From contig NZ_JAUNDY010000009.1 of assembly GCF_030525845.1 (NCBI RefSeq), forward strand, positions 1-55,773: 55,773 bases of DNA, read 5' to 3'. Source of the DNA: Moraxella sp. (GTDB lineage: Bacteria > Pseudomonadota > Gammaproteobacteria > Pseudomonadales > Moraxellaceae). Both the position numbers and the translations under genes were made by a program. The notes beneath the pieces were generated by a model that ran no database searches, was not told the origin of the DNA, and saw only the letters and a program-made list of their open reading frames with translations. Of the stretch, positions 1-55,773 are shown piece after piece; within the stretch, counting starts at the first letter, position 1; every line of letters starts with the position of its first letter.

Positions 1-32
1 GTCAGTTGCTCTACCAACTGAGCTAAGCCGGC
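1..32 (-). tRNA. tRNA-Thr (probably UGU), 5' part only
   Basis: Read on the minus strand, the window edge holds the first 32 nt of a tRNA: acceptor strand GCCGGCT, then the D-arm with the AGCTCAGTTGGTAGAGC signature and the start of the anticodon stem (AACTGA). This 5' half closely resembles bacterial tRNA-Thr(UGU). The anticodon lies outside the window, so the identity is inferred from the D-arm and anticodon-stem bases. The gene is cut by the window, not by a biological break. Confidence 0.8.
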
Positions 33-40
33 GGTGTTTC

Positions 41-90
41 CTAAGTGGTGCGTATGATAGCATAATTTTGAGTTTGTGCAAGCACTTTTT
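41..90 (-). promoter_or_regulatory. tRNA-Thr promoter with extended conserved sequence
   Basis: On the minus strand: TTGCAC (76-81), a 16-bp spacer, TATCAT (54-59), then ACGCACCACTTAG (41-53). The block AAAAAAGTGC lies just upstream of the -35. The same arrangement, with nearly identical blocks, precedes tRNA-Phe at 50771-50821. The GC-rich start region resembles the discriminator of stringently controlled stable-RNA promoters; this regulatory reading is inference. Confidence 0.75.
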
Positions 91-273
91 TATTATTTTT
101 GCAAATTAGTTTATAATTTATTGATTTTTAATTATTTATTTTTTAATGCATTGCCACCGCCAAAAATGGCATTTTTGCTCTTTTACAAAAATTTGCACAA
201 AATATCACGCAGAGGTCGCACAGACATTCTGTGATTTTGTATAATATCATCAATCTAATTTTGGTGGATAGCC

Positions 274-864
274 ATGAGTACAGAGTTGTTATTAAGTGTT
301 TGTTTGGGGATTGGCTTGGCGGCCAGCTCAGGGTTTCGGGTATTTGTACCGTTGTTTGGCATGTCTTTGGCAAGTTATTTTGGCATACTGCCATTGAGCG
401 ATGGCTGGTTGTGGCTAGGCAGTACGACCGCACTCATTATTTTGGCAATTGCTAGCATTGCCGAGTCTTTATCTTATCTTATTCCCTTTGTAGATAATCT
501 ACTAGACACCATCGCAGTACCGCTTGCTGGCATGGCCGGCACGATAGTCATGGCAAGTAGCCTGACCGAGCTTAGTCCTGCGATGACGTGGGCATTAGCC
601 ATCATTGCAGGAGGGGGAGCAGCAAGCATGGTAAAAACCACCACCGCCAGTGCCAGAGCTGTATCTAGTGCCACCACCGCAGGGGTCGCCAATCCCGTCA
701 TCGGACTTGCCGAAACAGGGGCGGCGGTTGGGTTGTCCGCTTTGGCTATATTTGCCCCCATCATTGCAGGAGTGGTGTTTGTCGTAGGTATCATCATATT
801 CATTTGGCTCATCGCCAAAATCAAACGAAAATTGCACACCTCCACAAATACCACAGACCACTAA
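274..864 (+). CDS. DUF4126 family inner-membrane protein
   Basis: A 196-residue very hydrophobic protein with about five membrane segments. It has the DUF4126 features: an N-terminal 'GIGLAASSGFRVFVP' stretch, a central small-residue-rich segment (about 95-150, many Ala/Gly/Ser/Thr) and a short basic C-terminus. ATG 274 follows GGTGG. Family function is unknown. The gene stands alone, 67 bp before the aminotransferase and on the same strand, so co-transcription is possible. Identification is from family resemblance; no biochemical role can be given. Confidence 0.8.
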   Translation: MSTELLLSVCLGIGLAASSGFRVFVPLFGMSLASYFGILPLSDGWLWLGSTTALIILAIASIAESLSYLIPFVDNLLDTIAVPLAGMAGTIVMASSLTELSPAMTWALAIIAGGGAASMVKTTTASARAVSSATTAGVANPVIGLAETGAAVGLSALAIFAPIIAGVVFVVGIIIFIWLIAKIKRKLHTSTNTTDH

Positions 865-931
865 AAACCATTTGCAATTTGCGTGGATTTTTTGTAAATT
901 AAGACTTTCATTTGCCAAATAAGGATTCATT

Positions 932-2059
932 ATGCCCGCCCTACGAGATGACATCGACCCACAAGGACTTTTGGAATATTCGGTGGTTTATACCGACCGT
1001 GCCTTAAACCACATGTCTGCCGAATTTCAACGTGTCATGAAAGACCTATCCACCACCCTAAAATCCCTCTACAATGCTGACGCCCTCGCCATCATTCCAG
1101 GTTCTGGCACGTCAGGCATGGAAGCGGTTGCCCGTCAGCTTGCCACCGACAAAGACGTGGTCATCGTGCGAAATGGCTGGTTTAGCTATCGCTGGACACA
1201 GATATTAGAACAAGGACGCATCGCCAAATCCACCCAAGTTTTCACCGCCCAAATCCACACAGGCGAAAAAACCACTTTCGCCCCTGCCGACATTGATACC
1301 ATTACCGCTTATATCCGTAAAAACCGTTCCCAAATCGTTTTTGCTCCACATGTAGAGACCGCCTCTGGCATGATGTTGTCCGATGATTATATCAAGGCAC
1401 TCAGTGAAGCGGTGCATGAAGTTGGTGGTATTTTGGTGATTGACTGCATTGCCTCTGGCTGTGTGTGGCTTGACATGAAGGCACTTGGTATCGATGTACT
1501 ACTGTCCGCTCCCCAAAAGGGACTATCCAGCACGCCCTGTTGTGGACTTGTCATGATGTCAGAAAATGCCAAAAAGCTCGTGGCAGAGAGCGAATCCACG
1601 AGTTTCGCCCTTGATTTAAAAGTGTGGGCGGGCATCATGACCGCTTATGAAAATGGCGGACACGCTTATCACGCCACCATGCCTACCGACAGCCTAAGAC
1701 AGCTTAGAGATACGCTGGTAGAATGTCAAAAAATCGGCTTTGACACGCTCAAATCCGCCCAACTTGAACTGGGCCAAAAAATCCTAACCGTCCTAAACGA
1801 CAAAGGCATCGCCAGCGTGGCAGACCCATCCGCCCAAGCGGTCGGGGTCATCGTCTGTCATGCCCCAAGTGATGAGGTGCATAAAGGCGTGGCATTTGCC
1901 AAAGTCGGTGTCCAAATCGCAGGCGGTACACCCCTACAAGTGGGCGAACCTGCCGATTACAAGAGTTTTAGAGTTGGGCTATTTGGACTTGATAAGCTTA
2001 CCGATGTTGATGGTGCGGTGGCTCGCTTTAAGCAAGCGTGCGATGAGGTCTTTGCTTAA
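932..2059 (+). CDS. class-V PLP-dependent aminotransferase (alanine/serine-glyoxylate type)
   Basis: A 375-residue fold-type I PLP enzyme of aminotransferase class V. Visible signatures are the PLP phosphate-binding loop 'GSGTSGMEAVAR' (about 58-69), the aspartate of 'LVIDCIASG' (about 170) that contacts the pyridine ring, and the Schiff-base lysine in 'SAPQKGLSSTP' (about 195). The closest family type is alanine-glyoxylate/serine-glyoxylate transaminase, but the exact donor and acceptor cannot be read from sequence. ATG 932 sits just after AAGGATTC. A rho-independent hairpin follows the stop, so this gene (perhaps with the DUF4126 gene) ends a transcript. Confidence 0.85.
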   Translation: MPALRDDIDPQGLLEYSVVYTDRALNHMSAEFQRVMKDLSTTLKSLYNADALAIIPGSGTSGMEAVARQLATDKDVVIVRNGWFSYRWTQILEQGRIAKSTQVFTAQIHTGEKTTFAPADIDTITAYIRKNRSQIVFAPHVETASGMMLSDDYIKALSEAVHEVGGILVIDCIASGCVWLDMKALGIDVLLSAPQKGLSSTPCCGLVMMSENAKKLVAESESTSFALDLKVWAGIMTAYENGGHAYHATMPTDSLRQLRDTLVECQKIGFDTLKSAQLELGQKILTVLNDKGIASVADPSAQAVGVIVCHAPSDEVHKGVAFAKVGVQIAGGTPLQVGEPADYKSFRVGLFGLDKLTDVDGAVARFKQACDEVFA

Positions 2060-2082
2060 TCCACTCTAATTTATCAACAACC

Positions 2083-2110
2083 AGCCATACCTGTTCGGTG
2101 TGGCTTTTTG
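2083..2110 (+). terminator. rho-independent terminator of the aminotransferase
   Basis: AGCCATACC and GGTGTGGCT form a 9-bp stem around TGTTC, followed by a T-run, 23 bp after the stop codon. Confidence 0.8.
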
Positions 2111-2346
2111 CTGTATTTTTAATTGTTTACCAATAATGATTTACCAGTATCATCACACAGTCAATGCAATCCCACAAAACTTTTAATGAATTCTTATTAT
2201 AACAGTTGGTTATAAATTATTTTAAATAAAATCTTTGGTTTTATGCGATATACAAGCCCCTCAAGCCCATTTATATTAAGGTCATGAACCCATCATCATG
2301 ATTGCAAATATCCTTGCAATACACCAATAACTCATCGGAGGTAGTC

Positions 2347-2502
2347 ATGCAAAAGTTAGGTTTATCAATGATTGCTGTTGCGTCTTTATTGGTGGTGGTG
2401 GCAGCGTTATTTGTCGCTGTATTTATCGCCACAGAGTACGCCAGAATGGACCCAGACCTTGCTCAATATAATAGGCAGGACCGCCACGAAATTTACCTGT
2501 GA
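2347..2502 (+). CDS. possible 51-residue membrane protein, likely chimeric
   Basis: ATG 2347 is preceded by a good ribosome-binding site (ATCGGAGG). The product has one strong membrane segment (residues about 5-30, 'SLLVVVAALFVAVFIA') and a polar tail. The last 14 or so codons lie antisense to the symporter remnant at 2423-2920, so the tail is probably not original coding sequence. The parsimonious reading is that a deletion joined the start of an unknown membrane-protein gene to the back of the broken symporter. An inverted repeat, ATTGCAA/TTGCAAT (2301-2320), lies upstream. Expression is plausible; function is unknown. Confidence 0.35.
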   Translation: MQKLGLSMIAVASLLVVVAALFVAVFIATEYARMDPDLAQYNRQDRHEIYL

Positions 2503-2920
2503 TGGGGTCTTTGATTTTAAAAAGCTGGGCAAGACTAGACTCAGCCAATGCCGATGCCATACCAATGATAGCAATCAGCCACATCCAAAACACCGCCCCA
2601 GCACCACCAATACCAATGGCAAGTGCCACCCCTGCAATATTGCCCACGCCGACACGGCTGGCAAGTCCTGTTACAAATGCCTGAAAAGCCGAGATGCCTT
2701 CGCTTGCGTCATGACCTTTGCGACTACTTAGCATACTTTTGACGCTTCGCCCAAATAAGCGAAACTGTGCAAATCCTGAGGCGATGGTAAAAAACGCCCC
2801 TGCAAAAATCAACATCCACAACAAGATGTCCCACAAGGGCGAATTAATGGCATTAACCGCACAATGCAGTTTATCAACGCCACCACCCGCTTGGGCGATG
2901 CATTCAGAAAAACTAGACAT
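2423..2920 (-). pseudogene. 3'-truncated alanine/sodium symporter (AGCS family)
   Basis: About 165 residues matching only the N-terminal third of AGCS sodium:alanine symporters, which are normally about 450-500 residues. Recognisable parts are 'LLWMLIFAGAFFTIASGFAQ', 'ASRVGVGNIAGVALAIG' and the diagnostic 'FRGGPAYYIEQGLG', after which homology stops and the frame ends within about eight codons. The transport core that follows is missing. ATG 2920 is preferred over 2938 because AAAGGT lies just before it. The 3' end abuts unrelated sequence carrying a small ORF on the other strand, so this is a deletion remnant rather than a short functional transporter. Confidence 0.8.
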
Positions 2921-3087
2921 GCTATTACCTTTTGTCATTTAATCAAAAAACGACACGCCAAAATGACGGTCGCTATGGTTGCACCGATTACCACTTCAAA
3001 AGTTATCGGTATTTGTCATAAGTTTATGGGAAAATATTATAAACCATTCTTATCAACTTTTCAAATTTGAATGATTGGACTTCGTAT

Positions 3088-4392
3088 TCAAATCGCCCCC
3101 TCTTTGTCTTTGGTAAATCCTAGCACCCAATTTAAGAAAATCGCCACAAAAGTCGCTGTACCGATACCGCCCAAATCAAATGAACCAAGCATCAAACCAA
3201 AATTACCCGTACCCAAAATCACGGTAACAGAGGCAACCATGAGGTTTTTGTTGTTGCTAAAATCCACTTTGTTGTCAATCCAAATTTTCGCCCCTGCAAT
3301 AGCAATCAAACCAAAGACAACAATACTCGCCCCTGTCAGCACAGGCGTGGGAATGGTTTGGATTAACGCCCCAAACTTAGGCGATAACCCCAGCAAAATC
3401 GCAAATACACCCGCCACCACAAACACGAGTGTCGAGTACACCCGAGTGATTGCCATGACACCGATGTTTTCGCCATAGGTGGTCATGCCTGTACCGCCCA
3501 CACCTGCCGAGAGTGCCGTTGCCACGCCATCAGCGACAAAGGCTTTGCCAAGCTGTGGCGTCAGGTTTTCGCCTGTCATTGCTCCGACTGCCTTGATGTG
3601 TCCTAAGTTTTCCGCCACAAGGATAAACGCCACAGGAGCAATGATGAGCATGGCGTTCATGTCAAACACAGGCGACGAAAAATTTGGCACGCCAAACCAA
3701 CTTGCCTGCCCAATCACGCCAAAGTCAATCGGTGTTCCCATGTTCATGCCATTGGCGACAACGGCATAAATCACATACGCCATAATCAATCCCACGAGGA
3801 GTAGTAGGCGTTTTAAAAAACCTTTGGCAAATACCGCCACCCCACTCATACAAAGTACCGTTACTAGTGTCATGGCAAGCTCAAAGGGTTTGCCCGCCAC
3901 GCTCAACACCGTCACAGGGGCAAGGTTAAGCCCGATAATCATGACGACCGCACCTGTTACGACAGGGGGCATGAGTTTTTCAATCCAGCGAGTGCCTGTC
4001 CCCATGACGATAAAGCCGATGAGAGCATAGACCACGCCACAGGCAATGATACCGCCCAAAGCCACACCCAGATTGGGGTTTGCCCCAGAACCTGTGACAT
4101 GAGCCGTTGCTGCTGCCACCACGCCAATGAAGGCAAAAGATGACCCAAGATAACTTGGCACACGTCCGCCCGTCATGACAAAAAACAAAATCGTACAAAT
4201 GCCACTCATCATAATGGCAAGGTTGGCATCAAAGCCCATCAAAATGGGGGCAAGCACGGTCGCCCCAAACATGGCTAGGACATGCTGAATGCCAAGCATG
4301 ACCGTTTGGGCAGGAGGTAGGTATTCGTTGGTTGCCACAGGCTCTTTGGCAATGTCGCCTTGATAAGGTTTGAATGTGGGAAAAAATGACAT
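3088..4392 (-). CDS. NCS2 uracil/pyrimidine permease, RutG-like
   Basis: A 434-residue nucleobase:cation symporter-2 protein with about 12-14 membrane segments. It follows RutG more closely than UraA, with stretches such as 'QHVLAMFGATVLAPILMGFD', 'GGRVPSYLGSSFAFIGVV', 'TRWIEKLMPPVVTGAVVM' and 'ILVAENLGHIKAVGAMTG'. The last contains the substrate/proton-coupling glutamate region of the family. It should take up uracil or a related pyrimidine across the inner membrane. No other rut or pyrimidine-catabolism gene is beside it, so the nitrogen-scavenging role of RutG is not implied. The symporter remnant lies downstream on the same strand. Confidence 0.88.
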   Translation of the reverse strand: MSFFPTFKPYQGDIAKEPVATNEYLPPAQTVMLGIQHVLAMFGATVLAPILMGFDANLAIMMSGICTILFFVMTGGRVPSYLGSSFAFIGVVAAATAHVTGSGANPNLGVALGGIIACGVVYALIGFIVMGTGTRWIEKLMPPVVTGAVVMIIGLNLAPVTVLSVAGKPFELAMTLVTVLCMSGVAVFAKGFLKRLLLLVGLIMAYVIYAVVANGMNMGTPIDFGVIGQASWFGVPNFSSPVFDMNAMLIIAPVAFILVAENLGHIKAVGAMTGENLTPQLGKAFVADGVATALSAGVGGTGMTTYGENIGVMAITRVYSTLVFVVAGVFAILLGLSPKFGALIQTIPTPVLTGASIVVFGLIAIAGAKIWIDNKVDFSNNKNLMVASVTVILGTGNFGLMLGSFDLGGIGTATFVAIFLNWVLGFTKDKEGAI

Positions 4393-4446
4393 TTTTTATC
4401 CTTTTATGTTTTGCAATCAATGTTTAAAAAATCAATTTAATAACCA

Positions 4447-5118
4447 TCATTGCCAAGCTGCACCCAGCATCGCCAGATAAATCAGCTGAAACGGTGCGGT
4501 GACCACATCAGCCACAAAGGCAAATGGTTTTAATAAGGCTCGTTTAGCTTTATCATCTCTAAGATGAGTGATATGAATGGGATAAGTGCCTTTGACGGGT
4601 TGTAGGGTGGCGTTGGGTGGGGTGGTTTTGTCGTACACTTTCATCAGAAATGACATTTTACAGCTGCCATAAGGGCTAGGGAGATGGGTGTAACAATAAC
4701 GGTTTAGTAGCTCTTTTTCTTGGTTGGTGATGAGATTTTCTGGTTTATCATAAGAAAAATAAAAAACAGCGTAATCATCTACAATGGTATCATGCTTATA
4801 ATGGCGAATTTTAAACTCAATTGGTTCAGGCTTAAAATGCTTTAAATCCAGCACTTTGCCAATTTTATTGAGATTATCTAGATTTTTACCATCATCATAA
4901 GTATCATTGAGTTCATAGGTGTATTTGTCGCCCAAAATCACCATCAAATCACGCCGTGGCGTACCATCTGCCGAGACGTAATTTAACATATAACGCACGT
5001 GGTCGTGTTCGGTGGTTTTGATACTTAGGCTGGTTTTGTCATACACATGGGAAGTGACACAGCCTTGCAATAGCAGGGCAGTCAAGCTAAGTGTGCAAGC
5101 GGTTTTTAATAAGTTCAT
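4447..5118 (-). CDS. putative lipoprotein, unknown function (paralogue of 54857-55624)
   Basis: A 223-residue protein starting at ATG 5118, chosen because AAGGAG lies just upstream; an earlier in-frame start has no such site. Residues 1-20 form a lipoprotein signal with lipobox 'LLLQGC'. The body is polar and rich in Tyr, Asp and Lys, and the C-terminus is hydrophobic ('LLKPFAFVADVVTAPFQLI'). That C-terminal pattern recurs in the lipoprotein at the far end of the window ('LTPVAFAVDLVTLPIHIAT'), suggesting one family. It lies downstream of ruvC with a hairpin between. Function is not recognisable. Confidence 0.7.
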   Translation of the reverse strand: MNLLKTACTLSLTALLLQGCVTSHVYDKTSLSIKTTEHDHVRYMLNYVSADGTPRRDLMVILGDKYTYELNDTYDDGKNLDNLNKIGKVLDLKHFKPEPIEFKIRHYKHDTIVDDYAVFYFSYDKPENLITNQEKELLNRYCYTHLPSPYGSCKMSFLMKVYDKTTPPNATLQPVKGTYPIHITHLRDDKAKRALLKPFAFVADVVTAPFQLIYLAMLGAAWQ

Positions 5119-5146
5119 ACAATACTCCTTAGTAAAATACCACAAA

Positions 5147-5174
5147 AAAGCGATAATTAAACAATCATCGCTTT
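5147..5174 (-). terminator. hairpin after ruvC
   Basis: AAAGCGAT (5147-5154) and ATCGCTTT (5167-5174) form an 8-bp stem just after the ruvC stop and before the lipoprotein gene on the same strand. The T-rich tract on the minus strand supports termination, possibly partial. Confidence 0.65.
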
Positions 5175-5179
5175 ATGAT

Positions 5180-5779
5180 TTATTGGGATTTTAATAAAGG
5201 GTTGGTTGCCAAATCAGTTTCGGACAAACGCCAACGCCCCTTTTTTTTGGTGGTGGCACGCCCCTTTAAGGTAGTATTACCCAAAAGTTTGTGCATCGAA
5301 TGGCTAGAATGAGCATGACAAATGGCACACGCCAAGCCGTCCGATGCGTCCGCTTGTGGCACGACCGACAGCTCCAAAATACGGCACACCATCGCCGTTA
5401 CTTGCTCTTTGTCCGCTGCCCCATAGCCACAGACGGCTTGTTTAATCTGACGAGCGGTGTATTCGGACACCGTCAAGCCCTGTGCGGTCAAAGACGCTAT
5501 CGCTGCCCCACGAGCCTGCCCAAGTTTTAAGGCACTGTCGGGATTGGTTGCCATAAATACTTGCTCAATGGCGGCATGTATTGGCTCATCAAAGTATTTT
5601 TGATGGTGCTGAACAATACGAGTAATGCCCCCAAAAATCTGCCCAATACGCACAGGCATATCCGTCCCTTCGGTGCGTATCACTCCTGCATCTAAAAAGC
5701 TAAGACGGTCGCCCACAGCACGAATAATGCCATAGCCTGTCATACGAGAACCAGGGTCAATGCCGATGATGAGTGTCAT
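5180..5779 (-). CDS. ruvC: Holliday junction resolvase RuvC
   Basis: A 199-residue RNase H-fold endonuclease that cleaves Holliday junctions together with RuvAB. The acidic catalytic set is visible: Asp in 'IGIDPGSRMTGYG' (8), Glu in 'AAIEQVFM' (about 68) and the two Asp of 'DASDGLACAICHAH' (about 139-142). The protein carries about 25 extra C-terminal residues, basic at first ('TTKKKGRWRL'), compared with the usual length of about 173. ruvA and ruvB are not adjacent here. Confidence 0.95.
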   Translation of the reverse strand: MTLIIGIDPGSRMTGYGIIRAVGDRLSFLDAGVIRTEGTDMPVRIGQIFGGITRIVQHHQKYFDEPIHAAIEQVFMATNPDSALKLGQARGAAIASLTAQGLTVSEYTARQIKQAVCGYGAADKEQVTAMVCRILELSVVPQADASDGLACAICHAHSSHSMHKLLGNTTLKGRATTKKKGRWRLSETDLATNPLLKSQ

Positions 5780-5909
5780 TGTTCAACTACTAAATATGTT
5801 ACAATTTGTTATCCAAAGCCTTGAAAATTTGGCGTTGGGGCAAAGATTTGGTATTATAAACCATTTTGTTTTCAAATTCATTATCTGTTAGGTATTCTAA
5901 GGAAAATTT

Positions 5910-6491
5910 ATGGGCGTGGTCGTTGGCATTTTGCTCGTTTGGTTCATCATTGAAATGCTTGTTTGGTATTTGCTTGCTCAATTCATGAGCGGTTGGCTTG
6001 TGTTTATTTGGTTCATCGTGGCGATTTTTATTGGGCTTGCCCTCATCAAAAAATCCGCCAGCACCCTAAACCCAATGGCTCAGCAAATGAAAGCCATGCA
6101 AAATGGCGTGATTCCCAACCCTGCCAACCAGCCCCCCGAAGCCACTGTCACCAAATCGGTAGCAATGGGATTGGCTGGGATTTTGTTTCTATTACCAGGT
6201 TTGTTGACGGATGCGGTGGCGTTTTTATTATTATTGCCTGCCATTCAAAAAACACTTACCACCAAAGCCAAAGATTACGCCATGAAAAACCAAGACAAAA
6301 TGATGGCGATGATGGCAAAACAAATGGGCGGTCAAAGCCCCTTTGGTGGCATGGGCGGAATGGGTGGCAATCCATTTGGCGGTATGGGGGGTATGGGCGG
6401 ACAAAATCCGTTTGGACAAGGAGGGTTCGGCTCCGGCACAACCATTGATGGACAAGCCAAAATCAAAGGCAAGTCCGCCAACGATGATTGA
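5910..6491 (+). CDS. FxsA family membrane protein with Gly/Met-rich tail
   Basis: A 193-residue inner-membrane protein. Residues 1-48 and 88-115 hold the hydrophobic segments typical of FxsA (E. coli suppressor of F exclusion of phage T7), including 'GLALIKKSAS' and 'LAGILFLLPGLLTDAVAFLL'. From about 140 the tail is low-complexity, made of repeated GGMGGMGG and NPFG units, and ends in a short polar segment. ATG 5910 follows AAGGA. The cellular role in this organism is unknown. The tail is unusual in length and composition and may mediate self-association (inference). Confidence 0.85.
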   Translation: MGVVVGILLVWFIIEMLVWYLLAQFMSGWLVFIWFIVAIFIGLALIKKSASTLNPMAQQMKAMQNGVIPNPANQPPEATVTKSVAMGLAGILFLLPGLLTDAVAFLLLLPAIQKTLTTKAKDYAMKNQDKMMAMMAKQMGGQSPFGGMGGMGGNPFGGMGGMGGQNPFGQGGFGSGTTIDGQAKIKGKSANDD

Positions 6492-6504
6492 TAATGCATA
6501 AATA

Positions 6505-6533
6505 AAATCGCTCAATGAAAATTGGGCGATTTG
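6505..6533. terminator. bidirectional terminator between fxsA and epmB
   Basis: AAATCGCTCAAT pairs with a matching TTGGGCGATTT arm, with an A-rich flank and a T-rich flank. It lies between two converging genes. Confidence 0.75.
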
Positions 6534-6552
6534 CATTATTGGTAAGGCTTTT

Positions 6553-7560
6553 TTATTTTATAAACCGATAAACATCAATCGGCATTTTATGGGGTTTGCC
6601 TGCGATTTCTTGGACAAATTTTGGCATAAGATAACCCGATAATTTTTCTAGCATTTGCCAATAAATCTCCGCCACCCTTTCTGATGAAATGTCAAAATGG
6701 CTCGCCCCTGCCACTTTATCCAAAATGTGCAAATAATAAGGCAAAACCCCAATGTCAAATAAGCGATGACTTAATTCACACAATGTATCTGCGTCATCAT
6801 TAACCCCTTTTAATAAAACGCTTTGATTTAATAACATCACGCCATGATGTTTTAGGGCTTGGCATTTATTGGCTAATGCGTCATCAATTTCGTTGGCATG
6901 ATTGATGTGTAATACCATGACGATGTTTTTTGGGCTTTGATTTAATATATTTAATAATTCATCGTCAATACGATTTGGTAGTATCGCAGGCATTCTAGTA
7001 TGAAGGCGAATGGTTTTAACGTGGTCAATATCAGATAATGCCGTTATCCATTCATTAAATCGGCGATTATTGATATTTAAAGGATCGCCACCGCTTAATA
7101 ACACTTCATCAATATTTTCATCACGACTGATATAATCAGCAATTTGGCGAATGTCATCAGAGCTTGGCAAATTCGCCCCATAATCAAAATGCTGACGAAA
7201 ACAATAACGACAATGCACCGCACACGCCCCCGTTACCGTAATCAAGGCTCGGCTTTGGTATTTGTGCAATAATCCCTTGATGGGATTGTGGTTATTTTCA
7301 TCGAGTGGGTCGGTCGTATAACCCATGACGGGCAAGGTTTCGGCGATGTCGGGTAGGATTTGTAAAAGTAGGGGGTCATTTGGGTCGCCTTTTTTTATTT
7401 TTTTGATAAAAGCGTGTGGCACTCTTAGGGGGAATTTTTTGGGCTGGTGTGGTTCGGTAGGTGCTGGCAAATCAAGCAAGGCATATAAGGTCGGCACGTC
7501 GCTCACGGCATTGGCAAGTTCGGTTTGCCACGTCGTTTCTTTAAAAAAAATCTCGTTCAT
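6553..7560 (-). CDS. epmB: EF-P lysine 2,3-aminomutase-like protein EpmB
   Basis: A 335-residue radical-SAM enzyme that converts alpha-lysine to (R)-beta-lysine for attachment to elongation factor P. The 4Fe-4S/SAM motif CxxxCxxC is seen as 'GACAVHCRYCFRQHFDYG' (about 115-132), and 'EVLLSGGDPLNI' is also typical. The first ATG is at 7560; a TTG nine bases upstream is possible, and neither has a clear ribosome-binding site. The gene is divergent from its substrate gene efp, and the efp promoter overlaps its 5' end. epmA, which attaches the beta-lysine, is not in the window. Confidence 0.93.
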   Translation of the reverse strand: MNEIFFKETTWQTELANAVSDVPTLYALLDLPAPTEPHQPKKFPLRVPHAFIKKIKKGDPNDPLLLQILPDIAETLPVMGYTTDPLDENNHNPIKGLLHKYQSRALITVTGACAVHCRYCFRQHFDYGANLPSSDDIRQIADYISRDENIDEVLLSGGDPLNINNRRFNEWITALSDIDHVKTIRLHTRMPAILPNRIDDELLNILNQSPKNIVMVLHINHANEIDDALANKCQALKHHGVMLLNQSVLLKGVNDDADTLCELSHRLFDIGVLPYYLHILDKVAGASHFDISSERVAEIYWQMLEKLSGYLMPKFVQEIAGKPHKMPIDVYRFIK

Positions 7561-7562
7561 TT

Positions 7563-7592
7563 TTGACAAAGTTTAGGGATATTGGGTATAAT
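7563..7592 (+). promoter_or_regulatory. efp promoter
   Basis: TTGACA (7563-7568) and TATAAT (7587-7592) are both perfect matches with an 18-bp spacer. This gives a leader of about 57 nt before efp. The -35 lies immediately beside the epmB start codon. Confidence 0.8.
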
Positions 7593-7656
7593 AAGGGGTT
7601 AAAGTGCGTTATTATAACGCATTTTTCTGATTTCTTTTACAATTAAGGTAATTTTC

Positions 7657-8226
7657 ATGGCAAGTTTTTCTACCAACGAATTTAAAGCTGGCTTAAAAGT
7701 CATGCTAGACGGCAACCCCTGCTCTATCTTAGAGAACGAATATGTCAAACCTGGTAAAGGTCAAGCCTTTAACCGTGTCAAACTACGCAACCTAAAAACA
7801 GGTAAAGTCCTAGAACAAACCTTCAAATCAGGCGACACCCTAGAAGGGGCGGACGTAGTAGACACCGAAATGAACTATCTGTACAATGATGGCGAGTTCT
7901 GGCATTTTATGCACCCTGAGACCTTTGAGCAGCTATCTGCTGACAAAAATGCGATGGGCGACGCTGCCCAATGGCTCAAAGAAAACTCAAACGCCCTTTG
8001 CACCATTACCCTATTTAACGGCGCTCCCTTGTCTGTTACCGCTCCGAACTTCGTTGAGCTAGAAATCGTAGAGACTGACCCTGGTGTGCGTGGCGATACT
8101 TCTGGTGGTGGCGGTAAACCTGCCAAGCTAGAAACGGGTGCGGTGGTGCGTGTGCCATTATTTGTTCAACAAAACGAAATCGTCAAGGTAGACACTCGTA
8201 CTGGCGAATATTTGGGTCGTGCGTGA
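7657..8226 (+). CDS. efp: elongation factor P
   Basis: A 189-residue translation factor that relieves ribosome stalling at proline stretches. It has the three-domain layout and standard length. The modifiable lysine is Lys34 in '[10 protein letters not shown]', which fits beta-lysylation by the EpmB encoded next door. The C-terminal domain keeps 'DPGVRGDT' and ends '[12 protein letters not shown]'. ATG 7657 follows TAAGGTAA. A strong promoter and a strong terminator make it a single-gene unit, consistent with high expression. Confidence 0.97.
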
Positions 8227-8243
8227 TTAAATCCCATGAAGAC

Positions 8244-8272
8244 AAAAGACAGTTACAACAACTGTCTTTTTT
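8244..8272 (+). terminator. efp terminator
   Basis: A perfect 11-bp stem AAAAGACAGTT / AACTGTCTTTT with a 5-nt loop, followed by further T residues. Confidence 0.9.
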
Positions 8273-8299
8273 GTTTTGGGTATCCTACACACCTTAGTA

Positions 8300-8897
8300 T
8301 TAGAAGTTGAACGACAAACTTGCCGACACATGACGCTCTGGCATGGTCGCACGCTCTATTTGAGTGCTATCCGTTGCCGACATGCCTGATACAGTAGCGT
8401 AGTCATGGTATTTTTGATTGAACAAGTTGTTTAGATTGACATTTAGACGAATATTGGGGTTGATGTTCCAATAAGTTGCCAAATCCATAACATGGTAACC
8501 ACCAGCATGATAAAACTGCTCGCCATTATCCGAGCGTTTACCCGCCACAAAACTAGAAGTAAGCCCCACGCCATATTTATCATCTGGACTGTCATAACCA
8601 AACCCTAAGGTTGCTTTGGCAGGCTGTACGCTATCAATAGCCACCTTAGCTCCTAACCTATCAGTGGCTTTGTAGTTACTCGCCCCTGCCCCAAATAGTC
8701 GCCCCAATTTGGCTGATTTCTTTGGCATCAATAGAGGTAACCGACCCAGCCCCACGCTCCAACGCTCGCCCTACACCAGAGACTGAAATAACCATCGGTT
8801 CAAGTTCTATATGAGGTATTTGCGATAACGCTTTGGCAGACGCAGGCGACATCAACACCACAATACTCAGACTAAGCAAGGTCAATTTTATTTGCAT
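8300..8897 (-). pseudogene. internally deleted TonB-dependent receptor (heme/hemoglobin type)
   Basis: Two pieces of one gene remain. The 5' piece (8897 to about 8700) gives a signal peptide and the start of a plug domain ('IELEPMVISVSGVGRALERG'). The 3' piece (about 8695 to 8300), in a different frame, gives the last barrel strands ('NVNLNNLFNQKYHDYATVSG' and a C-terminal phenylalanine). A functional receptor has about 650-900 residues, so well over a kilobase is missing and the join is out of frame. The C-terminal piece resembles heme/hemoglobin receptors; this subtype is tentative. A Fur-box-like site lies upstream. Confidence 0.85.
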
Positions 8898-8914
8898 TGT
8901 TTCTCCAAAAATTA

Positions 8915-8933
8915 AATGATAATCATAATTATA
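8915..8933 (-). promoter_or_regulatory. Fur-box-like site upstream of the receptor remnant
   Basis: The bases from 8915 read AATGATAATCATAATTATA, close to the iron-box pattern of repeated (A/G)ATAAT hexamers. The site lies about 20-35 bp upstream of the start codon, where iron-dependent repression of a TonB receptor would be expected. It was matched by eye only. Confidence 0.55.
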
Positions 8934-8990
8934 ACATTATTATTTTCATTAATAAATGGGATTTATTCACAAAAATTCATCAGACAATAA

Positions 8991-9018
8991 AAAACCCAAG
9001 ACATTCATCTTGGGTTTT
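8991..9018 (-). terminator. terminator of the Mechanosensitive-channel-like gene
   Basis: AAAACCCAAG and CTTGGGTTTT form a 10-bp stem with an 8-nt loop, 8 bp beyond the stop codon at 9026. The minus-strand T-rich tail fits rho-independent termination. Confidence 0.85.
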
Positions 9019-9025
9019 GGGTAGG

Positions 9026-10486
9026 TTATTGTTTGTCGTTATTTTCTAGTTTGTCTTGCAAGCGAGCCAAATAACGAGCCGCAGCCTCACGTCCTCCCAA
9101 GCCAAAGGCTAAGGCAAAAGCGACAGCCACAGAACCAAGTGTCAGACCAAAGGCAAGGTTGACGATACTATCAGCGATACCCATTGCTTTTAGACCCATC
9201 GCCAGCACCAAACCAACAACCAGTGTGCGTACGATGTTAGCAAGGCATTTTGAGCCTTGATTGGAACGCTCAATCACACCAGCCACGATGCCAGAGAGCC
9301 AAAAGCCAATGACCATGATGACTGCACCCAAGATGATTTGTCCACCAAAATGAATGAAATGCGTGATGATTTGGCTAATTTGTACCAAGCCTAGCACGTC
9401 CGCTGCCGCCACAGAAGCAAACAACATAGCAAAGAACAAAATACCGCCACGCACCAAGCCTGAGACTTTTTGTGAACCTAGTGCTTCTTGTACGCCCAAC
9501 TTGGCAGGAATGCTATCCACCTGCGTGTTTTCAAGCAAGCCCTTAACGATGTCCGCCACCATACGCACCACAAAATAAGTCAGCACCAAAATCGCTGTCG
9601 CCGTGAAAACATTCGGCAATGCCCCCATGATTTCGTTGAGCATGTTGGTAGCAGGACGGCTAATCGCTTCTACTTGCAGTGCATCGAGCGACGCAATGGT
9701 AAACGGCACAATAACAAGCAAGAAAGCAAGCGAACCTGCGATGTTTGGCAAGCTGTTTTTTTCGCTGATACCCGCTTTGCTGGCTAGGGCTTGGATATTT
9801 AGTGAGCCCACCAAATCAGTAGCAATACCCTTGATGATTCTAGCAACCACAAGACCAATAAAGAAAATCACGCCTGCAATAAAGATGTTTGGTACAAATG
9901 CCAACATCTTATCAATCATGTTGGTTAGTGGCGTAAATAGTCCATTTAGCCCCAAACGACCCAACACGATGGTTAGCACCACAAGCAAAATCAGCCAATA
10001 CACCGCATCAGCAATCGCCCCACTCATGGGCTTAACAGAGGCTTGTTTTGCCAATTTATCATCTAAGGTGGTCTTAGATAGTGCTGTCAAGATGGCATTT
10101 TTTGCCATGATGGCAAGTACCCAGCCAACCACACCGACCGCAACCGCTGCCAGCAGGTTTGGCACAAACAGCAGCACTTGGTTTACCATGTTGGCAAATG
10201 GTGCTGAGATGGTAGATAGATTTAGCTGATTTAAAGATGCTGATACGCCAATAGCAAAAACAAACCAAAACACGATTTTACTAAGCAGACTGTGCAAATC
10301 ATAATTTTTGCCCGTCTGAGCGTTCATTTTTTGGTTAAGGTTAATCTTGGTCAGTGCTGTTTTGGTTGCCGAACCAAAAATCAGTGCAGCAAAATAACCC
10401 AACAAAAAAATCAAAATCGCCCCAATAACCGAACCTATCGGACTGCTCAGATAGTGGTTAAACAACGCAAAAGAATTTGGTTGCAT
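9026..10486 (-). CDS. mechanosensitive ion channel-like protein with repeated TM helices
   Basis: A 486-residue membrane protein made of repeated helix units. Each resembles the conserved TM-helix repeat (Pfam TM_helix) found in MscS-related proteins: 'VNQVLLFVPNLLAAVAVGVV', 'IDKMLAFVPNIFIAGVIFFI', 'LNEIMGALPNVFTATAILVL' and a fourth near 385-410. The C-terminus is a glycine/alanine helix ('AVAFALAFGLGGREAAARY') like the MscS pore-lining TM3, but the usual cytosolic vestibule domain is absent. It probably forms a stretch-gated or passive channel (inference). AAGGAG lies directly upstream of ATG 10486. Confidence 0.82.
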   Translation of the reverse strand: MQPNSFALFNHYLSSPIGSVIGAILIFLLGYFAALIFGSATKTALTKINLNQKMNAQTGKNYDLHSLLSKIVFWFVFAIGVSASLNQLNLSTISAPFANMVNQVLLFVPNLLAAVAVGVVGWVLAIMAKNAILTALSKTTLDDKLAKQASVKPMSGAIADAVYWLILLVVLTIVLGRLGLNGLFTPLTNMIDKMLAFVPNIFIAGVIFFIGLVVARIIKGIATDLVGSLNIQALASKAGISEKNSLPNIAGSLAFLLVIVPFTIASLDALQVEAISRPATNMLNEIMGALPNVFTATAILVLTYFVVRMVADIVKGLLENTQVDSIPAKLGVQEALGSQKVSGLVRGGILFFAMLFASVAAADVLGLVQISQIITHFIHFGGQIILGAVIMVIGFWLSGIVAGVIERSNQGSKCLANIVRTLVVGLVLAMGLKAMGIADSIVNLAFGLTLGSVAVAFALAFGLGGREAAARYLARLQDKLENNDKQ

Positions 10487-10746
10487 AAGGACACTCCTTA
10501 CTAGTTATGAAAAATTTAATAATAATAAATAAAAAGCAAACCCATAAGACTTTGCAAAAATCATACCTTTTATTCATTTTAACGACATATGCTATCATTT
10601 ATTTGACTGAAAACACCGTCAAGACACAAAAATTTACATTATTATAACAAATATCAAACCAACATCAACCGCAAGCACTACCTTCGGTAAGGATTTTTAA
10701 AAGATTTTGGGTATAATACCAATAAATTTATCAGCTTACCAAACCC

Positions 10747-11190
10747 ATGAAATCAAGTGCCAGCCCTCCAAAACCCACCAAACCCATTTGGCTTATCCTA
10801 AACCGAGTGTGGTTTTTGTGGATTTTTTACCGCCTACTGGCGTATCCGTTGCTGGTTGGTTTCTCTTTGTCATCAATGGGGCAGGCACTGATGGGTGTGG
10901 TATGGCAATTTTTTGTTCTGCTCCCTGCCTTGCTTTTGACACCCACCATCAAAAAAGGAAACTCCCCCTACGCACTCATCGTTGCAAGCCTTGTGATGTT
11001 GGTATATTTGGGGGCGGTTGGCGTGTTTTTACTCATGCGACTTTACGAAAATGCACCCTTGCCAGTCAGCATAGGGTTTGCCATCGAAACCTTCTTACTA
11101 CTTGCCATCAATGCCCTACTGTTTGTTTTATTAAAACGGCTGCCACCCATGCACAAAAGTGCCTTGCAAGGACGCTCCAATGATTTGTAA
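10747..11190 (+). CDS. DUF2069 family membrane protein
   Basis: A 147-residue protein with about four membrane segments between residues 25 and 130 and a basic C-terminus, matching the DUF2069 layout. It overlaps the start of the M48 protease gene by 11 bp, so the two are translated together. A TATAAT box lies at 10712-10717. Function is unknown. Confidence 0.7.
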   Translation: MKSSASPPKPTKPIWLILNRVWFLWIFYRLLAYPLLVGFSLSSMGQALMGVVWQFFVLLPALLLTPTIKKGNSPYALIVASLVMLVYLGAVGVFLLMRLYENAPLPVSIGFAIETFLLLAINALLFVLLKRLPPMHKSALQGRSNDL

Positions 11191-12751
11191 TTTTAAAAAC
11201 ATGGTCATTTTAGCCTTTTTGACATCATCTTTACCGTCGTTTTCCCAAGAAAATCCAATGCCTATGGGACAGACCACGCCCACCGTGCCACTCATTTATC
11301 AAAATCATCATCAACATTTTGGCTATCATAACAAATGGCATAACAGCACCTCATTAGCAAGCGAGCCGACCCAAAAACCCCTCGCCCCCAGCATGACCAC
11401 AGGGGCACGTTTTAACGAGCAATATCTAAATAAAGAAATCGCACTGTGGATGCTTCGTCAAATCAATGAAAGTACACCCATCATTGAGGACGCATGGGTA
11501 AGTCAGCTCATTTATGACATGACCGCTAGCATGAACGCCACCGTTCGCACTCAGCCCCTCATTGCCACGCCCATCATTCACGACAACAGTATCAACGCCT
11601 TTGCCGTACCAGGTGGGCTGATTGGGCTGAATACAGGTACGGTGCTGTCGTCGGGGTCGCTTGATGAAGTGGCGAGCGTGTTGGCTCATGAAATCGCTCA
11701 TCTTTCTCAACGCCACTACGAACACCGCCAAGACGAAAAAGGCAAACTGCTCGCTTTGCAATTAGGTGGACTTTTGACAGCGGTTGTGGCAAGTGCAGTC
11801 AGTGGCGATTTGGCAACCACCGCCCTTATCGGCTCACAAACCGCTGTGGCAGAAAGTATGGCAACCCACAGTCGAGAGCATGAAAAAGAAGCCGACCGTG
11901 TGGGCATGCAGATTCTCGCCCAGTCAGGCTATGATGCACGAGCGATGGCACGGTTTTTTGAGCGTCTTTATAAACAAGCATCGCTCCATCAAAGCAAAGA
12001 TGCTTTTTTGCCAAGTTTTGTGCAATCTCACCCACTGACCGCCGACCGTCTTTCCGAAGCGTCCGTGCGAGCGATGGCATATCCGCTTGTGAGTATGAGT
12101 ACCAAAGAAAGCCAAGCCAGAGATTTTGATAAATTGACATGGCGACTTAGATACCTTACCCATCAAGCCGACATCAGCACGCTAGATATCGCCAGCAAAA
12201 GCAGTCAAGGGGCGACGTTGGCTTTGGTTGGTGCGTTGGCGGACAAGGGGCGATATGATGAAGCAATGGAAGTTTTTGGGCGTGGCAATTTTGATAAATC
12301 CGACCCGCTTGTGTGCATAACTCACGCTCACGTTTTGACCAAAAAAGGCAGCCACGCAGAAGCAGTGGCGGTTTTGACAGCGTGCCAAGCCATTTATCCA
12401 GAACGGCGAGATTTGCGGATACATTTGGCAAATGCACGCATTGATGTCAATGATGGCGATGAGGCAATCAGGCTAGTCAAACCATTAACCGATAAAACCG
12501 CTCACGACCGCGAAGCATGGGGTGTATTACAGCGAGCCTATGAAAAATCCACCCTAAGCCCAGCCCTTGCCAATATCTACGCCCTACACGCTCGCTCGCA
12601 AGTGGAATTGTGGGGAGCAAAATATCAAGGAGCGTTACAATCCAACGCCCAAGCCATTAAAATCGCCAAAGAAAATCCCGATTTTAACGTTTTACCCATG
12701 CTAGAAAACAGCAAGCAAGCGATAATGACGGCGAGGGATTATAGACCTTGA
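11180..12751 (+). CDS. M48 family periplasmic metalloprotease with TPR region (BepA-like)
   Basis: A 523-residue protein starting at ATG 11180, chosen because AAGGAC lies at the right distance and a signal peptide follows directly ('MVILAFLTSSLPSFSQ'). The zinc motif is 'LAHEIAHLSQRH' (about 170-181), and the third ligand is the Glu of 'EHEKEADRVG' (about 235). The C-terminal half (about 330-520) is helical with TPR-like repeats. This is the BepA/YfgC arrangement: a periplasmic protease/chaperone that maintains outer-membrane LptD and the BAM complex. The length is slightly more than the E. coli protein (487). Confidence 0.88.
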   Translation: MICNFKNMVILAFLTSSLPSFSQENPMPMGQTTPTVPLIYQNHHQHFGYHNKWHNSTSLASEPTQKPLAPSMTTGARFNEQYLNKEIALWMLRQINESTPIIEDAWVSQLIYDMTASMNATVRTQPLIATPIIHDNSINAFAVPGGLIGLNTGTVLSSGSLDEVASVLAHEIAHLSQRHYEHRQDEKGKLLALQLGGLLTAVVASAVSGDLATTALIGSQTAVAESMATHSREHEKEADRVGMQILAQSGYDARAMARFFERLYKQASLHQSKDAFLPSFVQSHPLTADRLSEASVRAMAYPLVSMSTKESQARDFDKLTWRLRYLTHQADISTLDIASKSSQGATLALVGALADKGRYDEAMEVFGRGNFDKSDPLVCITHAHVLTKKGSHAEAVAVLTACQAIYPERRDLRIHLANARIDVNDGDEAIRLVKPLTDKTAHDREAWGVLQRAYEKSTLSPALANIYALHARSQVELWGAKYQGALQSNAQAIKIAKENPDFNVLPMLENSKQAIMTARDYRP

Positions 12752-12763
12752 TAAAACTACGTG

Positions 12764-13825
12764 CTAAGAGGTGGTCTTAGTTACGTCTTGCAAACAAATC
12801 TTAATTTTATCAATCAACGTATCCACCTGCTCCACACTCGTATCAAAACTCATCATCAGCCTTATTTCACCTGTGGTCGCATTCCAATCATAAAAATGAA
12901 AATCCTCATGCAATCGTGCCACCACATCGGCAGGCAATATGGCAAAGACAGCATTAGACTCCACCGCTTGGGTAATGCTAACACCGTCTAAGTCTTTGAT
13001 TTTATGGTATAAATACCGTGCCATCTCATTGCTATGGCGAGCAAGGGTCAGCCACAACTCATCGGTAAACCACGCCACAAACTGAGCCGAGATAAAGCGG
13101 TGTTTGCTGGCTAGGTGCAGATGATTTTTACGCAGATAGGGCATGACACTATCTATGGCAGGGTTTAGCACCACCAAGCATTCGCCCATCATCATGCCAT
13201 TTTTTGTACCACCGACTGAGAGCATATCCACGCCCGTACTGGCGATGTCAGCAAAGCTGCAACCCAGATAAGCACAAGCATTTGCAAGCCTCGCTCCGTC
13301 AATATAAACCGCCAGCCCATAAGATTTGGCAACTTGGACAATCGCGCGGATTTCGTCCAGCGTATAGCACGTCCCAAGCTCCGTAACTTGACTGATATAG
13401 ACGGTGGTGGGCTGTGGGGCGTGCGGATTGCCGATGTTTTGGCAAAGGCGAGCGATGTCATCAGGGCGTAATTTGCCGTCAGGGGTGGCGACCGTCAGTA
13501 GGCGAAGTCCAGCCACATAGGCAGGGGCGTTACTTTCATCGTTGTGAATGTGGGCATTAGTGGTGCAAATCACCGCCCCATGTCTGGGGGTGAGTGCCGA
13601 CAGGGCGATGATGTTCGCCCCTGTGCCGTTAAAGACAGGGTAGGCGGTGGCGGTCTTACCAAAATTTGCCTTGATAAGCTCATCAAGTTTACGATTGTAA
13701 ACATCATCGCCATAGGCAGGCTGGTGTCCACCGTTAGCCTCTGTTATTGCCTGCATTATCGCAGGGTGTACGCCTGAGTAATTGTCAGAAGCAAAGGCAA
13801 AACTTGTAGGATTGTGCAAACTCAT
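12764..13825 (-). CDS. ltaE: low-specificity L-threonine aldolase
   Basis: A 353-residue PLP enzyme that splits threonine or allo-threonine to glycine and acetaldehyde. Signatures are 'FASDNYSGVHPAIM' at the N-terminus, 'NGTGANIIALSAL' (about 66-78), the ring-contacting Asp in 'VYIDGARLANA' (about 174) and the Schiff-base Lys in 'SVGGTKNGMMMGE' (about 207). Its start overlaps the yqeY stop as ATGA, so it is translationally coupled to yqeY. It converges on the M48 gene with only 12 bp between the stops. Confidence 0.9.
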   Translation of the reverse strand: MSLHNPTSFAFASDNYSGVHPAIMQAITEANGGHQPAYGDDVYNRKLDELIKANFGKTATAYPVFNGTGANIIALSALTPRHGAVICTTNAHIHNDESNAPAYVAGLRLLTVATPDGKLRPDDIARLCQNIGNPHAPQPTTVYISQVTELGTCYTLDEIRAIVQVAKSYGLAVYIDGARLANACAYLGCSFADIASTGVDMLSVGGTKNGMMMGECLVVLNPAIDSVMPYLRKNHLHLASKHRFISAQFVAWFTDELWLTLARHSNEMARYLYHKIKDLDGVSITQAVESNAVFAILPADVVARLHEDFHFYDWNATTGEIRLMMSFDTSVEQVDTLIDKIKICLQDVTKTTS

Positions 13826-14268
13826 GCGGTGAGTGCCTTTTTTACCAAGCCAGAAATGACGGCAGGGTCAGCCTGTCCTGCGGTGGCTTCTTTGACGGCA
13901 TTCATGACTTTGCCCATGTCTTGCATGCCACTTGCCCCAAGCGTGGCAATGGTTTCGCTGATGATTTGGGCAAGTTTTTCTTCGGAGAGTTGGGCGGGCA
14001 AAAACTCGCTAATCACATCAATCTCAAACTGCTCTTTTTGTGCCAAATCATCACGCCCATTGGCAACATAAATACCCAAAGACTCTTGGCGTTGTTTGAT
14101 TTGTTTTTGCAATAGTGCCAAAACTTCTTTGTCATTGAGTTCTTTTTGGTCATCGATTTCAATTTGCTTAATGACGGCTTGCACATTGCGTAGCACTTTG
14201 ACTTTATCCATGTCTTTGGCTTTCATGGCGGTTTTAACGGTTTCGGTGAGGGTTTGTTTTAGGGTCAT
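13822..14268 (-). CDS. GatB/YqeY domain protein
   Basis: A 148-residue YqeY-family protein, all helical, with the family pattern 'KAKDMDKVKVLRNVQAVIKQ' near the start and 'AEEKLAQII/MGKVMNAVKE' later. YqeY resembles the tail domain of the amidotransferase subunit GatB, but its own function is unclear. In many genomes it sits beside rpsU and dnaG; here it precedes ltaE. ATG 14268 follows GGAGAC. It may share a transcript with the XRE gene upstream, 27 bp away. Confidence 0.88.
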   Translation of the reverse strand: MTLKQTLTETVKTAMKAKDMDKVKVLRNVQAVIKQIEIDDQKELNDKEVLALLQKQIKQRQESLGIYVANGRDDLAQKEQFEIDVISEFLPAQLSEEKLAQIISETIATLGASGMQDMGKVMNAVKEATAGQADPAVISGLVKKALTA

Positions 14269-14295
14269 GGATTGTCTCCTATGGATGGATGAGGG

Positions 14296-14721
14296 TTATT
14301 TATGCTGTTTTAACAATTCATTCATTTCTTTTAAAAGTTTAATTTCTTCTTTTAAAGAGAGAATAATTTCATCTTTTTGAGCGTTTGATGATTTTTCGTA
14401 GGCAATTTTTTGTTCTAAGAAATCAATTTTTGATTTTAAATCAGTATCGCTGAAATTTTCATAATAGTTATTTTGAGCATAATGACTGATATATCCATTT
14501 AAAACAGAAATATTATAATCACTGTCTCGCCATGCTATTAACTCTTCTATTTTCATACCAAAAGCATGAGCAATTTTTTCTAAGCTATCAATGTTGGGTA
14601 TACTCTCCCCACGCTCAATATTAGCATAGCCGTTTTTAGATAACATGGCACGCTCTGCCATGTCTTCTTGGGTAAGCTGATGTAACTCACGCAATTTGCG
14701 AATGGTGTTATGAAGTGCCAT
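14296..14721 (-). CDS. XRE-family transcriptional regulator with C-terminal coiled coil
   Basis: A 141-residue protein. Residues 1-60 form a lambda-repressor-like helix-turn-helix ('QLTQEDMAERAMLSKNGYAN' then 'IERGESIPNIDSLEKIAHA'). Residues about 90-140 are a charged heptad-rich coiled coil that probably dimerises. ATG 14721 was chosen because the domain begins there and AGG lies upstream; longer frames add unrelated residues. It is divergent from the unknown gene cluster at 14864-16957, with 142 bp between, so it is the natural candidate regulator of that cluster and of itself. Confidence 0.85.
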   Translation of the reverse strand: MALHNTIRKLRELHQLTQEDMAERAMLSKNGYANIERGESIPNIDSLEKIAHAFGMKIEELIAWRDSDYNISVLNGYISHYAQNNYYENFSDTDLKSKIDFLEQKIAYEKSSNAQKDEIILSLKEEIKLLKEMNELLKQHK

Positions 14722-14787
14722 AAAATACCTAGTAAAATGGGTGGAGAAACCCAGTGGTGTGGGTTGTTTGGATTGATTTTTGTAATT

Positions 14788-14817
14788 ATTATAACAAAGA
14801 TATTGCATTATTATCAA
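14788..14817 (-). promoter_or_regulatory. promoter of the XRE gene
   Basis: On the minus strand TTGATA (14812-14817), an 18-bp spacer and a perfect TATAAT (14788-14793), placing the start about 60 nt before the ATG. It lies in the shared divergent region, so autoregulation is likely but not shown. Confidence 0.6.
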
Positions 14818-14863
14818 TTTATTTAAATATTTTTTGAATGATTTTGTGTTAAAGGTAGTGGAT

Positions 14864-15508
14864 ATGAAAGGTGTGGTTATTGATTTTTCGATTCAGACAA
14901 ACAGCGGACTTATTAGTGGTGATGATGGTAATCGCTATACTTTTACAGGGTCAGAGTGGCGTGAGAATTCTCCACCAATGCGTGGCATGAGAGTGGATTT
15001 TGATATAGACGGCAATGGTTTTGCTTCTGCAATTTACCAAGAGATTGTCGTCAAGTCGCAAAAAATTGAACGCCCTACATTTAGGCAAAATCCACAAAAA
15101 TACGCACCAAAAACTGAGATTATGTCTCAAGATGAGTATATTGATGAGAGTGAGTATACTTTTATAGATTGGTACAAAAAAGTACTTGTGAATTACGTAA
15201 ATTTTACAGGTAGAGCGAGACGTAAAGAATATTGGTTTTTTGTCCTAGTCAATTTCATGGTGGGTGTAGCTCTTGGTATCGTAAGCCCGTTTATTAATGA
15301 ATGGGCAGTGGCACTTTACTGGCTATACAGTCTTGCGACTTTTTTACCAGCTTTAGGTGTAAGTATTAGACGACTACATGATATTGGTCGTTCAGGCTGG
15401 AGCCTTTTGGTAGGCTTAATACCAATCATCGGTCCATTTATTGTCTTATTCTGGTTTGCAACAGAAGGCGATGATGAGGAAAATGAGTATGGATATCCAC
15501 CAAAATAA
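14864..15508 (+). CDS. cold-shock-like domain fused to DUF805 membrane domain
   Basis: A 214-residue protein starting at ATG 14864 after AAAGGTAG. Residues 1-62 resemble a cold-shock/OB fold ('GVVIDFSIQTNSGLISGDDG', ending 'GMRVDFDIDGNGFASAIY'). Residues 63-105 are a polar linker. From about 106 a DUF805 domain follows ('NYVNFTGRARRKEYWFFVL', three to four membrane segments, and the typical 'GVSIRRLHDIGRSGWSLL'). Both halves are known separately; a tethered nucleic-acid-binding domain on the inner membrane is the inference. It is the first gene of the XRE-linked cluster. Confidence 0.8.
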   Translation: MKGVVIDFSIQTNSGLISGDDGNRYTFTGSEWRENSPPMRGMRVDFDIDGNGFASAIYQEIVVKSQKIERPTFRQNPQKYAPKTEIMSQDEYIDESEYTFIDWYKKVLVNYVNFTGRARRKEYWFFVLVNFMVGVALGIVSPFINEWAVALYWLYSLATFLPALGVSIRRLHDIGRSGWSLLVGLIPIIGPFIVLFWFATEGDDEENEYGYPPK

Positions 15509-15523
15509 ATTCAAGGATAGGTA

Positions 15524-16024
15524 ATGGCAACCGCAATTCTTATATTTTTAAATGCTAGTATGCTTATCGGCTTGATATTGATAGCAATACACGGCATTAA
15601 TTATTTTGTTAAAAATTTTAATCAATTTGAGCAGGCATTAGAGAAGAAAGAAAAGCAAAGAGAGTTGGGTTATGTTACCGCTGACGATGGCTTAACTTTT
15701 ACGGGAAATAGGTCTGAGCTTTCTGACATTTCTGAGCAGGAAATAACGCTTTTTAAAGGCGTGATGATGAATGGCTACCTTGAACTAGAAAAGCAGTTTA
15801 TGTGGATAGTTGCTTATGATGTTGCCAAAAATTATGCCAATAGATTAGCTCATATTGGCATTTTAGTTGGTGAAGAGGAGAAAACAACGGTAGAAAAATT
15901 ATTTAAAAGCATTGCCAATAGGTTTCCAAAACTGCATATTCATGGTATGGATGAAGATGTAGAAAACTTTATAGACCTTGAGACTACCGCTACCATTAAT
16001 GCTGTTAGAAGACGTTTAAGATAA
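15524..16024 (+). CDS. hypothetical single-pass membrane protein
   Basis: A 166-residue protein with one N-terminal membrane helix (about 3-27), a short basic/acidic coiled region ('EQALEKKEKQRELG') and a soluble helical domain with several Glu and Lys. ATG 15524 follows AAGGATAGG and lies 15 bp after the DUF805 gene. There is no recognised domain. It has AT-rich codon use like its neighbours in the cluster. Confidence 0.6.
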   Translation: MATAILIFLNASMLIGLILIAIHGINYFVKNFNQFEQALEKKEKQRELGYVTADDGLTFTGNRSELSDISEQEITLFKGVMMNGYLELEKQFMWIVAYDVAKNYANRLAHIGILVGEEEKTTVEKLFKSIANRFPKLHIHGMDEDVENFIDLETTATINAVRRRLR

Positions 16025-16072
16025 TTAAACTTATGTTGAGTTTTTTAATTTATTTAAGGCAGTCAAGATATT

Positions 16073-16315
16073 ATGCTTAAAAAAATTTTAATAGGTTTTA
16101 TTGCTTTTATCATAGGGTTAATTATTTTAGCTTTTATTGGTTTTAAAGTGGCTTTGCATTACGAAAAACAAGAAGCAAAGGAGTATTTGTTTCAAGAGCG
16201 TTACAAGCATTGTCGATGGCAAGGTCATAGTGATGAGAGTTGCTTAGAGTTTGCAGAGCGTATGCAAGAAATAGATGAAAATCCAATTCGTGTTGTTGGT
16301 TCAAATTTTAATTAA
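16073..16315 (+). CDS. hypothetical small membrane protein
   Basis: An 80-residue protein with one hydrophobic helix (about 4-28, 'ILIGFIAFIIGLIILAFIGF'). A polar tail follows with two cysteines (in 'HCRWQGHSDESCLEF') that could form a disulfide if the tail is periplasmic. No family is recognised. It lies 48 bp after the preceding gene and 12 bp before the next. Confidence 0.55.
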   Translation: MLKKILIGFIAFIIGLIILAFIGFKVALHYEKQEAKEYLFQERYKHCRWQGHSDESCLEFAERMQEIDENPIRVVGSNFN

Positions 16316-16327
16316 TTCGGAGAAATT

Positions 16328-16957
16328 ATGTCATTTTTAAAAGAACTCTTTACTGGTGCAGGTCAAGGTGCTGGTTTTGTGCTTGGTGGTGCTATTAAAG
16401 CGGTGGGTCATGCCACAGACAGCAATTTTATTAAAGAAGTTGGCAGTGGTGTTGAAAACTCAATGACTTATACTGGTGTTGTTTTAGGAAATGTCGCTGA
16501 TGGTATTGCTGATGTGGTGGATGGTATTGCTTGTCAAGATGAGCGTAAAGTCGGACAAGGGTTTAGCAATCTTGGTAATACCGCAGTGGATGTTGGCTCA
16601 CAAATGGTTAATACGGTTGCAACAGTTGCCAAAGAAAGTGTAAATACGGTCGGCTGTATCGTAGATGGTGATTTAGATGGCGCCAAAGAATCAGTCAAAC
16701 ATCTTGGAAAAGTTGCGGTGGTATCCACTTTGGCTATTGGTATTGTTGATGTAGTGGACAGCATTGAGGACACAGAAATGCAAACAGACAATCCACAATA
16801 TTTAACAATAGACAATCCTAATACTCATTATGTAGAACCACACGAAAGAGTATTGCATGACGGTAGAGTGATTTGGGTGGATGGTGATGGAGATACTTCG
16901 GTTCATCGTGATACAGGTTGGTTCCAAACAAATCCTGATTATAAAGTTCCTGTTTAG
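16328..16957 (+). CDS. hypothetical glycine-rich helical protein
   Basis: A 209-residue protein with a good GGAG site before ATG 16328. Residues 8-150 are built of amphipathic, small-residue-rich segments with repeated Gly-x3-Gly spacing ('GAGQGAGFVLGGAIKAVGHA', 'GVVLGNVADGIADVVDGIA', 'LGNTAVDVGSQMVNTVATVA'). These resemble glycine-zipper or membrane-inserting helices. The last 50 residues are acidic and aromatic ('RVIWVDGDGDTSVHRDTGWF') and look like a separate small domain. It is not recognised as any named family. It is the last gene of the cluster and ends at a hairpin. Confidence 0.6.
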   Translation: MSFLKELFTGAGQGAGFVLGGAIKAVGHATDSNFIKEVGSGVENSMTYTGVVLGNVADGIADVVDGIACQDERKVGQGFSNLGNTAVDVGSQMVNTVATVAKESVNTVGCIVDGDLDGAKESVKHLGKVAVVSTLAIGIVDVVDSIEDTEMQTDNPQYLTIDNPNTHYVEPHERVLHDGRVIWVDGDGDTSVHRDTGWFQTNPDYKVPV

Positions 16958-16958
16958 T

Positions 16959-16983
16959 AATAATGCCCACAAAGGGCATTATT
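16959..16983. terminator. bidirectional terminator between unknown cluster and rsmI
   Basis: A 10-bp stem AATAATGCCC / GGGCATTATT around ACAAA lies directly after the stop at 16957 and touches the rsmI stop codon on the other strand. Confidence 0.85.
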
Positions 16984-17810
16984 TATTTCTGCAATTCCAA
17001 TAACCTATCATAAACCTCACTTTTTTTAAGTCCTAACACTTCTGCCACAATGCCACTTGCTTTTTTGGGGGGTAATTCACGGGCAATAGCAAGTAACCAG
17101 TCGTCATAATCGGCTCTACTCTGCTGGGCGGTGTTGCCCGCCACCACGATGACGATTTCGCCTCGTTCTTGGTTGGGGTCATTTTTCACAAATTCTAACA
17201 AATCAGCAAGCGGTAATTTTTTAATGGTTTCAAAGGTTTTGGTAATCTCACGGCACAGTGTCGCCTCTCGCTCTCCGCCAAACACTTCTGCCATGTCAGC
17301 AAGGCACGCCACGATACGGTGAGGAGCTTCATAAAAAATCAAAGTTTCGCTACTGTTTTGGTATGCTTTTAGGGTCTCAATACGCCCATGTTGTTTGGCG
17401 GGTAAAAAGCCAATAAAACTAAACTTATCAGACGGCAAACCCGCCACCGACAACGCCCCAATGACCGCACACGCTCCCACGATTGGCACAGCCTGTATGC
17501 CCACTTCATGGCAGGCTTTGACGAGTCGAAATCCAGGGTCGGAGATGAGTGGTGTGCCAGCGTCCGAGATGAGAGCGATGGATTTGCCTTGTTGCAGTAA
17601 GTCAATCAAACGAGCGGTTTGGGTGTCGGCATTATGCTCATGATAGGCGAGCGTGGGCGTGGATATATTAAAATAACTTAATAATTTACCACTGGTGCGA
17701 GTGTCCTCACAAGCGATAAAATCCACCGTCTTTAAGGTGTCGATGGCTCGTGCTGTCATGTCGCCCAAATTACCAATCGGGGTGGCGACAATATATAAAA
17801 TGCCTGTCAT
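16983..17810 (-). CDS. rsmI: 16S rRNA (cytidine-1402-2'-O)-methyltransferase
   Basis: A 275-residue SAM-dependent methyltransferase of the tetrapyrrole-methylase fold that methylates C1402 in the ribosomal P site. The hallmark N-terminus 'LYIVATPIGNLGDMTARAI' and 'FIACEDTRTSGKLL', 'SDAGTPLISDPG' and 'FYEAPHR' are all present. Its ATG overlaps the engB stop codon (TGATG), so it is translated in series with engB. Confidence 0.95.
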   Translation of the reverse strand: MTGILYIVATPIGNLGDMTARAIDTLKTVDFIACEDTRTSGKLLSYFNISTPTLAYHEHNADTQTARLIDLLQQGKSIALISDAGTPLISDPGFRLVKACHEVGIQAVPIVGACAVIGALSVAGLPSDKFSFIGFLPAKQHGRIETLKAYQNSSETLIFYEAPHRIVACLADMAEVFGGEREATLCREITKTFETIKKLPLADLLEFVKNDPNQERGEIVIVVAGNTAQQSRADYDDWLLAIARELPPKKASGIVAEVLGLKKSEVYDRLLELQK

Positions 17811-18502
17811 CAGTTTTCCTGTGTATTATCCAAATCGGTGTTTTTCAATTCATCATTTGCCGTATTTTCATCAAAAGATAAATGCTCGCCCAAATGTAGC
17901 CAATTACCCAAAACATCTGCCAATTCATCAAGCCCTTCTTTATCTAATGCCGAAAAAAGCTGAATGGAAAAAGGTAAATCTAGGGCTTGTAGTTGTTTTT
18001 TGGTTTGTAGTAAGGCGGTTTTTTGAGCCCCCCGTTTTAATTTGTCTGCCTTAGTTAAAAGTACATGAACGGGCAATTCGCCGTCTTTTGCCCAATGGAG
18101 CATTTGCTCATCAAAATATTTTAAAGGGTGGCGAATGTCGGTCAGCAAAATCAATCCTGCCAAACTTTCACGGTGCACCAAATAATTCTCCAGCTCTTTT
18201 TGCCATTTGATTTTCATCGCCTCTGGCACTTGGGCATAGCCATAACCGGGCAAATCCACGATACGGCTATGGGGCGAGCCGACATTAAAAAAGTTAATCA
18301 TCTGCGTTCGCCCTGGGGTTTTGGAGGAGCGGGCGAGCTGTTTTTGGTGGGTAATGGTGTTGATGGCAGAGGATTTGCCTGCGTTGGAACGCCCTGCAAA
18401 TGCCACCTCGAAACCTGTGTCAGGCGGACAAAGTTTGAGCGTGGGGGCGGACATGGAAAAGGCGGTTTGGCGAATGAGTTTTTGATAATCGGCGGTGTTC
18501 AT
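17810..18502 (-). CDS. engB: ribosome biogenesis GTPase EngB (YsxC/YihA)
   Basis: A 230-residue GTPase needed for large-subunit assembly. The G1 loop is 'GRSNAGKSS', the G2 threonine lies in 'SKTPGRTQ', G3 is 'DLPGYG' and G4 is 'TKAD'. The start at ATG 18502 gives the usual N-terminus ('MNTADYQKLIRQ'); the upstream in-frame extension is hydrophobic and unlike the family. An acidic C-terminal tail of about 30 residues is extra. The 5' end is 170 bp from the divergent cytochrome gene. Confidence 0.93.
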   Translation of the reverse strand: MNTADYQKLIRQTAFSMSAPTLKLCPPDTGFEVAFAGRSNAGKSSAINTITHQKQLARSSKTPGRTQMINFFNVGSPHSRIVDLPGYGYAQVPEAMKIKWQKELENYLVHRESLAGLILLTDIRHPLKYFDEQMLHWAKDGELPVHVLLTKADKLKRGAQKTALLQTKKQLQALDLPFSIQLFSALDKEGLDELADVLGNWLHLGEHLSFDENTANDELKNTDLDNTQEN

Positions 18503-18671
18503 GAGGTTTTTGATAAATATAAAAATAAGCAAGTTTACCACGAAAACCATAAAATCGCCAACGGAAAAAATGCAAACAAAACTCATTTTAAATTGTTACC
18601 AAATCACTATGGTAAATTGGTTAGAATTTTGCATAATGAAACCAATGACAGTCATCAAACGAGAATTTGCC

Positions 18672-18965
18672 ATGTCAAAAGTTGCCATATCTGCCCTTGT
18701 TGGTTTGATGTGTTTTGCCACCACAAGCCATGCCAATGTTGCTGATACTTATAAAAAAACGTGTGGCACTTGCCATGATACTGGGGCGTTGAATGCCCCC
18801 AAAAAAGGCGATAAAGCCACATGGGATAAACTCAAAGCCCAAAAAGGCATGGACGCTCTACTCAAATCCACCAAGCAAGGCATGCCTCAAATGCCTGCTC
18901 GTGGACTATGTCAAACATGTAGCGATGATGATTTTCGCTTGCTTATTGAGTACATGGCAAGATAG
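18672..18965 (+). CDS. cytochrome c5-like periplasmic c-type cytochrome
   Basis: A 97-residue protein with signal peptide (1-24, ending near 'TSHA') and one heme motif 'CGTCH' (about 34-38). The distal methionine is in 'GMPQMPARG'. The extra cysteine pair in 'RGLCQTCSDDDF' is typical of the cytochrome c5 group, where it forms a disulfide. ATG 18672 is used because the signal peptide starts there; the upstream open frame crosses engB. It is a likely electron carrier to terminal oxidases together with the cytochrome c4 that follows. Confidence 0.87.
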   Translation: MSKVAISALVGLMCFATTSHANVADTYKKTCGTCHDTGALNAPKKGDKATWDKLKAQKGMDALLKSTKQGMPQMPARGLCQTCSDDDFRLLIEYMAR

Positions 18966-19179
18966 TCAAATGATAAAATTTTACCAAAATTGCCCAAAAA
19001 GCATTCAAAATATTAAAATTTTAAAAAAAAATACGACCAAAGCCACATTTTTTGTAGGAAAATTTAGTCAAGTCTTGCTATAATATGACAGAGTTTTAAA
19101 TTTAGCCAAAATTTGGCTAAATCAACGTATACAAAACCCAAGACACGGATATTATCTCCGAAGTTAGTAGGAAGTTGTT

Positions 19180-19878
19180 ATGAAAATCAATACGCCATTA
19201 ACCAAAGTTACGCTTGCCAATGTACTGCTCGCTACTGGCTTTGGCTTTGCGACACTGACCGCTAGTGCCGCTCCGGTTGTTCCTGAGTTTGACATTGAAG
19301 CTGGTAAAGCCATCGCTGAGTCCAACTGTGCCGCCTGTCATGGTACAGATGGTGTCAGCCCTGTTCCTACCCAGCCTAACTTAGGCGGTCAAAACATCAA
19401 GTATCTCTACAAACAACTTGTAGACTTCAAGACCAAAGCTCGCCGTAACGGCATCATGGAAGCACAACTTGTGGGCTTGACCCAACAAGATTTGGCAAAT
19501 GTGGCAGGCTATTATGCCAGCCAATCTCCTTGGCTACCTGGTTATGGCAATAAAGCCACCAATGCCACAGCCCAAAGACTTTACTTAGGTGGCGATAAAA
19601 CTCGTGGCATTATCCCTTGTGCAGGTTGTCATGACCCCAAAGGTGCAGGCAATGAATGGGCGGCATTCCCACGCATTGGCGGTCAACATGCTACTTATAT
19701 CTCCACCCAGCTAAAACTGTTCCGTGCAGCAGGTCGTGAGGACGATGTGGGCGAAACCGAAGTGCGTACCAATGACTCCGCCAAAAAAGACGAAAAAGGC
19801 ATGATGCAAATCGTCGCCGCCAAGCTCTCAGATAAAGACATCAAGATGCTCTCTGAGTTTATCGGTGCGGTTCACTAA
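19180..19878 (+). CDS. diheme cytochrome c4
   Basis: A 232-residue protein with signal peptide (1-30) and two class-I heme domains: 'CAACH' (about 46-50) with Met around 88, and 'CAGCH' (about 147-151) with a C-terminal Met. The domains are pseudo-symmetric ('NLGGQNIKYLYKQLVDFK' and 'RIGGQHATYISTQLKLFR'), which is characteristic of cytochrome c4. It shuttles electrons in the periplasm, usually to cbb3-type oxidase. AGGAAG precedes ATG 19180. A hairpin closes the transcript. Confidence 0.93.
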   Translation: MKINTPLTKVTLANVLLATGFGFATLTASAAPVVPEFDIEAGKAIAESNCAACHGTDGVSPVPTQPNLGGQNIKYLYKQLVDFKTKARRNGIMEAQLVGLTQQDLANVAGYYASQSPWLPGYGNKATNATAQRLYLGGDKTRGIIPCAGCHDPKGAGNEWAAFPRIGGQHATYISTQLKLFRAAGREDDVGETEVRTNDSAKKDEKGMMQIVAAKLSDKDIKMLSEFIGAVH

Positions 19879-19900
19879 TTTCATTATGATACCGACGATT

Positions 19901-19928
19901 GACAGACCCCTTGATTGGGGTTTTGTCG
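19901..19928 (+). terminator. terminator after cytochrome c4
   Basis: GACAGACCCC and GGGGTTTTGTC form a stem around TTGATT, followed by T-rich sequence, 22 bp after the stop. Confidence 0.8.
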
Positions 19929-19968
19929 TTAATTTAATATCCACCAAACCTTTTGGCAAAACCTGACT

Positions 19969-21048
19969 ATGTTATCTCGTTACACCGTGTTTTTTTTGGC
20001 ATGCGCCTTGCCATTATTATTCGCTCATCAAATCGCCCCAAGCATGGCTCATGAATTGGACTTTTGGCTTTTGTGGGTGATTGCCATGTTAGTTGTGGGA
20101 CTACCTGTACTCTTTGCAGAGCTTGCCCTCTCGACTCGTAGTGGCGATGGTGTATGGCTAGGCATGCAAAAGCTGACACGTGAAGCCGATGCCAAAATGT
20201 CATGGCGGATATTTGCAGGGTTGTCTGTACTGATATCACTACTTATTTGTGCCACCATGACCGCTCGCATTGGGACAGGCATTCCCCAACATCTGCCCCA
20301 GCTGGGATTTGACATACCCAGCATCGGACTTAGCGTGGGAGCGATGATGGTTGTGATGATTCTAAGCCTCCTAAAAACACGGCTACTCGTCTCAGGATTG
20401 GCATTAGTTGTCATTGGGGGACTGGTTTCATTATTTGACGGTGGGTTGTCAAGCGGTATTAGCATACCCACCATCACAGCCACCTCTTTATCAGAATGGG
20501 CAAAAGCCGTCTCACTCGCCCTACTCTCTGTCGGTGTAGGCACGGGGCTATATTGGTTTGCCAGTGAAGATATCACAAAATCACTTCACAAAAAACCTCT
20601 ATTTGGTCTGATTTTGCCCATTTGGCTAACCCAGCTTATCTTTGGGGCATTTGCTCTTTTGGTGGGTAGTGCTTTTGTTACACCAACCTCATTTGTCGTA
20701 TCTGGTGTAGGCATGCTCCTAATTGCGTCATTTTTATTTTATTATGCCACAAGAGAGCTAAAAGCACGGTTTGGACTGATTAAGGGCATCTGTGCAGGCA
20801 TTGTGTTGGCCCTGCTACTTGCCACCCTCCCTGCCAAAATCGCACTGATGTTACTGCTTATCATCAGCCTTGTGGCGGTACTATTACTCTCAGCGTTTTC
20901 TGGTTTTGTCATGAAAATCAGCCATTTGCGTAAGACGCTAAATTTTAAAAGCGAGGGACGCTACAACATCTGGCGAGTATTGATACGAATCGCTGTACCA
21001 CTTGCTATCGCATTGGCACTATTTGGCTGGATAACGCAATGGCTATAA
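19969..21048 (+). CDS. divergent neurotransmitter:sodium symporter-like membrane protein
   Basis: A 359-residue protein with about ten membrane segments. The N-terminal part ('LLWVIAMLVVGLPVLFAELA' followed by 'STRSGDGVWLGM') resembles the TM2/TM3 region of NSS/SNF sodium symporters, where the family reads 'PVLLAELALGR'. The protein is about 100 residues shorter than usual, and the sodium-site glycine-rich TM1 signature is not obvious. It may be a degenerate or specialised family member; substrate unknown. It overlaps the RnfH gene by 10 bp. Confidence 0.6.
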   Translation: MLSRYTVFFLACALPLLFAHQIAPSMAHELDFWLLWVIAMLVVGLPVLFAELALSTRSGDGVWLGMQKLTREADAKMSWRIFAGLSVLISLLICATMTARIGTGIPQHLPQLGFDIPSIGLSVGAMMVVMILSLLKTRLLVSGLALVVIGGLVSLFDGGLSSGISIPTITATSLSEWAKAVSLALLSVGVGTGLYWFASEDITKSLHKKPLFGLILPIWLTQLIFGAFALLVGSAFVTPTSFVVSGVGMLLIASFLFYYATRELKARFGLIKGICAGIVLALLLATLPAKIALMLLLIISLVAVLLLSAFSGFVMKISHLRKTLNFKSEGRYNIWRVLIRIAVPLAIALALFGWITQWL

Positions 21049-21389
21049 ACATCAGTCTAGCCTACGCCCATCACGATACACAGCACTACACTCAGATGAG
21101 CCTAGATGATGGCACTACCATCTATCAAGCCCTGCAACACTCAGGGTGGCTACTCATGCCAGAGTTGGCGGATTTTGCCACTTGGTGTCTGCACCATCAG
21201 CACGCCTCGCCCAACCACAAAGCGTGGTATGTTGGCATTTATAGCCAAAAAAAACGTCTAGACACCCCCCTATCTGATGGCGACCGCATCGAAATCTATC
21301 GCCCGCTATCCTTTGATCCCATGTCAAGACGCAAAAAGCTATCGACCAAAAATCCATCAAGACGTAACAAACACCAAACAACGATTTAG
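21039..21389 (+). CDS. RnfH family protein (UPF0125)
   Basis: A 116-residue ubiquitin-like beta-grasp protein of the RnfH family. It shows 'GTTIYQALQHSGWL' (helix after the second strand) and the C-terminal 'LSDGDRIEIYRPLSFDPMSR', which is the most conserved part of the family. It ends in a basic tail. RnfH is often next to smpB or ratA; here it is coupled to a transporter-like gene through a 10-bp overlap. Its function is not established. Confidence 0.85.
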   Translation: MAINISLAYAHHDTQHYTQMSLDDGTTIYQALQHSGWLLMPELADFATWCLHHQHASPNHKAWYVGIYSQKKRLDTPLSDGDRIEIYRPLSFDPMSRRKKLSTKNPSRRNKHQTTI

Positions 21390-21429
21390 CAACATTTTTA
21401 CAATAAATTAACACCATATCGCATGCTAA

Positions 21430-21458
21430 TTGCAATTTCACTAAAAATTATTTAAAAT
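21430..21458 (+). promoter_or_regulatory. SBP1 promoter just upstream of a poly-C tract
   Basis: TTGCAA (21430-21435), a 17-bp spacer and TAAAAT (21453-21458) predict transcription starting around 21465. The C14 tract then falls at the very start of the 5' leader. Confidence 0.6.
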
Positions 21459-21470
21459 ATAACTTTACTT

Positions 21471-21484
21471 CCCCCCCCCCCCCC
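21471..21484 (+). repeat. homopolymeric C14 tract (candidate phase-variation repeat)
   Basis: Fourteen consecutive C residues, the longest homopolymer seen in the window, sit 71-84 bp upstream of the SBP1 start codon. A perfect 8-bp hairpin follows at once: GCCAAATC (21485-21492), 7-nt loop, GATTTGGC (21500-21507). Tracts of this length slip readily during replication, so length should vary among cells. Confidence 0.9.
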
Positions 21485-21554
21485 GCCAAATCCACACATG
21501 ATTTGGCAATGTCGTCTCGTGCAAACACGGGCATTCATCCACAAGGATATTTTC

Positions 21555-22403
21555 ATGAAACTTAAACTTTTATCTTCTGCACTGCTTGGCATTGCTTTGC
21601 TTGTAGGTTGTGGTGGCGATAACAATCAAGCAAATACCGCCACCCCCAGCGAATCTGCCGCACCAGCCGAACAAGCCAATATGGCAACTTATAATGTAGG
21701 TAGCCAAAGTGCCTACCCTCCATTTGTGTTGCTTGACGAAAAAGGCAATCTTGTCGGTCTAGACATCGATATCCTAAAAGCCATCGGCGAAAAACAAAAC
21801 ATTAAGTTTAATTTCGTATCTGAGGGTGCTCGTGGTATCGTTGATTTGCTACAATCGGTTAATAAAGGCGATATTGACATATTGGCGACAGGGATTAACA
21901 TCACCGAATCACGTCTAGAAAATAATGATTTTAGCAAACCTTATATCAATGGTTCTTGGGCTGTCTTACTGGATAAAGATACCAGTGGTCAGGTAGGCTC
22001 TTTTGAGGAATTATCAGGCAAACCCATCACTGTGCAAGCAAACAGCTATTCACACACCCAGCTGGATAACACCAACATCACAGATAAGGCTGTCCCAGTA
22101 GACACGCTATATTTGGGACTAAAAGAACTCAAACAACAAAAGGCGGTTGCACTCTATGATGTGGATATCGCCCTAGCACCCTACCTAGAAGATAGCAGTC
22201 TTTATACCATCAAAGACACCAAATCTGGCACCATTCCTGTCGGCTTTGCCCTCAAAAAAGGCGATACCGAGCTAAAAGCAAAACTGGATGCTGGTCTTGA
22301 ACAAATCAAGCAAGACGGCACTTATGATAAAATTCTCGCCAAATGGCTAAACCAAGCTGCCACAGACATCGCCAAAACATCATCAGAGTCACAAGCTCAG
22401 TAA
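21555..22403 (+). CDS. solute-binding lipoprotein, family 3 (SBP1, amino-acid ABC type)
   Basis: A 282-residue protein starting at ATG 21555 after AAGGAT. It has a lipoprotein signal with lipobox 'LLVGC' (Cys19), a low-complexity Ala/Ser/Glu linker (20-42) and a family-3 periplasmic binding domain: 'SAYPPFVLLDEKGNLVGLDI', 'DILATGINITESRLE', and C-terminal 'DGTYDKILAKWL'. It should bind a polar amino acid or similar solute. No ABC permease or ATPase gene is adjacent. The upstream C14 tract suggests variable expression. It is paralogous to the gene at 30970-31815. Confidence 0.88.
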   Translation: MKLKLLSSALLGIALLVGCGGDNNQANTATPSESAAPAEQANMATYNVGSQSAYPPFVLLDEKGNLVGLDIDILKAIGEKQNIKFNFVSEGARGIVDLLQSVNKGDIDILATGINITESRLENNDFSKPYINGSWAVLLDKDTSGQVGSFEELSGKPITVQANSYSHTQLDNTNITDKAVPVDTLYLGLKELKQQKAVALYDVDIALAPYLEDSSLYTIKDTKSGTIPVGFALKKGDTELKAKLDAGLEQIKQDGTYDKILAKWLNQAATDIAKTSSESQAQ

Positions 22404-22422
22404 TTTGTAATTAAAGATGTGA

Positions 22423-22455
22423 TAAACCCATCATGTGTTATGATGGGTTTTATTT
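22423..22455. terminator. bidirectional terminator between SBP1 and bamE
   Basis: A 12-bp perfect stem TAAACCCATCAT / ATGATGGGTTTA around GTGTT, with flanking T-runs, between converging genes. Confidence 0.9.
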
Positions 22456-22474
22456 TGTGTGTTTTTTTTGGTGG

Positions 22475-22843
22475 TTATTGGTTTTTGAGGGGCAGAGTCT
22501 CACGCCCTGCGATACGCACCACACGCCCATTTTCAAAATAAATACTCATGTACTGGCTGGCGTTTTTGATGTTTTTCTTGCCTGCTCGCTTGCCGTCTGT
22601 GCCTGCGGTGTAATCATACAGATAATCAAAACGGTCGGGGTTTAGGGTATCCTTAATGGCAGGACTACCAAGCAAATAGGTAACTTGGTCGGCAGTCATA
22701 CCCACCCTAACCTGTGATGCCTGAGCTGAGGTAATGGGCGTGCCCTGTGGCAAATCAATGGTATAAACTCGAAACACAGAGCAGCCAGATAACACCAACG
22801 CACCTGATAGCACCACCGCACTTAATTTTAAAAAAGTCGTCAT
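22475..22843 (-). CDS. bamE: outer-membrane assembly lipoprotein BamE (SmpA/OmlA)
   Basis: A 122-residue lipoprotein with lipobox 'LVLSGC' (Cys21). The SmpA/OmlA domain shows 'VRVGMTADQVTYLLGSPAI' (about 46-64) and the later 'SIYFENGRVVRIAG'. BamE is a non-essential accessory of the BAM complex that inserts beta-barrels. In many relatives bamE is divergent from fur; here the neighbour is a DUF3025 gene instead. Confidence 0.93.
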   Translation of the reverse strand: MTTFLKLSAVVLSGALVLSGCSVFRVYTIDLPQGTPITSAQASQVRVGMTADQVTYLLGSPAIKDTLNPDRFDYLYDYTAGTDGKRAGKKNIKNASQYMSIYFENGRVVRIAGRETLPLKNQ

Positions 22844-22980
22844 TGTCTAATCTCTCTGATAAAATACCATCATATTAAACGCAAGCGATAAAATATGCAA
22901 GTATTTTATTGAAGGCTTTTCAGAACCCCCAAAATATGTTAAGCTAAAACTCATCACACCACCAAATTACACCACCGACC

Positions 22981-23853
22981 ATGTCTCACGTTCAGTTATT
23001 TTTTGATGAATTTCATAAAATCAACCAACACGCCATCTGGCTCACACCCCTACTGGACATTCATAAAAGTTTTGGGTGTAGCGACCCTAAGACTTGCTTA
23101 CCACTTTATCGATGGCTAAATGACTACTTTGACCATCATCACATCGCACTTATGGGAAGCCAAAATCAGCCGTTATCATTTACCCACCAAAATGATTTAG
23201 AGCATGGCATCGCCTACGAGGCACACATCGGCAAACACCGCAAAATCCCCACACGTGATAATCTGCACGACTGGTTTGGGGCGTGCATTTGGTCGATTTT
23301 CCCAAAAACCAAAGCCCTCCTAAACACCAAACACCTATCCCACATCAATCAAAACGACACCGCCAACAAGCGAAACCGTGTGCGAGACACCATCACAGTA
23401 TTTGATGAAAATGGAGCGGTTTTGGTGGTATCTGATGATGAAGTGGGGGAGCAAATTGGGCAGGCATTAACGGCATTTGACTGGCAAACCTGCTTAATTA
23501 AGCACCGAAACCACTGGTCAGATTATCAAAATCATCAAGACACAGACAAAAAAGCCAAAGTGTTTATCTTTGGGCACGCCCTACTTGAACAACTCATCAA
23601 CCCTTACAAATCATTATGTAGCCACACTTTTATCATCAAAGTCCCCAGCAAGTTTTTTGCCTTGCCGACAGATGAACAACTTAAATTCTTAGATGATAAA
23701 CTAAGTGAAAGCCTAGACGATTTTTTGGTAGAAGGCATTACCCCAAAATCCCTAAATCCTTTACCAGTTTTGGGTGTGCCGTATTTTTGGGATAATGCTG
23801 ACACAGCATTTTACGATGACCCTTTTGTGTTTAGAAGTGGGCGAAGCAAATAG
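22981..23853 (+). CDS. DUF3025 family protein
   Basis: A 290-residue soluble protein. The DUF3025 signature is seen around 85-105 ('NLHDWFGACIWSIFPKTKAL') and in 'VFIFGHALLEQLINPY' (about 197-212). It ends 'GVPYFWDNADTAFYDDPFVF', also typical. The sequence is rich in His and Trp but no catalytic motif is recognisable. It is followed after 15 bp by the CopD-like gene on the same strand. Function is unknown. Confidence 0.8.
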   Translation: MSHVQLFFDEFHKINQHAIWLTPLLDIHKSFGCSDPKTCLPLYRWLNDYFDHHHIALMGSQNQPLSFTHQNDLEHGIAYEAHIGKHRKIPTRDNLHDWFGACIWSIFPKTKALLNTKHLSHINQNDTANKRNRVRDTITVFDENGAVLVVSDDEVGEQIGQALTAFDWQTCLIKHRNHWSDYQNHQDTDKKAKVFIFGHALLEQLINPYKSLCSHTFIIKVPSKFFALPTDEQLKFLDDKLSESLDDFLVEGITPKSLNPLPVLGVPYFWDNADTAFYDDPFVFRSGRSK

Positions 23854-23868
23854 TTAATAAGGCTCATC

Positions 23869-24318
23869 ATGCATAAGTTGATTTTAATCCTCCACTTATT
23901 AGGTGCCAGTATTTGGGTGGGCGGTCATTTGTATTTACTCATTCGTCTAATGCCGACATTCATAAAGAATAACGACATTCAAGGGTTTTTGGCATTTGAA
24001 AAAAGCTACGAGCCACTTGGTATGACCGCTCTTTTTGTGCAAATCATTACAGGCTTTTATATGATGCACAGCATCATACCGATGAACTTATGGACACCCT
24101 CCATGGGTACGCTTGTGGTGATGATTTATGGAAAAATCACATGGCTGGTACTGACCGCCTTGATTGCTCTGCATGCCAGATTTCGCATCATCGCACGGTT
24201 AGAAAACAAAACGCACGATGAAAATACCCTAAAAATAATGGGAGTACACGTATTATTCATATGTTGTTTGAGTGTGGCATTTGTGGTCAATGGATCATTT
24301 TTTCGTTGGGGATTTTGA
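23869..24318 (+). CDS. CopD-like small membrane protein
   Basis: A 149-residue protein with four membrane helices resembling the small CopD/YncG-type family. It shows 'ILHLLGASIWVGGHLYLLI' (a His in helix 1 and 'WVGGH'), 'ITGFYMM', 'GKITWLVLTALIALHARF' and a final helix. The paired histidines suggest heme or copper binding in the membrane (inference). It lies 15 bp after the DUF3025 gene. No copper-resistance genes are nearby. Confidence 0.65.
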   Translation: MHKLILILHLLGASIWVGGHLYLLIRLMPTFIKNNDIQGFLAFEKSYEPLGMTALFVQIITGFYMMHSIIPMNLWTPSMGTLVVMIYGKITWLVLTALIALHARFRIIARLENKTHDENTLKIMGVHVLFICCLSVAFVVNGSFFRWGF

Positions 24319-24551
24319 TAAAATTGATTCTGTACTCACAATGGTGGAAATTTAATACAGTCATCAAACCAAAACAAGCAAATCCCTCTTCTATTTTGCA
24401 AGTTTGTGATACACAGTGATTCTATCATTGCTGCGACATTAGGAGAGAGTTCGTGGCAGTTTTTCAAGTTCTTAAAGTATATCTTACCCACAAAACTTAT
24501 AGACGACACACCGCCATCTCTCACAACGCATCAGTGTTTCTCAAAAATTGC

Positions 24552-24580
24552 TGTAATTTTATCAAATTTTAGCGTATAAT
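24552..24580 (+). promoter_or_regulatory. putative nqr operon promoter
   Basis: A perfect TATAAT (24575-24580) with a weak -35 candidate, TGTAAT (24552-24557), 17 bp upstream. It is the best promoter-like sequence in the 620-bp gap before nqrA and would give a leader of about 350 nt. Confidence 0.45.
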
Positions 24581-24586
24581 AGATGA

Positions 24587-24939
24587 GATTTTTCATGTCT
24601 AAATTTTGACATAAAAGCAATTGTTAATCATTTAACAAACTAGGTAGCCAGTCGCCACTGTAACTGGGTGTATCTTACTTTTATTTTGCCACTAAATAAA
24701 ACAAATACACACATAGCACGGCCTGCCGTGAGTTGTGCAAACCTTGACATCAAGGTAATTTAGTATTTTTGGGTCAAAATAATGGCAGTATTTTAAGCAC
24801 CAATCCAAATACTTGATACGCCCTAGCATTAACGTGTTGTTAAGGAGTTTAGGTCAGCGTTAAAGCTCTTATGGGTTTTACCCATAATATACCAACAGGA
24901 GTCTGGTATGGTCATTTCACTTAGAGTGAGTATCCGCTT
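24587..24939 (+). promoter_or_regulatory. long structured 5' leader of the nqr operon
   Basis: This gene-free stretch holds several hairpins: TTGTTAA/TTAACAA (24621-24638), CACGG/CCGTG with CCTG loop (24717-24730), ACCTTG/CAAGGT with ACAT loop (24741-24756) and ATGGGT/ACCCAT with TTT loop (24871-24885). No T-run follows any of them, so they are not ordinary terminators. No known riboswitch class was recognised. The region between the CopD-like stop (24318) and the promoter holds no gene I can support. Confidence 0.45.
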
Positions 24940-26280
24940 ATGATTACCATCAAAAAAGGATTGGATTTACCCATCACGGGCGAACCCTCCAAAGAAATCA
25001 GCGAACACACACCTACTCATGTCGCCCTTATCGGTTATGATTACATCGGTATGCGTCCGACCATGCATGTCAAGGAAGGCGATACAGTCGCCAAAGGACA
25101 GGTGTTGTTTGAAGATAAAAAGCGTTTGGGCGTCAAATACACCGCTCCCATCTCAGGTAAAGTCATCACCGTCAATCGTGGCGAACGCCGTGTGTTTGAA
25201 AGTTTGGTGATAGAAGCCCAAAAAGGCGATGAAATCACCTTTAAGGCACACGCCAAAGACAGCCTTAGTAAACTATCTCGTGAAGAAGTTGTCAATCAGC
25301 TCAATGACGCAGGCGAATGGGTGGCATTTCGTACCCGTCCATTTAGCCGTACCCCAGAGCTTGACAGCGTGCCATCTGCGATTTTTGTAACCGCTACCGA
25401 CACCAACCCTCTGGCACTTGACCCACTTACCATCATTAATGACAATCTTGATGCCTTTAATGACGGCTTGGCAGTGCTTTCGGTGCTATCGCCCAAGACG
25501 TTGGTTTGTCATGGAGCAACAGCCCCTGCCAAAGCCACCAATGTTGCCAACAGTACTGAATATCACGGCTTTGTCGGGGTTCACCCAGCGGGCAATGCTG
25601 GCACACACATTCACTTTTTGCACCCCTTAGCTCGTGGTGTAACGGTCTGGACAATCGGCTATCAAGACGTGATTGCCATCGGTAAGCTTTTTACTACTGG
25701 TAAGATTTATACCGAACGCACCATCAGCCTCGCTGGTCCTGTCGTCAAAAACCCACGCATTATCCGTACAACTCGTGGGGCGGATTTGAACGCTTTGACA
25801 CAAGGCGAGCTCCAAGACGGCGAAAACCGCATCATCTCAGGTTCGGTGTTGTCAGGTCGCAAAGCATCAGGCACTTTGGCGTATTTGGGTCGTTTTGCCA
25901 ACCAAGTTTCTGTATTAAAAGAATGCTATGAGCGTCCTGCCATGCACTTTTTCTCGTTTGGTTTTAACCGCTTTTCGTTTTTGCCAATTTATATGTCGCA
26001 ATTTGCCAAAGGCAAAAAATTCCCTTTCACCACCAATACACACGGCTCGCCTCGTGCGATGGTGCCGATTGGTACATTTGAAAAAGTCATGCCACAAGAC
26101 TATCTGCCCACTCAGCTTTTGCGTGCTTTGATTGTTGAAGACATTGTTGAGGCGGTGGAACTTGGTGCGTTGGAGCTGGACGAAGAAGATTTGGCACTTT
26201 GCACCTTTGTGTCGCCTGGCAAATATGAATTTGGCGATATTTTGCGTGATAACCTAACTCGCATTGAAGCCGAAGGCTAA
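24940..26280 (+). CDS. nqrA: Na+-translocating NADH:quinone reductase subunit A
   Basis: A 446-residue peripheral cytoplasmic subunit of the Na+-NQR complex, implicated in quinone interaction with NqrB. The N-terminus 'MITIKKGLDLPITGEPSKEI' and 'HVALIGYDYIGMRPTMHVKEGDTV' are diagnostic. A biotinyl-lipoyl-like barrel region follows ('VLFEDKKRLGVKYTAPISGK'), then 'GFVGVHPAGNAGTHIHFLHP'. It is the first gene of a six-gene operon and is separated from nqrB by 12 bp. Confidence 0.97.
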   Translation: MITIKKGLDLPITGEPSKEISEHTPTHVALIGYDYIGMRPTMHVKEGDTVAKGQVLFEDKKRLGVKYTAPISGKVITVNRGERRVFESLVIEAQKGDEITFKAHAKDSLSKLSREEVVNQLNDAGEWVAFRTRPFSRTPELDSVPSAIFVTATDTNPLALDPLTIINDNLDAFNDGLAVLSVLSPKTLVCHGATAPAKATNVANSTEYHGFVGVHPAGNAGTHIHFLHPLARGVTVWTIGYQDVIAIGKLFTTGKIYTERTISLAGPVVKNPRIIRTTRGADLNALTQGELQDGENRIISGSVLSGRKASGTLAYLGRFANQVSVLKECYERPAMHFFSFGFNRFSFLPIYMSQFAKGKKFPFTTNTHGSPRAMVPIGTFEKVMPQDYLPTQLLRALIVEDIVEAVELGALELDEEDLALCTFVSPGKYEFGDILRDNLTRIEAEG

Positions 26281-26292
26281 GGATAGACAACG

Positions 26293-27525
26293 ATGAAATT
26301 TATTCACGATATTTTTGATAAGTTGGAACCGTCCTTTACCAAAGGCGGTAAACATGAAAAATACTATGCCATCTTTGAGATGTTTGACACCTTTTTTCGT
26401 CAGCCATCATCTCGCACTTACTCAGCCAGTCACGTCAGAGACGGTATCGACTTAAAGCGTATCATGATTACGGTATGGCTATGTACTTTCCCTGTGATGT
26501 TCTGGGGTATGTATAATGTCGGTTTTCAAGCCCTAACTTACATGGCTCACGCTGGCGTACAAGCCGAAGGTTGGCGTACGCTCATTACAGGCATGTTTGG
26601 CTATGACCCAAACAGCATCTTGGCATGCTTTGCCTATGGGGCAATGCAGTTTTTGCCCATTTATATCGTTACCTTTGCGGTAGGTATCTTCTGGGAAATC
26701 GTCTTTGCTGTGGTGCGTGGACATGAAGTCAATGAAGGTTTCTTTGTTACTTCGGTACTGTTTGCCCTATCATTGCCACCAAACATGCCTCTATGGCAAG
26801 TTGCCTTGGGTATTACCTTTGGCGTGGTCGTTGCCAAAGAAGTCTTTGGCGGTACAGGCAAAAACTTCCTTAACCCCGCCCTTGCAGGTCGTGCTTTCCT
26901 TTATTTTGCTTACCCTGCCACCATCAGTGGCGATGCAGTTTGGACGGCGGTTGATGGCTTCTCTGGGGCAACGCCACTTGGTCAAGCTGCTGCAGGCGTA
27001 AGTGCTGATAAATTTGTTGATGCTTATGGTCAGACCATCACTTGGGGTCAAGCATTCTTGGGTAACATGCAAGGTGCGATTGGCGAAGTCTCTACCCTTG
27101 CCATTCTTATCGGTGGTGCGGTGCTGATTTATACCAAAATCGCCAGTTGGCGAGTGATTGCAGGGGCGATTATCGGTCTTGTGGTTACTGCCTTTATCTT
27201 TAACCTCATCGGTAGCGACACCAACCCAATGATGAGCCTTGCTCCACATTGGCATTTGGTCATGGGTGGCTTTATGTTTGGTGCGGTCTTTATGGCAACT
27301 GACCCTGTGTCAGCCGCCCATACTGATACAGGTCGTTGGTTCTATGGTTTGCTTATCGGCTTTATGACCGTTGCCATTCGTGTGGTCAATCCTGCATTCC
27401 CAGAAGGCATCATGCTTGCCATCTTGTTTGCCAACTTGTTTGCCCCACTCTTTGACTATTTTGTCAAACAAGCCAACATCAAACGTCAAACAGCACGGAG
27501 ATTAGCTCATGTCAGCCAAAAATAG
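26293..27525 (+). CDS. nqrB: Na+-translocating NADH:quinone reductase subunit B
   Basis: A 410-residue integral membrane subunit with about ten helices. It carries covalent FMN on a threonine in the flavinylation motif, seen here as '[10 protein letters not shown]' (Thr at about 224), and it also binds riboflavin and quinone. '[19 protein letters not shown]'-type N-terminal sequence and '[20 protein letters not shown]' are typical. The last 17 bp overlap nqrC, so translation is coupled. Confidence 0.97.
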
Positions 27526-28297
27526 TAACGTTACCACCATCGTAACTGCCTTGGTCTTGTGCTTGGTCTGCTCAATCGCTGTCTCATCTGTGGCAGTGGG
27601 TCTAAAACCCAAGCAACTTGCCAATGCCAGTTTGGATTTGAACAAAAACATCTTGGTTGCGGCAGGCAAATTTGACCCCGCAACCGACCCAAGTAGTGTG
27701 GTGGCAGAGCGTTTTGCCGATTTTGAAGTCAAATTCATCAATCTTGAAACAGGACAATTCGCCACAGACGAAGAAGTATCGGGCTTGGGCGACCCAAATA
27801 CCTACAATGTCGCCAAAGCCGCTCGCACCCCATCACTAAGCACACCGCTTAGCGAAGACATCGCCTCAATTGGTGGCAAACCCAAATTTAGCAAAGCCTA
27901 CATCACCAAAGACGCAAATGGCGAGATTGAGCTTTTGGTATTGCCCATTCATGGGGCGGGTCTATGGGGTCAAATCTATGGTCTGCTGACCTTGGACAAG
28001 GATTTTAACACCATCAAAGGCGTCAATTTTTACGAACACAAAGAAACCCCCGGTCTTGGGTCTCGTATCGTTGATGAGCCATTCCGCTCTCAATGGCACG
28101 ACAAAAAACTTTATAACGATGCAGGCGAGCTGATTATGGGCGTTACCAAAGCAGGTACGCACAAAGAAGGTCAAGTGGACGGCATCAGCGGTGCGACTCT
28201 GACAGGTCGTGGCGTGCATAACATCGTACAGTTTTGGTTGGGCGAAAACGGCTACAAGCCATTTTTGGATAACCAACGCAAGGCGAAAGGAGTATAA
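27509..28297 (+). CDS. nqrC: Na+-translocating NADH:quinone reductase subunit C
   Basis: A 262-residue subunit with one N-terminal membrane helix (about 10-30) and a large periplasmic FMN domain. The covalent FMN site is the Thr of '[12 protein letters not shown]' (about 230). '[13 protein letters not shown]' is another family hallmark. GGAG precedes ATG 27509, inside the end of nqrB. Flavin attachment needs an ApbE-type transferase, which is not in this operon. Confidence 0.97.
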
Positions 28298-28299
28298 TC

Positions 28300-28965
28300 A
28301 TGGCGGACACCAAAAAGATTTTGACCACGCCAGTTTTCAACAATAACCCCATCGCATTGCAAATTTTGGGTATTTGTTCGGCTCTGGCGGTTACCACCAG
28401 CGTCAAGAACGCCCTTGTAATGTGTATTGCATTGACATTGGTAACGGCGTTTTCTAGCTTTTTTATCTCAATCATTCGCAACAACATTCCATCGTCCATT
28501 CGTATCATCGTACAGATGGTGGTGATTGCGTCTTTGGTTATCGTGGTAGACCAAGTCCTAAAAGCAGTCGCCTATGACACCGCCAAATCTCTGGGGGCGT
28601 TCATCGGTCTTATCATTACCAACTGTATCGTTATGGGTCGTGCTGAGGCATACGCCATGAGCAACCCACCAATTCCAAGTTTCTTGGACGGTATCGGTAA
28701 CGGCTTGGGTTATTCTACCGTGCTTATTTTTGTTGCTAGCATTCGTGAGCTTATCGGTAATGGCAGTTGGTTTGGCATTCAAATCCTAGAAAAAGCCACT
28801 GATGGCGGTTGGTACATTCCCAATGGCTTGCTACTTTTGCCACCATCATCGTTCTTTGTGATTGCATTGTTCATTGCCATTGTGCGTATTTGGAAACCTG
28901 CACAAGTTGAACCTGCTGAATTTACCATGAAGCCTCAATCCAAAGGCATGGGAGGACATCACTAA
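28300..28965 (+). CDS. nqrD: Na+-translocating NADH:quinone reductase subunit D
   Basis: A 221-residue membrane subunit with six helices, homologous to RnfE. With NqrE it forms the membrane core that holds an iron centre at their interface. '[20 protein letters not shown]' and '[15 protein letters not shown]' (with the iron-ligand cysteine) are present. It starts 2 bp after nqrC, preceded by AAAGGAG. Confidence 0.97.
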
Positions 28966-29573
28966 TGGGACACTACATCAGTTTATTTATCACGTCCGTA
29001 TTCATTGAAAACATGGCATTGTCATTTTTCTTGGGTATGTGTACGTTCATCGCCGTCTCCAAAAAAGTCTCGACCGCCATTGGTTTGGGCGTGGCGGTTG
29101 TGGTGGTCATGGCAATCTGTGTGCCACTTAACAACCTACTTTACCAATTTTTGCTCAAAGACGGTGCATTGGCATGGGCAGGCTTCCCAAATACCGACCT
29201 ATCATTTTTGGGCTTGCTAAGTTACATCGCCCTTATCGCCGCCACCGTACAAATCCTTGAAATGTTCTTGGACAAATTCGTCCCTGCCTTGTACAACGCT
29301 TTGGGGGTATTTTTACCACTCATCACCGTAAACTGTGCCATCATGGGTGGCGTACTGTTCATGGTGGAGCGCGATTACAACTTTGGCGAATCGCTCGTCT
29401 ATGGCGTGGGTTCTGGCTTGGGTTGGGCGATTGCCATTGCAACATTGGCAGGCATTCGTGAAAAGCTCAAATATTCAGACGTGCCAGCCCCCCTGCGTGG
29501 TTTGGGCATTACCTTTATCACTGTGGGACTGATGTCGCTTGGCTTTATGTCATTCGGCGGTATGTCGCTATAA
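28965..29573 (+). CDS. nqrE: Na+-translocating NADH:quinone reductase subunit E
   Basis: A 202-residue six-helix membrane subunit, homologous to RnfA, with inverted topology relative to NqrD. Typical sequence: '[20 protein letters not shown]' near the start and '[17 protein letters not shown]' (about 118-134), each with a cysteine available for the shared iron site. Start and nqrD stop overlap as TAATG. Confidence 0.97.
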
Positions 29574-29582
29574 GGAGAAAAC

Positions 29583-30818
29583 ATGGAATTTAGTACAGCA
29601 TTTGGTGGTGTCGCCATGTTTACCGCCATCATCATGAGTTTGGTTGTGGTCATTTTGATCGCCCGCTCACGATTGGTAAGCTCTGGCAAGGTAACCATCA
29701 ATATCAATGATAATCCTGACAATAACGTAACCACAGCCGCAGGGGGCAAGTTGCTCCAAACCCTAGCTGGCGAAGGCATTTTCCTATCGTCTGCCTGTGG
29801 TGGTGGTGGTACTTGTGGTCAATGCCGTTGTAAAGTCTTGGACGGTGGTGGTTCTATTTTACCTACCGAAGAAGGTCATTTTACCCAAGGCGAGATTCGT
29901 GATGGTATGCGTTTGGCATGTCAGGTGGCAGTCAAGCAAGACATGAAAATCGAGATTGACCCTGAATTCTTTGATGTCAAAAAATGGGAATGCGAAGTTA
30001 TCTCCAACGACAACGTTGCCACCTTCATTAAAGAACTCACGCTCAAAATCCCAGAGGGCGAAGTCGTGCCTTTCCGTGCAGGCGGTTATGTTCAGCTTGA
30101 AGCACCACCGCACGAAGTTCACTACAAGGACTTTGACATTGATCCAGAATATCACCCTGACTGGGACACCTTTAACTTGTGGCGTTACACCTCAAAAGTG
30201 GACGAGCCTGTGATTCGCGCCTATTCGATGGCAAACTACCCCGAAGAAAAAGGCATCATCAAGTTCAACATTCGTATCGCGTCTCCACCACCTCGTGGTC
30301 CTGAGGGCATTCCCCCAGGCAAGATGTCATCTTATGTGTTTAGCTTAAAACCAGGTGATAAGATTACCGTTTCTGGTCCTTACGGCGAATTCTTTGCCAA
30401 AGAAACCAAAAACGAGATGGTATTCATCGGTGGTGGTGCAGGTATGGCACCCATGCGTTCACACATCTTTGATCAACTAAAACGCCTAAAATCCGACCGT
30501 AAGATTAGTTTCTGGTACGGTGCTCGCTCTAAGCGTGAAATGTTCTACGTGGAGGACTATGACGGTCTGGCGGCAGAATTCCCCAACTTTGAGTGGCATG
30601 TAGCACTCTCTGACCCACAACCAGAGGACAACTGGGAAGGTTATACAGGCTTTATTCATAACGTCCTGTATGACAACTACCTAAAAGACCATCCTGCCCC
30701 AGAAGACTGTGAGTTCTATATGTGTGGTCCACCGGTCATGAACGATGCGGTCATCAAAATGCTCAAATCTTTGGGTGTAGAAGATGAAAACATCATGCTT
30801 GACAACTTTGGTGGTTAA
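29583..30818 (+). CDS. nqrF: Na+-translocating NADH:quinone reductase subunit F
   Basis: A 411-residue NADH-oxidising subunit: one N-terminal membrane helix, a 2Fe-2S ferredoxin domain with cysteines in '[16 protein letters not shown]' and a later 'RLACQVAV', then FAD ('RAYSMANYP') and NADH-binding ('[13 protein letters not shown]', '[12 protein letters not shown]') modules. It ends with the conserved 'LDNFGG'. It is the last gene of the operon and is followed by a strong terminator; neither apbE nor nqrM follows it. Confidence 0.97.
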
Positions 30819-30834
30819 TTTTAAGTGAAAAAAC

Positions 30835-30870
30835 AAAAAAATCCGTTCAAGACATTGGGCGGATTTTTTA
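30835..30870 (+). terminator. nqr operon terminator
   Basis: A long stem (about 14 bp including two G-T pairs) between AAAAAATCCGTTCAA and TTGGGCGGATTTTTT with loop GACA, 17 bp after nqrF. Confidence 0.93.
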
Positions 30871-30915
30871 TGGTACATCAGTTTATTTTATCATTAATCA
30901 TGTTCAAAAAAGCGA

Positions 30916-30942
30916 TTGACAACAGGGGGGGTTGTTTATAAT
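30916..30942 (+). promoter_or_regulatory. SBP2 promoter with a G7 tract in its spacer
   Basis: A perfect TTGACA (30916-30921) and a perfect TATAAT (30937-30942) are separated by only 15 bp. Seven of those spacer bases are an uninterrupted G run (30925-30931). Gain of two G would give the optimal 17-bp spacing. This is the classic layout of promoter-strength phase variation, as in meningococcal porA. Variability itself is inferred. Confidence 0.75.
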
Positions 30943-30969
30943 AAGAAATTTAATCATTTTGGGCATGTT

Positions 30970-31815
30970 ATGAAAAAAGCACTTACCCCCCTACTATTGG
31001 CACTTATTTTGACCGCTTGTGGCAACGACAACCCAGCTCCCACCGACACCACCCAAACTGACACCACAAAACCTGCCGACACCACCAAAAAATACAGCGA
31101 AGAATACGTGATAGGCATCGATATTGGCTCGCCACCGTTTAGTTTGCGTGATGAGCTGGGTCAGGCAACAGGCTTTGAAGTTGACATCCTAAAAGCCATC
31201 GGCGATGACCAAAACTTTGGCACTACCTTTCTTGGCGAACCACGTGCAAAATTGTATCAAGACATGGAAGATGGCAAATATCAAGTCATTGTTGCCTCCT
31301 TGGAAATCAACCCAAACAATGAAGCCAAATTTGACATGACAAATCCTCATGCCAAAAGCTACCGTGCTATTTTAAGTCGTCAGGATAAAAAAGCCCAATC
31401 ATCTGCTGATTTGATTGGTGGAGGCTTGGTGGGTGTACAAGAAAACACCGTCAGTGCTAAATCCCTGACAGACATGGGGGCAAAAATCCAAGAATTCCCC
31501 AATCTATACACCAATTTTCAGGCATTTGTCCGCAAAGAAACCGACTTTTTGGTGGGTAACGCTGTACCCCTAAACTATTACATCAAACAATACCAAACCG
31601 AAAGCAATCAGCAAAGCATGGGTGATGTCATCATGACTGCCTATGACAACCCCATTCAAATCAATCATATCGCCTTTGGGGTCAGTAAAAACAACGAAAC
31701 CCTAAAAAACAAAATCAACGCTGGTCTTGCCAATATCCAAAACAACGGTAAATACGATGAAATCTACCAAAAATGGTTTGGCGATGATGATACCGCCAAA
31801 ATAGAAACCAAGTAA
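30970..31815 (+). CDS. solute-binding lipoprotein, family 3 (SBP2)
   Basis: A 281-residue protein starting at ATG 30970. It has lipobox 'LILTAC' (Cys17), a Thr/Asp-rich linker (18-42) and a family-3 binding domain with 'GIDIGSPPFSLRDELGQATG', 'FEVDILKAIGDDQNF' and C-terminal 'NGKYDEIYQKWF'. It is paralogous to SBP1 at 21555-22403, and like it has no permease or ATPase gene beside it. Ligand unknown; amino acids are the usual substrates. Its promoter spacer carries a G7 tract. Confidence 0.87.
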   Translation: MKKALTPLLLALILTACGNDNPAPTDTTQTDTTKPADTTKKYSEEYVIGIDIGSPPFSLRDELGQATGFEVDILKAIGDDQNFGTTFLGEPRAKLYQDMEDGKYQVIVASLEINPNNEAKFDMTNPHAKSYRAILSRQDKKAQSSADLIGGGLVGVQENTVSAKSLTDMGAKIQEFPNLYTNFQAFVRKETDFLVGNAVPLNYYIKQYQTESNQQSMGDVIMTAYDNPIQINHIAFGVSKNNETLKNKINAGLANIQNNGKYDEIYQKWFGDDDTAKIETK

Positions 31816-31817
31816 CC

Positions 31818-31843
31818 ATAAGACGGATTTATTCCGTCTTATT
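31818..31843. terminator. bidirectional terminator between SBP2 and uvrC
   Basis: A 10-bp stem ATAAGACGGA / TCCGTCTTAT around TTTAT, between converging genes. Confidence 0.8.
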
Positions 31844-31886
31844 TCATACGCAACACCTTAGCATCTTGTGGTTTGACACCATTTTG

Positions 31887-33713
31887 TTATCTCCCATGCA
31901 ATGTATTATAAATCGTCTTCGCCAAAACTTTGCCGATGCCTTTGACGTTGGCAATTTCCTTTTGAGATGCTCCAAGTAGCTGGCTGATGCCGCCAAAATG
32001 AGCAAGTAAATCTCGCCTGCGTTTTTCTCCCAGATTGGGAATGACTTCTAGCACAGATGAGCCTCGTGCTTTATCTCGTTTTTTACGATGAGCGGTAATG
32101 GCAAATCGATGAGCTTCGTCCCTGATGTGCATAATCAGGTGTAGTGCCTTGTTATCGGCTGGCAAATCTATCGGCTCATGATTGATAAAATGAAGCACTT
32201 CTAGTCCTGCCTTTCGCCCCTCCCCTTTGGCAACACTCACCAACAAAACCTCATCTGCTTTTTGTAGTTCACATAATACCTCAAAGGCGACATTTAGCTG
32301 TCCCTTACCTCCATCAATAAGCAATAAATCAGGCAATGGATACTTGCTATATCGTCTCATCAAGACCTGCCTCATCGCCCCATAGTCGTCGCCACCGACC
32401 ACGCCTTGTATGGCGTATTGGCGATAATCTCGATTTCTAGCCCCTCGCCCATCAAACACCACGCACGACCCCACCGCCATCTCGCCCATCGTATGACTGA
32501 TGTCAAAACACTCAATGCGGTTAATGGGTTTGTCCCACACCTTTGCAAAGATGTTTTGCATGGCTAAAAAACGCTCATTTAATTCATAAAAATTAGATAA
32601 TTTGGAAGTTAGGGCGTTATTGGCGTTTAATATTGCAAGCTCTTGCCATTCACGGCGATGTTTTTGGACGCTAGATTTGATGATGGTTTTAGCCCCAAAA
32701 TGCTCACCAAGTAGCTGGGCGATTACCTCTTTTTCTACCAATGCCTCACTGACGATAATCTCTTTGGGTAACTCATCACTGACCTCCCCATAAAACGACA
32801 ACAAAAACCGCTCCAAACGCTCATCTAGCGTATCGCACATCGCCACATCATCAGGAAAATAATTCTTCCCTCCAAGCACCCAACCGCCACGCACCGTCAG
32901 TACATGCACCGCTGTCAAGCCATGATTATGACAGATGGCGAACACATCGGCATGACTGTCTTCATCGCCCACACGATGCACCGCCTGCTGTGCTGTGATG
33001 TCCGAGAGCATGGCGAGGCGGTCTCGATAAAATACCGCCTGCTCAAAACGCAAATCTTCGGCAGCCTCGTGCATTTTTTGGGCGAGCATGGTTTGCAATT
33101 TCCCTGACTTACCATTTAAAAAATCAATGGTCTGCTCCACACTCTCCCCATAATCCCCCTGCTCAACCAATCCCACACATGGTGCCGAGCATCGCCCAAT
33201 TTGATGTTCAAGGCAGGGGCGTTTGGCATTGGCAAACACACGATTATTACAATTTCGAAGCATGAATAATTTTTGGATAAGAAGCATGGCTTCTTTGGCA
33301 CTATTTGCTGAGGGGTAAGGTCCAAAAAACCGCCCCTCTGCGTGATTGCCCCTGCCACGCCCCACACCAATTCTGGGGAATTTATCTTTGGAAATAAACA
33401 AATAAAGATAGGATTTATCGTCCCTTAAAATGATGTTATAAGGAGGACGATGTGTTTTGATGAGATTTTGTTCAAGTAGCAGTGCCTCAGCTTCACCACG
33501 TGTGATGATGATTTTAATGTCGCAAATACGTGCCACTAGTGCTTGTGTTTTTGGATGATCGATGGTTTTGGCAAAATAACTACTCACACGATTTTTGAGT
33601 GATTTGGCCTTACCGACATACAAAATTTCCCCCGATTTACCCAGCATTTTATAAACTCCTGGCAGATTGGGGAGGTTTTTTAGGACTTGGATAAGATGGT
33701 CTGAGTGATTCAT
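31887..33713 (-). CDS. uvrC: excinuclease ABC subunit C
   Basis: A 608-residue nucleotide-excision-repair nuclease that makes both incisions. Domains in order: GIY-YIG nuclease ('[20 protein letters not shown]', 17-36), a cysteine cluster ('[13 protein letters not shown]', about 167), UVR/UvrB-binding helix (about 205-240), RNase H-like 3' nuclease ('[20 protein letters not shown]' and '[11 protein letters not shown]') and two C-terminal helix-hairpin-helix motifs. Normal length. Confidence 0.97.
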
Positions 33714-33837
33714 AATAGCCGTGCTTTAAATGTGCCTTGCATGTTTGAACATTTTAGCAATGTTTTTATGAAAAATCCTGTGTTTTTGTCAGTCTGATCA
33801 TCAACCCAAAATCAACGCCTTGTAAATACAGCACGCT

Positions 33838-34802
33838 TTACTCTTTTGTTAGTGGCATGTCGATGAAGGCTTGGACGTTATTTGGGTCGTAGATTTTGCT
33901 TGCCATGCGTTTTAAGTCATCAAGGTTGATAAAATCCACCAAATGTTCGGATTTGCCAAGATAATCCAAATCGCCATTTTCGTACGACAACACAAGGCGG
34001 TTGAGCTTGGTATGTGGGTCATTTTGGCGGGATTTTTCTTGGGTGATGAGTGTTTGTTTGGCACGAATGACATCATCGGCGTTGATGAGTGAGGGTAGGT
34101 TTGCCAAAACATCTTTGGCGACTTCGACCATTTCGTCCACTTTGTCGGGGCTTGTGGTAAAACGCAAATGGCTTGTGATTTGGTTGGTTTGGGCGTTGAG
34201 TGTGGCGTCAAAATTTAGCCGATAAATGCCAAGTTTATCATCACGCAAGGCGAATTTGAGTTTTTCGCTGGCAATATTTTTAAGCAAAGCAACCTGCATA
34301 GCGTCCACACCTTGCCATGTGTAAGGTGTGCTTGACCAAAGCTGGACATCGGCACGCTGTTCAAGGTTGTAGGCGAATTTGACGGTATCGGTGTTTGGGG
34401 TGGGGGTGTGTGCGTGGTGCAAAAACTTGCCGTCATTGGCATGGGGGCTGGCAAATAACGGCACAAATTGCCCCATTTGGGCAGGCGTGGCATCGCTGAT
34501 GATATAAATCGTCATGGGGGCTGTGCGGATACGCTCCCAAAGGTTTTGCAAATCCTGCTCGTTTAGGGCTTCTAGCTCGTCAGCGTTGGGCAGGTAGCTT
34601 GGCAATCCACGCAAGCGAGCAATGGCGAGATGACGTTCATGTTCAAGCTGTTTGCGTGACGGAGTTCGAGTCGCCCTTTGTCATCATGCAACGGCAAAAT
34701 GGTGTAACGAAAACCATTGTCAAGCATGCCTGTGATGGGAGTGCTAATCTCGGCTAGGGCGGATTGGGCGATAAAAAAGAGGGCAAAAATAATTTTTTTC
34801 AT
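33838..34802 (-). pseudogene. internally deleted M16 zinc protease (PqqL/FusC-like)
   Basis: The 5' piece (34802 to about 34655) encodes a signal peptide and the first domain start 'MLDNGFRYTILPLHDDKGRL'. The 3' piece, in another frame, encodes a C-terminal M16 domain ('TIYIISDATPAQMGQFVPLF' to the stop at 33838). Intact PqqL-type proteases have about 900 residues; some 600 are missing, including the HxxEH zinc motif, and the join shifts frame. Together with the TonB receptor and ABC gene upstream, it fits the yddA-yddB-pqqL / Fus set, in which this protease degrades imported iron-sulfur protein. It should be non-functional. Confidence 0.85.
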
Positions 34803-34823
34803 AACATTCTCAAAAAATAAACC

Positions 34824-34848
34824 AAAAGCACCCATCTTAGGTGCTTTT
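34824..34848 (-). terminator. terminator between the TonB receptor and M16 remnant
   Basis: AAAAGCACC and GGTGCTTTT form a 9-bp stem, followed on the minus strand by T-rich sequence. It lies inside what would be a two-gene transcript and would limit read-through to the protease gene. Confidence 0.8.
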
Positions 34849-34871
34849 GTTGGTTGTATCAAATTAATGTA

Positions 34872-37442
34872 CTACCAATTGTAGGTCGCCCCAAGCCAGA
34901 TTTGACGACCTTGCTCGTAGGTAATGACAGAACTATTGTTTGGTTTGCCAATTTCCATCTTTTTATTAAAGACATTGGAAATATCCATGGTCAATTCCAG
35001 ATTGGTGTGTGTACCAAAGTATTTTTTATAAGCCATTCGCCAATCATAAGTCAGCTGTCTACCAAAATCCGTCTCTTCGTACAGCGTTGCTCGACCAGCA
35101 TAATTGCCACAAGCATATTCGTCTAACGGACAATCCACCGATGTGGTGGTGTAGCCTTTATAAGGGGCTGTATATTTAAGATAATGCCCCCATGTAAAGT
35201 TAATGTCAGGGAAAGTCATGTCTACATTCAAAAAGGCATGCCACGGCTTGTTATAATCAAAGGCTGGCAAATCCGCCTTTTGCATGAGCTTGCCCTCAAA
35301 GATGGCATAATCTTCATCGCCTGCTGAGGTGTCATCATAAGTATTGGCGGTGTTTTGGCGGTTATCCGACCAACTGGCCCCAAACGACCAATCCAAATCC
35401 AGTCCACTATATCTAATGGGTTTTGTAGGGCTGACACTGAGTGTAACCGTATCTGCCTTTGACCAACCACTATTGTCCATGATACGCTCGCCAGCCTCGT
35501 TGGTGGTTTGTGAGCGTGCAAAGCTCTTTTTAGAATCACGATTGACCCATTTTAGCGTCCACGAAGTATTGGCGATTTTTTGGGTTAGACCAAGTACTTT
35601 CTCATCGCTGTACGGTGTATCTAGTCCACTAACGTCATGGTTATATTTGCTAGCACTTCTCTCTTTGAGCTGACCGTCCGTCCACTCGGTTAATGTGCCA
35701 TCAGCATTCATGGTGCGTGTTTGCTGAAAGTTGCTACTGATGCCATTTTTTAATTTATAAGCAAAAATAGCATTGTTATGATACCTACTCCAACCGCCGA
35801 ACAGCTTGGTTTTATCATTGTTAAATACATCAGCTGTCCATGCAAAACGTGGTGAAACATCAGTATTTTTTAGATAATCATTATAGCTTATGCGTATACC
35901 CGGTGTCAGCTCAAAACGACCGATTTTGATATTATCTTCTGCGTAGATGCTATATTTATTCATACTCGCTGACACACCACGAGCAGGGTAAAGCAGACGA
36001 ATAGAGGTAAATTGCTCACCATCAATACAGCCGTCCACCCCTTGACAGATGACTTTATCATTCCACGTCATCATGCCGCCTAAGCTGGTATCATAAAAAC
36101 GCTCATAGTCTTTGTTTTCATGGCGATATTCCCAACCTGCGTTGATTTGATGAGTGCTATCCCCCAAACTCATGTCATAAAAAGCATAGTCTTGTTTGGC
36201 GGTAACGGTTTGGCTCTCTGTGGCAAATTTACCATAGCCACCTTGCAAACCTGTTTGATTGCCTGCAATAGTAGGCACGCCTGTTTGCCATGTGATAACA
36301 TCGGAGGTATTGCCACGATATTTATGCCACCATGGATAGTAGTGGTCAGATTCATTGGTAACCTTATTTTCATCTTTTTGGTAGCCGATGACGCTTGTAA
36401 CCTTACCCCAGTCCGCCAAATGCTTCCAATCCACATTGAGGCGATAACCACCCCCAGCATTTTCAAAGCCACTATCTTTGATGTTACGCCGATAAAATAA
36501 AGATGAATGTGGGGCATACATGGCGGTCGCACTGATGGTATCGCCATTATTTGCTTTATAATTGCCCTTAATAAGATAAGTCTCGGTTTGACGCTCTTGA
36601 TCTCGCCACTCGCCCAAGATGTCTTGATAAAAAGGGATTTTTGAGGTGGTGCGGTCATACGAAAATAACAATGCCAATTTGTCATTCACAGGCTGATTGA
36701 TGCTGGCAGAATAGGTCTGCTTGGTAAAGCGTGGTTGATAATACAATCTACCAGCAGATTCAAAATCCCCCTTAATGCCATTGTGTATATGAAAACTGGT
36801 CAAATCATCGCTGGTCGTGCGATAAGAGATATAGCCTGATGCCCTGTCCGAGCGTGGGTTTTTAATCTTAGCATCAACTACCCCACCTGTAAAATCACCA
36901 TATTTGGCAGAGACATTGCTGTCAAATACCTCCACACTATCAAGCAATCGGCTATTAATCCACAGCGACTGCTCTCCCCCAGCAGGCAAATCCCACGCAT
37001 TATACCCCGTAGGCAGACCGCCCGCCACTGCATTATTGCTGGCGGGGTCAATGTTGTTGTTATTGGACAAGCCATCAATCATGTAATTATTGTTATAAAA
37101 TTTTTCGCCATGAAATGAGATTTTTTCAGGTTCTAGCTCACCACCCATCAAGGAGCTGTTTGTAGCATTAGCAAATTGAACGTTTGGATTGCTTTTTAGA
37201 AGTTCGTTGATACTGCCGTTGGCTGTGGGTCGCTTGGCGATTTGCTCGCTGGTGAGTTGTTGAGTACCCATTTGCTGACTAAATGGCGTAACCACGATTT
37301 TTTCATCTGGTAGTCGTGCCTGATAGCTGGCACGCCCCGCCTCATCAATGCTAATGGTGGTAGAGACAGCACTATTATCATCGGCATAAGCCACACCCAC
37401 TAAGGCATGCCCCACTGCAAGTGCAATGAATGTCTTTTTCAT
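34872..37442 (-). CDS. TonB-dependent outer-membrane receptor (YddB/FusA-like by context)
   Basis: An 856-residue receptor starting at ATG 37442, where the signal peptide begins ('KKTFIALAVGHALVGVAYA'). The plug domain spans about 45-200 ('EKIVVTPFSQQMGTQQLTSE', 'DSVEVFDSNVSAKYGDFTGG'), then a 22-strand-type barrel ending in aromatic 'GATYNW'. Two cysteine pairs lie in predicted extracellular loops (e.g. 'VICQGVDGCIDG'). Ligand is not readable from sequence. The divergent ABC gene and the downstream M16 protease remnant point to import of a folded iron protein such as ferredoxin (inference from the Fus system). Confidence 0.88.
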   Translation of the reverse strand: MKKTFIALAVGHALVGVAYADDNSAVSTTISIDEAGRASYQARLPDEKIVVTPFSQQMGTQQLTSEQIAKRPTANGSINELLKSNPNVQFANATNSSLMGGELEPEKISFHGEKFYNNNYMIDGLSNNNNIDPASNNAVAGGLPTGYNAWDLPAGGEQSLWINSRLLDSVEVFDSNVSAKYGDFTGGVVDAKIKNPRSDRASGYISYRTTSDDLTSFHIHNGIKGDFESAGRLYYQPRFTKQTYSASINQPVNDKLALLFSYDRTTSKIPFYQDILGEWRDQERQTETYLIKGNYKANNGDTISATAMYAPHSSLFYRRNIKDSGFENAGGGYRLNVDWKHLADWGKVTSVIGYQKDENKVTNESDHYYPWWHKYRGNTSDVITWQTGVPTIAGNQTGLQGGYGKFATESQTVTAKQDYAFYDMSLGDSTHQINAGWEYRHENKDYERFYDTSLGGMMTWNDKVICQGVDGCIDGEQFTSIRLLYPARGVSASMNKYSIYAEDNIKIGRFELTPGIRISYNDYLKNTDVSPRFAWTADVFNNDKTKLFGGWSRYHNNAIFAYKLKNGISSNFQQTRTMNADGTLTEWTDGQLKERSASKYNHDVSGLDTPYSDEKVLGLTQKIANTSWTLKWVNRDSKKSFARSQTTNEAGERIMDNSGWSKADTVTLSVSPTKPIRYSGLDLDWSFGASWSDNRQNTANTYDDTSAGDEDYAIFEGKLMQKADLPAFDYNKPWHAFLNVDMTFPDINFTWGHYLKYTAPYKGYTTTSVDCPLDEYACGNYAGRATLYEETDFGRQLTYDWRMAYKKYFGTHTNLELTMDISNVFNKKMEIGKPNNSSVITYEQGRQIWLGATYNW

Positions 37443-37497
37443 AAAAAATCCCATTATTAAAATAACAATTATTTACAAACCTGAAATAATATAATAG

Positions 37498-37592
37498 AAA
37501 TGATAATAAAAGTCAATTATAAATTCATATCATTTAAATATTAAGACATATTATCATTTTTATCATAATTTTATAAATTATGATAAAATAAA
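37498..37592. promoter_or_regulatory. AT-rich divergent control region with Fur-box-like hexamers
   Basis: Between the TonB receptor and the ABC gene are several (A/T)TGATAAT-like hexamer runs: around 37498-37509 (AAATGATAATAA), 37549-37568 (TATTATCATTTTTATCATAA) and 37576-37590 (AAATTATGATAAAAT). The pattern resembles tandem Fur boxes controlling both genes. Matching is by eye in AT-rich DNA, so the exact sites are uncertain. Confidence 0.5.
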
Positions 37593-37617
37593 GCCTAATG
37601 CTTATTTTGGGACAAAT

Positions 37618-39402
37618 ATGGACTGGTCAAAAGAACTCATCGAATCTGCCATTTGGCTCTCCAAAAGCCTTGCCATAACAGGGGCTGTGTTTAGTGTGTT
37701 TGTGTGGGCTTTGGTTAGGTTCACACATTGGGGGCGGCAGTTTTGGTCGATGGCAAGTGGGTATTTAACGCCCAAACGTAGCGTTAAGCCTTTGGCATTT
37801 TTTACTTTTATTGTGTTTTTGACACTCTTAGAAGTGCGTATCAGTTTGATTCATTCTAACTGGTACAACACCATGTATTCGTCTTTGCAGGATTTGAACC
37901 AAGAAGTTTTTTGGGTACAAATGGTGGTGTTTTGTTTTATCGCTGCCGCCGCCGTTGCCAATTCGCTATTGACTTACTATGCCGAACAGCGTTTTCGCAT
38001 CAACTGGATAGAATGGCTCAACAAAAATCTCGTGGACAAATGGCTTGCCAACCAAGCCTACTACAAGACCCAACAAAACTTTGGCGAGCTTGACAACCCC
38101 GACCAACGTATTCAGCAAGACGTACAAGAATACGTTGCTCGTTCCTTGTCGCTTGCCACAGGCGTGATTGCGTCCGTCAGCTCGATTGTGTCGTTTACCA
38201 TCTTGCTGTGGGGGCTTGCAGGTCCGATGAATGTCATGGGTGTGGAAGTGCCAAAAATGATGGTGTTTTTGGTATTTATCTATGTGTTGATTGCTACCGT
38301 CATTGCGTTTTGGCTTGGGCGACCGCTTATCCAACTTAATTTTGATAACGAAAAATTCAACGCCAACTACCGTTATTCGCTCATTCGCATCAAAGAATAC
38401 GCCGAGTCCATCGCCTTTTATATGGGCGAAAAAGCCGAAAAAAGCCGACTGTACCGTGAATTTGATAGAGTCATTAGCAATATGTGGGCGATTGTTTATC
38501 GTACGCTCAAATTTTCAGGGTTTAACCTTGTGGTATCGCAGGTGTCGGTGGTGTTTCCGCTACTGATTCAAGTGGGGCGGTATTTTGCGGGCAACATCAA
38601 GCTAGGCGACCTCATGCAAACCATGCAAGTATTTAACCGTTTGCATGGCAATTTATCCTATTTTCGTAATGTTTATGATGATTTTGCCACCTATAAAGCC
38701 ACACTCAACCGTCTAACTGGCTTTGAAAATGCCATCAATGCTGCCACACAAGGCAAATCCATTGACATCATTCATCATGATACCGATGTGATTTTTGAAA
38801 ATGTCTACATCAAAACCCCAGCAGGCAGAACATTGATCACAGATCTCAATCTGCACCTAACACAAGGTACACACCTGCTCATTCAGGGTAAATCAGGACT
38901 GGGGAAAACCACCCTACTGCGTGCCAGTGCAGGACTTTGGGGGTTCTGTGAAGGCAAAATCACTTGCCCATCTGACGCTCTGTTTTTATCCCAAAAGCCT
39001 TATTTGCCACAAGGGAGACTGATTGATACTATTTATTATCCGCATATCGTACCAGAGACGGTTGATGATGATGGTATTCGTGGGCTTTTAACCAAAGTTC
39101 AGCTTGGGCATTTGGCAGATAAGATTCACGAAGAGCATGACTGGACGCATATTTTGTCGCTTGGCGAACAGCAACGTCTCGCCATTGCTCGTGTGCTACT
39201 ACATCGCCCTAATGTCGTGTTTTTGGACGAAGCGACTGCCAGCATGGACGAGGGCTTGCAAGACAGCGTGTATCGTACATTGATTGATAACTTGCCAAAC
39301 AGTACGCTGATTAGCGTTGGTCATCGCTCAACACTGCTTGGCTATCACACAGACAGGCTTGAAATATTAGGCGATGGGGCATGGCAAATTACCAAAATCT
39401 AA
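37618..39402 (+). CDS. ABC transporter, fused permease/ATPase (YddA/SbmA type, FusD-like)
   Basis: A 594-residue fusion. Residues 1-340 are an SbmA/BacA-like membrane domain ('SLIHSNWYNTMYSSLQDLNQ' and 'YYAEQRFRINWIEWLNKNLV' are hallmarks). Residues about 390-594 are an ATPase with Walker A 'GKSGLGKTTLL', signature 'LSLGEQQRLAIARVLL' and Walker B 'VVFLDEATASMD'. E. coli YddA and Pectobacterium FusD have this form; FusD is thought to act in ferredoxin import or export of processed peptide. It is divergent from the TonB receptor and shares its control region. Confidence 0.88.
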   Translation: MDWSKELIESAIWLSKSLAITGAVFSVFVWALVRFTHWGRQFWSMASGYLTPKRSVKPLAFFTFIVFLTLLEVRISLIHSNWYNTMYSSLQDLNQEVFWVQMVVFCFIAAAAVANSLLTYYAEQRFRINWIEWLNKNLVDKWLANQAYYKTQQNFGELDNPDQRIQQDVQEYVARSLSLATGVIASVSSIVSFTILLWGLAGPMNVMGVEVPKMMVFLVFIYVLIATVIAFWLGRPLIQLNFDNEKFNANYRYSLIRIKEYAESIAFYMGEKAEKSRLYREFDRVISNMWAIVYRTLKFSGFNLVVSQVSVVFPLLIQVGRYFAGNIKLGDLMQTMQVFNRLHGNLSYFRNVYDDFATYKATLNRLTGFENAINAATQGKSIDIIHHDTDVIFENVYIKTPAGRTLITDLNLHLTQGTHLLIQGKSGLGKTTLLRASAGLWGFCEGKITCPSDALFLSQKPYLPQGRLIDTIYYPHIVPETVDDDGIRGLLTKVQLGHLADKIHEEHDWTHILSLGEQQRLAIARVLLHRPNVVFLDEATASMDEGLQDSVYRTLIDNLPNSTLISVGHRSTLLGYHTDRLEILGDGAWQITKI

Positions 39403-39406
39403 AAAT

Positions 39407-39429
39407 AAAACTCCCTGATTGGGAGTTTT
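39407..39429. terminator. bidirectional terminator between the ABC gene and trmD
   Basis: AAAACTCCC / GGGAGTTTT stem with TGATT loop. It overlaps the trmD stop codon on the minus strand. Confidence 0.88.
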
Positions 39430-40186
39430 AGTTCATCATGCCGTCCAGCCATTTTTGTTGTTCTTTATTAGGGGTAAACTTCTCCCACAAATCAGGGCGG
39501 CGTGCTTGGGTGCGTCCCGCCTGCTGTAAAAACCGCCACCGAGCAATATTGGCATGATGACCCGACAGTAGCACCTCTGGGACTTTTTTATCTTTAAAAA
39601 TCAATGGCTTGGTGTAATGCGGGCAATCAAGCAGTCCATCAACAAAACTATCCTCCATCGCTGATTTATCATCATTCATCACATGAGGCAGACGGCGTAT
39701 CACGCTGTCCATCAGTACCATCGCAGGTAACTCTCCCCCTGTCAGCACATAATCGCCAATGGAAATTTCTCTATCAACATAAGCTTCTAGCAGTCGCTCA
39801 TCAATACCCTCATAACGCCCACAAAGCAGTATCATGCCATCTAGCTCGCTGTATTCTAGCACCGTCTGCTCACTGAGCGTTTGACCTTGTGGCGACAGAT
39901 ACACCACAGGACAGATGGGATTATCTTTATTTGTTTTTGTAAAATATTCATCAGCCAAGATTTTGGCATGCAAAATCGCCCTCTCCAATGGCTCTGCCAT
40001 CATGACCATGCCTGGTCCACCACCAAAAGGTCTCTCATCAATACGCCGATAATTATCCGTGGTAAAATCTCGGGGGTTGATGGTGTGTATGACGACTTGC
40101 CCACGAGTAACCGCCCGCCCTGTAATGCCGTACCCTGTGGTTGCTTCAAACATCTGGGGCAAAATACTGATGACTGCAAAAAACAT
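39428..40186 (-). CDS. trmD: tRNA (guanine-37-N1)-methyltransferase
   Basis: A 252-residue SPOUT methyltransferase that makes m1G37 in tRNAs reading Pro, Leu and Arg codons and so prevents frameshifting. The trefoil-knot SAM site is seen in '[20 protein letters not shown]' and '[20 protein letters not shown]'; the N-terminus '[15 protein letters not shown]' is typical. ATG 40186 follows AGGATAGG and lies 9 bp after coaD. It is not in the common rpsP-rimM-trmD-rplS operon here. Confidence 0.96.
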
Positions 40187-40195
40187 CGCCTATCC

Positions 40196-40702
<507 letters not shown>

Positions 40703-40810
40703 CTATGTTAGCAAATTTTTATGGTTTTGGGGATTTTATTTTTACAAATGGCACAATTACTTAAAAAATTAACAAGAATACTGCTTTTGGATTTGACGTA
40801 AAAATGAAAA

Positions 40811-40838
40811 AAGGGCATTTTAACCTTAAAACACCCTT
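40811..40838 (-). terminator. terminator of nfsA
   Basis: On the minus strand AAGGG-TTTTAA pairs with TTAAAA-CCCTT across two small mismatches, followed by TTTTTTT. It lies 17 bp after the nfsA stop. Confidence 0.8.
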
Positions 40839-40854
40839 ATCCGTTCTGTAAAAA

Positions 40855-41637
40855 TCAACGCTTGGCAAAACCTTGTGATTGCAAATAATCCAGCATAAAA
40901 GGACGCACTTCACCACCAAAGGTTTCGGCAATCTGAGCCTTCCAATCCAAATCCAGTCCACGACCGCCATAATACGCCTTGACTTCCTCATTATAAGCCG
41001 ATAAGGTGTCCTCGCTTGGGATTTGATAAGTATCAGTGGAGATGATGACATCTAAGGGCAGGCGTGGTCGCTGGGATTGGTTGATTTTGGAATCCCAATC
41101 AGGGTGCCCCAAGCACAGCCCAAAGAGCGGAATGACGTGCTTTGGCAAGCCCAGCACTTCGCTGGCACGTTTGATGTCATTGCGAAGTGAACCGATGTAC
41201 ACACCACCCAGTCCCAAGCTCTCTGCCGCCGCCAGCATGTTTTGAGCCATGAGTGCCACGTCAATCGCCCCGATGAGTAACACCTCCGTCCAATCAGTAT
41301 TGACATCAGCCAGCTGATTGTGGCGGTGAGCATCTGCACAAAATACCAAATATTCTGCACAGCTCTGTACATAGCCATGCCCCAAGCGTTTGCCGTCTGC
41401 AAGAGCTTGCTCGTATGCTTCTGCCGTCATGTCGCAGGAGATTTGGCGTAGGGCGGTGCGTTTGGCTTTATCAACCACACGAATCACGCTGACCGCTTGC
41501 AAATAGCTTGATGTAGAGACCGCTCGCCCTGCCTCAAAAATGGCACTTAGCATGTCGTCCGAAATCGGCTCGCCTGTGTATTTACGGACGGAGCGGTGGT
41601 TAAGGAGGGTTTCTAGGGTGGGTTTAGAGGTTAGCAT
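40855..41637 (-). CDS. nfsA: oxygen-insensitive NADPH nitroreductase (NfsA-like)
   Basis: A 260-residue FMN flavoprotein of the nitroreductase family, NfsA/FRP type. The FMN-binding start 'LLNHRSVRKYTGEPI' (about 11-25), 'SSYLQAVSVIRV', 'GLGGVYIGSLRN' (about 141-152) and 'LFGLCLGHPDW' (about 171-181) are conserved. It reduces nitro compounds, quinones or flavins with NADPH; the natural substrate is uncertain. It has its own terminator. Confidence 0.87.
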   Translation of the reverse strand: MLTSKPTLETLLNHRSVRKYTGEPISDDMLSAIFEAGRAVSTSSYLQAVSVIRVVDKAKRTALRQISCDMTAEAYEQALADGKRLGHGYVQSCAEYLVFCADAHRHNQLADVNTDWTEVLLIGAIDVALMAQNMLAAAESLGLGGVYIGSLRNDIKRASEVLGLPKHVIPLFGLCLGHPDWDSKINQSQRPRLPLDVIISTDTYQIPSEDTLSAYNEEVKAYYGGRGLDLDWKAQIAETFGGEVRPFMLDYLQSQGFAKR

Positions 41638-41694
41638 GGTATTTTTCCAAAAAAAATAAAACCCATATTATCAAGGATTGATGATAAAGGCAAT

Positions 41695-41723
41695 TTGTTT
41701 TTATGGATTAAATCTTTTATAAT
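41695..41723 (+). promoter_or_regulatory. smpB promoter
   Basis: TTGTTT (41695-41700), a 17-bp spacer and a perfect TATAAT (41718-41723), about 28 bp before the smpB start. Confidence 0.6.
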
Positions 41724-41751
41724 GCAAGCATTTATTTTATAGGAAAAAATC

Positions 41752-42228
41752 ATGTCAAAAAAACCAAAAAAAACCTCCAATCAAATCTGTGCCAACAAAA
41801 AAGCCCGCCACGAATATTTCATTGAGGAAACCTTTGAAGCAGGCATGGCGTTAGAGGGCTGGGAAGTCAAATCCATCAGAGCGGGCAAAATGGCAATCAC
41901 GGACGCTTATGTGATTTTTAAGGGTGGTGAGGCGTTTTTATTTGGCGGACACATTCAGCCTCTATTAACGAGCTCCACTCACATCAACCCCGACAACATT
42001 CGCACTCGTAAACTTCTACTCAATCGCCGTGAGATTGATAAATTGTTTGGCATGGTCAATCAAAAAGGCTATGCGGTCGTCCCCCTATCCTGCTACTGGA
42101 AAGGCAGTCGTGTCAAATGCGAAATTGCCCTTGCCAAAGGCAAAAAACTCCACGACAAACGAGCCACCTTAAAAGAACGTGATTGGCAAATGGATAAAAA
42201 ACGAGGCTTTAAGGCGGATTTACGCTGA
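41752..42228 (+). CDS. smpB: SsrA-binding protein SmpB
   Basis: A 158-residue partner of tmRNA in rescue of stalled ribosomes. The beta-barrel signature '[20 protein letters not shown]' followed by '[19 protein letters not shown]' is intact. The C-terminal tail that enters the mRNA channel is present ('[20 protein letters not shown]'). AGGAAAAAATC precedes ATG 41752. The ssrA gene is not visible in the window. Confidence 0.97.
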
Positions 42229-42248
42229 TATGGTCAAGTTAGGCATCA

Positions 42249-43634
42249 TCAATTAAGCTGTTTTACCAAAGAAACAAATTTATCGCCCCGTTCGCCATAA
42301 TTTTTAAATTGGTCAAGGCTGGCACAGGCAGGCGACAGTAGCACAGCTTTGTCACAGCTTTGGCAGTCTTGCTCTACTGCTTTGTCCAATGTAAATACTT
42401 TGTGAGTGCGATTGGCAAGCTCATCATCACTGATAAAGACATCATATATCAGCTCAGCGTCTTGCCCGATGAGGTAGATGTGTTTGGCAAAGCGTTTGGC
42501 ATATGGCATGATTTCGGCAAAATCTTGCCCCTTGCCCTGCCCACCCACAATCAGGGCGATTGACTCATCGCCATACACCGCTCCTAGTCCGTCAATAGCG
42601 GATAAGGTTGCTCCGATGTTTGTGCCTTTGGAATCATTAAAATACACTTTACCACCCACGTCCGCCACAAATTCACAGCGATGTGGCAAGCCCTTAAAGG
42701 TGCGAAGGACATCGAGCATGGCACTCATGTCAAGCCCAACTGCATGACCCAACGCCAACGCTGACAACGCATTTAGCAGGTTGTGTTTACCCTTAATCAA
42801 AATCTTATCAGACGATAGGAGCTTTTGTCCGTCATGACATAGATAAATCTGCTCACCGTTGTCGCTTGGCTCACCTTTTAGGCAAAATTCTGCCGAAAAA
42901 CCTTCGCCAATCTCGCCACTGGTGCTTATCATGGTGGCAGTTTTTGGCAAATGAGCAATGCAAGTGCGTGCCAGCTCTTTATCATCTAGCCACACCACCG
43001 CATTTTTTACGTCATCAAAAATTCTGAGTTTTTGGGCAAGATAACCTGCCATGTCGCCATGACGGTCTAGGTGGTCGGCAGAGAGATTTAGAATGGTCGC
43101 CACGTCCGCTCCAAGTCCGCTCATCATTTCAAGCTGAAAACTGGATAATTCAAGCACCACCATGTCCATGCCGTCAATGGCAAGCAAATCAAGGGCTGGC
43201 GTGCCGATATTGCCTCCCACACCGACTGTTTTGCCTGCTTGTTTTGCCATGAGACCCACGAGTGTGGTAACGGTGGATTTGGCATTTGAACCCGTAATGG
43301 CGACAATGGGGGTGTGCGTGCCAGTTTGGGCATCTCGCTCTTTTAGCGTTTCAATGAACACTTGTACATCACTCACCACGCTCACACCCTGCTCCATCGC
43401 TTTGGCAACGGCTGGGGTGGTGGGGTCGATACCAGGGCTGATGACGATTTTGTCAGCCGTCAGCAACACATCGCCGTCAATACCTCCAAAATACGTCCGC
43501 ACGCCTTGTGGCAATTTGTCAGCCAAAGACGGGAAATTTCCGTCCGTAACTGCCACTTCATGCCCTTGCCCCACCAAAAAATTGACCGCCGACAGCCCAG
43601 AACCGCCCAGCCCAATAACCACATAGTTTGCCAT
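42249..43634 (-). CDS. murD: UDP-N-acetylmuramoylalanine--D-glutamate ligase
   Basis: A 461-residue cytoplasmic Mur ligase that adds D-glutamate to UDP-MurNAc-L-Ala. The N-terminal UMA-binding Rossmann start is 'VIGLGGSGLSAVNFL', the ATP loop is 'ITGSNAKSTVTTLVG' (the Gly-to-Ala form also found in Pseudomonas-type enzymes), and the C-terminal domain begins with 'GLPHRCEFVADVGGKVYFND'. It is isolated from the main division/cell-wall cluster. Confidence 0.96.
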   Translation of the reverse strand: MANYVVIGLGGSGLSAVNFLVGQGHEVAVTDGNFPSLADKLPQGVRTYFGGIDGDVLLTADKIVISPGIDPTTPAVAKAMEQGVSVVSDVQVFIETLKERDAQTGTHTPIVAITGSNAKSTVTTLVGLMAKQAGKTVGVGGNIGTPALDLLAIDGMDMVVLELSSFQLEMMSGLGADVATILNLSADHLDRHGDMAGYLAQKLRIFDDVKNAVVWLDDKELARTCIAHLPKTATMISTSGEIGEGFSAEFCLKGEPSDNGEQIYLCHDGQKLLSSDKILIKGKHNLLNALSALALGHAVGLDMSAMLDVLRTFKGLPHRCEFVADVGGKVYFNDSKGTNIGATLSAIDGLGAVYGDESIALIVGGQGKGQDFAEIMPYAKRFAKHIYLIGQDAELIYDVFISDDELANRTHKVFTLDKAVEQDCQSCDKAVLLSPACASLDQFKNYGERGDKFVSLVKQLN

Positions 43635-43692
43635 AATCTACCCTTATCTTTCATGAAATCTGGTTATTCTATCAGAATTGCCCTGTCTGTTG

Positions 43693-43721
43693 TTGGATTT
43701 TTGGTAAATTTATCCTATAAT
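43693..43721 (+). promoter_or_regulatory. glnK promoter
   Basis: TTGGAT (43693-43698), a 17-bp spacer and TATAAT (43716-43721), 30 bp before the PII start. No NtrC-type or sigma-54 (TGGCAC-N5-TTGC) site is evident. Confidence 0.55.
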
Positions 43722-43723
43722 AA

Positions 43724-44089
<366 letters not shown>

Positions 44090-44100
44090 GTTCACATAAC

Positions 44101-44127
44101 ACAAAACCCCCAGTTGGGGGTTTTGTA
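44101..44127 (+). terminator. glnK terminator
   Basis: A perfect 11-bp stem ACAAAACCCCC / GGGGGTTTTGT with AGTT loop, 11 bp after the stop. Confidence 0.93.
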
Positions 44128-44148
44128 TTTGGCATAACCTATAATAGG

Positions 44149-44514
44149 TTATTGACGTACACCTGTTTGAGTGCCAGCAGCACTCTTGATGGTAATACTG
44201 TTGCCATTTAGGGTAATGTTGGCAGTACCTGAGATAGGCAAGGTTGGGTGCTTGCCCTTACCTGCATATTTACCACCGCCTTGTGCTTTAATGTCGCTGA
44301 TGACGGTCGCTCCTTCACGTTTTTTGGCTTTTTCGGTCAGACCCTTTGTCATGACTGCTTTATATCCATTGCCTGACTTGCTGATATTGATGATGGCTTT
44401 GGCTTCGCCCTTTTCGCTCATCTTCCAGTTACCTACGATGGCATCGTTGTTGGCAAATGCACCAGCAGATACCGCCATACCCAAACCAATAACCAATAAT
44501 TGCTTTACTTTCAT
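44149..44514 (-). CDS. DUF2147-like exported protein
   Basis: A 121-residue protein starting at ATG 44514 after GGAG. It has a signal peptide (1-22, ending 'AGAFA') and a beta-rich domain beginning 'IVGNWKMSEKGEAKAIINIS', the signature of DUF2147 ('GxW...G.a.v.I'). The middle is lysine-rich. Function is unknown; the family is periplasmic and fatty-acid-binding-like folds have been suggested for it. It stands alone. Confidence 0.75.
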   Translation of the reverse strand: MKVKQLLVIGLGMAVSAGAFANNDAIVGNWKMSEKGEAKAIINISKSGNGYKAVMTKGLTEKAKKREGATVISDIKAQGGGKYAGKGKHPTLPISGTANITLNGNSITIKSAAGTQTGVRQ

Positions 44515-44693
44515 AAAAACTCCAATCATGTCTAATGAACATTGTCAATCGTTGTACTGACAACTGTTTACTCATTATAAACAAGGCATTGACAAATTGC
44601 AAATGCTAACCGTGTAAGAAAATGCCCTTTTTGTGATAGATTGTAAAAAAACACCGTCAAATTTTACTTTAACGGCATTTTTGTAAAATTTAA

Positions 44694-45239
44694 TTAAAAT
44701 TTAGCAACAAATTCTGCATAAGCATCGATAAAGCCCTGCAAAGTGGTCTTGGCTTGCTCGCTCACAAGCTCGCCAGACTCATCAAATGCCCCTGCAAAAA
44801 TTCCACCCACGCTCGCAGCAAACGGAGCAACGGGCATGTTGATATAAGCCCCAGCGGCCACCGTGCGAAGTGCGTCCACCGCACGATTGCTACCGCCTGC
44901 ATTCACGCTGATAAGTCCTAGTGGCTTGCCAATCCACAAGCTTTGACCTACTGGGCGAGATACTACATCAATGGCGTTTTTTAACATGGCAGAGTAGCTA
45001 CCATTATGCTCTGGCGTTACCCAAATCACAGCATCAGAAGCCTTAACCGCTTCACGTACACGTGTATAAGCTGGCACATCTTGCTCGTCCAAATCGCGGT
45101 CGTATAGTGGCAAATCGCTGATGTCTACGACATTTAGGGCGATAGAGCTTGGGGCGATTTTTTGCAAATGCTTAACCGCCAAGTGGTTAAAAGAGGTCTT
45201 ACTGGCAGAACCAATGAATACGGCAATTTGTTTTGTCAT
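44694..45239 (-). CDS. NADPH-dependent FMN reductase family protein (ChrR/YieF-like)
   Basis: A 181-residue flavodoxin-like reductase. The FMN phosphate loop is 'GSASKTSFNHLAV' (about 10-22), the second FMN segment is 'VTPEHNGSYSAMLKNAIDVV' (about 74-93) and 'GGSNRAVDALR' follows. Family members reduce quinones, chromate or azo dyes. It lies downstream of the pirin gene on the same strand (110 bp apart), so both may answer to the divergent LysR regulator. Confidence 0.87.
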   Translation of the reverse strand: MTKQIAVFIGSASKTSFNHLAVKHLQKIAPSSIALNVVDISDLPLYDRDLDEQDVPAYTRVREAVKASDAVIWVTPEHNGSYSAMLKNAIDVVSRPVGQSLWIGKPLGLISVNAGGSNRAVDALRTVAAGAYINMPVAPFAASVGGIFAGAFDESGELVSEQAKTTLQGFIDAYAEFVAKF

Positions 45240-45349
45240 GATGACATTTCCTATTTTAAACTAAAATTTATGGGGGCAATTTAACCCACAGCACACAATG
45301 AATAAACCAAGCCATTGTATCATAATTTGATGATAAACATTAAATCAGC

Positions 45350-46039
45350 TTACCTTAAATCAAACAACAAAAATTCACTTTCGTCATTTGCCACGATGTC
45401 AAGCGTATCCTCTTCGCTCATTGCCACGCCATCGCCTGGCATGACTGCATGACCATTGACACTAAATTCACCTTTGACAGCTTGTAGCCAGTAGTTGCGA
45501 TTTTGGTTTAGAGTGATGATTTCGCTTGTATTTTTGGCAAATTGATACCGCCAAAGTTTCATGTCTTGATAAATTTTAAACGAGCCATCTTCGGCATTGG
45601 GCGACAAAATCAGCGTGCCACCAACCTTATCAGAAAAGCGTTTTTGGTCGTAACGAGGCGTAATGCCTAGCTCATTTGGCATAATCCAAATTTGTAGCAA
45701 ATGTAGCGTCTCGTCCTCTTTGGGGTTAAACTCCGAATGCGTAACGCCAGTACCTGCCGACATAATCTGAAACTCGCCTGCATGAAATTCTTTAACATTA
45801 CCCATGCTGTCTTTGTGAGCGATGGCACCTTGTAACACATAAGTCAAAATTTCCATGTCTTTGTGCGGATGGGTGCCAAAACCCATCGTTGGTGCTACTC
45901 TATCCTCATTAATCACTCGCAAATCAGAGAACCCCATAAAATTTGGGTCATAATAATTAGCAAACGAAAAAGTATGGCGAGCATCAAGCCAGCCATGATT
46001 GGCGTGTCCTCGCTCAGATGATTTTCTAATATAAATCAT
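45350..46039 (-). CDS. pirin family protein (YhhW-type quercetinase)
   Basis: A 229-residue double cupin. The metal-binding histidines are in 'FGTHPHKDMEILTYVLQG' (about 55-72) and 'GTGVTHSEFN' (about 96-105) with a Glu; the N-terminal 'SSERGHANHGWLDARHTFSF' is standard for the family. The length and architecture match YhhW, which has quercetin 2,3-dioxygenase activity in vitro. It is divergent from a LysR gene, with a palindrome between them. Confidence 0.9.
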   Translation of the reverse strand: MIYIRKSSERGHANHGWLDARHTFSFANYYDPNFMGFSDLRVINEDRVAPTMGFGTHPHKDMEILTYVLQGAIAHKDSMGNVKEFHAGEFQIMSAGTGVTHSEFNPKEDETLHLLQIWIMPNELGITPRYDQKRFSDKVGGTLILSPNAEDGSFKIYQDMKLWRYQFAKNTSEIITLNQNRNYWLQAVKGEFSVNGHAVMPGDGVAMSEEDTLDIVANDESEFLLFDLR

Positions 46040-46106
46040 GTTAATTTCTCCAAGTGATTAATGGTGCGTATTATACAGGTGCATTCTTTTGAAATAAATG
46101 GCTAGA

Positions 46107-46125
46107 ATGGATAAGATTTATCCAT
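46107..46125. promoter_or_regulatory. 19-bp palindrome in the pirin/LysR divergent region
   Basis: ATGGATAA-GAT-TTATCCAT is a perfect inverted repeat with 8-bp arms, 68 bp upstream of the pirin start codon. It lies in a 334-bp gene-free stretch (46040-46373) that otherwise shows no gene. A LysR or repressor operator is the natural reading; the LysR core T-N11-A is also satisfied. Confidence 0.6.
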
Positions 46126-46373
46126 ATATGGAATAATAACCCCACACGCATACTTATCGCACTAATTGACCCGCCCCAATCATGAAACCACACCGCCTCA
46201 TCATACCCACCCCTTTGGACTGATACTCTAAAAGGGAAATAAATTGCAATTTTTCAAATCCAGCCTTTAAAAGAGCGTATTGGCTGTAAAATTCATTAGA
46301 TGCATTACAATTCTTTTAAAATGAGCAATAAACCACTATAATGGGTGTGATTTATCCTTATGAGGAATAATAA

Positions 46374-47243
46374 ATGCTTCTTGCCGAACACATGACCTTG
46401 TTTGTGGCAATCGTTAAAAACAAAAGTTTTTCTAAAACCGCCCTACAATTTGGCATTGCTCAGTCTAGTCTATCTCGCAAAATGAGCGAATTAGAAGCAC
46501 ATTTGGGACTAAAACTCATCCACAGAACCACAAGAAAACTCACTCTGACCGAAGCGGGGCAATTTTATTTTGAACGAGCAGTCGCCATTGTGGACGAACT
46601 GGACCGCACCCACCAAGCGATGAGCGGTCTAAAATTAGAACCAGAAGGCGTGTTAAAGATGTCGGTAAATAACGAAATCGCTGACTGGCTCGCCGAAATT
46701 TTACCAAGATTTCATCAAAAATACCCCAAAATACAGTTACATATTGATGTTTCCGCCCAAAAAACTGACCTTTTGGCAGGGGGTGTAGACATGGTGGTTA
46801 GGGCAGGCACGCCGACCGAAGGGCATTATATCGTCCACCCCTTGACAAAAACCCACCTAAATTTATACGCCAGCAAGTCTTATTTGGACACACATGGCAC
46901 GCCAGCCACGCCTGATGAGTTAAGCACCCATCAGACTTTGGGGTTTATGGGGAAGAATCTGTGGAAGTTTTATTCTCATGGGACATGCATCAGCATTGCT
47001 CCGACATTTTTGTATCAATCAAGCAGTTTTCGTTTGCTGGCTCACTTGGCTCATGCGGGGTTGGGCATTGCCATGTTGCCCACCATCAACAAAGACACCA
47101 AAGGACTTATCCCTGTGCTATCAGAATATCAAGGGGAATGCGTGCCAATTGTGATTTTGACCGCAACACGACTGCTACCTATCAAGGTTAAGTGCATGAC
47201 GCAGTTTTTGCAGGAGCATTGCTCATCACAACTGACAGCATAG
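46374..47243 (+). CDS. LysR-family transcriptional regulator
   Basis: A 289-residue regulator. The winged helix-turn-helix spans residues 1-62 ('FVAIVKNKSFSKTALQFGIA', 'QSSLSRKMSELEAHLGLKLI', 'HRTTRKLTLTEAG'). The effector domain (about 90-285) is of the CrgA/YafC-like subgroup ('LKMSVNNEIADWLAEILPRF'). It is divergent from the pirin and FMN-reductase genes and so likely controls them, perhaps in response to a quinone or redox-active compound (inference). Confidence 0.92.
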   Translation: MLLAEHMTLFVAIVKNKSFSKTALQFGIAQSSLSRKMSELEAHLGLKLIHRTTRKLTLTEAGQFYFERAVAIVDELDRTHQAMSGLKLEPEGVLKMSVNNEIADWLAEILPRFHQKYPKIQLHIDVSAQKTDLLAGGVDMVVRAGTPTEGHYIVHPLTKTHLNLYASKSYLDTHGTPATPDELSTHQTLGFMGKNLWKFYSHGTCISIAPTFLYQSSSFRLLAHLAHAGLGIAMLPTINKDTKGLIPVLSEYQGECVPIVILTATRLLPIKVKCMTQFLQEHCSSQLTA

Positions 47244-47252
47244 ATAGGTAGC

Positions 47253-47501
47253 TTACAAAAAGGGATTGTCCACCCAAGTAGAGGCACGTCTTTCGTCAGT
47301 TAACTGCTCTGGCAAATCATCTAATGCTTCAAATCTTGTCATCAAATCCTGCATAAATTCATACAACACCCTCGCCTGCTGTCTACCCAAAGCCGATTTG
47401 TCAATCTGCAAATCACCAGTAATTAGCACACTATCCATGCCATTTTCTATGGTCAGACCGCCAATTTGTAGTACTTCACTGTCATTGTTAAAAATATCCA
47501 T
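47253..47501 (-). CDS. small acidic protein of unknown function downstream of the nuclease
   Basis: An 82-residue acidic protein, no signal peptide. The pattern 'LTIENGMDSVLITGDLQIDK' then a helical segment and 'VDNPFL' at the end recalls a small conserved gammaproteobacterial family of unknown function. The ATG lies 2 bp after the stop of the secreted nuclease gene, so translation is coupled. A role as nuclease inhibitor is conceivable because of its acidity and position, but the family resemblance argues for an independent role. Confidence 0.65.
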   Translation of the reverse strand: MDIFNNDSEVLQIGGLTIENGMDSVLITGDLQIDKSALGRQQARVLYEFMQDLMTRFEALDDLPEQLTDERRASTWVDNPFL

Positions 47502-47503
47502 GC

Positions 47504-48511
47504 CTAACCACGCTCCTTCAAAAACGCCATCACAAACTCAATAATAGATTTGATAAGCACGCCAAGCCAGCCTCCATCTTGTGATGATTGGGGGTTTTGG
47601 CTTATTCCGCCCTCATAAACGCCAGACAAATCAGGCAAATTAAACGGAGCATGCGAAATATCCTGCGACAGATAAGGCATCACGCTAATGCCAGTACGCT
47701 TTGCAAATTGGTCAAAACTGATGTACTCCAACTCGCCTGAGGCGTTATTTGCAGAATAATACACACCTGCACACCCCAGACTGGGAATATAAACCGCCTT
47801 AAAAAAATGACTTGGCACAAGCACACCAGAACCAATACTCGCTACCTTTTTACCATCAAATACCACACCTGTAACCACATAGACCTCATAGTGTGTCACC
47901 GCCATATTTCGCACGCTTTTTTCAATGCTTTGCCACACACCACGATTGTGTTCGTTGTTTTGGGGGGCGATGTTGGCCAAACTAAAACTATCAAACTGCT
48001 CGGAGGCATTCGACATGTCGCCATTGGGTGATAAATGCCCTCTGTCATAGCCTGAACGGCGATAGTCATTTAAGGTCGCCCTAGCCGAAGATGGCAGACG
48101 AGTCTCTTCATGAAAACTGTCTTTGCGTGTCAAGGTGCGTGCTGATAAAATGCGGTTTTTAGTTAGATACTCGGCAGAATAAATGGGTGTTTTTGAAATG
48201 CCAGAATACAGCACCGCAAAGCCATCAAAACACAGCTCATAATTTTCACGAGCAAGTTTTCGCCCCTTTTCGCCAACCAATGCTGGTGGCACACCTCCAT
48301 AAAAATGCTGTGAACATCTGGCTAAATTTTGGGCGGTATGCTCACTACCTTGATGACCCACAAAAACTTCTGGCTCATTGGCATACGCCACCGCCACATT
48401 ATCATCGGCATAAGCAACGGCAATGTTATCTGTATTAGCATAGCACACACTTGTCAATAACACCGCTACCATTAAGGGAGTTTGCCTAAATTTTTTACTA
48501 AAACCTAACAT
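47504..48511 (-). CDS. exported DNA/RNA non-specific endonuclease (NUC1/NucA family)
   Basis: A 335-residue protein starting at ATG 48511, with signal peptide (1-26). Residues about 30-45 hold a short tandem repeat ('IAVAYADD' / 'VAVAYANE'). The beta-beta-alpha-metal nuclease domain shows the catalytic 'YDRGHLSPNGDM' (His at about 160) and the metal-ligand 'NIAPQNNEHNRGVW' (about 180-193). It should degrade DNA and RNA in the periplasm or outside the cell, for nutrient recovery or defence. It is coupled to the 82-residue gene downstream. Confidence 0.88.
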   Translation of the reverse strand: MLGFSKKFRQTPLMVAVLLTSVCYANTDNIAVAYADDNVAVAYANEPEVFVGHQGSEHTAQNLARCSQHFYGGVPPALVGEKGRKLARENYELCFDGFAVLYSGISKTPIYSAEYLTKNRILSARTLTRKDSFHEETRLPSSARATLNDYRRSGYDRGHLSPNGDMSNASEQFDSFSLANIAPQNNEHNRGVWQSIEKSVRNMAVTHYEVYVVTGVVFDGKKVASIGSGVLVPSHFFKAVYIPSLGCAGVYYSANNASGELEYISFDQFAKRTGISVMPYLSQDISHAPFNLPDLSGVYEGGISQNPQSSQDGGWLGVLIKSIIEFVMAFLKERG

Positions 48512-48615
48512 GATTTTTACCAGATAAATTTTTATCATTATAACCGATTTTACCTCTGTCTCATGAAATTTTAGCCATCGTCCCCATAAAGGGGTTTTTA
48601 CTTTGATGATTCATC

Positions 48616-49758
48616 ATGAATACCAACACTTTTGCCCCACGCCTTTTAGACTGGTGGCGCGCTCACGGTCGCCATGACCTAGCGTGGGAACAGCACCACA
48701 AGCCCACCGCCGACATCTACGCCGTCTGGCTCTCTGAAATCATGCTCCAACAAACTCAGGTGGCAACCGTCATCGGTTATTTTGACCGTTTTATCCACCG
48801 ATTTCCCACCGTGCAGGATTTGGCAGGTGCAGACTGGGATGAAGTGGCGACACTTTGGGCGGGCTTGGGTTATTATGCCCGTGCCAGAAATCTGCACAAA
48901 GGAGCAAAGCAAGTGGCGGATTATATCAACACACATGGACATTTTCCCCAGACAGTTGATGAATGGCAAAACATCTGTGGGGTGGGACGCTCGACCGCAG
49001 GGGCGATTGTGGCGATGGGTGTGCGTGGACGTGGGGTGATTTGCGATGGCAACGTCAAACGAGTACTGACACGTTGGGCGGGCATTGATGGCGACATCAC
49101 CAAAACCGCTACCGACAAAATACTTTGGGAGCTTGCCGACACACTCACACCCACGCACGATAGTGGTAAATATGCCCAAGCGATGATGGATTTGGGGGCG
49201 ACCGTCTGCACTCGCACTCGCCCAGCCTGTGAGGATTGCCCCCTGTCGACTGACTGTACCGCTCATGCCAATGGCAATCCCACCGCCTATCCTATCAAAG
49301 CCAAAAAGATGGACAAGCCCCACCGTCATTCGCTCGTGTTTGCCCTATGTTTTGATGGGAAACGACTGTGGTTAAAACGAGAAAATAGCCACACCACCAT
49401 TTGGGAAGGTTTATATGCCCTGCCTATGATGATGATTGGTGATGACAAAACCAAAGCACCCACCACCCTATCCATCGCCAAAACGTTGCATGATAAGCTA
49501 CCGCCCATCCAACAAATCAGCCTTGCCGAACGTCAAATTTTTGACAGTTTGCCTGATGAGTTACCAAACGCCACCAAAACCATCAAACACACGCTGACGC
49601 ATTTTCATTGGCATTTGTCATTGATAACGCTTAATCTTGATGAAAATTTGTACCACACCATCAATCACGCCTTGACCGCAGTCAATGCTGATTTTGTGTG
49701 GCAAAAAGATGGCAAGGGTTTGGGCGTGCCAAAGGCGATGGAGAAGCTGTTGAATTGA
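48616..49758 (+). CDS. mutY: A/G-specific adenine glycosylase
   Basis: A 380-residue base-excision-repair enzyme that removes adenine opposite 8-oxoguanine. Catalytic Glu lies in 'IMLQQTQVATVIGYF' region (about 38-50), the helix-hairpin-helix is 'ICGVGRSTAGAIVAMG' with Asp in 'ICDGNVKRVL', and the 4Fe-4S cluster is 'CTRTRPACEDCPLSTDC' (about 197-213). A C-terminal NUDIX-like recognition domain starts near 235. ATG 48616 follows the divergent nuclease gene by 104 bp. Confidence 0.96.
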   Translation: MNTNTFAPRLLDWWRAHGRHDLAWEQHHKPTADIYAVWLSEIMLQQTQVATVIGYFDRFIHRFPTVQDLAGADWDEVATLWAGLGYYARARNLHKGAKQVADYINTHGHFPQTVDEWQNICGVGRSTAGAIVAMGVRGRGVICDGNVKRVLTRWAGIDGDITKTATDKILWELADTLTPTHDSGKYAQAMMDLGATVCTRTRPACEDCPLSTDCTAHANGNPTAYPIKAKKMDKPHRHSLVFALCFDGKRLWLKRENSHTTIWEGLYALPMMMIGDDKTKAPTTLSIAKTLHDKLPPIQQISLAERQIFDSLPDELPNATKTIKHTLTHFHWHLSLITLNLDENLYHTINHALTAVNADFVWQKDGKGLGVPKAMEKLLN

Positions 49759-49771
49759 TTGGGAATGCAGG

Positions 49772-50674
49772 TTAATGCCCTCTTGTTTGCAACCAATCCA
49801 CCACCTGCAATAGTAGATTATCCACCCCAAACTCCGCCACCTGCTCCCTCGCCTGCCCAAACAGCTCATCGGCATAAGCACGAGCCTTGTCCACCCCAAG
49901 TAGCTTGACGTAGGTGGATTTGTCCAATTTATCATCACTGCCCGCAGGTTTACCCAAAGTTGCCGTATCCGCCACCACGTCTAGTACGTCATCTTGGACT
50001 TGATAGGCAAGCCCAATGAGCCTTGCGTATTTGTCAAGTTTCACCATTTCCTCATCAGACGCACCGCCACACACCGCCCCCATCAGCACACTCGCCTGTA
50101 TCAATGCCCCTGTTTTATCCCGATGAATACTTTCAAGCTCACTTTGCGTGAGTGATTTTTGTTCCCCATTCAAATCCGCCTGTTGACCTGCCACCATACG
50201 CCGAGCATTGGGGGCTAACAGCTTAACCAATTTGGCAAATTTCACATCGTCCACTCCACCAAATCGCTCATCACCCAAAACTTCAAAAGCCAGCGATTGG
50301 AGCACATCGCCCACCAGCATGGCAACCGCTTCGCCATAGACCACATGACAAGTGGGCTTGCCACGTCTTAGCTCATCATCATCCATGCACGGCAAATCAT
50401 CATGAACCAGCGAATAACTATGCACCATCTCTATGGCAAGCATGGCACGGCGAACATCAGCCAAATCTGCCAGATCGCCTCCCACCGCCAAAAATGTCGC
50501 AAGCACAAGCAAAGGTCGCACCCTTTTTCCGCCATTGGACAGGGCATAGCGAGTCGCTTCATCTAAGGGACTAGGCAAATTTACGCCATCAAATACCTGC
50601 TCAAAATCCACTTCAAGTTGTTTGTTGGTAAAGGTTTGTGTGTTTTTTAGGCAATGCAAATCAAGAATAGGCAT
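49772..50674 (-). CDS. ispA: (2E,6E)-farnesyl diphosphate synthase (short-chain polyprenyl synthase)
   Basis: A 300-residue trans-prenyltransferase. The first aspartate-rich motif is 'VHDDLPCMDDDELRRGKP' (about 90-107) and the second is 'YQVQDDVLDV' (about 230-239). The 'GGKRVRPLLVLA' motif at about 48-59 binds diphosphate. Two residues between the aspartates of the first motif mark the bacterial farnesyl (type II) group. It supplies undecaprenyl and quinone side-chain synthesis. It converges on mutY with 13 bp between stops; dxs is not adjacent. Confidence 0.93.
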   Translation of the reverse strand: MPILDLHCLKNTQTFTNKQLEVDFEQVFDGVNLPSPLDEATRYALSNGGKRVRPLLVLATFLAVGGDLADLADVRRAMLAIEMVHSYSLVHDDLPCMDDDELRRGKPTCHVVYGEAVAMLVGDVLQSLAFEVLGDERFGGVDDVKFAKLVKLLAPNARRMVAGQQADLNGEQKSLTQSELESIHRDKTGALIQASVLMGAVCGGASDEEMVKLDKYARLIGLAYQVQDDVLDVVADTATLGKPAGSDDKLDKSTYVKLLGVDKARAYADELFGQAREQVAEFGVDNLLLQVVDWLQTRGH

Positions 50675-50770
50675 GGTAAATTGTCAGTTTAAACGAATGG
50701 CTTATCATAACCCAAAATCAGCATTTTTTGGCAAAAATCCATGAATTTTTAAAAATTTTACATTTTTATG

Positions 50771-50821
50771 AAAAAAGTGCTTGCAAAGTTTTAAAAATAC
50801 GCTATAATACGCACCACTTAG
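50771..50821 (+). promoter_or_regulatory. tRNA-Phe promoter with the same extended sequence as tRNA-Thr
   Basis: AAAAAAGTGC (50771-50780), TTGCAA (50781-50786), a 16-bp spacer, TATAAT (50803-50808), then ACGCACCACTTAG (50809-50821). The 10-mer, spacer length and 13-mer are identical to those upstream of tRNA-Thr at 41-90. Confidence 0.8.
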
Positions 50822-50836
50822 CCAATAAAGCTAACT

Positions 50837-50912
50837 GGCGCGGTAGCTCAGTCGGGAGAGCAACGGATTGAAAATCCGTGTGTCGGCAGTTCGATCCTGC
50901 CCCACGCCACCA
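50837..50912 (+). tRNA. tRNA-Phe (GAA), CCA encoded
   Basis: A 76-nt cloverleaf: D-arm AGCTCAGTCGGGAGAGC, anticodon loop TTGAAAA giving GAA, anticodon stem ACGGA/TCCGT, T-arm GGCAG-TTCGATC-CTGCC, and a genomically encoded CCA. The acceptor stem GGCGCGG / CCACGCC has one C-A mismatch at pair 5-68. A hairpin terminator follows. Confidence 0.97.
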
Positions 50913-50919
50913 TATTTTA

Positions 50920-50946
50920 AAAAGCACCCAATTTTGGGTGCTTTTT
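50920..50946 (+). terminator. tRNA-Phe terminator
   Basis: A 10-bp stem AAAAGCACCC / GGGTGCTTTT around AATTTT, with a following T. It ends just before the CoiA-like stop on the minus strand, so it may serve both directions. Confidence 0.88.
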
Positions 50947-50949
50947 CTA

Positions 50950-51888
50950 TTAGCTTTCCTTAAAGATTAACTGTGTTAATTTGCTCTTAATTCTACCTGA
51001 TGAAAAATCCGCTTCAAAAACAAATTCCGCCTCACATGGCAATTTTATATCTCGATACAAACTAAAATTTTCCGAACCCTTGATTTTAAACTGCTCAAAA
51101 GTATGCCCAATTGCCCCCTCTCTGATTTGATAATCAGTAAAAGGGCGAATGGCGGTAATCACTAGATTGTCATAATCAATGGAACGACCATAATTATTAA
51201 AAGTACCTTTTGATTTATGCAAGCCGACAACTATAAAAACAGGATTGTTTGACATGATAGAACTCTCTTTTAAATTGGTTGAAAAATTTTGGATTGATAA
51301 ATTATTTGATAAAGGATTGTTGGCGATTATCTGCTCCTTAGGATAAATCCAAGTTTTATTATCCAGATGGTTTAAAATATAATTTTTAACAAAATCGCTG
51401 GGTATTTCTATGCCGGTATTTAAAAAGACACTCAAATCAATCTCAATGGTTTTAACACCCAATTTATTGATAAAATCTCTTTTTTCATCATCGATAAAAG
51501 AAGTAACCGCAATTTCAATAAATACCATTTCATCATCATTGATAGCAATCAAATCAGGACGAATATCGCCAACTGATTGCTCTGGTTGAATGGTGTGAAA
51601 TTGATATAATTTACCCTGTTGATTACCATCATATGATAACTCTGGTAAATAAATTTTTTGCTCTGCAATAATGACTTCTTTGGCGTATTTATGTAAAATA
51701 CTTTCGGGGTGAATGTGGCAACTTTCTTTATTGCTAGCATGAGCAAAATGATGTTCGTTGATTTCGCCTTTTTTGGCAATCACACTCTCGCCACACTCAA
51801 AGCAAAAACATTGGCACGCCAAGCCCCGTTCCACCTGTCCAATACTCACCAATTGGTCGGATGAATTAAGGGCAACTTTCATTAACAT
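50950..51888 (-). CDS. competence protein CoiA-like predicted nuclease
   Basis: A 312-residue protein with CoiA-like architecture: an N-terminal zinc-ribbon-like segment ('CQCFCFECGESVIAKKGEIN' with 'EHHFAH', about 24-55) and a nuclease-like core ('IRPDLIAINDDEMVFIEIAV', about 110-130, with the D-ExA pattern of restriction-endonuclease folds). Residues about 190-312 are extra and unrecognised. ATG 51888 follows GGAG. It sits directly after tRNA-Phe, divergent from the next gene. A role in DNA uptake or defence is possible; the sequence alone does not decide. Confidence 0.7.
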   Translation of the reverse strand: MLMKVALNSSDQLVSIGQVERGLACQCFCFECGESVIAKKGEINEHHFAHASNKESCHIHPESILHKYAKEVIIAEQKIYLPELSYDGNQQGKLYQFHTIQPEQSVGDIRPDLIAINDDEMVFIEIAVTSFIDDEKRDFINKLGVKTIEIDLSVFLNTGIEIPSDFVKNYILNHLDNKTWIYPKEQIIANNPLSNNLSIQNFSTNLKESSIMSNNPVFIVVGLHKSKGTFNNYGRSIDYDNLVITAIRPFTDYQIREGAIGHTFEQFKIKGSENFSLYRDIKLPCEAEFVFEADFSSGRIKSKLTQLIFKES

Positions 51889-51997
51889 AAAATTTCTCCG
51901 AGTGAAAAAGTTGAGTGTATTATCGGCGAATTTTTGGGGTAAAAACAGTCCAAAAACAGCTTAAAAGGGGTTTTCATCCCTTTATTGTGAGGTAATT

Positions 51998-53056
51998 ATG
52001 AGTAAAAATCATATTTTGGTCTTTGAGACATTAAAAAAAGCAATTGATAACTTAGCAGATGAGCAAGCTAGTTTTTTATATCTTAATTCTTTGATCGAAA
52101 GAGCCATTAAGAATGCAAAAAATCCCATCAATGAATTTGAAGTAGATAAAATATCTAGGGCAGAGTTACATGCTATTACATACAATACCCCATTGGATGA
52201 GATAGACAAAGAAAGAGTTAAAAGAAACTTAAATATAGAAAGTTTTAAAAAATTTCTTATTAACTTAATTTCTAACAATCAAGAGTTGCAGGTTAAATTT
52301 AAGGATTTGGGATTTTATCCAGTTATTAAAAATAGTGAAGGCAAAGGTCGTGGCAATGAAAGAAAAATATGGTTAGATATTGATGTCTATGATGAGAATA
52401 TTTTTGGCAAAGAAAATCAAAAAGAAATTATTGATAAGTCCACTATAAAATACGATAGACAAGAAAATTCACTGGTGAAAATATCTTTATTTTCAAAAAT
52501 ATTTTTTGATAAAAATTATGAATTAAAAATGATGAGTTTTAAGGGGATTTTATTGCTTTTTATTTTAATCAATAGCTTTTTTATCAACTTAATTATCATT
52601 GCTTTATTATTTGTTTCAATATTTATTATTTACGAGTTTTTGAAAATTGGCTCAATTATTACACCAACATTGATATTTTTATCATTATTTATGTTTTCTT
52701 ATTTTATGTATAATTTTTACATTCCATTAAATAAAATTCAAACCCATAGAATTGTAAAAGCGCCACAACTATTTAAATACATCAATCACACCAATGCCGA
52801 AATCGAATTTTTTGGTAAAGAAAAAGATTATAAATACAACATCGCCCGAATTACTGAGATTCGCTCCGTTTGCCCGATTTGCACCGCTCCCATTCTACTG
52901 ATGGACGGCAGACCTGACCAGTCCGCTCCACTTGTCGGACGATGTATAGAGGCACCGCACGCCCATGTGTATAGCTTTGACCGTGTGATGATGGTGGGGT
53001 ATTTTTTGGGGCATCCCGCCTATTTACAAGAAAGTCAGTCAGAAAACGACTCATAA
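51998..53056 (+). CDS. unknown membrane protein with C-terminal zinc-ribbon-like domain
   Basis: A 352-residue protein, ATG 51998 after TGAGGTAA. Residues 1-170 are polar and helical with much Lys, Asn and Ile; two or three membrane helices lie at about 178-250. The C-terminal 90 residues include 'RSVCPICTAPILLMDGRPDQ' and 'VGRCIEAPHAHVYSFDRVMM', in which CxxC plus Cys/His could bind zinc. Base composition changes near 52780, from very AT-rich to genome-like, so the gene looks mosaic. No family is recognised. It is divergent from the CoiA-like gene. Confidence 0.65.
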   Translation: MSKNHILVFETLKKAIDNLADEQASFLYLNSLIERAIKNAKNPINEFEVDKISRAELHAITYNTPLDEIDKERVKRNLNIESFKKFLINLISNNQELQVKFKDLGFYPVIKNSEGKGRGNERKIWLDIDVYDENIFGKENQKEIIDKSTIKYDRQENSLVKISLFSKIFFDKNYELKMMSFKGILLLFILINSFFINLIIIALLFVSIFIIYEFLKIGSIITPTLIFLSLFMFSYFMYNFYIPLNKIQTHRIVKAPQLFKYINHTNAEIEFFGKEKDYKYNIARITEIRSVCPICTAPILLMDGRPDQSAPLVGRCIEAPHAHVYSFDRVMMVGYFLGHPAYLQESQSENDS

Positions 53057-53085
53057 AAAAACCCACCATAGGGTGGGATTTTTTG
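53057..53085. terminator. bidirectional terminator before infC
   Basis: CCCACC / GGGTGGG stem with ATA loop, flanked by an A-run and a T-run, between converging genes. Confidence 0.88.
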
Positions 53086-53095
53086 TGCAATAAAA

Positions 53096-53617
53096 TCACT
53101 TTTTCTTAGCAGGTCCAAGAAGCATGCCAATCTGACGACCTTCGAGCTTGGGAGCTTGTTCTACGCTGGCAATCTCGGCAGTATCCTCAATAATACGCTC
53201 CAACTGACGAAGTCCAATCTCTTGATGGCTCATTTCACGTCCACGAAAACGAATAGAAACCTTGACCTTGTCTTTGTCCTCCAAAAACTCCACGATTTTA
53301 CGCAATTTAACCTGATAGTCAGCCTCCTCAGTACCAGGACGGAGCTTAATTTCTTTGACTTGGGTTTGTTTTTGGTTCTTTTTGGCTTCTTTTGCCTTTT
53401 GTTTTTGTTCGTACAAATGGCGTTTGTAGTCCATAATCTTGGCAACAGGTGGTTTGGCATCTGGGACGATTTCCACCAAATCCAAGTTGGCATCTCTTGC
53501 CTTTTCTAGGGCTTCTTTTAGGCTAACAACACCAAGCTGTTCGCCATCTTCTTTGACGAGGCGGACTTCTTTGGCACGAATGTCTTCGTTGATGTTTAGG
53601 CGATTTGACGGTTTAAT
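53096..53617 (-). CDS. infC: translation initiation factor IF-3
   Basis: A 173-residue factor that binds the 30S subunit and monitors start-codon selection. The N-terminal domain begins '[20 protein letters not shown]' and the C-terminal domain has '[20 protein letters not shown]'. The only start that gives the full domain is the ATT codon at 53615-53617, with GGAG eight bases upstream; the first in-frame ATG would lose a third of the N-domain. An AUU start is known for E. coli infC, where it allows autoregulation. thrS, rpmI and rplT are not seen in the window. Confidence 0.95.
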
Positions 53618-53730
53618 GGGTCATACTCCAAATAAAAATACGAAGCCCTATTTTACTTAAAAAAAATGGGGATTTCAAGGGGTTTTGGGTGGATTAACAA
53701 AATAAAACTCACTACCTTTGAGGGGTTTGC

Positions 53731-54084
53731 TTAATACGCACAGAATTCAATGTTGGCATAACTGTCACCCTTGTTAAATGGCGTGATGATTATCGTGTAT
53801 TTACCATTTTGAGGAATGTCCCAACCAGACATCGAACCACCATTATTTTTGAGAGTTTGCCCTTTTGGGTTTTTCACAATCACTTCATATTGACTTCTGT
53901 CGGTAGGATTAACAAACAATGTCTGATGTTTCATTAATCCCAAGGTAAATCTTCTACCAACCACATCTCCCTCAAAACTGCCACAATAACTGCCCTTGGC
54001 AAATACAATAGGCGTGGTTTTGGCAAAACTTTGTCCACTTACTGCCAATAACGCACAAAGAGCTAAAACTTTGACGCTTTTCAT
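53731..54084 (-). CDS. small exported protein of unknown function
   Basis: A 117-residue protein with signal peptide (1-21, ending 'SFA'). Mature part is beta-rich with two cysteines ('GSYCGSFEG' and C-terminal 'EFCAY') that probably form a disulfide. 'SGWDIPQNGKYTIIITPFNK' resembles C-terminal pre-peptidase-like beta domains, but this is only suggestive. AAGGA precedes the ATG. Confidence 0.65.
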   Translation of the reverse strand: MKSVKVLALCALLAVSGQSFAKTTPIVFAKGSYCGSFEGDVVGRRFTLGLMKHQTLFVNPTDRSQYEVIVKNPKGQTLKNNGGSMSGWDIPQNGKYTIIITPFNKGDSYANIEFCAY

Positions 54085-54297
54085 TAAATATTCCTTAAAA
54101 AACCATTTTTATCATCATAACAAATTTATAAAACAAATACAAGTTAAAAATTAAAAATGGTAGGAACTGCCATCATTTTACCATTTGACAAAATTACCCA
54201 AATCCGATACGAGAACAAAGACCATTTTAATACAAAGATTAATTTATGACCGTGCTTACTTTGCATATCCTAAGGCGAATTGTCCGCCCAAGCTGAC

Positions 54298-54330
54298 CAA
54301 TATGGATTATTAAATAAACAATCCATATTG
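54298..54330. repeat. perfect 11-bp inverted repeat
   Basis: CAATATGGATT and AATCCATATTG flank an 11-nt AT-rich spacer. It sits in a 420-bp stretch (54085-54505) that has no intact gene. No T-run follows, so it is not an obvious terminator; an operator or mobile-element end is possible. Confidence 0.8.
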
Positions 54331-54430
54331 CAAACCTTTTGTGAATTTCTTGAAAAAAAGCCCAAAGAGCGAAAACTTAGTGGGACTTAAAGGAGTGGTT
54401 AAATTTATGGCGGATGATTTTAATGAGTGA
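54310..54430 (+). pseudogene. possible remnant of a small antitoxin-like gene
   Basis: Two overlapping frames on the plus strand read 'ILQTFCEFLEKKPKE' and then, after a one-base shift, 'SENLVGLKGVVKFMADDFNE' to a stop at 54430. Their order resembles the C-terminal half of short DUF2281/VapB-like antitoxins (LPxELxxxVxDFxEFL ... G...KGxIxxxxDFDE). There is no start codon or toxin gene nearby. The match is by eye and weak. Confidence 0.3.
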
Positions 54431-54465
54431 TTGTAATGATTTGTTTGATAAGGAATTTTTTAAGT

Positions 54466-54498
54466 AAAAAATCCACTCAATTTTTTGAATGGATTTTT
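54466..54498 (-). terminator. terminator of the SH3-domain gene
   Basis: AAAAAATCCA-TCAA pairs with TTGA-TGGATTTTTT across one mismatch, directly beyond the stop at 54506. Confidence 0.85.
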
Positions 54499-54505
54499 TT
54501 TAAAA

Positions 54506-54778
54506 TTAGTAACAACTAATAAACTCTCGATATACCCAGCCAATGTATTTATCAGTTTTGACATCAAACACCACGACCCACGGACGATTTTGACCGTCAT
54601 AACCATACTCACCCACATGAACCACCGTGCCATTTTTGACCTTGCCAATGATTTTACCATTAGGGGCGGATCGTACATTTAATGGCGTGTCTGTCGGATC
54701 GGTTACTTTGCAGGTTTCGGCATACGCAGACACACTCAAAGAGAGTGTGGCACATAGAGCTAAGGCAAGTTTTTTCAT
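54506..54778 (-). CDS. exported SH3-like domain protein
   Basis: A 90-residue protein with signal peptide (1-20, ending 'AYA') and a single bacterial SH3 domain. The typical 'LNVRSAPNGKIIGKVKNGTV' is followed by 'WVVVFDVKTDKYIGWVYREF'. One cysteine near each end could pair. Such domains bind cell-wall peptides or mediate protein contacts in the periplasm. It is a single-gene unit with its own terminator. Confidence 0.82.
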   Translation of the reverse strand: MKKLALALCATLSLSVSAYAETCKVTDPTDTPLNVRSAPNGKIIGKVKNGTVVHVGEYGYDGQNRPWVVVFDVKTDKYIGWVYREFISCY

Positions 54779-54856
54779 AAAAAATTCCTCAAAAAATCAC
54801 TAGCACTATCATAACAAATTTACAAAGTGATTAATGTTGGAAAAATGTTTTTTTAT

Positions 54857-55624
54857 TCATCTATCTGGCAAGCGTGGAATAAATAAGCCAACAGTTGCAA
54901 TATGGATTGGTAATGTAACCAAATCAACTGCAAATGCAACAGGTGTTAATATAATACTGGTTGCTTTTAATGCATTGTTGCTTTTTGTGTAATAAATACG
55001 ATATTCGTAAGGGTGTTTAAACTGGTGGGTTAGACTGTGGCTATTATTTACCGCATTGGCTAGGGTTACTTTGGTATTTAATTCGTAGCGACAATATAAT
55101 TCTGATGGTATTGGATAAAGATTGGGAGCGGTTGGAATAAATTCTGGCTCATATTCACATTCAAATCCCATATTGGTTAATTCTTTTTGGCGATAACTAT
55201 CTTTTTCAATGTTGTTTTCTCTATAACGTAATACAAATAACTCTCTAATTTTGTAAATTTGTTGGGGTTTATCCAGCTTCATTCCTTTTTGATTGGTACC
55301 ACCACTTTCGCCGATACTGGATAAGCTTAAATATTGATTATTGATTTTTCCACTTTGTAATTGGGGGACTAATTGATTAAATAGATGATAGTCTTTGCTT
55401 TCCAACTCAACAATCAAACTGTTTTTTGGGCTTGCTAGTATTAGAACATTATTAAACCCTGTGATTGGCTGACTGGGCTTACCAATGGCGATAAATTCAT
55501 CTTTCAATAATGTAACATCTTCTGAACTTCTGTCAGAAATTTCATTAACCAGCATTGACGCACAACCTGATAGCAAAAAAGCATTAACCGTCAATACAGA
55601 TGATAATTTGATGATTTTGGACAT
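54857..55624 (-). CDS. putative lipoprotein, unknown function (paralogue of 4447-5118)
   Basis: A 255-residue lipoprotein with lipobox 'FLLSGC' (Cys20), GGAG before ATG 55624. The body is polar with a cysteine pair ('FECEYEPEF' and 'ELYCRYELN'). The end is hydrophobic ('LTPVAFAVDLVTLPIHIAT') and matches the C-terminal pattern of the lipoprotein at 4447-5118. No family is recognised. Confidence 0.7.
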   Translation of the reverse strand: MSKIIKLSSVLTVNAFLLSGCASMLVNEISDRSSEDVTLLKDEFIAIGKPSQPITGFNNVLILASPKNSLIVELESKDYHLFNQLVPQLQSGKINNQYLSLSSIGESGGTNQKGMKLDKPQQIYKIRELFVLRYRENNIEKDSYRQKELTNMGFECEYEPEFIPTAPNLYPIPSELYCRYELNTKVTLANAVNNSHSLTHQFKHPYEYRIYYTKSNNALKATSIILTPVAFAVDLVTLPIHIATVGLFIPRLPDR

Positions 55625-55671
55625 TTTATGCTCCAGTCAAGGGTTTTAGTTATTATATATTAACTGAATAA

Positions 55672-55704
55672 AAAAATACAAGCCAAACTTTGACTTGTAT
55701 TTTT
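55672..55704 (-). terminator. terminator of the gene entering from the right edge
   Basis: An 11-bp perfect stem AAAAATACAAG / CTTGTATTTTT, 22 bp beyond the partial CDS stop at 55727. Confidence 0.88.
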
Positions 55705-55726
55705 AAAAGACATAATAAATATGATT

Positions 55727-55773
55727 TTATTCCCACTCTTCCAAATCGCCCATATTGGTGGTATCGTGGAATG
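55727..55773 (-). CDS. 3' end of an unidentified gene (partial)
   Basis: The last 14 codons and stop of a minus-strand gene are present: 'FHDTTNMGDLEEWE'. The following terminator supports a true gene end. The fragment is too short to identify the product. Confidence 0.55.
   Translation of the reverse strand, partial: FHDTTNMGDLEEWE

Follow-up and report, generated by a model that had tools for sequence, protein, structure and literature searches.

A G7 tract within the promoter spacer of a solute-binding lipoprotein gene of Moraxella sp. as a candidate expression switch

The window, by which we mean the whole 55,773-nucleotide stretch of Moraxella sp. DNA that was analysed (contig NZ_JAUNDY010000009.1), contains a gene for a solute-binding lipoprotein, SBP2, whose neighbours are nqrF and uvrC, with no permease or ATPase gene next to it (Table 1). 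The name SBP2 is a label from the first reading of the sequence and does not imply identity with Moraxella catarrhalis SBP2. Upstream of the gene lie a TTGACA and a TATAAT hexamer, each matching the consensus at 6/6 positions, with 27 bp between the latter and the ATG, and a run of seven G makes up 7 of the 15 positions of the spacer that separates them. The original prediction of perfect hexamers 15 bp apart, a G7 run filling nearly half of the spacer and a solute-binding lipoprotein downstream was borne out, with coordinates and counts all correct and the protein matching the SBP_bac_3 (PF00497) profile at 100.7 bits against a curated cut-off of 26.4. The promoter is one of two perfect TTGACA-N13-21-TATAAT sites listed for the window; it is absent from the output of an automated promoter scan because that scan accepts spacers of 16–18 bp only. 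The inverted repeat 3′ of nqrF is likewise missing from the scan output, which covers repeats with loops of 3–8 bases.

Table 1. Features of the window and tract-bearing PF00497 genes on other contigs of the same genome.
Feature	Position	Strand	Basis or remark
C14 tract in leader of SBP1	21471..21484	+	
8-bp perfect hairpin GCCAAATC / GATTTGGC	21485..21507	+	immediately 3′ of C14
SBP1	21555..22403	+	second PF00497 lipoprotein in window
nqrF	29583..30818	+	upstream neighbour of SBP2
Inverted repeat AAAAAATCCG / CGGATTTTTT	30836..30869	+	14-base loop, 3′ of nqrF, terminator-like by eye
-35 hexamer TTGACA	30916..30921	+	sequence
Spacer ACAGGGGGGGTTGTT (ACA-G7-TTGTT, 15 bp)	30922..30936	+	sequence
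G7 homopolymer	30925..30931	+	sequence
-10 hexamer TATAAT	30937..30942	+	sequence
SBP2	30970..31815	+	family-3 solute-binding lipoprotein (PF00497); 281 aa; lipobox LTAC, last residue Cys17
C6 run	30986..30991	+	within SBP2 signal-peptide codons
uvrC	31887..33713	-	downstream neighbour of SBP2, convergent
G14 in 17-bp promoter spacer of PF00497 gene	C42		
C11 after lipobox of PF00497 gene	C8		out of frame as assembled
C9 after lipobox of PF00497 gene	C19		out of frame as assembled
G9 in signal peptide of PF00497 gene	C19		in frame

SBP2 has the lipobox cysteine and is 40% and 38% identical to two paralogues and 27% identical to SBP1 in alignment. Among the matches listed from 98 other genomes identity was at most 33%, and a protein query of species-collection contigs returned 18 loci in distant bacteria at 22–30%. 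All plasmid matches fell below 60% identity, the five listed standing at 27.7%, and no second copy was found in genome contigs or viral contigs, collections that may omit the window's own or very near genomes. Nor did any of the 19 relatives with an nqrF match carry SBP2 within 1.5 kb of it (2 of 21 gave no nqrF match).

In HisJ/LAO-type proteins the amino-acid backbone is held by the TxER arginine and by an aspartate in the second lobe. Among 17 aligned paralogous sequences, SBP2 included, the arginine column of this motif, which is also found in solved relatives of SBP2, holds Arg in 15 and Asp in one, with Asn117 in SBP2. The second-lobe position (Asn197 in SBP2) was rejected as telling and says little, because the column is Asp in just 10 of the 17. 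The identity of SBP2 as a binding lipoprotein is supported by its PF00497 match. Its description as nutrient-binding is made uncertain by the Asn at the TxER position, and its ligand may be other than an ordinary amino acid.

Across 22 genomes of the genus, the perfect TTGACA-N13-21-TATAAT pattern gave 395 matches, against 53 for the reversed pattern. Spacings were listed for 150 of the 395, drawn from seven genomes (one of them in part, with the genome of the window, hereafter the focal genome, excluded); 16 bp was found 75 times, 17 bp 29 times and 18 bp 10 times in this list, which counts orthologous promoters repeatedly and enters one place twice with two readings. The reversed control in the same seven genomes yielded 22 matches over 9 spacings, which puts the background near 2.4 for each. 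Spacers of 15 bp are also present (5 of the 150 listed perfect promoters in relatives), and the SBP2 promoter, at 15 bp, is therefore one base below the commonest spacing. Addition of one G to the tract would bring it to 16 bp, the mode of the list, and of two to 17 bp, so that both gains would reach the two commonest spacings listed in relatives. The claim that slippage would strongly raise transcription of SBP2 is strengthened in its premise, an off-optimal 15-bp spacer against a 16-bp mode; the gain in transcription itself we infer.

Poly-G tracts occupy the spacers of five further promoters in the focal genome. On contig C42, TTGACA-AAT-G14-TAAAAT (17 bp) lies ~190 bp 5′ of another SBP_bac_3 gene, and on C32, TTGACA-AAAAT-G12-TAGAAT (17 bp) precedes a short frame that matches no family. 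Two adjoining Opacity-porin genes on C30 have alike promoters with different tract lengths, namely TTGCAA-ATCTCA-G9-A-TATAAT, of 16 bp, and TTGCAA-ATCTCA-G15-TAGAAT, of 21 bp. On C11 a G14 run stands between TTGC and TACAAT, 20 bp apart, 5′ of a gene whose 303-residue product matches no family. In three of these tract promoters the hexamers, TTGCAA and TTGCGG, were chosen by eye.

The 16 to 21 bp spacers of these remaining tract promoters bear on one alternative, according to which the short 15-bp spacer of SBP2 is offset by an activator whose binding site includes the G run. Some activators do correct abnormal spacers, usually long ones of 19–20 bp; at SBP2, no regulator gene adjoins (the neighbours being nqrF and uvrC) and no operator-like repeat was seen by eye, and we regard regulation of this kind as improbable.

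With the other five tracts ranging from G9 to G15, the G7 of SBP2 is the shortest of the six compared, and 27 G/C runs of exactly seven, taken here as a count, occur in the focal genome. Both observations would fit a fixed weak promoter, in which the G7 is static or decayed, too short for frequent slippage, and merely keeps SBP2 low. Against this, the longer tracts at the equivalent position in a paralogue and in the opacity genes suggest that such tracts lengthen in this organism. Published tracts give a mixed picture of what seven residues can do: for Campylobacter, seven is the lower cut-off and the isolate evidence quoted for C. jejuni NCTC 11168 covers tracts of at least 8 (PMC6321876), whereas the poly-G tract of M. 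catarrhalis mid/hag varies naturally and includes a population with 6 repeats (PMC7302503), and transcription of T. pallidum tprJ requires an upstream poly-G of ≤8 (PMC3373638). In view of the last two cases G7 is not obviously too short, and a fixed weak promoter appears to us rather unlikely.

The G7 run by itself is unremarkable. The window holds 9 overlapping seven-mers, 8 of them from a single C14, and 13 of 100 shuffles reach 9. The commonness of short runs in the genome, and the reversed matches to the perfect hexamers, which set a background for such pairs, would both accommodate a chance meeting of G7 and consensus hexamers at a promoter that is not used. Their combination is a different matter: TTGACA-N1-6-G7+-N0-10-TANNNT occurs 3 times in the focal genome and once each in two of the 21 other genus genomes, while the reversed pattern has 0 matches in all 22, which makes a chance origin of the placement unlikely. 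Rough arithmetic from 60 runs of at least seven, 22 perfect promoters and ~10 positions gives ~0.007 such coincidences expected in the focal genome. Furthermore, the SBP2 hexamers lie at the right distance from the ATG, and the terminator-like repeat after nqrF speaks against dependence on read-through. Taken with these points, a chance meeting is highly improbable.

Hexamer pairs were also scored around the 33 G/C tracts of at least 8 in the focal genome (66 tract-strands, a set that leaves the focal G7 outside), in enrichment tests devised after the data were seen. Pairs with at least 10/12 matches and a spacer of 15–19 bp accompanied 3 of the 66 tract-strands (random placements, 0.33%), and pairs with at least 9/12 accompanied 7 of 66 (random, 3.4%); at 8/12 or more the count (14 of 66; random, 15.6%) showed no real excess. 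That the excess is small or absent at the two weaker thresholds speaks against the switch reading. The total of 33 is high and not unique, another genome having 37. A switching role for all of the long tracts was rejected, as several of the 33 lie in or beside ordinary RsmJ/RlmJ-, PgpA-, CycH- and NIF3-like genes or near contig ends.

Several other sites were noted in passing. A C11 run (L088, G000:C13, 1498-1508) lies where an Eco57I/MmeI-like DNA methylase gene splits into two frames, possibly making this a phase-variable methyltransferase. Tracts of C13–C14 (L097, G000:C16, 1495-1508; L095, G000:C16, 1496-1508; L104, G000:C25, 1496-1508) stand upstream of a PF13407 binding protein, a LytTR response regulator and a DegV protein, the C14 of the PF13407 sugar-type binding protein being ~110 bp 5′ of its ATG; perhaps these form a second, leader-type class of tract. 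Another genus member has TTGACA-ATGC-G8-TGA-TAAGAT on the minus strand 5′ of a frame whose product, judged by eye, looks secreted (L153, G101:C20, 1501-1527). A stretch near a contig end (L098, G000:C18, ~1480-1570) is very G+C-rich against the 44% G+C of the window, possibly through contamination or an assembly artefact.

The focal genome has 19 PF00497 matches, comprising 17 whole domains and one broken gene; at 1e-10, each of the 21 remaining genus genomes gives between 0 and 11. Five of the 33 runs of at least 8 fall at the 5′ ends of PF00497 genes, where 0.16 would be expected (18 genes × 500 bp, the 18 being the 17 whole domains and the broken gene). A Poisson estimate gave P values of 7e-7 and 3.6e-6 for intervals of 500 and 700 bp, respectively, under an assumption of uniform placement, post hoc and with interval lengths and a gene set of the analysts' choosing. 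With the focal G7 there are thus six candidate tract genes in the family, two with the tract in a promoter spacer, one in a leader and three in the reading frame.

The leader case is SBP1, for which folding gave z = -2.28, with 6 of 200 shuffles folding as well. A possible promoter, TTGCAA-17-TAAAAT, was seen by eye just 5′ of its C14; if this is the SBP1 promoter, the tract lies near the transcript start.

In the relatives, 1 of 79 PF00497 matches (15 genomes) had a run of at least 8 within 700 bp 5′ of the domain, at 562 bp, and a second lay at 932 bp; none of 20 further PF00497 5′ regions fetched from 5 genomes contained such a run, one C7 being found inside a domain. With 1 of 99 matches in relatives having a run of at least 8 within 700 bp upstream, a link between tracts and solute-binding proteins as a genus-wide trait was rejected.

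Matches to the permease family TIGR01726, the only permease family searched, number 2 in the focal genome, a single pair on C1 beside three solute-binding protein genes; permeases were possibly missed, given a genome completeness of 93.65%. Within the reach of this search, the 14 solute-binding protein genes away from the C1 pair are orphans.

These observations lead us to a reading that we hold with moderate confidence: the SBP2 site would be a sigma-70-type promoter of an orphan lipoprotein gene, held by its G7 tract at a sub-optimal 15 bp, raisable by slippage, and one of six such candidate loci. At this spacing the tract would keep the promoter in a low state, and slippage that adds one G (16 bp) or two (17 bp) would raise SBP2 transcription; we infer that the gene can be so raised because these gains reach the commonest spacings listed. 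The original prediction of a phase switch is partly backed by the promoter architecture, by a paralogue with G14 at the equivalent spot and by four further paralogues with long tracts.

Similar or longer runs at several sister genes suggest that these binding proteins may form a group switched at random, the purpose of which could be diversity in antigens or in ligand range. More tentatively, and on tract evidence from one genome, we propose a possible phase-variable repertoire of orphan solute-binding lipoproteins, in which 6 of the 17 PF00497 genes would be independently tract-switched beside a single detected permease pair. Some members, SBP2 among them, lack a canonical ligand residue; these might act as variable antigens or decoys, or bind other ligands, in place of or in addition to sharing the permease. 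Variable expression of these proteins would be relevant because the solute-binding proteins of M. catarrhalis are described as vaccine antigens of promise (PMC4938438). If the proposal is right, the nutrient-binding or antigenic coat would differ between cells, and spacing is predicted to determine SBP2 expression.

Phase variation is best known from adhesins, porins, surface sugars and methyltransferases, and the outer-membrane protein genes porA, fetA and opc are well-established cases. In these three Neisseria meningitidis genes the stretch that separates -10 from -35 holds an unstable homopolymer, which is thought to affect sigma-factor binding (PMC2791445), and the SBP2 homopolymer occupies the same position as in such contingency loci. 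SBP2 differs from them in encoding a solute-binding lipoprotein, in the shortness of its G7 and in being known from one genome. P48 resembles transporter-binding lipoproteins. For a p48-like lipoprotein gene of Mycoplasma agalactiae, a poly-G phase-variation mechanism has been proposed (PMC2824730); SBP2 is likewise a lipoprotein gene with poly-G, whereas the p48-like tract lies in the reading frame of a single gene in an unrelated bacterium, the two being set apart here by description.

Closer relatives offer two comparisons. In M. catarrhalis 195ME, uspA1 mRNA differs 21-fold between G10 and G12, its upstream poly-G tract altering transcription as proposed for SBP2; in contrast to SBP2, uspA1 encodes an adhesin, and its tract is described as upstream of the gene, with no mention of the -35/-10 spacer (PMC7302503). 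The M. catarrhalis sbp1-sbp2-sbp3 ABC system has amino-acid-binding lipoproteins (PMC4938438) and is matched in the focal genome, by description, by the three-gene group beside the permeases on C1, unlike the focal SBP2, which lies outside that group. Phase-variation candidates already include transporters in N. meningitidis (PMC5084427) and, for M. catarrhalis, a hypothetical permease (PMC7302503). Our literature search, in which other wording could miss a case, found no example of family-3 solute-binding lipoproteins controlled as a set by poly-G/C tracts. The type of switch is already known from porA, opc and fetA; its use on a set of orphan binding proteins looks new.
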